Shown: positions 1 to 36,382 of the stretch, piece after piece | Layout of the letters: every line of letters begins with the position of its first letter | How positions within the stretch are numbered: position 1 is the stretch's first letter | DNA from: an uncultured Methylococcaceae bacterium | GTDB lineage: Bacteria; Pseudomonadota; Gammaproteobacteria; Methylococcales; Methylomonadaceae | Length of the DNA stretch: 36,382 nt | Assembly (NCBI GenBank): GCA_903927955.1 | Contig: CAIYOW010000049.1 | Coordinates: 1-36,382 of the forward strand | Direction of reading: 5' to 3' | Made by a program: the position numbers and the translations under genes | Notes under the pieces: model-generated | Seen by the model: only the letters and a program-made list of their open reading frames with translations | The model's database searches: none | What the model was told of the DNA's origin: nothing

Positions 1-2558
1 AACATGCAATTAAGTTCCAAGTTTTTTTCATGGGCGCGATTAGATAATAAGGCGCACACGTCTTCCACCAGTTCAGTCAGGTTAAAATCAATCCGTTCCG
101 GTATCAGTTCGCCACTCTCCAGTTTGGATAAGTCCAATATGTCATTGATGATAGTCACCAAGGCATGTGCCGAGCTGTGCGCGGTTGCCACCCAACCTTG
201 CTGAAGAGTGGTCAGCGATGTGTCATTGAGCAAATCCAGCATCCCTAATACGCCGTTCATAGGGGTGCGGATTTCGTGGCTCATGTTAGCCAGGAACAAG
301 GATTTTGCTTGGGTGGTTTCTTCAGCCAACTCTTTGGCCGCTTGCAGGGCTTTGGCGGCTTGGTGCTTGTCGGTGATGTCGTAAAACCAGCCTAAAACAG
401 CATCTTCGTCTTGATAATGGGTGTTAATAAACGATGCCAAAACCCATCTTGTTGCGTCAGAATCAGAACGGAGCAGCTCCAACTCGCGGTTGATAATGGC
501 TTTGCCGGTGGTCAGTTCGGCGAGTATGGCACGGTAATCATCAATATTGGCATAATAGCTGGCAGGGTCGATGCCGGTGGGATCAGCCTTGTTAACCATT
601 TGGGCATAATTTTTGTTATAAAACACCACTTCCCTGCCTTGGCGGATGGCTATTCTGACAGCAATAGGGCTTAGGTTAAGGATGTTGCTAAGGTATAGTT
701 GGTTGTTACGCAGATCATGCTCGGCTTTTTTCCGTTCGCTAATATCATGCACCACTATAATGTAGTTATCCGGTTGCCCCTCGCTGCCGTTTATGGATGT
801 GATGGACAAGTCGTTCCAGAACGGACTGCCGTCTTGGCGGTGGCAAAGACATTCGTCAGCGAAGGAATGGGCGTGGCCCAATGCCCGACGGATGCGTTCC
901 GCCACGCGGGGTTCAACCGCCAGGTGCCCGATGGCATGGCTGTGCCTTGCCTGTAAGTCCGCTAGGGTGAAGCCGGTTATTTGGGTGAATGCTTTATTGA
1001 TCCATAGGGCATGTTGTTGATGGTCGGTAATTATCACGCCTTGGGATATTTCGCGTAGAGCCAAGTAGTTGAGCTGTAGTTTTTTCTCAATCTGTACCCG
1101 TTGGGTAATGTCTGAGCGGATCGCTATATACTTGATGGGCTTTTTGGCGTTATCCAAAACTGGCACGATAGTGGTATAGACCCAGTACAGTCTGCCCGAT
1201 TTGTTGCGGTTGCAGATTTCGCCTTGCCATACCTCCCCTTTGCTAATAGTGGTGTACATTTGGGAAAAAAATGCACGCGGATGGTGGCCCGATTTTAATA
1301 TCCGATGGTTTTGCCCGATCAGTTCGTGTTGTGCATAACCGCTGATTTCGCAAAACTTGGCATTGGCATAGGTTATGTTGCCATCGCTATCGGTGATGGC
1401 AACAATGGCATGTTGGTCAAGGGCATATTTTTGCAAGTCCAATTCATTGGTTGCCAAGCTCGATTGTTGTTCACTGATTTGCAATTGCTGGTTTATGCCT
1501 TGGAGCTTAAGCTGGTTGCGGTTGAAGCGCCAAACCAACAAGGTGACGAGTAGGCTGCCAAGTGTGCCTGCCGCCCTAATAAATTGGGCCTTCAAATAGC
1601 TTTGTTGGGCTTCAAACGCTGGCAGGGAGTGGCTCTTGATCGTCCAAGTGCGACCAAAAAAAGCGACTGTCTCGCTGCCCGCAAATAGGGCTTGTTGCCC
1701 GATGATGCGGGTAGGGTTAGCTTCAGAGCTATACAGCAACGATTCCGGTGTAGCTTGCGGCCCATCAAAAATTTCAAACGCTATCTTGCCTTGGCCAGGG
1801 TATTGGCTGACACCCAGCATGATGTCTTTCATATACAAGGCTACAGCACTCCAGCCAATGAGCTGGCTGCGGCGTTCGCTGAGTGTGGCATGGGGGGCAT
1901 TGTGCTGGTAAATCGGTGCGTAAAAGACAATGCCGGGATATTGATGGCGAGTATCTTGCACCAGGGTCAGTTTGCCGGTCAGTTTGGCTTCGCCGCTGTC
2001 GCGGGCTGCTTCCAAGGCTTTCCGTCGGGTGGCATCGGAATAGGTGTCAAAGCCCAGCACCCGTACACTGCCCTCATTAAAAGGTTCTATATAGGTTATA
2101 GGTGCATAAAATGGGCGTTCACCGTCGGGAAAAATCGCGAAGTCAGGGTCATAGGATTGCCTGATGGCTTTAATATAAGCATTTTTCTGTGCATGGCCAA
2201 TCGGGGTGATGTAGTTTATGGCAAATATCCCAGGCAAGTGTTCGGTCACTTTTAGCTGGCTGACAAATTGCCCGAATTCATCGTGGGTGACATTTTCGGA
2301 AGCTTGGAATAGGGCATTGATGCTTCTCAGCAGGTACAGGTAGTCGGTGAGCTGTTCCTTGGTAAGGGCAATGAATGAGCTGCTCTCTTTTTCGAAAATG
2401 GTTTGCAGCAGCGTTTGTTCGGCTTCAGTAGCTTGTTTTTGCAGGTAGTAAGTTAGCCCCAGACCGGATGCCAAGATCAAACCGGCAAAAAGCAGGTTTA
2501 TTAAATGGGACGCTAGCGAAGGTTTTAGGTCGCTTTGCTGGTTGGGGGTGTCTGTCAT
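1..2558 (-). CDS. CHASE-PAS-PAS-PAS sensor histidine kinase (partial, 3' end outside window)
   Basis: The open frame runs from ATG at 2558 to the left edge with no stop, giving 852 residues without the C-terminus. A membrane segment lies near residues 19-40, followed by an extracytoplasmic CHASE-like sensor region to about residue 310 (containing FAINYITP and FYAPITYIEPF). A second membrane segment lies near 318-338. Three PAS domains follow at about 370-486 (ITDSDGNITYANAKF, with a C-terminal IRSDITQR), 490-610 (ending VVHDISERKKAE) and 620-730. The HisKA dimerisation domain starts near 750 with the H-box MSHEIRTPMNGVLGML, where His761 is the predicted phosphorylation site. The ATPase domain, and any receiver domain, would lie beyond the window. 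It is a membrane sensor of an unknown small ligand. Its position downstream of polysaccharide glycosyltransferases on the same strand is suggestive only; the 139-base gap contains a REP-like palindrome. Confidence 0.93.
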   Translation of the reverse strand, partial: MTDTPNQQSDLKPSLASHLINLLFAGLILASGLGLTYYLQKQATEAEQTLLQTIFEKESSSFIALTKEQLTDYLYLLRSINALFQASENVTHDEFGQFVSQLKVTEHLPGIFAINYITPIGHAQKNAYIKAIRQSYDPDFAIFPDGERPFYAPITYIEPFNEGSVRVLGFDTYSDATRRKALEAARDSGEAKLTGKLTLVQDTRHQYPGIVFYAPIYQHNAPHATLSERRSQLIGWSAVALYMKDIMLGVSQYPGQGKIAFEIFDGPQATPESLLYSSEANPTRIIGQQALFAGSETVAFFGRTWTIKSHSLPAFEAQQSYLKAQFIRAAGTLGSLLVTLLVWRFNRNQLKLQGINQQLQISEQQSSLATNELDLQKYALDQHAIVAITDSDGNITYANAKFCEISGYAQHELIGQNHRILKSGHHPRAFFSQMYTTISKGEVWQGEICNRNKSGRLYWVYTTIVPVLDNAKKPIKYIAIRSDITQRVQIEKKLQLNYLALREISQGVIITDHQQHALWINKAFTQITGFTLADLQARHSHAIGHLAVEPRVAERIRRALGHAHSFADECLCHRQDGSPFWNDLSITSINGSEGQPDNYIIVVHDISERKKAEHDLRNNQLYLSNILNLSPIAVRIAIRQGREVVFYNKNYAQMVNKADPTGIDPASYYANIDDYRAILAELTTGKAIINRELELLRSDSDATRWVLASFINTHYQDEDAVLGWFYDITDKHQAAKALQAAKELAEETTQAKSLFLANMSHEIRTPMNGVLGMLDLLNDTSLTTLQQGWVATAHSSAHALVTIINDILDLSKLESGELIPERIDFNLTELVEDVCALLSNRAHEKNLELNCM

Positions 2559-2640
2559 GATTGGTTTTATGCGGTCAATAGCCCATTGTTTTATTGAATG
2601 ATGGGGCGGGGTTCGCGACAAACTACGGCAGCGTGCTGGT

Positions 2641-2657
2641 CGCGGGCATAGCCCGCG
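2641..2657. repeat. REP-like palindrome, copy 1
   Basis: The sequence CGCGGGCATAGCCCGCG is a perfect 7-bp inverted repeat with an ATA loop, in the gap between the GT2 gene and the sensor kinase. Over a 21-base window it matches the palindrome near 23850 (opposite strand) at 19 positions and the one near 4899 at 18 positions. All three are intergenic, which fits a REP-type dispersed element. Confidence 0.6.
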
Positions 2658-2697
2658 CCCACAAGGCTTGCCTTTTGTGTAATACTCAGTTAAATGT

Positions 2698-3675
2698 TTA
2701 CCACGGTTGCGGCGGCGATTGTTTGCCGCCTTGGGTGTCCAGCCAAGCTTGCCGCCATTTTTGAATGATGGCTTTTGATGCGGCGGCCTTGGCAGGTGCG
2801 CTACGCTGGTTTTTGGCAACACGGATGCTATGCCAAGCCTGTTCCAACGCCATCACTGACCAAGCCCCCCATGCGCCGTGCCATTTGCGGTAATACAGCA
2901 GTTGGCTGTACATACGCCAAAGGTCTATCTGGCTGCCATTGCTGTTGAATTCAACATGGGTCACGGTTTTTGCCGACTCGCCACCCAAATGGGTGACAAC
3001 CAATTCCGGCCAATAGCAGATACGCCAAGCTTGCTTGCGTATACGGTGGCAAAAGTCCACCTCTTCGTAATATAAGAAATAGCGCGGATCAAAAAAACCC
3101 AGTGTATCGATAAGATCGCGCCGGATTATGCCAAACGCCCCAGTCACCCAGTCAACATCGGCGGCTTGCAGCGGGTCTGCCCAGCTACGGTCGACACGTC
3201 CCAGCCAACGCGATTTGGGAAAGCGTCCGGACAGTCCGCTTAACACTAATATTTCGTTGATGAGCGACGGGAACATGCGCGCGGAAGGTTGCCATTCACC
3301 GTTAGTGCCGACCAGCCGTGCACCCGCCATGCCTACATTGGCATCGGCATCCATTGCCAGCACGGCTTTTTTCAGCACATCGGTGGCTAACAGCGCATCA
3401 GGGTTAAGCAAAACTATATAGCGTCCCGTAGCGATGTCAAGCGCACGGTTGTTGGCATTGCCAAATCCTAGGTTGGTGTCGGAACGTATCAGCTTGACTG
3501 CAGGGAAGGCCCGCGCCACGGCATCGGCAGAGCCGTCACGCGAAGCATTGTCAGTCACTATGATTTCAATTGCCCCCTGATAGTCTTGATCGGCTATGGA
3601 TTGCAAGCAAGCCAGTAAGCTGTCGCGGGTGTTGTAGGAGACGATGATGATCGATAGTTCAGTTTTCATGGTCAT
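2698..3675 (-). CDS. Glycosyltransferase family 2 (rhamnosyltransferase-like)
   Basis: The product is a 325-residue soluble GT-A type glycosyltransferase. The N-terminus reads LSIIIVSYNTRDS, followed by the nucleotide-binding part (TDNASRDGSADA) and LLNPDALL in the place of the metal-binding DxD motif. The downstream signature GAFGIIRRDLID...YYEEVDFCHR is typical of the rhamnosyltransferase-like branch of GT2. It probably adds a sugar to a lipid-linked surface-polysaccharide precursor at the inner face of the membrane; donor and acceptor cannot be read from sequence. An AAGGGAG ribosome site at 3680-3686 fits the ATG at 3675 (4-base spacer) or the ATG at 3669 (10-base spacer). An upstream in-frame codon at 3708 has no such support. 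The gene overlaps the end of the preceding GT2 gene by 17 bases, so the two are probably translated together. Confidence 0.9.
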   Translation of the reverse strand: MTMKTELSIIIVSYNTRDSLLACLQSIADQDYQGAIEIIVTDNASRDGSADAVARAFPAVKLIRSDTNLGFGNANNRALDIATGRYIVLLNPDALLATDVLKKAVLAMDADANVGMAGARLVGTNGEWQPSARMFPSLINEILVLSGLSGRFPKSRWLGRVDRSWADPLQAADVDWVTGAFGIIRRDLIDTLGFFDPRYFLYYEEVDFCHRIRKQAWRICYWPELVVTHLGGESAKTVTHVEFNSNGSQIDLWRMYSQLLYYRKWHGAWGAWSVMALEQAWHSIRVAKNQRSAPAKAAASKAIIQKWRQAWLDTQGGKQSPPQPW

Positions 3676-4861
3676 TGGACTCCCTTGCAGTGCGTTCCCA
3701 TGTGGCATTTTTGCCCATGCTGCGCCACAGGCGGGGCAATAGGGTGAGTTTCCAGAGCAAATAAAAGGGCACGGATGCCAATATTTTCAATTCGTGCCAG
3801 CCACAGTTGCCTATTTTAAAAATGGCCATTAGGTGCAGCAGCAAGGCTGACAAATACAATAGTCCGCTGGCAGTTGCCAGCGCGGTGGGCAGCAACAGCA
3901 GCACGGCGACCAATAGCGCATGGAATGCCAACGGCAACAGTAACAGTTCCGCCAGCGGCTCCAGCAATAGCCAATGCCCTGCCAGCACTTCGCGTACCAG
4001 CACCGGCACTTCATCCGCTATCAGTCGGAAGCGCCCGCCTTCCCAGCGGCTGCGTTGCACGCTGGCACCTTGCTGCTGGGTAGGGGCGGCCGCCAATACG
4101 GTGACACTGTCAATATAGCTTACTTTTTTGCCGGCACGCACTAGGCGTAAGTGGTATTCCAAATCTTCGGCAATGGAGGTGGCATCATAAGGCACTGCCA
4201 GTAAGGTATCGCGGCTCAGGGCAAAACCGTTGCCTAATATGCCTACCGAAAGCCCTAGTCTTTGCCGTCCGCGTAGGCGCAGCACATTAAAGCCGAGCCA
4301 AGCAATATGTTGCAACGAGGTGCGCCAGGAGGTTTGGGCATTAAGCAATTGATAACGGCATTGCAGGGCATCAAGGCCGCTACCGAGGGCTTGCTGGAAG
4401 GCACTGACAAACCCTGTTGCCACGCGGCTATCGGCATCAATGATGATAAAGCCTTGGTAGTCTTCGTTAAGCAGTTGCTGGAAGGCGAAATCGAGCGCGT
4501 AGCCTTTGCCGCGTTGCTCAAGGTTGTCCCTTATCAGCACCCGTACCCCCAAGGCGGTGGCGTAGGTGGCAGTGCCGTCGCTGCAATTGTCGGCGATAAC
4601 CACAATATCGGTGCCGTTACAGTTGCCTATGCCTTGGCGCAAGCTGTCAATGCAAGCGGCAATACCTTGTTCTTCGTTATGGGCCGGCACAATAATGGCC
4701 AATTTTGGCAAGTCGGTGGCTATGGCAGGGCTAGCGGTTTTGGGCTGCTTTAACACACCTGCAATGCTTAGGATCAACAGCTCCAAGCTGCCGGGCAAAA
4801 GAAACACCGCCAACGCAGTGGCAATAGCCGATATTGCAAGGCCAATCGTAGAATATGCCAT
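3659..4861 (-). CDS. Membrane glycosyltransferase family 2
   Basis: The product is 400 residues. It has an N-terminal membrane segment (about residues 5-35), a GT-A catalytic domain and two or three C-terminal membrane segments rich in leucine and alanine (about 295-375). Catalytic marks are IIVPAHNEEQG (nucleotide binding), DADSRV (metal-binding DxD), EDLEYHLRL (general-base region) and QRSRWEGGR, a QxxRW-like acceptor motif of processive or polyprenyl-type enzymes. It should act at the cytoplasmic membrane in making surface polysaccharide. The ATG at 4861 is preferred. A TTG six codons earlier is possible, but neither has a strong ribosome site. It is the first gene of a leftward two-gene unit with the other GT2 enzyme and is divergent from the methyltransferase. 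Confidence 0.9.
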   Translation of the reverse strand: MAYSTIGLAISAIATALAVFLLPGSLELLILSIAGVLKQPKTASPAIATDLPKLAIIVPAHNEEQGIAACIDSLRQGIGNCNGTDIVVIADNCSDGTATYATALGVRVLIRDNLEQRGKGYALDFAFQQLLNEDYQGFIIIDADSRVATGFVSAFQQALGSGLDALQCRYQLLNAQTSWRTSLQHIAWLGFNVLRLRGRQRLGLSVGILGNGFALSRDTLLAVPYDATSIAEDLEYHLRLVRAGKKVSYIDSVTVLAAAPTQQQGASVQRSRWEGGRFRLIADEVPVLVREVLAGHWLLLEPLAELLLLPLAFHALLVAVLLLLPTALATASGLLYLSALLLHLMAIFKIGNCGWHELKILASVPFYLLWKLTLLPRLWRSMGKNATWERTARESNDHEN

Positions 4862-4900
4862 TATACAACCCGTTATCAATGGTTACGAAAAAGTGTTGGG

Positions 4901-4917
4901 CGCGGGCATAGCCCCTG
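4901..4917. repeat. REP-like palindrome, copy 2 (degenerate)
   Basis: CGCGGGCATAGCCC is identical over 14 bases to the start of the copy at 2641, but the right arm decays (CTG instead of GCG). It lies in the divergent intergenic region between the two arms of the polysaccharide cluster. Confidence 0.5.
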
Positions 4918-5063
4918 CCCAGCTTAATTTTTGTGCGGAACAGCACAAGGCCTTCGCCGCTAAGGCTTATAGGACGGGCGTAGGGTTAAGCCGCTATTTT
5001 TAAAAACTACCATTAAAAGGCAATATCTCAAAATTTAATTTATAGTGTGCAATCTGGAAATAA

Positions 5064-5095
5064 TTGGAATTTTACCCGATTAGTTGATATATAAT
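5064..5095 (+). promoter_or_regulatory. Probable sigma-70-type promoter of the rightward polysaccharide operon
   Basis: TTGGAA at 5064-5069 can serve as a -35 box. A T/A-rich run, TATATAAT, at 5088-5095 offers a -10 box at 18-base spacing (TATATA) or 20-base spacing (TATAAT). The first gene starts at 5147. The -10 region lies inside the inverted repeat 5075-5099. This is a pattern match only. Confidence 0.4.
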
Positions 5096-5099
5096 CGGG
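5075..5099. promoter_or_regulatory. Inverted repeat overlapping the -10 region (possible operator)
   Basis: CCCGATTA (5075-5082) and TAATCGGG (5092-5099) form a perfect 8-bp inverted repeat with a 9-base A/T-rich spacer. It covers the likely -10 box of the polysaccharide operon. Dimeric repressors commonly bind such sites. No T-run follows, so a terminator is unlikely. Confidence 0.45.
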
Positions 5100-5146
5100 C
5101 AGAATGGTTGTTGCGGTTTTTCTATCTATTTAAGGCTTGTATCACT

Positions 5147-6214
5147 ATGGCGAAAAACTCCCTTTCTGACATCACCGCACCTTGGCCGGAACAGCATCTG
5201 CAAAAGCTGGGCCATTGCCCCGTGTGCCAAAGCAATTTGGCTGAGCTGCTGCACCAAGACCTGCAAGACCGAATTTTTTTCTGCGCGCCCGGCCGCTGGA
5301 CAATGCTTAGCTGCCAACAGTGCGGCAGTGGCTACCTTGACCCCCGCCCTGATGAGGCATCAATTGGCTTGGCCTATAGCCAGTACTACACCCATGATAT
5401 TGACGAATCATGGCTATCAGACGCTAGTTTTTGGGCCAGGCGTTTGCCTAGTTGGCGTACTGGTTATATTAAGCGCCGCTTTCCTGCTTTTGCTGTGCAA
5501 TCGGCAAATTTGTTGGGCGGGCAATTGCTGGCCCGCAACCCAACGGCGCGGGTGTTGTTGGAGCGGGATGTGCGGCATTTGCCGACGCCATTGGCAGATG
5601 CACGGCTGGTCGATATTGGTTGTGGCAGTGGCAGTTTTGTCAAGCGCGCCCAGTTATTGGGCTATCATGCCCAAGGGCTGGAGTTTGATCCTCAAGCAGT
5701 CGAGCAAGCCCAACGGCAACATATTAATGTCACTCAGGGCGCTTTGCCTGACACAGGTTTGCCCAGCAGCCACTTTGACGCAGTCTCCCTTAGCCAAGTG
5801 ATTGAGCATTTGCATGAGCCTGTAAGGGCGTTGCATGAGATCAGCCGCATTTTAAAGCCCGGCGGATTTTTCTGGCTATCCACCCCAAACGCATTGGCAA
5901 CAGGGCATCGCCGCTTTGGTGGTTATTGGCGGGGGCTAGAGCCACCACGGCATTTGGCGGTGTTTTCTGCCAAAGCGCTGCAAAGTTCGCTGCAAGCAGC
6001 AGGCTTTACCGATATCCATTTCCAATGTCCAGGGCCAGTCAGTGCTTGGTTTTATCAGGCGAGCCAAAAAATCGCCGCCACTGGGCCGGATACAGCTGAA
6101 CTGGGCTTAAATCAAGACTCGGTATTACTCAATGAAATCCGTGCTATCGACCGCTTGAGCATGACTGATCCTTGTGCCGGTGAAGAGCTGATTGTCACCG
6201 CAAGGCGGGTATGA
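5147..6214 (+). CDS. Class I SAM-dependent methyltransferase with N-terminal zinc-ribbon-like motif
   Basis: The product is 355 residues. Two CxxC pairs (Cys24/Cys27 and Cys56/Cys59, the latter in CQQCGSG) suggest a small zinc-binding module ahead of a Rossmann methyltransferase domain. The SAM-binding motif VDIGCGSGSF is at about residues 155-164. The later motifs FDAVSLSQVIEHLHEP and ILKPGGFFWLSTPN are typical of the Methyltransf_11/23 families. In this setting it probably methylates a sugar or nucleotide-sugar of the polysaccharide, but the substrate is unknown. I take ATG 5147 because the protein then begins just before the conserved region; an upstream in-frame ATG at 5084 lies inside the probable promoter. 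The stop overlaps the next gene's start by ATGA. Confidence 0.88.
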   Translation: MAKNSLSDITAPWPEQHLQKLGHCPVCQSNLAELLHQDLQDRIFFCAPGRWTMLSCQQCGSGYLDPRPDEASIGLAYSQYYTHDIDESWLSDASFWARRLPSWRTGYIKRRFPAFAVQSANLLGGQLLARNPTARVLLERDVRHLPTPLADARLVDIGCGSGSFVKRAQLLGYHAQGLEFDPQAVEQAQRQHINVTQGALPDTGLPSSHFDAVSLSQVIEHLHEPVRALHEISRILKPGGFFWLSTPNALATGHRRFGGYWRGLEPPRHLAVFSAKALQSSLQAAGFTDIHFQCPGPVSAWFYQASQKIAATGPDTAELGLNQDSVLLNEIRAIDRLSMTDPCAGEELIVTARRV

Positions 6215-7341
6215 CCATGTTTGACAAGCGTATTGCTGGCTGGCAGATGCACCGCGCCCTGCAAGACAGGCTAGGGATACTGTCACCGTTCTCTTCGGAT
6301 AGCGCTAAACGCCGAATTTTAATGATCAGCGCATTCGGGGATTTACCGAACACACAGCTGTTCCCATTTTTTTATCACCGCGCTGAACTGGCTTCACGTT
6401 ACAACGTAGAAGTGCGAGAAGTGCCACTTGCACGCTGGCTATCCGGTCGCCATCCCTTTTTGCAGCGGGTCGATGCGGTATGCCTGCAAACGGGGTATGT
6501 TGACAGTCCGGCAGAATTGCAGGCCATTGTCGCCCAGATTCGTAACACTTATCCTGACTGCCGCTTGGCTTATTTTGACTGGTTTGCACCCACCGATTTG
6601 CGTTATGCCGCCATTCTTAATGACGGTATCGACCTTTATCTAAAAAAACATTTGCTGAAAGACTGCAGCCAATACGGGCAAGCGACCCTTGGCGACACTA
6701 ATTTAATGGATTTTTATTCCCGCCGCTTTGCCTTGGATGAGGTGACAGTCAATTATCCTGTGCCGGATTCTTTCTGGCCAAAATTGGTCATGGGCAGTAA
6801 CTTTGCTTTTGCGGCACATATTATGCCGCATTTTATGGGCAATTTTCCCACTAAGCCGCACACCTTGGATGTACACGCCCGCATCGCCACTAAAGGCACG
6901 CCTTGGTATGGTCGGATGCGGCAAGAGGCATACGATGCGGTGCAGGCTTTACCTAAATCGGTTACAACCGCCAGCCAAGGCATGGTGCCAGGTAGCCAAT
7001 ACCGCAAAGAGTTGCTGGCTTCTCGGTTGTGTTTTAGTCCGTTCGGTTATGGCGAAGTGTGTTGGCGGGATTTTGAGGCTCAGTATAGCGGCAGTTTGTT
7101 GTTGAAGCCCGATATGTCGCATCTGGACTGCTCGCCGCAAATTTACGTCCCTTATGAGACTTATGTGCCGCTGGCATGGGATTTGTCGGATTTTGCCGAA
7201 AAGGTGGATTATTACTTGAGCCACCCGCAACAACGCAAAGCCATCAGCCGTCATGCCTTCCAATCGATCAAAACTTATTTTAGCCAACAGCAATTCCTCA
7301 GCGATATGCATCCCGTTATCAGCAAGCTCCTTGGAGAATAA
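6211..7341 (+). CDS. Putative glycosyltransferase, GT-B-like (CgeB/exostosin-type C-terminus)
   Basis: The product is 376 residues with no signal peptide or membrane segment. The N-terminal half is unfamiliar, with an alternating alpha/beta pattern (RRILMISAFGD, CRLAYFDWFAPTD). The C-terminal part (SRLCFSPFGYGEVCWRDFEA, then a long Pro/Tyr stretch and DLSDFAEKVDYYLSHPQQR) resembles the final domain of GT-B enzymes of the Glyco_trans_1_2/exostosin-like group, where the E of the E-rich motif lies in the WRDFEAQ region. It starts inside the methyltransferase stop codon (ATGA) and ends 4 bases before the next gene, so it is a central member of the operon. A second in-frame ATG is two codons in. 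The glycosyltransferase call is moderate; donor and acceptor are unknown. Confidence 0.62.
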   Translation: MTMFDKRIAGWQMHRALQDRLGILSPFSSDSAKRRILMISAFGDLPNTQLFPFFYHRAELASRYNVEVREVPLARWLSGRHPFLQRVDAVCLQTGYVDSPAELQAIVAQIRNTYPDCRLAYFDWFAPTDLRYAAILNDGIDLYLKKHLLKDCSQYGQATLGDTNLMDFYSRRFALDEVTVNYPVPDSFWPKLVMGSNFAFAAHIMPHFMGNFPTKPHTLDVHARIATKGTPWYGRMRQEAYDAVQALPKSVTTASQGMVPGSQYRKELLASRLCFSPFGYGEVCWRDFEAQYSGSLLLKPDMSHLDCSPQIYVPYETYVPLAWDLSDFAEKVDYYLSHPQQRKAISRHAFQSIKTYFSQQQFLSDMHPVISKLLGE

Positions 7342-7345
7342 AGCA

Positions 7346-8599
7346 ATGACATCACCCCGCGTGTTAATATCGGCCTATCAATGTGGCCCGGGCATGGGTT
7401 CGGTTTCCCAGATTGGTTGGGAATGGTATCAACGGCTAGTCAAGCAGGTGCCGGTCACCTTGGTGACGCATTGCCGCAACCGCGCAGCCCTTGAGCGGGC
7501 TGGTGCGCCGTTGCCCGGCAGCGAAGTGGTGTATATTGATAGCGAATGGTTTGCAGGGCCGCTGTATCGGCTGGCATCAAAACTGTTTCCGCGCAGCCAA
7601 CAGCCGGTGTTCCTCATTTCCTCACTGGATTTTTATGTCTACGACTGGCTGGCATTGCGCCAGTTGCAACTGATGCAGCGGCAGGGTAGCCAGTGGGATT
7701 TGGTGCACGCAGTCACCCCCGTGTCGCCACTGGCTGCCAGCCGCTTGTATCGCTTAGGCATACCACTGATTGTCGGCCCTTGGAATGGCGGCCTAAAATC
7801 ACCCACCACCTTCCCTGACATCATGCGGGCCGAATCCGCTTGGCTTTACCCCATTCGCCGCTTGGGGTATGTAATTGATTGGCTGGTTGGCACTAGCCGT
7901 CATGTTAGCTTGATTCTCACCGCCACTGTGTCCACGTTCAATGCGATAGCGCCGCGTTATCAACACAAATGCCGGCCTATGCTGGAAAATGGCGTTGATA
8001 CTACGCTGTTCACGCCTACCGACTGGCCTAAGGAAAATGTCGCGCAATTGCTCAAAATCGTCTTTGTCGGTCGCTTGTTGCCCTTTAAGGGTGTGTCCAT
8101 GTTGTTGCAGGCAGTGGCGCAGCTGCCATTGCCTTTCCAATTGGTGATTGTCGGCGATGGTTCGGAAAGGGCGGCACTGGAACAGCAATGCCAGCAACTG
8201 GGGCTGGTGGACAAGGTGATTTTTGCTGGTGATCAGCCATTGGCGCAAGTTGCTGTCCAAATGCAACAAGCACATGTGTTTTGCTTGCCGTCGGTACGCG
8301 AATCGGGCGGTGCGGTGTTACTGGAAGCGATGGCAGTGGGCCGTCCGGTGATTGCCGTGGACTTTGGCGGCCCCGCTGAAATTGTGGATGATGAAGTGGG
8401 GCTAAAACTGCCTGCTACCGGCAGGGATGATGTGGTTGCGGCGTTGCGTGATGCCCTCATTGACGTTGTCCACAACCCGCAACTATGGCAACAGCGTGGC
8501 TTGGCAGGGCAACAGCGGGTGTTGCGTGATTTCAGTTGGGATGCCAAAATTAACCAAGCTTTGGACATTTACCGGCAATTGTTACAGGGGGGGCAATGA
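7346..8599 (+). CDS. Glycosyltransferase family 4 (GT-B)
   Basis: The product is 417 residues. The N-terminal Rossmann half begins VLISAYQCGPGMGSVSQIGW, with the glycine-rich acceptor-side loop of GT4 enzymes. The C-terminal half carries KIVFVGRLLPFKGV and the donor-binding ESGGAVLLEAMAVGRPVIA, in which ESGGAVLLE is the E-x7-E motif of retaining GT4 transferases. It is probably a cytoplasmic or membrane-peripheral enzyme of polysaccharide repeat-unit assembly. A GGAG ribosome site about 9 bases before ATG 7346 fixes the start; the open frame extends upstream into the previous gene but without support. It overlaps the following GT4 gene by ATGA. Confidence 0.92.
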   Translation: MTSPRVLISAYQCGPGMGSVSQIGWEWYQRLVKQVPVTLVTHCRNRAALERAGAPLPGSEVVYIDSEWFAGPLYRLASKLFPRSQQPVFLISSLDFYVYDWLALRQLQLMQRQGSQWDLVHAVTPVSPLAASRLYRLGIPLIVGPWNGGLKSPTTFPDIMRAESAWLYPIRRLGYVIDWLVGTSRHVSLILTATVSTFNAIAPRYQHKCRPMLENGVDTTLFTPTDWPKENVAQLLKIVFVGRLLPFKGVSMLLQAVAQLPLPFQLVIVGDGSERAALEQQCQQLGLVDKVIFAGDQPLAQVAVQMQQAHVFCLPSVRESGGAVLLEAMAVGRPVIAVDFGGPAEIVDDEVGLKLPATGRDDVVAALRDALIDVVHNPQLWQQRGLAGQQRVLRDFSWDAKINQALDIYRQLLQGGQ

Positions 8600-9828
8600 A
8601 GCCTATTGCGCTCGCCTACCTGATTAGCCGCTATCCGACGGTATCGCATACTTTTATCCTACGCGAAGTGCAACAATTGCGGGCGTTGGGCTTTCGCATT
8701 GATGCCGCCTCAATTAACCCGCCTGACCGCCCGCTGGTACAGCTGACCGCTGAAGAGCGCCAGGAAGCGGAGCGGACTTTTTATGTGAAACAACAAGGGG
8801 TCAAGGGTGCTGTCTGGGCATTGCTGAAAACCCTTTGCCAACGCCCACAGGGGGTCTGCAAGGCATTGTGGCAGGGTATCCGGCTAGGCGGCTGGGATGC
8901 CAAGCGCCAAGCGTTCCAGTTGTTCTATCTGGTGGAAGCAATACTGATCGGGCAATGGATGGCCCGTCATGGTTATCGTCACCTACATGTCCACTTCGCC
9001 ACGCCAGCCGCTTCGGTGGGGATGCTGGTAAAAACGGTGTTTGCGGTTGGCTTCTCCATCACCGTCCACGGCCCGGATGAATTTTATGATGCGCCGGGGC
9101 TTAACCTGCCACAAAAAATCACCGCCGCCGATTTTATCTGCTGCATTAGCCATTTTGCGCGTAGCCAGTTAATGAAATTGTCGCCGGTCAACGAGTGGGA
9201 TAAATTTGAACTTTGCCGCTTAGGTGTCGATCATAACCGTTTCCAAGCGATTGCCAGCCATAGCCCCGTTGCGGCTGATGCAATCAGCTTATTGTGTGTT
9301 GGGCGGTTGACACCTGCCAAAGGCCAGCATATTTTACTTAATGCCGTCCAGCTATTGCTGGTGCGGGGTTATCGGGTAAGTTTGACCTTGGTCGGCAATG
9401 GCCCTGACTTGGCTTCACTGCAGGCCCATGCGCAACATTTGCAAATTGCCCACGCGGTTGAGTTTGCCGGAGCACTCGATCAAGATCATCTGTTGCCTTA
9501 TTACCAACGTGCAGATATTTTTGTGCTGGCTAGCTTTGCCGAAGGATTGCCGGTGGTGTTGATGGAGGCGATGGCGATGGCTATCCCGTGCATCAGCACA
9601 CGCATTGCCGGTATTCCTGAATTGATAGATGATGGCATCAATGGCTTGCTGGTCGCCGCCTCTGACAGTGACGGATTAGCCGACGCTATCGCACGTCTTT
9701 GCGATAACCCCGCCCTGCGCCAACAATTGGCTTTAGCGGGTAGCCAATGCACACGCGAGCGTTACGACCTGCAACGCAATAGCCAACACCTTGGCAGTGT
9801 GCTGGACAAGCGCATGGGCAACCAATAG
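8596..9828 (+). CDS. Glycosyltransferase family 4, WcaL-like
   Basis: The product is a 410-residue GT-B glycosyltransferase. The N-terminus (LAYLISRYPTVSHTFILREV) matches the colanic-acid WcaL type of GT4 enzymes. The middle has HVHFATPAASVGMLVKTVF and ITVHGPDEFYD. The C-terminal donor domain has LLCVGRLTPAKGQHILL and FAEGLPVVLMEAMAMAIPCI (E-x7-E motif). It begins inside the previous gene's stop (ATGA), so the two GT4 genes are translationally coupled. It is inferred to add one sugar of the surface polysaccharide unit. The specific sugar cannot be predicted. Confidence 0.92.
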   Translation: MKPIALAYLISRYPTVSHTFILREVQQLRALGFRIDAASINPPDRPLVQLTAEERQEAERTFYVKQQGVKGAVWALLKTLCQRPQGVCKALWQGIRLGGWDAKRQAFQLFYLVEAILIGQWMARHGYRHLHVHFATPAASVGMLVKTVFAVGFSITVHGPDEFYDAPGLNLPQKITAADFICCISHFARSQLMKLSPVNEWDKFELCRLGVDHNRFQAIASHSPVAADAISLLCVGRLTPAKGQHILLNAVQLLLVRGYRVSLTLVGNGPDLASLQAHAQHLQIAHAVEFAGALDQDHLLPYYQRADIFVLASFAEGLPVVLMEAMAMAIPCISTRIAGIPELIDDGINGLLVAASDSDGLADAIARLCDNPALRQQLALAGSQCTRERYDLQRNSQHLGSVLDKRMGNQ

Positions 9829-9864
9829 CCCCATGATTCATTAACCGTTTAATTAAAAAGCTCT

Positions 9865-10419
9865 ATGAAAGTTCACGGTTCAACTAATGAGAATCCTAAG
9901 GATATTAGCTTCCTCGCTTTGCTCAAGGAAGATTTTATCACCCATGACAAAGACATTCTTGAGCAAGGCTTATGGGCGGTTGCCGTGCATCGGTTCGGCA
10001 ATTGGCGCATGGGCATAAAGCCTAAGTTATTGCGCGCCCCTTTGACCGTGCTGTATACCTTTCTGTTTAAATGGGTCGAATGGACTTGTGGCATTACCCT
10101 ACACTATACCGTAAAGTTGGGGCGTAGGGTTAGGATTTGGCATCACAGCGGCATGATTTTACATGCTGAATCCATCGGTGACGATGTGCATATCCGGCAT
10201 AACACCACAATGGGCATTGTCAGGATATTCCAAAATTTTGAATTGCCCGTCATAGAAGATAGGGTGGATATTGGCGCGGGCGTTTGCCTACTGGGGAAAA
10301 TCAGGATTGGGCATGACAGCATAATTGGGGCCAATGCCGTGGTTTTGAAGGATATACCGCCTTTTTCGGTCGCCGTTGGCAATCCTGCCAAAGTTATAAA
10401 AACGGTCAATAAAGGCTAA
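9865..10419 (+). CDS. Hexapeptide-repeat acetyltransferase (serine acetyltransferase-like, polysaccharide type)
   Basis: The product is 184 residues. An N-terminal helical part (KEDFITHDKDILEQGLWAVA) is followed by a left-handed beta-helix built from hexapeptide repeats (IGDDVHIRHNTTMGIV, VDIGAGVCLLGKIRIGHDSIIGANAVVL). It ends with FSVAVGNPAKVIK, the usual cap of trimeric acyltransferases. Members of this CysE-related group that sit in exopolysaccharide operons are thought to acetylate sugars. It follows the GT4 gene after 36 bases with no clear ribosome site. A true cysE is present elsewhere in the window (14835), so this copy is unlikely to be the cysteine-pathway enzyme. Confidence 0.88.
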   Translation: MKVHGSTNENPKDISFLALLKEDFITHDKDILEQGLWAVAVHRFGNWRMGIKPKLLRAPLTVLYTFLFKWVEWTCGITLHYTVKLGRRVRIWHHSGMILHAESIGDDVHIRHNTTMGIVRIFQNFELPVIEDRVDIGAGVCLLGKIRIGHDSIIGANAVVLKDIPPFSVAVGNPAKVIKTVNKG

Positions 10420-10445
10420 TTTTCCGCGTCATAAGCAAAAAGCAG

Positions 10446-10667
10446 CTAGCGTCTGTTTTTAAAATAATACCAAATCCCACCTACCCCAATTATCCCAACA
10501 AGGAGTGTTAGCGGCAGTGGCATGGCGTGGAACAATTTGAAAATGACACCGTAAATCAAGCCGTGGATAAGGCTAGATACAATCATCTTTTCAATATGCT
10601 CCAAGCTAAGGCCGTGGGCAGTAGACAGGGCTATTTGAGAGAGTATATTGGCTAAATTAATGGACAC
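10446..10667 (-). CDS. Small hydrophobic membrane protein, unknown function
   Basis: The product is 73 residues starting with GTG at 10667. An AAGGGA ribosome site lies about 9 bases upstream. One strongly hydrophobic stretch (LPLTLLVGIIGVGGIWYYF) ends in a basic tail KNRR, which suggests a cytoplasmic C-terminus. An earlier amphipathic segment (IVSSLIHGLIYGVIFKLFHAM) may be a second membrane helix. I do not recognise the family. It converges on the acetyltransferase gene with a 26-base gap. The good ribosome site and protein-like composition make it more likely real than not. Confidence 0.6.
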   Translation of the reverse strand: MSINLANILSQIALSTAHGLSLEHIEKMIVSSLIHGLIYGVIFKLFHAMPLPLTLLVGIIGVGGIWYYFKNRR

Positions 10668-10802
10668 TGGCAGATTCCCTTAACGGTATTTTAGGCAAAA
10701 ACAAATTTAAATGCGCTGGTGCATCAATCACAACGTAAGACTTAGGCCTGTCCCCGGCGTGTGCGCTAAAAAGCCCGGTAGGGTTGTTTGGTGGGGCATC
10801 TG

Positions 10803-10958
10803 ATGGCGTGGTTAGGTCATCATGCGCCAGGCTGGGCAATGACAGCAGAACTTGCTGACACGCATAGCAAGGGTGTGGACAGTATTGCGCTTATGCTAAA
10901 TCCCGACGTTTCCAAGCATTATGAATGCCTATCAGACCAAAGGCGCATCGGCTTCTAG
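10803..10958 (+). CDS. Possible small ORF or gene remnant, unknown
   Basis: An ATG at 10803 opens 51 codons ending at TAG 10958. The product has a protein-like composition (MTAELADTHSKGVD, MLNPDVSKHYECLSDQRR) but no recognised domain. The frame is open upstream only to a stop at 10779. No ribosome site is visible. It may be a decayed fragment of a longer gene. Confidence 0.22.
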   Translation: MAWLGHHAPGWAMTAELADTHSKGVDSIALMLNPDVSKHYECLSDQRRIGF

Positions 10959-10983
10959 GATACAGGGAAACCGTGATAAAGAC

Positions 10984-11012
10984 CCCTCCGACATAATTTA
11001 AATGTCGGAGGG
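10984..11012 (-). terminator. Hairpin terminator of the small membrane protein gene at 11020
   Basis: CCCTCCGACAT and ATGTCGGAGGG form a perfect 11-bp stem with the 7-base loop AATTTAA, starting 8 bases past the stop codon. Read on the minus strand it is followed by GTCTTTAT, a weak T-run, so it is likely a terminator or at least a 3' stabilising hairpin. Confidence 0.7.
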
Positions 11013-11019
11013 ACTGGTA

Positions 11020-11229
11020 TTATTTACCTGATTTTTGTTCTTCAGTTGCGTTGTTGCTAGTTTTTCTTTTTTCTAAGTTAGAAAAGGTTTCGGTTTGCAA
11101 CTGTTGTACTGCACCGCTTTCCAAATGGGCAGATTTTTCGCTTTTCAGGAAGAATACAACAACAAGCATGCCTACGATGCAGGCGCCGACGATAAACCAC
11201 ATGTTATCTTTTTCTTTAACTTCAGACAT
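11020..11229 (-). CDS. Small single-pass membrane protein, unknown function
   Basis: The product is 69 residues. A short charged N-terminus (MSEVKEKDN) precedes one membrane helix (MWFIVGACIVGMLVVVFFL, about residues 10-28). The tail is hydrophilic and rich in Gln, Glu, Lys and Ser. The ribosome site AGAGAGGAT sits about 7 bases before the ATG, and a strong hairpin follows the stop. The family is unrecognised; the layout resembles small membrane modulators or stress proteins, but no role can be assigned. A 7-bp hairpin lies in its 5' leader. Confidence 0.75.
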   Translation of the reverse strand: MSEVKEKDNMWFIVGACIVGMLVVVFFLKSEKSAHLESGAVQQLQTETFSNLEKRKTSNNATEEQKSGK

Positions 11230-11580
11230 TTTTATATCCTCTCTGGTTATTGTAAATAATAGTTATCCCCCTTTTCCTCTAAAGGGGCAGCCCACTCAGT
11301 GTATGAGCCGGTTGTTTTATTGAATCGAAACAACGGTGTGATTTTTAACATGGGAATGGGTATCTGGTCAAGTTTTGCTTGGTATTTTTACTTCCCTTGC
11401 CTTAACCAGCCAAGCAATTTAAAGCTAACCCGCCATTTTTAAAAACAAATGTCACTGATATGTGGTTGCCCGAATGATAGCATTAGGAGTAATTTGGCTA
11501 TCGCTGTTTTTGGTAAACAATAATGATTAATTTATGCCATTGGTCAATATTGATAAACACTCGCCCCAATGCCCCCCTCC
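11230..11580. other. Gene-poor AT-rich stretch between the small protein gene and the ABC ATPase
   Basis: It holds the leader of the small membrane protein, including the hairpin at 11268-11287. A second imperfect stem (GTTGTTTT with GAAACAAC) lies near 11311-11335. The open frame at 11523 continues into antisense of the ABC gene and is not supported. I see no RNA gene. Confidence 0.5.
11268..11287 (-). promoter_or_regulatory. Leader hairpin upstream of the small membrane protein
   Basis: CCCCTTT (11268-11274) and AAAGGGG (11281-11287) form a perfect 7-bp stem with a 6-base loop, about 39 bases before the start codon at 11229. It could affect mRNA stability or translation; no specific riboswitch class is recognised. 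Confidence 0.35.
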
Positions 11581-13206
11581 TTAGCGGACAGGCATCCGCG
11601 GAGCTGATAACAGCAATTTTTGTGTGTAGGCATGTTGCGGCCTATTTAGGACTTGTCCTGCCTCGCCCTGCTCGACTATTTTGCCTTGGTACATCACCGC
11701 CACCTCATCAGCCATTTCTGCGACCACTGCCAAATCGTGGGTGATAAACAAGTAGCTGATGCTTTGTTGCTGTTGCAAGGTTTTCAGTAAGTGGATAATT
11801 TGTGCCTGCACTGACACATCCAGTGCACTGGTGGGTTCGTCACAAACAATCAGCTTAGGTTCGACCGCCAAGGCGCGGGCAATACAGATGCGTTGCCGCT
11901 GACCGCCGGAAAACTCATGGGGATAACATAACGCCGATGCTTCGGGCAAGCCAACCTGCTTAAGCAGTGCCAATACCCGGTCATTACGCGCTGCGGCGGA
12001 CAAGTCCGGGCGTAAAGCGCACAAGCCTTCGGCAATAATGTCGCCAACCAATAGGCGCGGGTTCATGGAAGAAAAGGGGTCTTGGAAAATTATTTGCAGT
12101 TTGCGGCGGTGCTGCTGCAACGCCTTACCTGACATTTTGCCCAATTCAATCCCATCGACCAAGACACGGCCGCTGCTGGGCAATAAATTCAACAAACTTT
12201 TGCCTAACGTGGTTTTGCCGCAACCGGACTCGCCAACCAAAGCCAAAGTTTTGCCCGGGGCAATGCTAAAACTGACCCCGTCAACCGCACGGACATAATC
12301 GACAATGCGCTTGAACAGGCCTTTGCGGACGGGGTAGTAAACCTTGTAATTCTCCACCTGCAACAACGGTATCACTGGCGGCTGTAACATGTCTTTTCCG
12401 CCGCGTTTCCCTGCATTGGCAAGGCAAGGCAAGGCATTGAGCAATTGTTGCGTATAGGGGTGCTGAGGCGCGTCAAAAACGGCTTGGGCTGTGCCCGCCT
12501 CGACAATTTTACCGCGCCGCATCACCGCCACCCGATCCGCTAAGGTGGACACTAAAGCCAAGTCATGGCTGATTAACCATAGAGCCATGCCGGTCTGTTG
12601 CTGAAGGCTTTTCAGCAGCGCCAATATTTGCGCTTGGATGGTCACGTCCAGCGACGTGGTGGGCTCATCGGCAATCAGCAAATCGGGTTCCGCTGCCAAG
12701 GCAATGGCTATCATCACTCGCTGGCGCTGACCGCCTGACAGTTGATGGGGATAATCATGGTAGCGCTTGCCAGGCTGTGGAATTTCAACCTGCGCCAGTA
12801 ATTCCAGCACGCGCTGCCGGACTGCTCGGGTTGGCAATGAAAAATGCTGGGTAATGGCTTCAGCAATTTGCGCCCCAATGGTCATCACTGGATTTAATGA
12901 CGACATCGAATCCTGAAACACTAAGCCAATGCGCCTGCCACGAATTCTGCACATAGCCTGTTCCGATTGCTTCAGCAAATCTTGCCCACCCAAGGCGATG
13001 GTTTGGGCGGTCAGGCTGGCATTGGCGGGCAATAGCCGTAGCACCGATAAGGCCGTAATTGATTTGCCGGAACCCGATTCACCCACCAAAGCAAAAGTTT
13101 CGCCCGGATAAATGGCAAAGCTGATACCGTCCACAACGTTGTTGTGTTGCGTGTTAAAAGCAACTGACAGCTGTTCTACCGACAACAAGGGGGTATGGGA
13201 GACCAT
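11581..13206 (-). CDS. yejF: Duplicated ABC transporter ATPase, oligopeptide type (YejF-like)
   Basis: The product is 541 residues with two complete nucleotide-binding domains. The first has Walker A GESGSGKS, signature LSGGQRQR and Walker [10 protein letters not shown]. The second (from about residue 270) has [17 protein letters not shown] and LIVCDEPTS. This tandem layout is the YejF/DppD-DppF fusion type that energises import of peptides (microcin C and related peptides for Yej). The periplasmic binding protein and permeases (YejA, YejB, YejE) are not next to it, so it is an orphan ATPase here and the exact substrate is uncertain. It starts 12 bases after the end of suhB on the same strand, suggesting co-transcription. 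The ribosome site is poor. Confidence 0.9.
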
Positions 13207-13218
13207 AGTTCAATGGGG

Positions 13219-14013
13219 TTACTTTAGGGCATCCGTCACATGCGGTGCAATCAGTTGGTACATCAGCTGATGCATTTTTGGGCTTCCGGCAATCACGTTG
13301 CCAGATTGCATGTATTGGTCATTAAAAGAAAAATCTGTCACCACGCCACCGGCTTCCTTAATCAGCAAAATGCCAGCCGCCATATCCCACTCCATCACAC
13401 CTATTTCCCAAAAACCATCCAAGCGGCCTGCTGCAACATAAGCCAAGTCTAAGGCCGCCGCGCCAGCACGGCGAATGCCTGCGCATTCGGTGGTCAAGGC
13501 ACGGAACATGCCTGTGTAGGCATCCAGATGGGTATCGGTCTTAAACGGGAAACCCGTACCAATCAAAGCACCTTTTAAGGTGAGTTGCTGAGTGACCCGC
13601 AATCGGCGGCTATTGAGCATGGCCCCGCCGCCACGTTTGGCAGTGAACAGTTCATCACGCATCGGGTCGTAGATCACCGCGACTTCCAAGCGACCTTTGT
13701 ATTTTAAGGCAATGGACACGGCCCACTGTGGAAAACCATGCAAAAAGTTGGTGGTGCCATCCAATGGATCAATGACCCAAGTAAAGTCATTGCCAGCGTG
13801 TTGCCCGCTTTCTTCCGCCAAAATGGCATGTTCCGGGTAAGCGGTCTTAATGATGTGGATAATCTCCCGCTCCGCCATACGATCCACTTCACTGGCGTAA
13901 TCGTTGCGTCCTTTTTGGTCAATGCGCAACTGCCCGACATCATCGGATGTTCGCAAGATCAAATCACCCGCGCTTCTTGCTGCGCGGATGGCTATGTTTA
14001 ACATGGGCTGCAT
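13219..14013 (-). CDS. suhB: Inositol-1-monophosphatase family protein SuhB
   Basis: The product is 264 residues, the normal length. It begins MQPMLNIAIRAARSAG, nearly the same as the E. coli SuhB start, so ATG 14013 is chosen; the long open extension upstream would run antisense into trmJ and is rejected. Metal and substrate motifs are AEESG, WVIDPLDGTTNFLHGFP and the C-terminal VMEWDMAAGILLIKEAGG. It hydrolyses inositol phosphates in vitro. In enterobacteria SuhB also joins the rRNA antitermination complex with NusA and related factors. The gene is divergent from trmJ across 87 bases. Confidence 0.96.
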   Translation of the reverse strand: MQPMLNIAIRAARSAGDLILRTSDDVGQLRIDQKGRNDYASEVDRMAEREIIHIIKTAYPEHAILAEESGQHAGNDFTWVIDPLDGTTNFLHGFPQWAVSIALKYKGRLEVAVIYDPMRDELFTAKRGGGAMLNSRRLRVTQQLTLKGALIGTGFPFKTDTHLDAYTGMFRALTTECAGIRRAGAAALDLAYVAAGRLDGFWEIGVMEWDMAAGILLIKEAGGVVTDFSFNDQYMQSGNVIAGSPKMHQLMYQLIAPHVTDALK

Positions 14014-14100
14014 AGGGTAATTCTTTAAATATATGTAGAAAACATCATAGCATAGCAAATCTTTTGTTAGAATTTCGGCTTTTTTCCAGGAACTTCGTCC

Positions 14101-14832
14101 TTGCTGTCGCATATTAAAATCGTATTGGTGGAAACCACCCACCCCGGCAATATTGGCGCGGTCGCCCGCGCCATGAAAAATATGTCGCTGGCGCACCTGT
14201 GTTTGGTGTCGCCTAAAACTTTTCCCTGTGCAGAAGCCACTTCGCGGGCCGCCGGTTCTGATGATATTTTGGCCAACGCGCAAGTGTGCGCCACTCTGCA
14301 AGAAGCGATTGCCGATTGCCAATTGGTTATCGGTAGCAGTGCGCGTTGCCGTACCATCAGCTGGCCAGAATTGTCGCCTAGGGAATGTGCCGAAAAAGTG
14401 GTTGTCCATGAACCTAGGCAAAAAGTCGCCATTTTATTTGGTCGGGAAAATTCCGGCTTGAAAAACCATGAAATAGACTTATGTCATTATTTGCTCAGAA
14501 TCCCCTGCAATAGCCAATACAGCTCGCTGAACATTGCCGCCGCCGTGCAAGTGGTTTGTTATGAGCTGTTTGTCGCCACCGGCAGCCAGCTACCGCCACC
14601 GGTGGGCGATAAGCACGACAGCCCATTGGCCTCAGCCGCGCAAATGGAATCGTTTTACCAGCACTTGTACCAAGCATTATGCGACATCGGTTTTATTTCC
14701 CAACCTGAAAAATCCAAATCGATCATGCGCCGCTTACGACGGATTTATAACCGTATCCAGCTGGACACTAAAGAGCTGGACATACTGAGGGGCATTCTAA
14801 GAATGTCCCAAGACCACCAAAAGGGCCAATAA
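14101..14832 (+). CDS. trmJ: tRNA (cytidine/uridine-32-2'-O)-methyltransferase TrmJ
   Basis: The product is a 243-residue SPOUT methyltransferase that methylates the 2'-O of nucleotide 32 in the tRNA anticodon loop. The N-terminus [22 protein letters not shown] matches E. coli TrmJ. The SAM-binding trefoil-knot motifs are LFGRENSGL and [15 protein letters not shown], followed by the C-terminal helical extension typical of TrmJ. The start is TTG at 14101, because the homologous N-terminus begins exactly there and AGGAA lies about 11 bases upstream. cysE starts 2 bases after its stop, so the two form an operon. Confidence 0.95.
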
Positions 14833-14834
14833 AC

Positions 14835-15605
14835 ATGCTGGACCACTTGAAAGAAGACATCGCCTGTGTGTTTGCCCGCGATCCTGCTGCACAATCGGTA
14901 TTTGAGGTGATCACCACTTACCCGGGTGTCCATGCCCTGCTCATCCACCGTCTGAGCCATAGTTGTTGGCAAGCGGGCTGGAAATGGCTGGCACGCTTTA
15001 TGTCGTTCCTAAACCGCTGGCTGACCGGCATTGAAATCCATCCCGGCGCGGTGATTGGCAGGCGCTTTTTTATTGACCACGGCATGGGCGTGGTCATTGG
15101 TGAAACCGCAGTGATTGGCGACGATTGCACCTTGTATCATGGGGTAACTTTAGGCGGTACCAGTTGGAACAAAGGCAAACGCCACCCCACCTTGCATAAC
15201 GGCGTGGTGGTCGGTGCCGGCGCCAAAATCTTGGGGCCCATTGAAATTGGCGCGGGTGCACGGGTAGGTTCAAATTCAGTGGTGTTAAAGCCGGTGCCTG
15301 TAGGGGCAACGGTGGTTGGCATACCCGCGCATATTGTCGATGGCAAGAAAAAATCCGATCCTGCCGGACTGCACAGCTTGGCCCATAAAATAGGCTTTGA
15401 GGCATACGGCACATCCAACGACCTACCCGACCCCATTGCCTATGCAATTAACCAGATGCTCGACCATATCAACAGCCAAGACCAACAAATCGCCTTGATG
15501 CAGCAAGCTTTGGCAAGGCGGGGCATCGATTGCAGCAATACCCAAATTGTCAACTTAGACGGCTGCAAAATTGCGGATGATTATGCCAAGTCGGCAAGAT
15601 CATAA
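14835..15605 (+). CDS. cysE: Serine O-acetyltransferase
   Basis: The product is 256 residues. It transfers acetyl from acetyl-CoA to serine, the first committed step of cysteine synthesis. A short N-terminal helical domain leads to the left-handed beta-helix: [40 protein letters not shown], then [20 protein letters not shown] and GIPAHIV. The two conserved active-site histidines are in DHGMG and LYHGVTLGG. It is the shorter EpsC-type serine acetyltransferase, with a C-terminal extension of about 80 residues carrying a helical segment ([19 protein letters not shown]). It follows trmJ with a 2-base gap. Confidence 0.95.
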
Positions 15606-15625
15606 TGGATTGCCGATATGACCGG

Positions 15626-15687
15626 CTTCGGCTATGCTCAGCCAACGCGCTTAAGCTGGGCCATGCGTTCCCTGAGCGCAACCGAAG
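15626..15687. repeat. Dispersed palindromic repeat (CTTCGG...CCGAAG type)
   Basis: The left arm CTTCGGCTATGCTCAG (15626-15641) and right arm CTGAGCGCAACCGAAG (15672-15687) pair at 13 of 16 positions around a 30-base spacer. Palindromes with ends of the CTTCGRCTRYGCTCAG / CTGAGCGYAGYCGAAG kind are scattered in many bacterial genomes as small non-coding repeats. It lies just after cysE. A 78-codon frame reading through it is probably not a gene. Confidence 0.6.
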
Positions 15688-15787
15688 GACAATCCGCCAA
15701 ATACCACTGGGCAAATAATGGTAGGGCATCACAACACATTAGCCTTGCCGCTTTATTTAATTTTCCAGCAATGTTAAAGTTATTGCC

Positions 15788-15793
15788 TATAAA
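15788..15793 (+). promoter_or_regulatory. Possible -10 box upstream of sodB
   Basis: TATAAA lies 72 bases before the sodB start, preceded by TTGCC in the TGn-like position. No good -35 box is seen 16-18 bases upstream. If used, the transcript would include the hairpin at 15798-15825. Confidence 0.3.
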
Positions 15794-15797
15794 ATCA

Positions 15798-15825
15798 CTG
15801 GGTTTAATGCCCAGCTGGTTTTTTT
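15798..15825 (+). terminator. Hairpin with T-run in the cysE-sodB gap
   Basis: CTGGG (15798-15802) and CCCAG (15810-15814) form a 5-bp stem, followed after CTGG by seven T residues. It reads as a modest rho-independent terminator on the plus strand. It may end transcription from cysE, or act as an attenuator if sodB is transcribed from the TATAAA box before it. Confidence 0.5.
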
Positions 15826-15864
15826 ATGCAATAAACTTAATTTCAACAACCTAGGATTATCAAA

Positions 15865-16446
15865 ATGGCTTTCGAACTTCCCGCATTACCTTATGCCAAA
15901 AACAGATTGGTACCCCATATCTCTGAAGAAACGTTGGAATACCATTACGGCAAGCATCACCAAACCTATGTAACCAACCTGAACAATTTAGTGCCGGGCA
16001 CTGAGTTTGAAGGTTTGTCTTTGGAAGAAATCATCCTGAAATCTTCTGGCGGCATTTTCAACAACGCTGCCCAAGTCTGGAACCACACTTTCTACTGGAA
16101 CAGCTTAGCTCCTAGCGCGGGCGGTGCACCGACTGGCGCATTGGCTGAAGCGATTGATGCCAAATTTGGTTCGTTTGAAAACTTCAAAGCCGAATTCACC
16201 AAATGTGCCGTGACCACTTTTGGTTCTGGTTGGGCTTGGTTGGTCAAAAATGCTGATGGTTCTTTAGATTTGGTCAGCACCAGCAACGCAGCTTGCCCAT
16301 TGACCACCGGTCAAAAACCTTTGTTGACTTGCGATGTTTGGGAACATGCCTATTACATCGACTACCGCAATGCCCGCCCTGCTTATTTGGAAGCATTCTG
16401 GGCCTTGGTCAACTGGGATTTTGCCGCAGCCAATTTCGCTGAGTAA
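15865..16446 (+). CDS. sodB: Superoxide dismutase, iron type
   Basis: The product is 193 residues, the usual length, without signal peptide, so cytoplasmic. It converts superoxide to oxygen and hydrogen peroxide. Metal ligands are visible in [13 protein letters not shown] (His), [12 protein letters not shown] (His) and [13 protein letters not shown] (Asp and His). [12 protein letters not shown] and FGSGWAWLV are typical of Fe-SODs. The start is supported by AGGAT about 8 bases upstream. It appears monocistronic: a hairpin with T-run precedes it and a strong terminator follows 20 bases after the stop. Confidence 0.97.
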
Positions 16447-16465
16447 TTTCGCACCATCCTTTACC

Positions 16466-16505
16466 AAAAAAGCCTTCCCAGCCCTAGGCTACGGAAGGCT
16501 TTTTT
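16466..16505 (+). terminator. Strong rho-independent terminator of sodB
   Basis: AAAAAAGCCTTCC (16466-16478) and GGAAGGCTTTTTT (16493-16505) form a perfect 13-bp stem ending in a T-run. The 14-base loop can itself fold (AGCC/GGCT). The A-run and T-run make it likely to work in both directions. Its T-run ends 2 bases before the ribosome site of the next gene. Confidence 0.92.
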
Positions 16506-16507
16506 AT

Positions 16508-16511
16508 GGAG
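16508..16511 (+). promoter_or_regulatory. Ribosome binding site deciding the SDR start
   Basis: GGAG lies 6 bases before ATG 16518. An in-frame ATG at 16506 overlaps the GGAG and would be without a ribosome site. Confidence 0.7.
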
Positions 16512-16517
16512 AAAGCT

Positions 16518-17213
16518 ATGACCACTGTTTTGATTACTGGAGCTAACCGTGGCTTAGGCTTGGAGCTTTGCCGCCAATATGCACAGACTGGCTGGCAAGT
16601 GCTGGCGGCTTGCCGCAACCCAGTACAAGCGAGCGAATTACAGACACTCGCCAAAAATTACCCAACTATTCAGCCAAAAACCTTGGATGTTGCCGATTTT
16701 GTCCAAATTGATGCGCTCGCCCTACAATTGGCAGCACAACCTATTGATCTGTTGATTAATAACGCAGGTGTTTATGGCGACAACGCCAATAATGGCTTCG
16801 GGCAGTTGGATTACGCGGTTTGGGCGAATAATCTGCTGGTCAACAGCCAAGCCCCCGTTAAAATGGCGGAAGCCTTCTTGCCGCACTTGTTAAAAGGCGA
16901 CCGCAAGCTGATTGCCAATATCAGCAGCCTGATGGGCAGCATCAGCGATAACACCAGCGGCGGCAGTATTATGTACCGCTCCAGCAAAGCGGCCTTGAAC
17001 GCAGCCATGAAAAGCTTGGCTATTGAACTGGGCAAGCAAGGCGTTGGGGTAATCACCCTGCACCCCGGCTGGGTAAAAACCGACATGGGCGGCCCTGATG
17101 CCCTAATAGAAAAAGAAGACAGTGTCAGTGGTATGCGTGCCGTGCTGGCTGATTTTTGCTTGGCGCAGTCTGGCCATTTCCTCAAATACGACGGGCAGCC
17201 TTTGCCTTGGTGA
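16518..17213 (+). CDS. Short-chain dehydrogenase/reductase (C-factor/carbonyl reductase-like)
   Basis: The product is 231 residues. The NAD(P)-binding motif TGANRGLGLELCRQYA is at the N-terminus, followed by the NNAG motif (LLINNAGVYGD), the catalytic serine in NISSLMGS and the YRSSKAAL motif (Tyr-x3-Lys). All four active-site features are present, so the enzyme should be active. The nearest described group is the C-factor-like/carbonyl reductase SDRs, whose natural substrates are mostly unknown. Its start lies directly behind the sodB terminator and its stop abuts the DUF3455 gene, so the latter two form an operon. Confidence 0.9.
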   Translation: MTTVLITGANRGLGLELCRQYAQTGWQVLAACRNPVQASELQTLAKNYPTIQPKTLDVADFVQIDALALQLAAQPIDLLINNAGVYGDNANNGFGQLDYAVWANNLLVNSQAPVKMAEAFLPHLLKGDRKLIANISSLMGSISDNTSGGSIMYRSSKAALNAAMKSLAIELGKQGVGVITLHPGWVKTDMGGPDALIEKEDSVSGMRAVLADFCLAQSGHFLKYDGQPLPW

Positions 17214-17723
17214 ATGACCATGATAAAAAAATTATTGCTGTTATCCGGGCTACTATCTTCTGCCGCATACGCCAATGTGGAAATCCCCGCCGCCATTAAA
17301 GTGCCTGAAGGACATAGCGCGTATTTGTCGGTTTATGGCGAAGGGGTGCAGATTTACCAGTGTACGCTTAACCAAGACCAGTATGCTTGGCAGATACAAG
17401 CCCCTGACGCACAACTCTACGATTTGGCGGGTAATATCGTCGGCAAACACTATGCAGGGCCGGTTTGGGAATATAAAGAGGGTAGCCGTGTGCAGGGCAA
17501 GATCATGGCGCGGCTGGATATTGCCAAAGGCAGCGCAATCCCTTGGTTGCTGGTCAAGATTGTCGGCCATAAAGGCGACAGCATTTTTACCCAAGCCGAC
17601 TATATTGTCCGCATCAACACCCAAGGTGGCCTGCCCCCCACCAAAGGTTGTGACGGCAACCATTTGGGCAGTGAAAAACGCATTGGTTATTCGGCGGATT
17701 ATGTTTTTTACCAGTCAAACTAA
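17214..17723 (+). CDS. DUF3455 family secreted protein
   Basis: The product is 169 residues. An N-terminal signal peptide (KKLLLLSGLLSSAAYA) directs it to the periplasm, with cleavage expected after AYA. The mature part begins NVEIPAAIKVPEGH and carries the DUF3455 pattern: GVQIYQC, a Trp-containing APDAQLYDL segment, HYAGPVWEYKEGSRVQGK and a C-terminal GCDGNHLG. The family has no known function. It starts immediately at the end of the SDR gene (a second ATG is two codons in), so the pair is likely co-expressed. Confidence 0.85.
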   Translation: MTMIKKLLLLSGLLSSAAYANVEIPAAIKVPEGHSAYLSVYGEGVQIYQCTLNQDQYAWQIQAPDAQLYDLAGNIVGKHYAGPVWEYKEGSRVQGKIMARLDIAKGSAIPWLLVKIVGHKGDSIFTQADYIVRINTQGGLPPTKGCDGNHLGSEKRIGYSADYVFYQSN

Positions 17724-17797
17724 ACTGGACTTAAGCAAGATTAGTGGCCGGTCGCTAACCAACCCTCTAGCCTAATAATTGCTGTTGCAAAGTAAAC

Positions 17798-17831
17798 GGC
17801 TTAGGTGCAAACAATAATATGCACCTAAGCC
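17798..17831 (-). terminator. Hairpin terminator between convergent genes
   Basis: GGCTTAGGTGCA (17798-17809) and TGCACCTAAGCC (17820-17831) form a perfect 12-bp stem with a 10-base A/T-rich loop. On the minus strand it is followed by GTTTACTTTG, a weak T-rich run, so it mainly serves the lipoprotein gene. On the plus strand it could also end the DUF3455 transcript. Confidence 0.72.
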
Positions 17832-17861
17832 AAAACAGGCAAGCCAAGCCAAATTAACCGC

Positions 17862-18323
17862 CTAGTGGGGTTGGCGGATAAAGTCAGGGTCTTTAGGCGG
17901 ATTTTTTTCTTGTAAGCAATGGTAGGCGGCACTGTCAAACTTAATCTGCAATGAACGTGGGTTTTCATGCTCGTTCAAATACTTCTCCGCTTCCTGATTA
18001 GTCAGGTCTTTCATCATATAAGTGGCAATGCACAGGCAAGGCTTACTGAAACGTTCTTTGTCAATTTCAGGGTTGCTGGAGTGCTTGGTTTCCCGTGCCA
18101 CGCATTGGTCAGCAAACGCATGTTCAAACTTATGTTTTTGCACATCAGTCACAGGGGTGTCGTGGCTGTGGTCAAACGGGTTGTGGGCGGCGGGTTCGGC
18201 GGCGGCTGTTGCCGTTGGTCTTTTGTCGTCGTTTTTATCGGAACACGCGCTTAAAGACAGTGCCAATACACAGCCGGTCAACAGAGAAAAAATCAGATTT
18301 TTATTAAAATTATAAGTTGTCAT
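17862..18323 (-). CDS. Putative lipoprotein, unknown function
   Basis: The product is 153 residues. ATG 18323 gives a classical lipoprotein signal: basic NKN, hydrophobic LIFSLLTGCVLALS, and lipobox LSAC, with Cys27 as the lipidated residue. The mature part has a low-complexity Ala/Pro linker, a His/Asp patch (NPFDHSHDTPVTDVQKHKF) and four further cysteines (DQCVARE, KPCLCIATY, YHCLQ) that may form disulfides or bind metal. The open frame upstream to 18401 lacks a ribosome site and would bury the signal. I do not recognise the family. Confidence 0.78.
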   Translation of the reverse strand: MTTYNFNKNLIFSLLTGCVLALSLSACSDKNDDKRPTATAAAEPAAHNPFDHSHDTPVTDVQKHKFEHAFADQCVARETKHSSNPEIDKERFSKPCLCIATYMMKDLTNQEAEKYLNEHENPRSLQIKFDSAAYHCLQEKNPPKDPDFIRQPH

Positions 18324-18455
18324 GATCAGTGGCCAATAGAGTAGATAAGTTAGCGGGTTAAAAAGCTTGTAAAATAACGTTATAGAACCCGTTTTTAGCA
18401 AAATAAAGAGTTAAACTTTAGCACTTTATGGGACTGATTAAAACCTATTCGTTGC

Positions 18456-19523
18456 TTAATGTAAGCGGCGGATAGCCAGCAATGCCAGAGCCAAAACCAT
18501 CAGGCTAGGGAAGGTGGCAGTAAAAATGGGGTTGAAAAAATGGATCAGCCCAAGGTGGGCAAAGCTGATATCAAGGATATTGAAGCTCATACCAATGATC
18601 ACACCAATCAATATCCGTGCGCTGGCGTTGATGCCGCGTTTGATACCAATCACAAACGGTACGGAAACGATGAGCATCACAAAAATAACCAAGGGGTTGA
18701 CCACCCGCCCCCAAAACGCCAACTCATATTTTTGTGATTTTTGCTGATTGTTTTTTAAGAATGATACATAAGAGTACAAATCACGCAACGACAGGTTGTC
18801 GGGGATAACCACCACTATTTTAAGCAAGTCCGGGGCAATGGATGATTGCCAGAGTTGTTCCGGCAAGCTGCTGGCTTGCATTTGCGTGGTGGATATTTGC
18901 GACGACTGGATGTCTTCCAACCGCCATTTTCTGTTGCCCAGATAAACTGCTTGCTTGGCATGGGTGGCGCGCACCAATTGCTGTTGGTCGTTCAGTTCGT
19001 AAAGATTAATATCCGCCAGCTCGCCGTTGTCGGCAATGCTTCTGACATTAATAAAGCGCTGGTTTTCGCGCAGCCACAGGCCATTTTTGCTGCTCAGGCT
19101 CAGGTGTTTGTTTTGCGCGTTTGCCCGCATGGATTGTGCGTATGCTTCCGAATCGGGCGCGACCAATTCACCCACCGCTATGGCAATGCCCGCCATCACT
19201 ACGCCCGCCAGCAGAGCGGCCTGGACAATGCCAAAAATCGACAGCCCCGCCGCCCGCATGGCAATCAGTTCATTATGGTTAGCCATGTTGCCCAAAGCGA
19301 ACAGGCTGCCCAGCAACGCCGCTGCAGGCATCAGTTCGTAAAACACGGTCGGCGAAGTGAGGGTGACAAAATAAAACGCTTCCCTCAGGCCATAGCCGCC
19401 TTTGCCAATGTCGTCGAGTTCATCACTAAAGGTGAACAAGTCAAACAATGTCAGTAACAAAAGCATGGCAACCGCCGCGCTTTTAAGCACTTCCAGAACA
19501 ATGTATTGGTTAAGCGTCTTCAT
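18456..19523 (-). CDS. lptG: LPS export system permease LptG
   Basis: The product is 355 residues. It is one of two inner-membrane permeases of the LptB2FG ABC transporter that extracts lipopolysaccharide and hands it to LptC and LptA. It has an N-terminal membrane helix (VLKSAAVAMLLLLTLFDLF), further helices at about 55-120, a periplasmic beta-jellyroll region (about 130-260) and three C-terminal helices. The segment ELIAMRAAGLSIFGI is the cytoplasmic coupling helix that contacts LptB. Its start overlaps the lptF stop by 4 bases, the standard lptF-lptG arrangement. Confidence 0.95.
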   Translation of the reverse strand: MKTLNQYIVLEVLKSAAVAMLLLLTLFDLFTFSDELDDIGKGGYGLREAFYFVTLTSPTVFYELMPAAALLGSLFALGNMANHNELIAMRAAGLSIFGIVQAALLAGVVMAGIAIAVGELVAPDSEAYAQSMRANAQNKHLSLSSKNGLWLRENQRFINVRSIADNGELADINLYELNDQQQLVRATHAKQAVYLGNRKWRLEDIQSSQISTTQMQASSLPEQLWQSSIAPDLLKIVVVIPDNLSLRDLYSYVSFLKNNQQKSQKYELAFWGRVVNPLVIFVMLIVSVPFVIGIKRGINASARILIGVIIGMSFNILDISFAHLGLIHFFNPIFTATFPSLMVLALALLAIRRLH

Positions 19524-20668
19524 GGCACCGCCTTAAATTGGCTTCGGGCTTTTAGCAATAGCCAGCGCCAGCCGTAAAACCGCCCCAGTAACACCCCGCC
19601 AATCAGTAATAATAGGATGTTGGCGGCAACTGCCCCTAGCCATATCGGCATGGTCCCATGCTCAACCCAAACCTTGCTTACCCTGACCAGATTGCCGTAA
19701 CTGAAGTAGATTAAAAAACCAATCACAATATTGCCGTACATGCCGCCGCGTGGTGCGGATTGCGCCAGTGGCACGCCAATAAAAGCCAGCAACAGCAGGC
19801 TAACAGGAATAGTGAAGCGGCGTTGCAATTCGCTGATATGGTATATGTCTTGGTTGCCCCATAATGCATCCGGCATCATGCTGATCAGTCGGGTTATATT
19901 GCCGGGTGCCTCTTCGCTGGCTACCCTGACCGCGTATTCTTTAAATTGTTCTAGCGTGTAGTCCAGCTTGCCGGGTTGGCCCTGTATGCGTTGGCCATTG
20001 TTAAACACGATGTAACGGCCTTCCGGCCTATCCTGCAAGGTGGCTGTTTCAGCATTAATAATACCTTGTTTGCCTTGTTCCTGCTGTTCCACAAACACCT
20101 TGTGCAGGACGTTGTCTTGGCTGATGCTTTCCACATAGAACACCAGCTCGCCGTGGCTATAGTCGCTAAATTTGCCGGCGGCAATGCCCCGTACATCGGC
20201 GCTTTGCTTACCTTGCTGGACGATTTTTTCGTTTTGCGCCTCCGCCCAAGGCACGGCATAAAACGAACACCAGCCCGCAAACAGGGCAAGAGGGAAAATA
20301 ACCAGAAAAACCGCCCGGTAGATAATGCCCGGGCCGCCGCCAGCGGCAAATAGCGCGGACATTTCGTGGTCGCGGTACATTCTACCAAGCACCATCAATA
20401 GTGCCATGAACACGGCGGGCGGCAACAGGCCAATGCCAATGATCATGGTTTTTAGGCCTAATAAAATAGCCAGCACGTCACTGGGTATGTCGCCTTGTAC
20501 GGCTTTGTCCAACACCCTCACAAACTCGCGGCTAACAATAATCACCACAATGACCGACCACACCGAGATCAGCGTCGTCGCCAAATCTTGGGCAATCATT
20601 TTATCCAATACACTGAGCTTGCCATGTTTTGTTAAGTCCAGTTGGGTTGCTTGATGCACGTTAGGCAA
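19520..20668 (-). CDS. lptF: LPS export system permease LptF
   Basis: The product is 382 residues and partners LptG. The membrane helix (TTLISVWSVIVVIIVSREFV) is followed by RVLDKAVQGDIPSDVL and the coupling helix MYRDHEMSALFAAGGG. A periplasmic jellyroll and three C-terminal helices follow. The start is TTG at 20668, supported by GAGGAG 6 bases upstream. This gives an extra N-terminal segment of about 22 residues compared with E. coli LptF, whose similarity starts near VLDKMIAQDL. The gene is divergent from pepA, an arrangement conserved in gammaproteobacteria. Confidence 0.94.
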   Translation of the reverse strand: MPNVHQATQLDLTKHGKLSVLDKMIAQDLATTLISVWSVIVVIIVSREFVRVLDKAVQGDIPSDVLAILLGLKTMIIGIGLLPPAVFMALLMVLGRMYRDHEMSALFAAGGGPGIIYRAVFLVIFPLALFAGWCSFYAVPWAEAQNEKIVQQGKQSADVRGIAAGKFSDYSHGELVFYVESISQDNVLHKVFVEQQEQGKQGIINAETATLQDRPEGRYIVFNNGQRIQGQPGKLDYTLEQFKEYAVRVASEEAPGNITRLISMMPDALWGNQDIYHISELQRRFTIPVSLLLLAFIGVPLAQSAPRGGMYGNIVIGFLIYFSYGNLVRVSKVWVEHGTMPIWLGAVAANILLLLIGGVLLGRFYGWRWLLLKARSQFKAVP

Positions 20669-20674
20669 GCTTAA

Positions 20675-20680
20675 CTCCTC
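20675..20680 (-). promoter_or_regulatory. Ribosome binding site deciding the lptF TTG start
   Basis: GAGGAG on the minus strand lies 6 bases before the TTG at 20668. The next in-frame ATG is about 23 codons in, inside the conserved region. Confidence 0.75.
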
Positions 20681-20700
20681 AATGAAAACGTTTAGTGATG

Positions 20701-20706
20701 TATAAT
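20701..20706 (+). promoter_or_regulatory. Possible -10 box for pepA
   Basis: A consensus TATAAT lies 88 bases before the pepA ATG in the divergent lptF-pepA region. No convincing -35 box is seen 16-18 bases upstream, so it may depend on an activator or be fortuitous. Confidence 0.35.
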
Positions 20707-20793
20707 TCCCGACACTGTTACCAATGGCGGGTGTGCTAAGCGCTTATTATGCCGCGCCACTTCTAAAAACCATGCAACCTTAAAAGAACTGAT

Positions 20794-22290
20794 ATGGACT
20801 ATTCTATAGAAACCGGCCCCTTAGAAAAACTGCAATGTGACTGTATTATTGTCGGCGTGTATCAAGATAGGCAATTGACGGCAGCAGCCAACATTATCAA
20901 TGATCATTGCCAAGATGCGATAAGCCAAGTGCTGGTAAGGGGCGACCTAAGCGGCAAAATAGGCGAGGCTTTATTGCTTAACTGGTTGCCGGGTCAGGCT
21001 TTTGCCCGCATTCTCTTGGTCGGTCTGGGCGAAAATAAGCCTTTGACCAGCAAAAATTATTGCAAAGTGCTGGCGGCTGCGGCAGAAAATTTAAAGAAAA
21101 CAGCCATCCAGTCGGTGCTTGTCACCTTGGCGGACTGTGCAGTTGCCGACGCTGGCTTGCAATGGCAAACCCGCCAAATTGTGCAAGCCTTTAGTGACAG
21201 CGTGTATCAATATGTGTTCACTAAAAGCGATAAAAACACCGACAGCAAACTGGCAAAAATCGTCATTGCCGTACCCCAAAACGCCGAAAGCCAAGCGCAG
21301 ACGGGACTGGCTGAAGGCGTGGCTATTGCCGAAGGTGTCAATTTGGCCAAACATTTAGGTGATTTGCCCGGCAATATCTGCACGCCCACCTATCTTGCCG
21401 CGCAAGCAACCGAAATAGCCGAAAAATTCGCCAATATGACGGTCACCATCCTCGAAGAGGAGGATATGGCGCAATTGGGCATGGGGTCGCTGTTGTCGGT
21501 TGCCCGTGGCAGCCGCCAGCCTGCCAAGCTGATTGGCTTGCATTATCAGGGTGGCGAACCCCATTGTAAGCCTATTGTCCTGATTGGCAAAGGCATCACC
21601 TTTGATGCCGGCGGTATCTCTTTAAAGCCAGGCCTTGGCATGGATGAAATGAAATACGACATGTGCGGCGCGGCGGCAGTGTTGGGTACATTACAAGCCG
21701 TGGCGCAACTGCAATTGCCGCTGAATATCGTCGGCCTTGTCCCTGCTTCGGAAAACTTGCCCGATGGCAATGCCAACAAACCCGGTGATATTTGGACGAG
21801 CATGTCCGGCAAAACCATCGAAATCCTTAACACCGATGCCGAAGGCCGCCTGATTTTGTGCGACACACTCACTTATGCCGAACGCATGAACCCCGATGTG
21901 GTGATTGATTTGGCCACCTTAACCGGTGCATGTTTGGTGGCCTTAGGGCGTATCCCAAGTGGTTTGCTGGGCAATGACGACGCATTATGCCACGCTTTGC
22001 AAGCTGCCAGTGAAGCCGCCAATGATAGCGTCTGGCGCCTGCCGTTATGGGAAGAATACCAAGAGCTGTTGCAATCCAATTTTGCCGATATGGCCAACAT
22101 TGGCGGCAAAGACGCCGGTACGATAACCGCCGCTTGTTTTCTGGCCCGTTTTGCCGAAAATTTGCGCTGGGCGCATTTGGACATCGCCGGCACCGCTTGG
22201 CGTACCGGCCCGGGCAAAGGCGCGACAGGTCGTCCGGTGCCATTGTTATGCCAATATCTGCTGGATCGTGCCGCCCAAGCCAGCGCGTAA
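20794..22290 (+). CDS. pepA: Cytosol (leucyl) aminopeptidase PepA
   Basis: The product is 498 residues, the usual length. It is an M17 hexameric two-metal aminopeptidase. The N-terminal macro-like domain (about 1-165) is followed by the catalytic domain. Metal and active-site motifs are VLIGKGITFDAGGISLKPG (metal-binding Lys and Asp, about 264-280), MKYDMCGAA and NTDAEGRLIL (about 346-355, with Asp, Glu and catalytic Arg). In E. coli PepA also binds DNA for Xer recombination and carAB control; whether that holds here is unknown. It directly abuts holC, as in E. coli. Confidence 0.97.
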   Translation: MDYSIETGPLEKLQCDCIIVGVYQDRQLTAAANIINDHCQDAISQVLVRGDLSGKIGEALLLNWLPGQAFARILLVGLGENKPLTSKNYCKVLAAAAENLKKTAIQSVLVTLADCAVADAGLQWQTRQIVQAFSDSVYQYVFTKSDKNTDSKLAKIVIAVPQNAESQAQTGLAEGVAIAEGVNLAKHLGDLPGNICTPTYLAAQATEIAEKFANMTVTILEEEDMAQLGMGSLLSVARGSRQPAKLIGLHYQGGEPHCKPIVLIGKGITFDAGGISLKPGLGMDEMKYDMCGAAAVLGTLQAVAQLQLPLNIVGLVPASENLPDGNANKPGDIWTSMSGKTIEILNTDAEGRLILCDTLTYAERMNPDVVIDLATLTGACLVALGRIPSGLLGNDDALCHALQAASEAANDSVWRLPLWEEYQELLQSNFADMANIGGKDAGTITAACFLARFAENLRWAHLDIAGTAWRTGPGKGATGRPVPLLCQYLLDRAAQASA

Positions 22291-22752
22291 ATGCCCGACA
22301 TCAGCTTTTATGTATTGCCGACCGAGTCCGTCACGGAACGCTTGCTGTTTGCCTGCAAATTATTGGAAAAAGCTTACCGCTCAGGGCATTTTTGTTATGT
22401 GCTGACGGCTTCGCCAGCACAAAGCCAAGCCTTGGATGATCTGCTCTGGTCATTCCGCCCGGGTAGTTTTGTCCCCCACCAGTTATTTACCGACACATTG
22501 CCCGAAGTGGCGCGGAGCATTCTCATAGGCATGTCAGATGCCCCGCCACAATGGCATAATACCCTGCTGAATTTGTCACCCGATTGCCCAAGTGATTTTC
22601 TGCAATTCAGCCGTATTTTGGAAGTGCTCGACAACAGCGAGGCGACCAAATCGGCAGGGCGGCAACATTACAGCTTATACAAAAAAGCTGGCTTTGAGCC
22701 GACCACACATAAAATTAAGGCATCAGATTCTGAACACAGTATTGAAAGTTAA
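22291..22752 (+). CDS. holC: DNA polymerase III subunit chi
   Basis: The product is 153 residues. It links the clamp loader (through psi) to single-strand DNA-binding protein. The N-terminus ISFYVLPTESVTERLLFACKLLEKAYRSGHFCYVL is typical of HolC, as are FVPHQLFTDT and the AGRQHYSLYKKAGFEPTTHK region near the end. The ATG begins immediately after the pepA stop codon, so it is translationally linked. In E. coli holC is followed by valS; here moaA follows instead. Confidence 0.93.
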   Translation: MPDISFYVLPTESVTERLLFACKLLEKAYRSGHFCYVLTASPAQSQALDDLLWSFRPGSFVPHQLFTDTLPEVARSILIGMSDAPPQWHNTLLNLSPDCPSDFLQFSRILEVLDNSEATKSAGRQHYSLYKKAGFEPTTHKIKASDSEHSIES

Positions 22753-22810
22753 ACTATGTGTCACCAACTGAGCATGTTATTATAACTTCCCCCATTTGAT
22801 TGATGCATTG

Positions 22811-23818
22811 ATGCCATCTACAGCTTCCCCCACCCAGTTGATTGACCGTTTTGGCAGAACGGTGGATTATTTGCGGATATCGGTCACTGACCGTTGCGAT
22901 TTCCGTTGCGTGTATTGTATGGCCGAAAACATGACCTTCTTGCCGCGCGCCGACATTTTAAGTTTGGAAGAAATTGACACACTGGCCCAAGCTTTTGTTG
23001 CCTTAGGGGTAAAAAAAATCCGCATCACCGGCGGAGAACCTTTGGTCAGGAAAGGCGTGCTGGGTCTGCTGCACAACATAGCCGCGCTGGATGGTTTAAA
23101 AGAGCTGGTGATCACCACCAACGGCTCGCAATTGTCGACTATGGCTGCACCGTTAAAAGCAGCAGGGGTCAAACGCCTTAATATCAGCTTGGATACCCTA
23201 GATGCCGATAAATTTAAGGCCATCACCCGCACCGGCGACTTGCACCAAGTGATGCGCGGTATCCACGCCGCCAAAGCGGCGGGCTTTACGCGCATTAAAA
23301 TCAACGCTGTCATACTGAAAGGCCGCAATCATGAAGAAGTGTGCGACTTGGTGCAATTTGCCATAGATAATGGCCTGGACATCAGTTTTATTGAAGAAAT
23401 GCCATTGGGTGTGGTGGCCCAGCATGACCGCGCCGAAGCTTATTACAGCACTGATGCGATCAAAGCCGATTTGGCGCAATCTTTTAACTTGCTGCCCTGT
23501 ACCGAAAACACCGGCGGCCCGTCCCATTATTATGCCGTTGCTGGAACGTCCGCTCGGGTCGGTTTCATTTCCCCGCACAGCCATAATTTTTGCGGCAGTT
23601 GCAACCGTGTGCGCCTGACCGTGGAAGGGCGGCTGTTGCTATGCTTGGGCAACGAACATTCGGTTGATCTAAAAGCCGTGTTAAGGGAGCATCCCGGCAA
23701 TATGCCCGTGCTAAAGCAAGCTATTGTGCAAGCCATGCAGATTAAACCCGAAAGCCACCAATTTAATATTCATGAACAGCCAGTCATTTTGCGTTATATG
23801 AATATGACTGGCGGTTGA
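22811..23818 (+). CDS. moaA: GTP 3',8-cyclase MoaA
   Basis: The product is 335 residues. It is the radical-SAM enzyme that begins molybdenum cofactor synthesis by cyclising GTP. The N-terminal radical-SAM cluster motif is CDFRCVYC (Cys29, Cys33, Cys36). [12 protein letters not shown] follows and binds SAM. The second 4Fe-4S cluster is [10 protein letters not shown] with a third Cys 13 residues on (CX2CX13C). The protein ends in Gly-Gly, as MoaA must for activity. ATG 22811 is used; a TTG five codons earlier at 22796 is possible, and neither has a good ribosome site. No other moa genes lie nearby. Confidence 0.96.
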
Positions 23819-23849
23819 TCGGGCTCTTGCCCCAAGCCAACTGATGGCA

Positions 23850-23870
23850 GGAGCGGGCCATGCCCGCGAC
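23850..23870. repeat. REP-like palindrome, copy 3
   Basis: GCGGGC-CAT-GCCCGC (23853-23867) is a perfect 6-bp inverted repeat between moaA and the helicase gene. On the opposite strand it matches the copy at 2641 at 19 of 21 positions. Confidence 0.6.
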
Positions 23871-23947
23871 AACCCACCACCTCACACATTTACCCTGTTA
23901 GTGGTTGCCAGCAATTACTAAGCCTCCCCTTTTTTAAGAGATTTTTC

Positions 23948-25237
23948 ATGTCATTTGAACAGTTCGGCTTATCCGACGCATTGCTTAAAGCGGTAAGCGA
24001 CCAAGGCTACACCAAGCCAACCCCAGTACAACAACAATCTATCCCACTTATTCTTGCCGGTAAAGACGTATTGGCGGGCGCACAAACCGGCACCGGCAAA
24101 ACAGCCAGTTTCACCCTGCCGTTATTGCATCGCTTGGCAGAAAATTTTGACATCAAGCAAAAACCACGCATCATTCGGGCGCTCATTTTAGTGCCGACCC
24201 GTGAACTGGCGCTACAAGTCGCTGAAAGCGTAAAAACGTATGGTTGCCATTTGCCCTTGCGGGCAGAAGTGGTGGTGGGTGGTGCCAGCATTAGCCAGCA
24301 AACGCGCAACTTGCGCCACGGTTGCGATATTGTGGTCGCCACGCCCGGTCGTCTGATCGACCATCTCAACCAGCGCAACATCAATTTGTCACAGATTGAA
24401 ATGCTGGTGCTGGACGAAGCCGACCGGATGCTGGATATGGGCTTCTTGCCTGATATCCGAAAAATTATGGCACTCATCCCCAAGCAACGGCAAAGCCTGC
24501 TGTTTTCCGCCACCGTGTCCAATGCCATCAGGTCATTGGCGGCACAATTGCTGAATAATCCGGTCGAAGTAGCGGCGTCTAAGCCCAACGCCACCGCCAG
24601 CAACATCACCGAACAAGTGTATGGCATTGCCCGTGAATATAAGCGCGAACTGCTGTCTTACATGATTGGCAGCAACAATTGGCAACAAGTGCTGATCTTT
24701 GTCCGTACACGGCACGGTGCGGACAGGTTGGAACAGCAACTGATTGCCGACGGCATCCGCACCACTGCCTTGCACGGCGACAAGACCCAAGGCGCACGCA
24801 ATAAGGCACTGGAGCAATTCAAAAATGGTAAGGTTATTGCCTTGGTGGCGACCGATGTGGCGGCGCGGGGCTTGGATATTGATGACTTGCCGCATGTGGT
24901 CAATTTCGACCTGCCGCAAGTGCCGGAAGATTATGTGCATCGTATCGGCCGTACTGGGCGTGCTGGCGCGAGCGGCACGGCCATTTCTTTGGTATGCCCC
25001 GAAGAAGCGTACCTATTGGCACAAATTGAAGCTTTGCTTAAACGGCAATTGCCAAGGGTTGCCGATACCGGTTACGAGCCGGTATCGTTAAAAGTGCTGG
25101 ACGCACCCAAAAAACACGTCCCCAACAAAACGACTGGCAAGACAGATTACCGCCATAGCAAAAAACCAACCGCTAGGCCAGGGGGGACTGCCAAGCCCGG
25201 CGGCAGTGCAGGCAGGCGTAACAGTCGGGGGCGATGA
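23948..25237 (+). CDS. rhlE: DEAD-box ATP-dependent RNA helicase, RhlE type
   Basis: The product is 429 residues. All core motifs are present in order: Q motif (GYTKPTPVQQQSIP), motif I AQTGTGKT, Ia PTRELALQ, Ib TPGRL, motif II LDEADRM, motif III FSATVS, motif IV VLIFVRTRHGA, motif V ATDVAARGLDI and motif VI HRIGRTGRAG. A basic tail of about 70 residues rich in Lys, Arg and Gly follows, as in RhlE, and helps bind RNA. Its roles are ribosome assembly and RNA turnover, often at low temperature. The start ATG 23948 has AAGAGA about 11 bases upstream. Confidence 0.93.
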   Translation: MSFEQFGLSDALLKAVSDQGYTKPTPVQQQSIPLILAGKDVLAGAQTGTGKTASFTLPLLHRLAENFDIKQKPRIIRALILVPTRELALQVAESVKTYGCHLPLRAEVVVGGASISQQTRNLRHGCDIVVATPGRLIDHLNQRNINLSQIEMLVLDEADRMLDMGFLPDIRKIMALIPKQRQSLLFSATVSNAIRSLAAQLLNNPVEVAASKPNATASNITEQVYGIAREYKRELLSYMIGSNNWQQVLIFVRTRHGADRLEQQLIADGIRTTALHGDKTQGARNKALEQFKNGKVIALVATDVAARGLDIDDLPHVVNFDLPQVPEDYVHRIGRTGRAGASGTAISLVCPEEAYLLAQIEALLKRQLPRVADTGYEPVSLKVLDAPKKHVPNKTTGKTDYRHSKKPTARPGGTAKPGGSAGRRNSRGR

Positions 25238-25292
25238 TTAATAGAGACAATGCATACGTCTATTTCATTATTTAGTTAAACGTCCGACTCTC

Positions 25293-25859
25293 CTACCGGT
25301 TGCCACCTATGATTGACTCTCGTGCCACTTCAATCATTAAAGAGCGAGCCTTTGCCTGGTTTCCCGTCGGCAAGTTGAGTTGCACAGTGTAAGCCACGCC
25401 GTTTAAATTCCATTGTATTGTTGGCGAGGAACAAGAACCGCCACATGTAGAAGCCGTGAAACGTCCCTGTATATCTTTATCTATATTAACTACATCTGGA
25501 AAAGCCGTTTGCACACCTCTTTTAGCTTTAAAAAATCCGAGAAAACATGCATTAGCGTGATCACAATCGGGATCAGATTCTAGTCTGATTGCGTATGAAT
25601 CATCATTTCCCGAAGCACTGGCATACACTGGGTGTGTTCTTAACGAGGGCAGGTGTTCTGGCAGCAGGATGGGGACTTGGGTCTCTTGTTTCAATTCCGA
25701 CAAGACTGATACAAAAACATCATCAAGATTGTTGTTTTGTTGGGCTGCTACAACCGTTGTGACACATAGAGATACAAACGTAAGCCCTGCAGCAAGAAGA
25801 GTTTTCGCATAGACAGGTAAATGATGCAATATTCCAGAACTGTTAATTATGGTCTTCAT
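25293..25859 (-). CDS. Secreted cysteine-containing protein, candidate partner of the lysozyme-like protein
   Basis: The product is 188 residues. The N-terminus has a basic start, a hydrophobic segment (TLLAAGLTFVSLCVTTVVA) and probable cleavage after VVAA, so it should be periplasmic. The mature part carries VPILLPEHLPS, a first Cys pair in DCDHANACFLGFF, a second in CGGSCSSPTIQW, and a final NGVAYTVQLNLP strand. Proteins with this LLP / C..AnAC / CGgsC..p.i.W pattern occur in other bacteria without known function, as I recall. The ATG overlaps the upstream gene's stop (ATGA), so production is coupled to the lysozyme-like protein. An inhibitor or immunity role is inferred from this coupling only. 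Confidence 0.78.
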   Translation of the reverse strand: MKTIINSSGILHHLPVYAKTLLAAGLTFVSLCVTTVVAAQQNNNLDDVFVSVLSELKQETQVPILLPEHLPSLRTHPVYASASGNDDSYAIRLESDPDCDHANACFLGFFKAKRGVQTAFPDVVNIDKDIQGRFTASTCGGSCSSPTIQWNLNGVAYTVQLNLPTGNQAKARSLMIEVARESIIGGNR

Positions 25860-26644
25860 GTCTTGTTTCCTCTGTTTTCATGCTGAGCCAATAGCACTTT
25901 GAATTTTTGTGTATTCAGTAGCACATCACTCGAATAATCCTGCCCAGTAGTGCCCTGATCTATATCGTGTCCTTTGGAATAGTGGTAATAAGCCCACATT
26001 CCACAGTTGTAAGCTGCAATAGAAACGCGCAAGAGATCTTCACCATTTATTGGCTTTCCCTCAAAGTGGTGCTTCTTTCCTCTGAGTGATCTAACAGGGA
26101 TTTTCTTACCAATAGATGATTCAATCATTTTGTACTTTGCCGCCAATACCTCTGTGCCTTTTAGAATACATTTTTTGGCGTCTTTCCACTCTCCAGCGTG
26201 TACCCATTTAGGATATGAGCGGACATCAATTTGCATTAGCCCATAGCCATGGCCATGATCTCCTGCTGCATTTAGGTATTTTGGATCAAGATGCGACTCT
26301 CGATATCCTATGCCCATTAGCAGTGCTGGCTCAAAGTGGGTTCCGTTGGCGGCGTCTTTGAAAAACTCAACCCACCCAAGTTTTTGACATCGATCAAAGG
26401 CTGCGGCAAGGAAGTCTTTTTTTTGCTTGGCAGTCTTTCTAGTCCGATTATGGATAGGGTGGGCATTCGAGGCGGACTTGCTAGGGGCGGTGTGGGTGGC
26501 TTCCGCTGAAGCCTCAGCAATAATATGCTCAATGCGAAAAGAACAAACAAATCCAGGTATTGGTGATTGATACCTTGCTAACGTCCCAAGATCAAAACCA
26601 TCTAGGGTGTTGCATAAAGGCCCTGGTCTTCTGAATCCGGCCAT
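25856..26644 (-). CDS. Lysozyme-like peptidoglycan hydrolase without signal peptide
   Basis: The product is 262 residues from ATG 26644, which has CGGAG 8 bases upstream; an earlier in-frame codon at 26680 is unsupported. Residues 1-35 (FRRPGPLCNTLDGFDLGTLA, then SPIPG) form a compact Pro/Gly-rich head, followed by a Ser/Ala/Thr linker and a basic stretch. The catalytic domain, from about residue 80, is of the SLT/goose-lysozyme kind: LLMGIGYRESHLDP with the probable catalytic Glu, GHGYGLMQIDVRSYP, and later LLRVSIAAYNCGMWAYYHY. There is no Sec signal or membrane helix, so it must leave the cell by another route or act in lysis. It is the first gene of a two-gene unit with the secreted protein. 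Its base composition is AT-richer than its neighbours. Effector, phage-derived and housekeeping roles all remain open. Confidence 0.8.
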   Translation of the reverse strand: MAGFRRPGPLCNTLDGFDLGTLARYQSPIPGFVCSFRIEHIIAEASAEATHTAPSKSASNAHPIHNRTRKTAKQKKDFLAAAFDRCQKLGWVEFFKDAANGTHFEPALLMGIGYRESHLDPKYLNAAGDHGHGYGLMQIDVRSYPKWVHAGEWKDAKKCILKGTEVLAAKYKMIESSIGKKIPVRSLRGKKHHFEGKPINGEDLLRVSIAAYNCGMWAYYHYSKGHDIDQGTTGQDYSSDVLLNTQKFKVLLAQHENRGNKT

Positions 26645-26652
26645 TTCATCAT

Positions 26653-26656
26653 CTCC
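26653..26656 (-). promoter_or_regulatory. Ribosome binding site deciding the lysozyme-like gene start
   Basis: GGAG on the minus strand lies 8 bases before ATG 26644, favouring this start over the codon at 26680. Confidence 0.65.
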
Positions 26657-26707
26657 GTTAGCATTAATACCAAGCTGCAACGATCATTGCCTCGGTTCAT
26701 TGACAAC

Positions 26708-26736
26708 ATTGTATCGGGTGGTGGTTATTGTGTGAC
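26708..26736 (-). promoter_or_regulatory. Possible promoter of the lysozyme-like gene pair
   Basis: On the minus strand GTCACA (26731-26736) and TACAAT (26708-26713) are 17 bases apart, matching 4 of 6 and 5 of 6 sigma-70 positions. They lie about 65 bases before the start at 26644. Confidence 0.35.
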
Positions 26737-27112
26737 TGCTTCCAAAAGTGGCGATTTTCACTACATCGTACCGACACTTTTTATGAACAAATATAACTTG
26801 GAATATGCCTTTAGGATTTAGCCACTATCCATTCTTGGCATCTGTAGCTTTGTCGATAAAAATGCAATCATATCCCACCGATTTTAGTGCGATAAGCTAT
26901 AAATTTGGATGTCGTTCTTCGGTCGAGAACCGATTATAGCCACCAAATAACTTATTCTCGCACTGATTTACGGTGTAGTCAACTGGAGCCAAAAGGGCAA
27001 TGCGACATCTTGAGGACTGGCAAAAGAATGGCAAATAAACCGTCGACTCCCAAGGGCTGCCCCACGCGATAACCGTCACCGCCGCCGTCACCGACCGGCA
27101 GGAGGCCCTGCT

Positions 27113-27793
27113 TCAGCTTTTAATAACCCCATCTTCCATGTGCAACACCTTGCCGATTTTTGCCGCCAACTCATGATCGTGGGTGACCACCAAAAAACTG
27201 ACATTCAGCTCTTGGTTAAGCTCCAACATCAATCCGTAAACTTGGCTGGCGGTTTTGCTGTCCAGATTGCCGGTCGGCTCATCCGCCAGCACAATACTGG
27301 GGCGGTTGATCAGCGCCCGCGCCACAGCGGCCCGCTGCCGCTCCCCGCCCGATAACTCGCCGGGCTTATGTTCAATACGATGCCCTAGCCCTACCCGTTG
27401 CAACAAGGCGGTTGCCTTAAGCCGTGCCTCGCTAACCTTAAGGCCGCCAATCAACAATGGCATGGCGACATTTTCCAATACCGTAAACTCGCCCAACAGA
27501 TGATGTGACTGGTAAATAAAGCCCAATGACTGGTTGCGTAACTTGGCCAATTTGCTGCCACTGACAGTGCTTAGATTGACACCATCCAAAACCACCGTAC
27601 CGCTGCTGGCTTTTTCCAGCCCGCCGAGCAAATGCAGTAAGGTGCTTTTGCCAGAACCGGATGCCCCCATAATTGCCACCCGCTCACCGGCATTGATTTG
27701 CAAATCGACACCTTTTAGCACGTCAACATTTAGCCCGCCTTGGTCGTAACGCTTGCTCAACTGCTGGCATTGTAAAATGATCCTATCACTCAT
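27113..27793 (-). CDS. lolD: Lipoprotein-releasing system ATP-binding protein LolD
   Basis: The product is a 226-residue single ABC ATPase domain. It has Walker A GASGSGKST, a Q-loop in FIYQSHHLLGEFTVLEN, signature LSGGERQR, Walker B IVLADEPTG and the switch His in VVTHDHELA. The lengths and motifs are typical of LolD, which powers release of mature lipoproteins from the inner membrane to LolA. It overlaps the upstream lolC/E gene by 8 bases, so the two are co-translated. The window's BamE and the lipoprotein at 17862 would be cargo. Confidence 0.95.
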   Translation of the reverse strand: MSDRIILQCQQLSKRYDQGGLNVDVLKGVDLQINAGERVAIMGASGSGKSTLLHLLGGLEKASSGTVVLDGVNLSTVSGSKLAKLRNQSLGFIYQSHHLLGEFTVLENVAMPLLIGGLKVSEARLKATALLQRVGLGHRIEHKPGELSGGERQRAAVARALINRPSIVLADEPTGNLDSKTASQVYGLMLELNQELNVSFLVVTHDHELAAKIGKVLHMEDGVIKS

Positions 27794-29030
27794 AACGCAG
27801 CACCTCCGCCGGGTTGATTTTCGATGCTTGCCAAGCGGGGTATAACGTAGCTAGCAGCGACAGCCAAAAGGCCATACCGGCAATCGCATAGACATCGCCC
27901 CAAACCAGTTTGGAAGGCACTTGGTTGATGTAATAAACATCCGCCGCCATAAACTGCACATGAAACAGCTTTTCAATAGCTGGTACGATGGTTTCCACGT
28001 TTAACGCCAAAGCCACGCCGCCTGCTGTGCCCAAGGCCGTGCCAAACAACCCGATAACAGTGCCCAGCACCATAAAAATGCCCATCACCGAACCCGAAGT
28101 AAGCCCTTGCGTCTTCAAAATGGCAATATCGCCGCGCTTGTCAGTGACCACCATCACCAAGGTGGAGACAATATTAAATGCCGCCACCGCCACAATCAGC
28201 AAGAGAATGACAAACATCACCCGTTTTTCGATTTGTACGGCACGGAAGAAATTGCTGTGCGCCTGAGTCCAGTCACTGACTATATAATCTTGCAAATATT
28301 CCCCCATGCTGCGCGTGATCTGCGGCGCATTGAACAAGTCATCCAGCTTGATCCGCAAACCCGAAACGGCATTGTCCAGACGAAACAGTTTGGCGGCATC
28401 ATCGATATGGATTAACGCCATATTGCGGTCATACTCGTACATGCCCACCTTAAACGTACCCACCACAGTAAAGCGGCGCAACCTAGGTACAATGCCCGCT
28501 GGCGTGGAATTGACCTGTGGGCTGATGACGGTGACTTTATCGCCAACCAACACACCCAGATAGTTCGCCAATTCCTGCCCTAGCACTATGCCGTATTCGC
28601 CCGGCAGCAGATTGGTCAGCTTGCCTTGGGTCATGTTCTGGGCCACGTCGGAAACCTTACTTTCGGTATCGGGCATAACGCCATTCAGCATAGTGCCGCT
28701 GACGCGCCGATCGGCATTGATCATCACCTGCCCGCTAATAAACGGCGCGGCACCTTCAATATGCGGATAGTCTTTGATGCGTTTGTCCAAGCTCTGCCAA
28801 TCATCCAATTGCCCGTATTGACCGGTAATAGTGGCGTGGGCGGTCATGCCCAATATCCGTTCGCGCAATTCCGCTTCAAACCCGTTCATCACTGACAATA
28901 CTGTGATGAGCGCTGTCACACCTAAGGCAATGCCCAAAACCGATGTTAACGTGATAAATGAAATAAATTGGGTGCGGCGTTTGGCCCGTGTATAGCGTAG
29001 GCCAATATAAAAAATAAGTGGTTTGAACAT
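27786..29030 (-). CDS. lolC: Lipoprotein-releasing system transmembrane protein LolC/LolE
   Basis: The product is 414 residues. An N-terminal cytoplasmic strand and first membrane helix (FISFITLTSVLGIALGVTALITVLSVMNGFE) are followed by a large periplasmic MacB-like domain (about 45-265) and three C-terminal helices (VILLLIVAVAAFNIVSTLVMV, IFMVLGTVIGLFGTALG, MAFWLSLLATLYPAW). It is the permease of the lipoprotein sorting ABC transporter. E. coli has two paralogues, LolC and LolE, around LolD. Only one permease gene is present here, so a LolCE-type homodimer (often called LolF) is possible. The gene name is therefore tentative between lolC, lolE and lolF. Confidence 0.92.
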   Translation of the reverse strand: MFKPLIFYIGLRYTRAKRRTQFISFITLTSVLGIALGVTALITVLSVMNGFEAELRERILGMTAHATITGQYGQLDDWQSLDKRIKDYPHIEGAAPFISGQVMINADRRVSGTMLNGVMPDTESKVSDVAQNMTQGKLTNLLPGEYGIVLGQELANYLGVLVGDKVTVISPQVNSTPAGIVPRLRRFTVVGTFKVGMYEYDRNMALIHIDDAAKLFRLDNAVSGLRIKLDDLFNAPQITRSMGEYLQDYIVSDWTQAHSNFFRAVQIEKRVMFVILLLIVAVAAFNIVSTLVMVVTDKRGDIAILKTQGLTSGSVMGIFMVLGTVIGLFGTALGTAGGVALALNVETIVPAIEKLFHVQFMAADVYYINQVPSKLVWGDVYAIAGMAFWLSLLATLYPAWQASKINPAEVLRYE

Positions 29031-29053
29031 GAAATCCTAGAGGGGGTTAAAAT

Positions 29054-29470
29054 TCAGTTTTTTTTGCATTGGGGGCAGAAGCCGTAAAGGTACAAACTAT
29101 GGTCGGTCAGCTGGTAGCCCAGTTTTTCGGCAATTTCTTTTTGCCGGGCTTCAATCAGCTCATCGGTGAATTCATCCACTTTGCCACAGCTCATGCATAG
29201 GATATGATCATGATGATCACCTTTAGCCAATTCGAAAACGGAATTGCCACCTTCAAAATAATGGCGGGTCACTAAACCGGCCGCTTCAAATTGTGTCAAT
29301 ACACGGTATACCGTAGCCAAGCCGATTTCTTCATTCTCGCTAATCAGGATTTTATACACCTTTTCTGCGGTCAAGTGATGTTCATCAACTTGTTTTTCCA
29401 AAATCTCTAAAATCTTCATCCTTGGCAAAGTGACCTTAAGGCCCACGTTTCTTAAATCATTTGATTCCAA
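29054..29470 (-). CDS. fur: Ferric uptake regulator Fur
   Basis: The product is 138 residues. It represses iron-acquisition genes when bound to Fe(II). The winged-helix N-terminal domain contains GLKVTLPRMKILEIL and the recognition region LATVYRVLTQFEAAGLV. The metal sites are HHLTAE, GDHHDHILCMSCGKV (HHDH plus a CxxC) and the C-terminal CPQC. It starts with TTG at 29470, since the conserved N-terminus begins there and CGGAG lies 8 bases before it. It is divergent from bamE and follows lolC/E in the reverse direction with a short gap. I see no clear 19-bp Fur box in the upstream region. Confidence 0.96.
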   Translation of the reverse strand: MESNDLRNVGLKVTLPRMKILEILEKQVDEHHLTAEKVYKILISENEEIGLATVYRVLTQFEAAGLVTRHYFEGGNSVFELAKGDHHDHILCMSCGKVDEFTDELIEARQKEIAEKLGYQLTDHSLYLYGFCPQCKKN

Positions 29471-29478
29471 CAGATTGT

Positions 29479-29482
29479 CTCC
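29479..29482 (-). promoter_or_regulatory. Ribosome binding site deciding the fur TTG start
   Basis: GGAG on the minus strand lies 8 bases before TTG 29470. No in-frame ATG precedes the conserved N-terminus. Confidence 0.7.
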
Positions 29483-29606
29483 GGTTAAGCCCAGTGGTTG
29501 ATAGCTGTTATCCCATTGTAGCCTTTTTGGGCATCAAGGGCATGACTTTATAGGATTATTGCCGGACATCCTGTATCATTGAAAATTTGAGTTTTCCTGA
29601 ATCTAA

Positions 29607-30173
29607 ATGAGAATATCGCTTTTGTCTTGGCTTCCGGCTTGCCAGCGTTGCTTACGCAAGCCCGCCCGCCCACTGCTGCTGTTTGCCATAATGGCGCAAA
29701 CGGCTTGCTCCACCATTCTGGACCATTTGCCCGGGGTTTATAGCATCCCCATCCAACAAGGCAACATTGTTGACCAAGCCATGATCGACCAGCTGCATCC
29801 GCACATGAGCAAGCGTCAGGTGTTGTTTATCATGGGATCACCCATGCTAGAGGATTTTTTTCATAAAAACCACTGGGACTATCTCTACTACAACAAACCC
29901 AGCGGCGGTGACTTGACGCAAAAAAAGGTCTCACTGTATTTTGAAAATGATCAAGTAGTTGCCATACAAGGCGATTTTAAACCGAGCGGGGCAGCCGCAG
30001 CCAAAACCACCGAACAGATGCAAACGGTCTATCTGCCCAAACGCAAATTTGAAAAAACATTGTTGGAAAAAATCACCGGCATTTTTGACTATAGCGACGA
30101 GGAATTGGACAAAAAATCCGCAAAAGCCCGTAATGCCACTGATAACATCATCGAAACAAAAACGTCCCGATAA
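29607..30173 (+). CDS. bamE: Outer membrane protein assembly factor BamE (SmpA/OmlA family lipoprotein)
   Basis: The product is 188 residues. After a basic start, a lipoprotein-like signal (ARPLLLFAIMAQTAC) would place Cys34 as the lipidated residue; Gln at -3 is unusual for a lipobox. The conserved core has YSIPIQQGNIVDQAMIDQL, MSKRQVLFIMGSPMLEDFFH, WDYLYYNKPSG and KVSLYFENDQVVAIQGD, all typical of BamE, which stabilises the BAM complex. It is longer than the 113-residue E. coli protein because of a C-terminal tail of about 60 charged residues (LPKRKFEKTLLEKITGIFDY...). The cluster with rnfH, ratA and smpB is the usual gammaproteobacterial setting. Confidence 0.93.
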   Translation: MRISLLSWLPACQRCLRKPARPLLLFAIMAQTACSTILDHLPGVYSIPIQQGNIVDQAMIDQLHPHMSKRQVLFIMGSPMLEDFFHKNHWDYLYYNKPSGGDLTQKKVSLYFENDQVVAIQGDFKPSGAAAAKTTEQMQTVYLPKRKFEKTLLEKITGIFDYSDEELDKKSAKARNATDNIIETKTSR

Positions 30174-30177
30174 ACCC

Positions 30178-30477
30178 TTATTTTTTTGCCGCCCGCCGCC
30201 TTCTGGCTTCTTTGGGATCGGCGCAAAGCGGGCGGTATATTTCCACCCTATCGCCCTGCTTCAGCACATGGCTTGCATTTAAGACCGTGGCAAAAATCCC
30301 CACTGTTAGGGCATCCCCGGCAATTTCGGGGAATCGCCCACGCAACCCAGAAGCCTCAATGGCATCGGCAATAGTCGCACCTTCCGGCATGTCCAAGGTC
30401 ACCAGCATCTGTTGCGAAGGCGTAGCATAAGCCACCTCAACCACCATCAAGTTAGGCCGCTTATCATTTTGTGGCAT
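30178..30477 (-). CDS. rnfH: RnfH family ubiquitin-like protein (RatB)
   Basis: The product is 99 residues with a beta-grasp fold pattern: VVEVAYATPSQQMLVTLDMPEGATIADAIEASG, then VGIFATVLNASHVLKQGDRVEIYRPL. It ends with DPKEARRRRAAKK, the hallmark of the UPF0125/RnfH family. The function is poorly known; the gene is usually paired with ratA. ATG 30477 overlaps the end of ratA by 14 bases. The open frame further upstream lies inside ratA and is rejected. It is convergent with bamE with only 4 bases between the stops. Confidence 0.93.
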   Translation of the reverse strand: MPQNDKRPNLMVVEVAYATPSQQMLVTLDMPEGATIADAIEASGLRGRFPEIAGDALTVGIFATVLNASHVLKQGDRVEIYRPLCADPKEARRRRAAKK

Positions 30478-30901
30478 AAATTTCTTTGGCGCGGCTGGTA
30501 AATGAGCTGACCATGGTATTGCATATCTGGTTAAACACCGCACCAAATGCCAAGCTGGCCAACTTACCGGACATTTCAAACTCCAAATCCAAGGAAATTT
30601 TGCTGGCATCTTCGCGTAACGGCATAAAACGCCACACTCCTTCCAAACTTGAAAACGGCCCATCCAGCAAGGAAACGGTAATTTTACCCCCCCAATCAAT
30701 GCGGTTGCGTGTGGAAAATGCTTTCTTAAAGCCACCCTTGTTAATCACCAACTCCGCCTCAACAAAATCATCGCCACGGGTGATAATGTGGCTGTCACTG
30801 CACCACGGCAAAAATTGTGGATAAGATTCTATGTCGTTAACCAGCTCGAACATTTGCAGCGCAGAAAATTTTACTAGGGCGCTTTTCTGGACTAAAGTCA
30901 T
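30464..30901 (-). CDS. ratA: START-like protein RatA (COQ10/SRPBCC family)
   Basis: The product is 145 residues with a single SRPBCC/START fold. It begins MTLVQKSALVKFSALQMFELVNDIESYPQFLPWC and includes LVINKGGFKKAFSTRNR, the GPFSSLEGVWRF strand and the C-terminal helix LAFGAVFNQICNTMVSSFTSRA. In E. coli RatA was reported to block 70S ribosome assembly. The mitochondrial and bacterial COQ10-type relatives bind ubiquinone, and this role is at least as likely. ATG 30901 is chosen, since the earlier open frame lies inside the NSS transporter gene. It starts 2 bases after that gene's stop and overlaps rnfH. Confidence 0.93.
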   Translation of the reverse strand: MTLVQKSALVKFSALQMFELVNDIESYPQFLPWCSDSHIITRGDDFVEAELVINKGGFKKAFSTRNRIDWGGKITVSLLDGPFSSLEGVWRFMPLREDASKISLDLEFEMSGKLASLAFGAVFNQICNTMVSSFTSRAKEIYATK

Positions 30902-30903
30902 TG

Positions 30904-32262
30904 CTACACCACCCCAACGACAGACAAAAACACCACAAAAATAGCCGTTGGTGCAAGATAACGGATTAATAACCGCCAAGCTTGATAGTGCAGCGGCTTG
31001 GTCATTGCCAGTTCTGCCTCGCTATGCGCCTGGCTCATCATCCAACCGGCAAAAATGGCGATACAAAACCCACCAATCGGCAGCATCAGATTAGATGTCA
31101 AATAATCCAGCAAATCGTAGAAAGTTTTGCCAAACACAGTCACATCAGCCCCGATATTGAACGACAACGCCGAACCAAAGCCTAACAGCCAGGTGACCCC
31201 ACCTGCCCACCAACAAGCTTTGCTACGTTCCATGCCTTTATTTTCAACCAACCAAGATACAGCCGGTTCAATCAGGGCAATCGACGAAGACAGGGCGGCA
31301 AACACCAGCATCACAAAAAACAAAATACCGAACAGCCAGCCGCCAAACATATTGCCAAAAGCAATCGGCAAGCTTTCAAAAATCAGCCCCGGGCCAGAAT
31401 TGAGCGGCAAGCCATTGCTCAGCACAATCGGGAAAATGGCAATCCCTGCCAGCAATGCCACCACCGTATCAGCAACAGCAATAATGGCAATAGTTTCGGT
31501 AATGGACACCTTTTTGGGCAAATAAGCGCCGTACACCATCACCGCCCCCATGCCGATACCCAGTGAGAAAAACGCTTGGCCCAAGGCAACTAAGATAGAG
31601 TTGCCGGTCAGTTTGCTGAAATCGGGATTAAATAGAAAATGCAGGCCCTGAAAATAACTGTCGGTGGTCATAGCATAACCGACCAACAAAAACAGCAGTA
31701 AAAATAGCCCGGGTATCAAAAAATGGATGGATTTCTCAAAGCCTTGGCTAAGACCACGGGCGACGATAATCATGGTGGCGGCCATAAAAGCCGAGTGCCA
31801 GAACAGCAATTGCAGCGGGCTGGCAGTAAACGCAGTAAACAAATCTTTGGCACCCTGTGCATCCACGCCAAAAAAACTGCCATCTATGGCCTTAAGCACA
31901 TAGCCACAAGCCCAACCGGCTATGACACTGTAGTATGACAAAATCAGCACACCGGCGATCATCCCCATCCAGCCCAAATACGGCCAATGTTCGTCAGCAC
32001 TGGCCTCTTTGGTCAGCAAATGCATGGTATTGACCGGATTTTCACGCCCGCGCCTGCCGAACATCGTTTCTGCCATCATCACAGGAATACCGACTAACGC
32101 CACGCACAGCAAATACACAATGACAAATGCGCCACCGCCGTTTTCACCTGTGATATAGGGGAATTTCCAAATATTGCCAAGACCGACCGCCGAACCGGTG
32201 GCTGCCAGTATAAATGCGGTGCGCGACGACCATTCGCCGTGGATTGATTTTTTAGTGTCCAT
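30904..32262 (-). CDS. Sodium-dependent transporter, SNF/NSS family
   Basis: The product is 452 residues with 11-12 membrane helices. The start GEWSSRTAFILAATGSAVGLGNIWKFPY contains the conserved NSS helix 1 (GSAVGLGNIWKFPYI) that holds the sodium and substrate sites. Helix 2 has NGGGAFVIVYLLCVALVGIP. Helix 6 (around FFSLGIGMGAVMVYGAYL) also matches bacterial relatives such as LeuT, Tyt1 and MhsT. It should import an amino acid or related compound with sodium. The substrate cannot be read out. ATG 32262 is preferred to a TTG eight codons earlier. It lies directly upstream of ratA-rnfH, so the three probably share a transcript. Confidence 0.92.
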   Translation of the reverse strand: MDTKKSIHGEWSSRTAFILAATGSAVGLGNIWKFPYITGENGGGAFVIVYLLCVALVGIPVMMAETMFGRRGRENPVNTMHLLTKEASADEHWPYLGWMGMIAGVLILSYYSVIAGWACGYVLKAIDGSFFGVDAQGAKDLFTAFTASPLQLLFWHSAFMAATMIIVARGLSQGFEKSIHFLIPGLFLLLFLLVGYAMTTDSYFQGLHFLFNPDFSKLTGNSILVALGQAFFSLGIGMGAVMVYGAYLPKKVSITETIAIIAVADTVVALLAGIAIFPIVLSNGLPLNSGPGLIFESLPIAFGNMFGGWLFGILFFVMLVFAALSSSIALIEPAVSWLVENKGMERSKACWWAGGVTWLLGFGSALSFNIGADVTVFGKTFYDLLDYLTSNLMLPIGGFCIAIFAGWMMSQAHSEAELAMTKPLHYQAWRLLIRYLAPTAIFVVFLSVVGVV

Positions 32263-32407
32263 TATTAGGGCCTGTAATAAACTCAAAGATTGTTAAACGC
32301 CACGGCAAGCAAACGCGAGGCAGGGCTTTTCTGACTGCTTGGGTAAATATCGAGTAAAATAACAAAATTATTACATTACGTCAGTTTAAAGTTGCAAGCA
32401 GTCCAAC

Positions 32408-32893
32408 ATGGCCGAAAAAAAGAACCAAAAGCACAAAAACCAGCAGAACAGCACCATCGCCGTTAACCGGCAGGCCACCCATGAATACTTTATTGAAGAA
32501 CGCTTTGAAGCGGGTCTGGTCTTGGAAGGCTGGGAGGTCAAAAGCCTGCGTGCCGGGCGACTCCAGCTTAAAGAAAGCTATGTAGTCATCAAGCGGGGCG
32601 AGGCTTGGCTGTCCGGCGCCCATATATCCGCCCTGCTGTCCGCCTCCACCCATATCAAACCGGAAGCCGTGCGTCAAAAAAAGCTGTTGCTCAACCGCCA
32701 CGAACTGAACAAGCTTATCGGGGCTGTAGAACGCAAAGGCTACACCATTATGCCACTATCAATGTACTGGAAAGCGGGGCGCGCCAAATTGGAAATTGGC
32801 TTGGCCAAAGGCAAGCAATTGCACGACAAACGCGCCGCCTCCAAAGACCGTGACTGGCAGCGTGAGAAAGGCCGCATCATGAAAAAAGGCTGA
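32408..32893 (+). CDS. smpB: SsrA-binding protein SmpB
   Basis: The product is 161 residues. It binds tmRNA and delivers it to stalled ribosomes for trans-translation. The conserved core has [42 protein letters not shown], the RNA-contact region [19 protein letters not shown] and the basic C-terminal tail [20 protein letters not shown] that enters the mRNA channel. The start is ATG 32408, with little upstream ribosome site. tmRNA itself is not in this window. The gene is divergent from the NSS transporter. Confidence 0.97.
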
Positions 32894-32932
32894 TCCCCCT
32901 ATCAAACCACCACCCCACCAACAGGCCCACCC

Positions 32933-33286
32933 ATGCAACTTAACGAATTTCTGGACAAAGTCAAAAATCATGAACCGGTCAGTTTTAACGAGACTATCGC
33001 CGTTATTGCCGAAAACTATCACTACACCCCCAGCACTTTTAGTAACGGACTAGGCGAACAGCAAGTGGTCAATATAGCTGGCACTAACGAAGGCTCCTGC
33101 AAAATTTTTGCCTTTGCCTTACTGCACGGCTTAACCGAACAACAAACCCTAAACCTGTTCGACGATTACTACCGGCAAGATGTGCTGAACGCCCCGGACG
33201 GCACTAGCCACGCCAACATCAGAAATTTTATGCGTTTTGGTTGGACGGGCATTCAGTTTGCAACACAGGCTTTGCAGCTTAAATAA
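32933..33286 (+). CDS. HopJ type III effector family protein
   Basis: The product is 117 residues without signal peptide. The pattern ENYHYTPSTFSNGLGEQQVVN, NEGSCKIFAFALLHGLTEQQTL, LFDDYYRQDVLNAPDGTSH and NIRNFMRFGWTGI is the full HopJ family domain. The name comes from a Pseudomonas syringae effector, but the family is widespread in free-living bacteria, where it is cytoplasmic and of unknown role. It follows smpB after 39 bases. Its upstream region is C-rich with no purine-rich ribosome site, so it may depend on read-through or on an unstructured leader. Confidence 0.88.
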   Translation: MQLNEFLDKVKNHEPVSFNETIAVIAENYHYTPSTFSNGLGEQQVVNIAGTNEGSCKIFAFALLHGLTEQQTLNLFDDYYRQDVLNAPDGTSHANIRNFMRFGWTGIQFATQALQLK

Positions 33287-33478
33287 CCGCCCCATTGGCA
33301 AACCGCGCTATATTTTCCACATAAACATAACTCTCTGGACATCTTAGTTAATCTTTTTACTGATGGATAACCAATATGTGGCTGGGATAATGCGATGGAA
33401 ATCATCCATAACATTAATTATCTGCATTTACCCAAGTCCCGTACACGTTGACCGGATAGGTTTAGGCGGTAAAGTGGC

Positions 33479-34339
33479 CTAAGCCAATTTTTCAATAATG
33501 CCGTCCAGCTCTTCCAACCCGGCATAATTGATCACCAGTTTACCGCTACCGTTGCCCTTGTGGACAATCACCACTTTTGCCCCCAATTTGGCACTTAAGG
33601 TTTGTTGCAAGCGTAGCGTATCGTTATCGGTGGTTGTGGCTGTGACGGCACTACCAGTGGTCGGGGCTTGTTGCAGGTTTTTTACCAATTGTTCAGCGGC
33701 GCGGACGGTCATGCCGGCCCTGACAATTTTTTGGGCGGCCTCCAGCTGTTGGTCGGGGTCTAGTGCCAGCAACACTTTGGCGTGGCCCAGTTCCAGTTGT
33801 TTGCCCAGCAACATTTTTTTTACGTCAGGATGCAACTCCATCAGACGCAGCAGGTTGGTGATGGTAGTGCGTGATTTGCCGACTGCTTCGGCAATTTGTT
33901 GGTGGGTCATGGCAAATTCTGCCAGCAATCGCCTAAGTGCTTCGGCTTCTTCCAACGGGTTGAGGTCTTCGCGCTGGATGTTTTCAATCAGAGCCACCGC
34001 CATAGCAGTGCGGTCATCCATTTCCTTAACGACCACAGGCACCTGTGCCAATGAGGCCAGTTGCGCGGCGCGCCAGCGCCGCTCTCCGGCAATAATTTCG
34101 TAGCGGTCTTGGCCTATTTTACGCACCACAATAGGTTGGATAATGCCTTGCGCTTTGATGGAATCCGCCAATTCCTGTAATTTTTCAGGGTCTATATCAC
34201 GACGCGGCTGGTATTTGCCACGTTGCAAATATTCTATCGGCAAGCTATGAGCCAATGCTTGCTGTTTTTCATCGCGCTGGCCGACATCGCCTAAGAGCGC
34301 GTCTAAGCCGCGGCCTAAACCTCGTTTTTGTACGGACAT
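33479..34339 (-). CDS. parB: Chromosome partitioning protein ParB
   Basis: The product is 286 residues. The N-terminal ParA-activating box is KRGLGRGLDALLGD (residues 5-18). The ParB/Sulfiredoxin CTPase domain follows with QPRRDIDPEKL, the C-motif/P-motif region GERRWRAAQLA and VALIENIQREDLNPLEEA. The helix-turn-helix parS-binding domain contains MTHQQIAEAVGKSRTTITNLLRL, and a C-terminal dimerisation region ends the protein. It spreads around parS sites and works with ParA to segregate the chromosome origin. It lies 31 bases behind the small 91-residue gene. No consensus parS was found in the window by eye. Confidence 0.97.
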   Translation of the reverse strand: MSVQKRGLGRGLDALLGDVGQRDEKQQALAHSLPIEYLQRGKYQPRRDIDPEKLQELADSIKAQGIIQPIVVRKIGQDRYEIIAGERRWRAAQLASLAQVPVVVKEMDDRTAMAVALIENIQREDLNPLEEAEALRRLLAEFAMTHQQIAEAVGKSRTTITNLLRLMELHPDVKKMLLGKQLELGHAKVLLALDPDQQLEAAQKIVRAGMTVRAAEQLVKNLQQAPTTGSAVTATTTDNDTLRLQQTLSAKLGAKVVIVHKGNGSGKLVINYAGLEELDGIIEKLA

Positions 34340-34370
34340 TGGTTTTTTACTTGATTGTACAGGATTGCTG

Positions 34371-34646
34371 TTAATCCGCTGCCGGGCTATCGCCAGACAT
34401 ATCGGCGCGGATGGTCATTTCAAAGGCTTCAATTAATGCCAACAATGCTTCTGCTTCTGCCACGAGATACTGATGCTCCTGATGCAGCGCTTGCTTCAGC
34501 ACTAGTGTCTGGACGCTGGCTGCTTGGTTGTTGGCCAAGTCGCTACCGCTGGCTGTTGACAACCCTAGGCTGCCGCTGTCCTCTAAGTGGGTGTGCGCCA
34601 ACAACGCTTCAAGCCCCTTGCCTAATCCTCGTTTTTTTGGGTTCAT
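34371..34646 (-). CDS. Small protein with a ParB-type N-terminal box, between parA and parB
   Basis: The product is 91 residues. Its start, PKKRGLGKGLEALLAHTH, aligns with the ParB start QKRGLGRGLDALLGD: KRGLG, GL and ALL are identical. In ParB this Arg/Lys-containing peptide is the part that stimulates ParA ATPase. After the box the protein has a Ser/Gly-rich linker and one long acidic amphipathic segment (about residues 43-80: VLKQALHQEHQYLVAEAEAL...) that may form a coiled coil. There is no ParB CTPase or helix-turn-helix domain. Its ATG overlaps the parA stop (ATGA), so it is translationally coupled to parA. It could be a second ParA regulator, a dimeric ParB competitor, or a remnant of a parB duplication; the intact frame and coupling speak against decay. 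I know of no named family for it. Confidence 0.8.
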   Translation of the reverse strand: MNPKKRGLGKGLEALLAHTHLEDSGSLGLSTASGSDLANNQAASVQTLVLKQALHQEHQYLVAEAEALLALIEAFEMTIRADMSGDSPAAD

Positions 34647-35416
34647 GCGATGTTGCTTTCTTTTTTGATCATCTCTTCAGCAAGGCTAATGTAGGCTTGC
34701 GCACCGCGTGATGATTTGTCGTAACTTAACACCGGCAAGCCGTGGCTGGGTGCTTCTGCCAAGCGGATATTGCGCGGGATGCAAGTCATAAACACTTGCT
34801 CGCCAAAATAACGGATCAGTTGTTCCGAGACATCTTTGGTCAGGCGGTTACGGTCGTCGAATAAGGTGCGCAAAATGCCCTCAAGATGCAAATCGGGGTT
34901 GACAGTTTGCTGGATATTTTTAAGCGTGGCCATTAATGCGGAAATACCCTCCAATGCGTAATATTCGCACTGCATGGGGATTAACAGGCTGTGTGCCGCC
35001 ACCATGGCATTCAAGGTGAGCATGTTTAACGATGGCGGGCAATCAATCAGAATATAGTCGTATGCCGACCGGATGCTTAACAACGCATCAGCCAAGCGTT
35101 GTTCTTTGCGCTCGCTGTGGATTAGCTCCACTTCAGCGGCAGTCAGGTCGGCATTGCCGGGGATAATGGCAAACGCAAATTCCGGCAGGTTAATGACTGC
35201 CTGGATAGCGGGCACGTTGCCCATGAGCAAGTCGTAGCTGGAATAATCGACCGCTTCTTTATCGACCCCGCAGCCCATTGCCGCATTGCCTTGCGGATCA
35301 AGGTCGATGAGCAGCACTTTGCGTTGGGCTGCCGCTAAAGAGGCCGCCAAATTGACACTGGTGGTGGTTTTGCCCACGCCACCTTTTTGGTTGGTAATGG
35401 CAATTATTTTTCCCAC
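34643..35416 (-). CDS. parA: Chromosome partitioning ATPase ParA (Soj)
   Basis: The product is 257 residues. It is a deviant Walker-type ATPase that binds DNA non-specifically and moves ParB-parS complexes. The deviant Walker A is NQKGGVGKTTT (residues 8-18), followed by LLIDLDPQGNA, Walker B YILIDCPPSL and the C-terminal SRGAQAYISLAEEM. The start is GTG at 35416, giving MGKIIAITNQKGG, supported by GAGGAG 5 bases upstream. The open frame to 35455 lies within rsmG. It overlaps rsmG by 13 bases and the small 91-residue gene by 4 bases. Confidence 0.97.
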   Translation of the reverse strand: MGKIIAITNQKGGVGKTTTSVNLAASLAAAQRKVLLIDLDPQGNAAMGCGVDKEAVDYSSYDLLMGNVPAIQAVINLPEFAFAIIPGNADLTAAEVELIHSERKEQRLADALLSIRSAYDYILIDCPPSLNMLTLNAMVAAHSLLIPMQCEYYALEGISALMATLKNIQQTVNPDLHLEGILRTLFDDRNRLTKDVSEQLIRYFGEQVFMTCIPRNIRLAEAPSHGLPVLSYDKSSRGAQAYISLAEEMIKKESNIA

Positions 35417-36054
35417 AACCGCTCCTCTATTGGTAATTTTATTTTGACCAAGCACCTTTGTACATCGGTGCCGGGTAGTGTGATAGGTGTAATGTCAGTT
35501 GCGATATGCCACGCCGCCAAAGCTTCAATTTCGGCATCGAGGTGCTGGCTTTTCATAGCCAATAACGCACCCTCTTCCGCCAACAAGTGTCCAGTGAGCT
35601 TAATAATGTCCGCCAAGCTGGCAAATGCGCGGGTCAGCACGGCATCGAAGCCTTGTTGCGGTCGGTACGATTCGGCGCGCTCATGGTAAACACTGGTATT
35701 GTTAAGCTTCAGTTCCAAAATGGCTTGCTGCACAAAACGGGTTTTTTTGGCATTGCTGTCCAACAACACAAATTGCCTGTCGGGCATGACAATAGCAAGC
35801 GGAATGCCGGGCAGACCCGCCCCTGTGCCAACATCGATGATACGTTTACCGTCAATAAAAGGGGCTATTGCCAAGCTGTCCAGCAAATGCAGACGCACCA
35901 TTTCTTCGCGTTGTCGAATGGCGGTGAGGTTATAAGCCTTGTTCCATTTTTCTATTAAGGCAATAAAATCGGTCAATTGTTGGATTTGTTCGGGGCTTGC
36001 CGGTATGTCCAACGCAACCAAGCCAGCTTCCAGAATAGCACGGGCAGTATTCAT
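35404..36054 (-). CDS. rsmG: 16S rRNA (guanine-527-N7)-methyltransferase RsmG
   Basis: The product is 216 residues. It methylates G527 in the 530 loop of 16S rRNA; loss gives low-level streptomycin resistance. Motifs are KWNKAYNLTAIRQREEMVRLHLLDSLA, the SAM-binding VGTGAGLPGIPLAIV, LLDSNAKKTRFV and the catalytic-region VLTRAFASLADII. Its ATG shares one base with the mnmG stop (TGATG), the classical mnmG-rsmG coupling. parA begins 13 bases before its end. Confidence 0.97.
   Translation of the reverse strand: MNTARAILEAGLVALDIPASPEQIQQLTDFIALIEKWNKAYNLTAIRQREEMVRLHLLDSLAIAPFIDGKRIIDVGTGAGLPGIPLAIVMPDRQFVLLDSNAKKTRFVQQAILELKLNNTSVYHERAESYRPQQGFDAVLTRAFASLADIIKLTGHLLAEEGALLAMKSQHLDAEIEALAAWHIATDITPITLPGTDVQRCLVKIKLPIEERLWEK
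35422..35427 (-). promoter_or_regulatory. Ribosome binding site deciding the parA GTG start
   Basis: GAGGAG on the minus strand lies 5 bases before GTG 35416, which matches the conserved ParA N-terminus. Confidence 0.8.
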
Positions 36055-36382
36055 CAGGCACTTTTCTTTTTTAAGTAAACCAAGAGCAGCGACACGGCTG
36101 CCGGTGTCATGCCCGGGATGCGCGAGGCTTGGCCTAGTGTCTCGGGGCGTTGCGCCGATAGTTTTTGGCTGACCTCATTGGACAAGCCCGGAACGCTGGC
36201 ATAGTCAAACAATTCCGGCAAACGTAAATGGTCGTAGCGCAGCGCCTTGTCGATTTCACTTTGTTGCCGAACCAGATAACCGGCGTATTTGGCTTGTATC
36301 TCGACTTGTTCTGCCACTTGTGGCTGGACGGGCGTGTCTTCGGCGGATAGTGCTTCTTCTTCCTGGGTCGGCAAAAAATCCA
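36054..36382 (-). CDS. mnmG: tRNA uridine 5-carboxymethylaminomethyl modification enzyme MnmG, C-terminal part
   Basis: The final 108 residues of MnmG (GidA); the frame is open through the right edge. The visible part is the C-terminal helical domain that binds MnmE and t[42 protein letters not shown] and the end [15 protein letters not shown]. With MnmE it makes the cmnm5 group on U34 of several tRNAs. The catalytic FAD-binding part lies outside the window. Confidence 0.96.

What the first reader, a model, noticed from the sequence alone, without database searches (positions are those of the whole stretch)
34371..34646. A ParB 'head' peptide encoded as its own gene between parA and parB
The 91-residue protein repeats the ParB N-terminal box (KKRGLGKGLEALL against QKRGLGRGLDALL) but lacks every other ParB domain, and it is joined to parA by an ATGA overlap. 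In ParB this box is what triggers ParA ATP hydrolysis. A free, DNA-independent copy with an acidic helical tail could tune ParA turnover, compete with ParB, or link ParA to another cell structure. As far as I know this three-gene layout has no described function.
Basis: partly seen in the sequence, partly recalled or inferred. Interest (0 to 1): 0.75.

Follow-up and report, generated by a model that had tools for sequence, protein, structure and literature searches.

The report
Shrunken ParB copy beside parA
Many methane-eating bacteria carry, between their two chromosome-sorting genes, a tiny third gene that is a whittled-down copy of one of them, keeping only the hook that grips the motor protein and one helix pair; it is under selection and probably acts as a second partner of that motor.

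Summary
The ORF is real: it lies between parA and parB, overlaps parA by ATGA and starts with ParB's ParA-binding box. That nothing else of ParB is left is wrong: the tail descends from ParB helices alpha3-alpha4, and three 147-aa relatives hold a whole, decayed ParB_N domain. It is an internally deleted tandem duplicate of parB. It sits at the par locus in 13 genera of the window's family (Methylococcales methanotrophs); seven genomes (six of the Methylomonas genus code, one of another family) hold a relocated copy and keep parA-parB without it. Selection is strong on the box (dN/dS 0.02), clear on the tail (0.17), weaker on the linker (0.41). The CTP motif GERR is absent in 87 of 87. ParB's helix break is lost (L/I in 86 of 86) and AlphaFold2 draws one continuous helix. 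I infer a ParA partner that needs no DNA or CTP, its boxes paired by a coiled coil, acting as a second ParA ATPase activator or a decoy. Origin and selection are shown by computation; ParA binding is very likely; dimer, activation and phenotype are inferred. The searches named in the report found no description of it.

The parts
34371..34646 (-). small ParB-derived gene, 91 aa
34599..34637 (-). ParA-binding box, residues 4-16 (KKRGLGKGLEALL); AF2 short helix at residues 10-17 (pLDDT about 60)
34395..34538 (-). continuous predicted helix, residues 37-84; 31 residues of the model have pLDDT 90 or more, the helix ends are lower
34422..34523 (-). segment homologous to ParB alpha3-loop-alpha4 (about residues 42-75 against ParB 108-141)
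   Evidence: residue mapping by me
34464..34466 (-). Leu61 codon, where ParB has the proline that starts alpha4 (ParB P127)
34643..35416 (-). parA (start GTG at 35416, or 35455)
33479..34339 (-). parB, full length: box, ParB_N, HTH_ParB, ParB_C
35404..36054 (-). rsmG (gidB), upstream neighbour

Best explanation
The gene is a tandem duplicate of parB that lost its DNA-binding and dimerisation domains and then the CTP-binding core, keeping the ParA-binding box and helices alpha3-alpha4. Loss of the proline between these helices turned them into one long helix. I infer that this helix forms a coiled coil that holds two boxes side by side, as the CTP-closed ParB clamp does, so that the protein binds ATP-ParA dimers without CTP, parS or DNA of its own and either speeds their ATP hydrolysis or occupies the ParB site. 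It would thus set the pool of ParA available to partition complexes. Shown by computation: origin, conservation, selection, loss of the CTP and DNA parts. Predicted: the long helix. Inferred: ParA binding (very likely), dimer, activation, cell role.
For: Tail-ParB homology by profile-profile: 98.1% for 86 tails, 97.2% for the 65 short forms alone, against 1.8% for the reversed alignment and at most 0.2% for four column shuffles; the profile also hits C. crescentus ParB 6t1f residues 1-150, E 7e-5. Erosion series in Pfam ParB_N E-value over six forms scanned: 2e-25, 6e-25, 1e-17, 2e-5, 0.05, none. The three long forms fall in a clade with the family's ParBs and one further row of the order (99/93). 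dN/dS: box 0.024, tail 0.17, linker 0.41, 19 pairs pooled. GERR in 136 of 138 ParB, 0 of 87 small proteins; at the alpha4 start ParB has P in 108 of 135, the small proteins L or I in 86 of 86. Six core heptad positions of the tail are 99-100% hydrophobic, Ala counted. AF2: one helix 37-84 where ParB has helices 108-121 and 127-141. Seven genomes with relocated copies all keep adjacent parA-parB without the small gene there. Literature: two juxtaposed boxes activate ParA best (PMC12462528, abstract and sections 6, 12, 13 read); alpha3 packs on alpha4' of the partner in the closed clamp (PMC8367383, passages).
Against: No binding, ATPase or expression data. The AF2 model is a monomer, with pLDDT near 60 over the box and pTM 0.43; no ParA complex could be predicted. 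The heptad has a polar position (58), and a second hydrophobic stripe could mean a bundle or a hetero-contact. Twelve genera examined lack the gene at the par locus, and one g14 genome too, so it is dispensable. One pair of 19 (L087/L089) has dN/dS 1.20, at very low dS 0.06. The six relocated copies in genus g12 show no obvious ribosome-binding site (by eye). The ORF finder required L[GNS][RK]GL or a near variant close to the start, so the invariance of those positions is partly by construction; no interval of the family with room for a gene (100 bases or more) failed that filter.
Confidence: 0.5

Rival explanations
1. Decoy or competitor: it binds the ParB pocket of ParA without activating it, and so damps ParA-ParB tethering.
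For: Box almost invariant; no DNA-binding part, while full ParA activation needs DNA as well as ParB (PMC12462528). Consistent differences from the ParB box (E for D in 82 of 86; never G after LL in 86, where ParB has G in 87 of 87) could alter activation.
Against: The basic residue that matters for activation is kept as R (83) or K (3) of 86, though the filter required R or K.
Confidence: 0.22
2. ParB modulator: its alpha3-alpha4 helix exchanges with ParB alpha3/alpha4 and alters gate closure or adds boxes to the clamp.
For: The kept helices are those that swap between subunits in the closed clamp (PMC8367383 passages); a second hydrophobic stripe on the tail.
Against: The loop and proline between the helices are remodelled into one predicted helix, which should fit the ParB exchange site poorly (inference); the very tight box would be left unexplained.
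Confidence: 0.13
3. Adaptor: the tail ties ParA to another structure such as a pole or division protein.
For: Precedent: PadC recruits ParA to bactofilins in Myxococcus (PMC12704722 passages); the tail is conserved.
Against: The tail comes from ParB, not from a new domain; the two relocated settings seen, beside RnfB- and MetG-like genes and beside a RapZ-like gene, share no evident partner gene (labels recalled).
Confidence: 0.1
4. Relic or translational coupling element without a protein function.
For: Patchy: mainly part of one family, 4 changes of state on the tree.
Against: dN/dS 0.024 on the box and 0.17 on the tail; relocated copies away from parA are also constrained (0.22).
Confidence: 0.05

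Closest known systems
ParB/Spo0J of chromosomal ParABS
   Same: ParA-binding box; alpha3-alpha4 segment; gene neighbour of parA
   Different: no GERR motif, no HTH, no C-terminal dimer domain; helix pair predicted as one helix
PadC of Myxococcus xanthus
   Same: an extra ParB-like ParA partner beside ParB itself, with a ParA-binding motif (PMC12704722 passages)
   Different: PadC binds CTP and recruits ParA to bactofilins; larger and encoded elsewhere (recalled)
PomX N-terminal peptide (ParA/MinD ATPase-activating proteins)
   Same: short basic N-terminal activating peptide; PomX and PomY are two activators of one ATPase (PMC13170346 passages)
   Different: not related in sequence and a larger scaffold protein (recalled)
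Orphan ParB proteins (PMC12704722 passages)
   Same: ParB-derived genes outside the parAB pair, as the relocated copies are
   Different: those are defined as keeping the ParB-CTPase fold; these proteins have lost it

Membership tests
ParB (canonical) | ParA-binding motif LG-R/K-GL | tested here: met
   strict match in 84 of 86 small proteins with an identified box, the other 2 have N or S for the G; the search pattern itself required L[GNS][RK]GL
ParB (canonical) | CTPase motif GERR | tested here: not met
   0 of 87 small proteins, 136 of 138 ParB
ParB (canonical) | HTH_ParB and ParB_C domains | tested here: not met
   no Pfam hit for the 91-aa protein; no HTH_ParB or ParB_C hit in the six other forms scanned
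ParA ATPase-activating protein | basic N-terminal activating peptide with a conserved K/R | tested here: met
   with the same caveat on the search pattern
ParA ATPase-activating protein | stimulates ParA ATPase | not testable with these tools
   needs a bench assay
ParA ATPase-activating protein | occurs only with its ParA | tested here: inconclusive
   small genes at the par locus have parA by construction; seven of seven relocated copies lie in genomes with adjacent parA-parB; G011 has no ParB at E 1e-30, no close ParA and no match to the small-gene profile. Genomes with the gene but no parA were not sought systematically

The most novel reading that the evidence does not exclude
A second ATPase-activating protein of a chromosomal ParABS system, made by paring ParB down to its ParA box plus a coiled coil that mimics the closed clamp, so that ParA can be switched off away from the partition complex without CTP or parS.
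Probability: 0.4. Interest if true: 0.78.

Novelty: new variant of a known kind. Interest (0 to 1): 0.62.

Why it matters
A recent paper states that, apart from PomX/Y/Z, systems built on a ParA/MinD ATPase have a single activator (PMC13170346 passages), and another that ParA-ParB contact is in effect limited to partition complexes because clamp closure must bring the boxes together (PMC12462528 section 6). A natural, widely kept protein with the box but no DNA or CTP part would break both rules and gives a ready tool to test whether juxtaposed boxes alone are enough. The size series from a 147-aa ParB_N copy down to 63 aa shows how a partner protein is reduced to what selection keeps.

Tried and rejected
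Rejected: chance similarity (many homologues, strong selection); pseudogene of parB (dN/dS, open frames); replacement of a lost ParB box (ParB box present in 87 of 87). Tried without result: Pfam and NCBIfam give no family for the 91-aa protein and PHROGs none for it (one other form has weak ParB hits there); papers on methanotroph parAB listed nothing relevant; a search combining rarer terms found 0 papers. G027 carries parA followed by a parB remnant broken by stops, not the small gene. Searching by single sequence missed two genus members (G002, G013) that do have the gene. A pattern like parS has no match above chance in the window. Not done: prediction of a ParA complex (one chain only is offered) and fold search (a lone helix would match anything).

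Full report
OBSERVATION. The 91-aa ORF lies at 34371-34646 on the minus strand, starts inside the parA stop (ATGA) and precedes a full-length parB. [quoted passage not shown] 22 of 61 genomes searched; in a few the parB runs off the contig end). The script parsed parA-parB intervals in 138 de-duplicated loci out of 206 held: 87 carry a small ORF, 51 do not. Of the 138, 96 are distinct genomes of the window's family, 80 with the gene and 16 without. They were picked because they had hits or as contrast, so the ratio is not a frequency. In 49 of the 87 the start overlaps parA by ATGA. One (L018) was parsed from an internal start and left out of the box and tail counts, which are therefore of 86. 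The ORF finder required a box-like pattern near the start; no interval of the family of 100 bases or more failed it, and the three longer intervals without a small gene lie outside the family.

SPREAD. Small genes at the par locus were found in 13 genera of the family by the tool's codes (g1, g2, g4, g5, g10, g13, g14, g15, g16, g18, g33, g34, g39). Named relatives are Methylovulum, Methylobacter, Methylomonas, Crenothrix and other Methylococcales (17 loci, one of them a Pseudidiomarina ParB). Two contigs of genus g1 (G006:C12, G007:C23) have the lengths of contigs named Methylovulum sp. and M. psychrotolerans, so the window is probably of that group. Examined loci of g3, g6, g7, g8, g11, g12, g17, g29, g31, g32, g37, g38 and one g14 genome have parA and parB next to each other, 56 bases apart at most. 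In an order-wide draw 53 of 201 genomes match at E 1e-10, a threshold that misses the shortest forms. Further out: in 369 class genomes the listed matches outside the family lie in open frames of at least 273 aa, that is in ParB-length frames, except one 69-aa frame at a contig end (list truncated); in 398 phylum genomes at E 1e-8 only the window and two ParB-length frames match. On a ParA+ParB tree (98 loci, quick method, several weak or long branches) the label needs 4 changes, against about 20 when shuffled, which fits one origin and a few losses.

RELOCATED COPIES. Six genomes of genus code g12 (G154, G170, G640, G644, G645, G647) hold a 73-77-aa copy away from the par locus. G645 and G647 have the contig lengths of Methylomonas fluvii EbB and Methylomonas sp. 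LW13. In all six the same two genes lie nearby, RnfB-like and MetG-like by my reading (labels recalled), and four of the six stretches hold many copies of a CRISPR-like repeat. G601, of another family of the order, holds an 81-aa copy next to a RapZ-like gene (label recalled). All seven keep adjacent parA-parB with no room for the small gene. In one search two of 20 g12 genomes had the copy. The g12 copies are constrained (three disjoint pairs, dN/dS 0.22).

ORIGIN. The tail is ParB. Profile-profile comparison of 86 tails (box removed) with 34 ParBs from outside the family gives 98.1% probability; the 65 forms of at most 105 aa alone give 97.2%, with controls at 1.8% (reversed) and at most 0.2% (four shuffles). 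The alignment profile hits solved ParB structures, best C. crescentus 6t1f residues 1-150 (E 7e-5). Three relatives of 147 aa (L088, L090, L091) match ParB_N over positions 3 or 4 to 95 of 95, with an altered GERR motif (GESR, GENR, GESR); further forms step down to no Pfam hit. A tree of N-domains puts these three in a clade with the ParBs of the family and one further sequence of the order (99/93); holding the family and the long forms as one clade is not rejected (p 0.284). The long forms have long branches and their exact place is open.

WHAT IS KEPT. In 86 boxes the two leucines of ALL, which the search pattern did not demand, are invariant; the basic residue is R in 83 and K in 3. The box differs from that of the neighbouring ParB: E for D in 82 of 86, and after LL never G (A 42, V 36, others 8) where ParB has G in 87 of 87. 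Pooled Nei-Gojobori over 19 disjoint pairs (38 of 86 loci, aa identity 68-89%): box 0.024, linker 0.41, tail 0.17, all 0.24; 18 pairs lie between 0.10 and 0.39, one exceeds 1 (L087/L089, 1.20, dS 0.06) (the Biopython routine tried first failed for four pairs, and its YN00 values, where given, are higher, 0.19-0.63). GERR occurs in 136 of 138 ParB and 0 of 87 small proteins; ParB has P at the alpha4 start in 108 of 135 and the small proteins L or I in 86 of 86.

STRUCTURE. AF2 with 16 sequences (mean pLDDT 72.1, pTM 0.43) gives a short helix at 10-17, a low-confidence linker and one helix 37-84, with 31 residues of the model at pLDDT 90 or more. The same method on ParB gives helices 108-121 and 127-141 with a loop between. 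In the tail, positions 61, 65, 68, 72, 75, 79 follow a 4-3 heptad and are 99-100% hydrophobic (Ala counted); position 58 is polar; a second stripe (62, 71, 78) is 88-100% hydrophobic (mapping by me). A coiled coil is thus plausible but not shown.

MECHANISM. In M. [quoted passage not shown] In C. crescentus alpha3 swings out to pack on alpha4' in the closed clamp (PMC8367383 passages). The small protein keeps box and alpha3-alpha4. The simplest reading is a ParA partner whose boxes are paired by its own helix. Whether it activates or competes cannot be told from sequence; the kept K/R leans towards activation.

KNOWN OR NEW. The main text of a survey of the ParB-CTPase fold (PMC12704722, passages only) holds no Methylo- name and no word tandem. 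Searches of the held library for parA/parB with small ORF, truncated or paralogous ParB, methanotroph parAB, Methylomonas ParB, ParA peptide activation and rarer terms (0 papers) list nothing that, by title or start of abstract, describes this gene. Only listings and the passages or sections named were seen, and subscription papers are mostly missing.

CONTEXT. The window genome has one ParB_N match and two parS-like palindromes, 38 bases apart, on contig C85 (1 mismatch to the recalled consensus; at up to 2 mismatches the backward control pattern matches at least as often), so its ParABS looks intact but parS is not proven. In G068 parA was not found at the parB locus and ParB starts without a box, a single-case hint that the box is kept for ParA.

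Noticed in passing
L144:1426-2271 (G068): ParB without the ParA-binding box, and no parA found beside it; genome-wide only distant ParA-like proteins (best 33% identity).
   Followed up: partly
L150 about 1370-1510 (G027): parA followed by a parB remnant with stops; no ParB at E 1e-30 in the genome.
   Followed up: partly
G011, G062, G077, G104: No ParB at E 1e-30 and only distant ParA-like proteins (33-36% identity), so these genomes may lack chromosomal ParABS.
   Followed up: no
L083, L084, L086 (genus g39): The linker of the small protein holds imperfect tandem repeats of about 16 residues, in different numbers.
   Followed up: no
window 32933-33286 (+): HopJ-family gene (PF08888, E 4e-44) near parB; the family name is historical and occurs in many non-pathogens (recalled).
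   Followed up: no
L007, L194: Unusually long gaps (860 and 665 bases) between parA and parB, with several hundred bases after the small gene.
   Followed up: no
G000:C85:13428-13481: Two parS-like palindromes TGTTCCACGTGGAACA, 38 bases apart.
   Followed up: no
L187, L188, L209, L211: Relocated copies of the small gene lie near CRISPR-like repeat arrays in four of six g12 genomes.
   Followed up: partly
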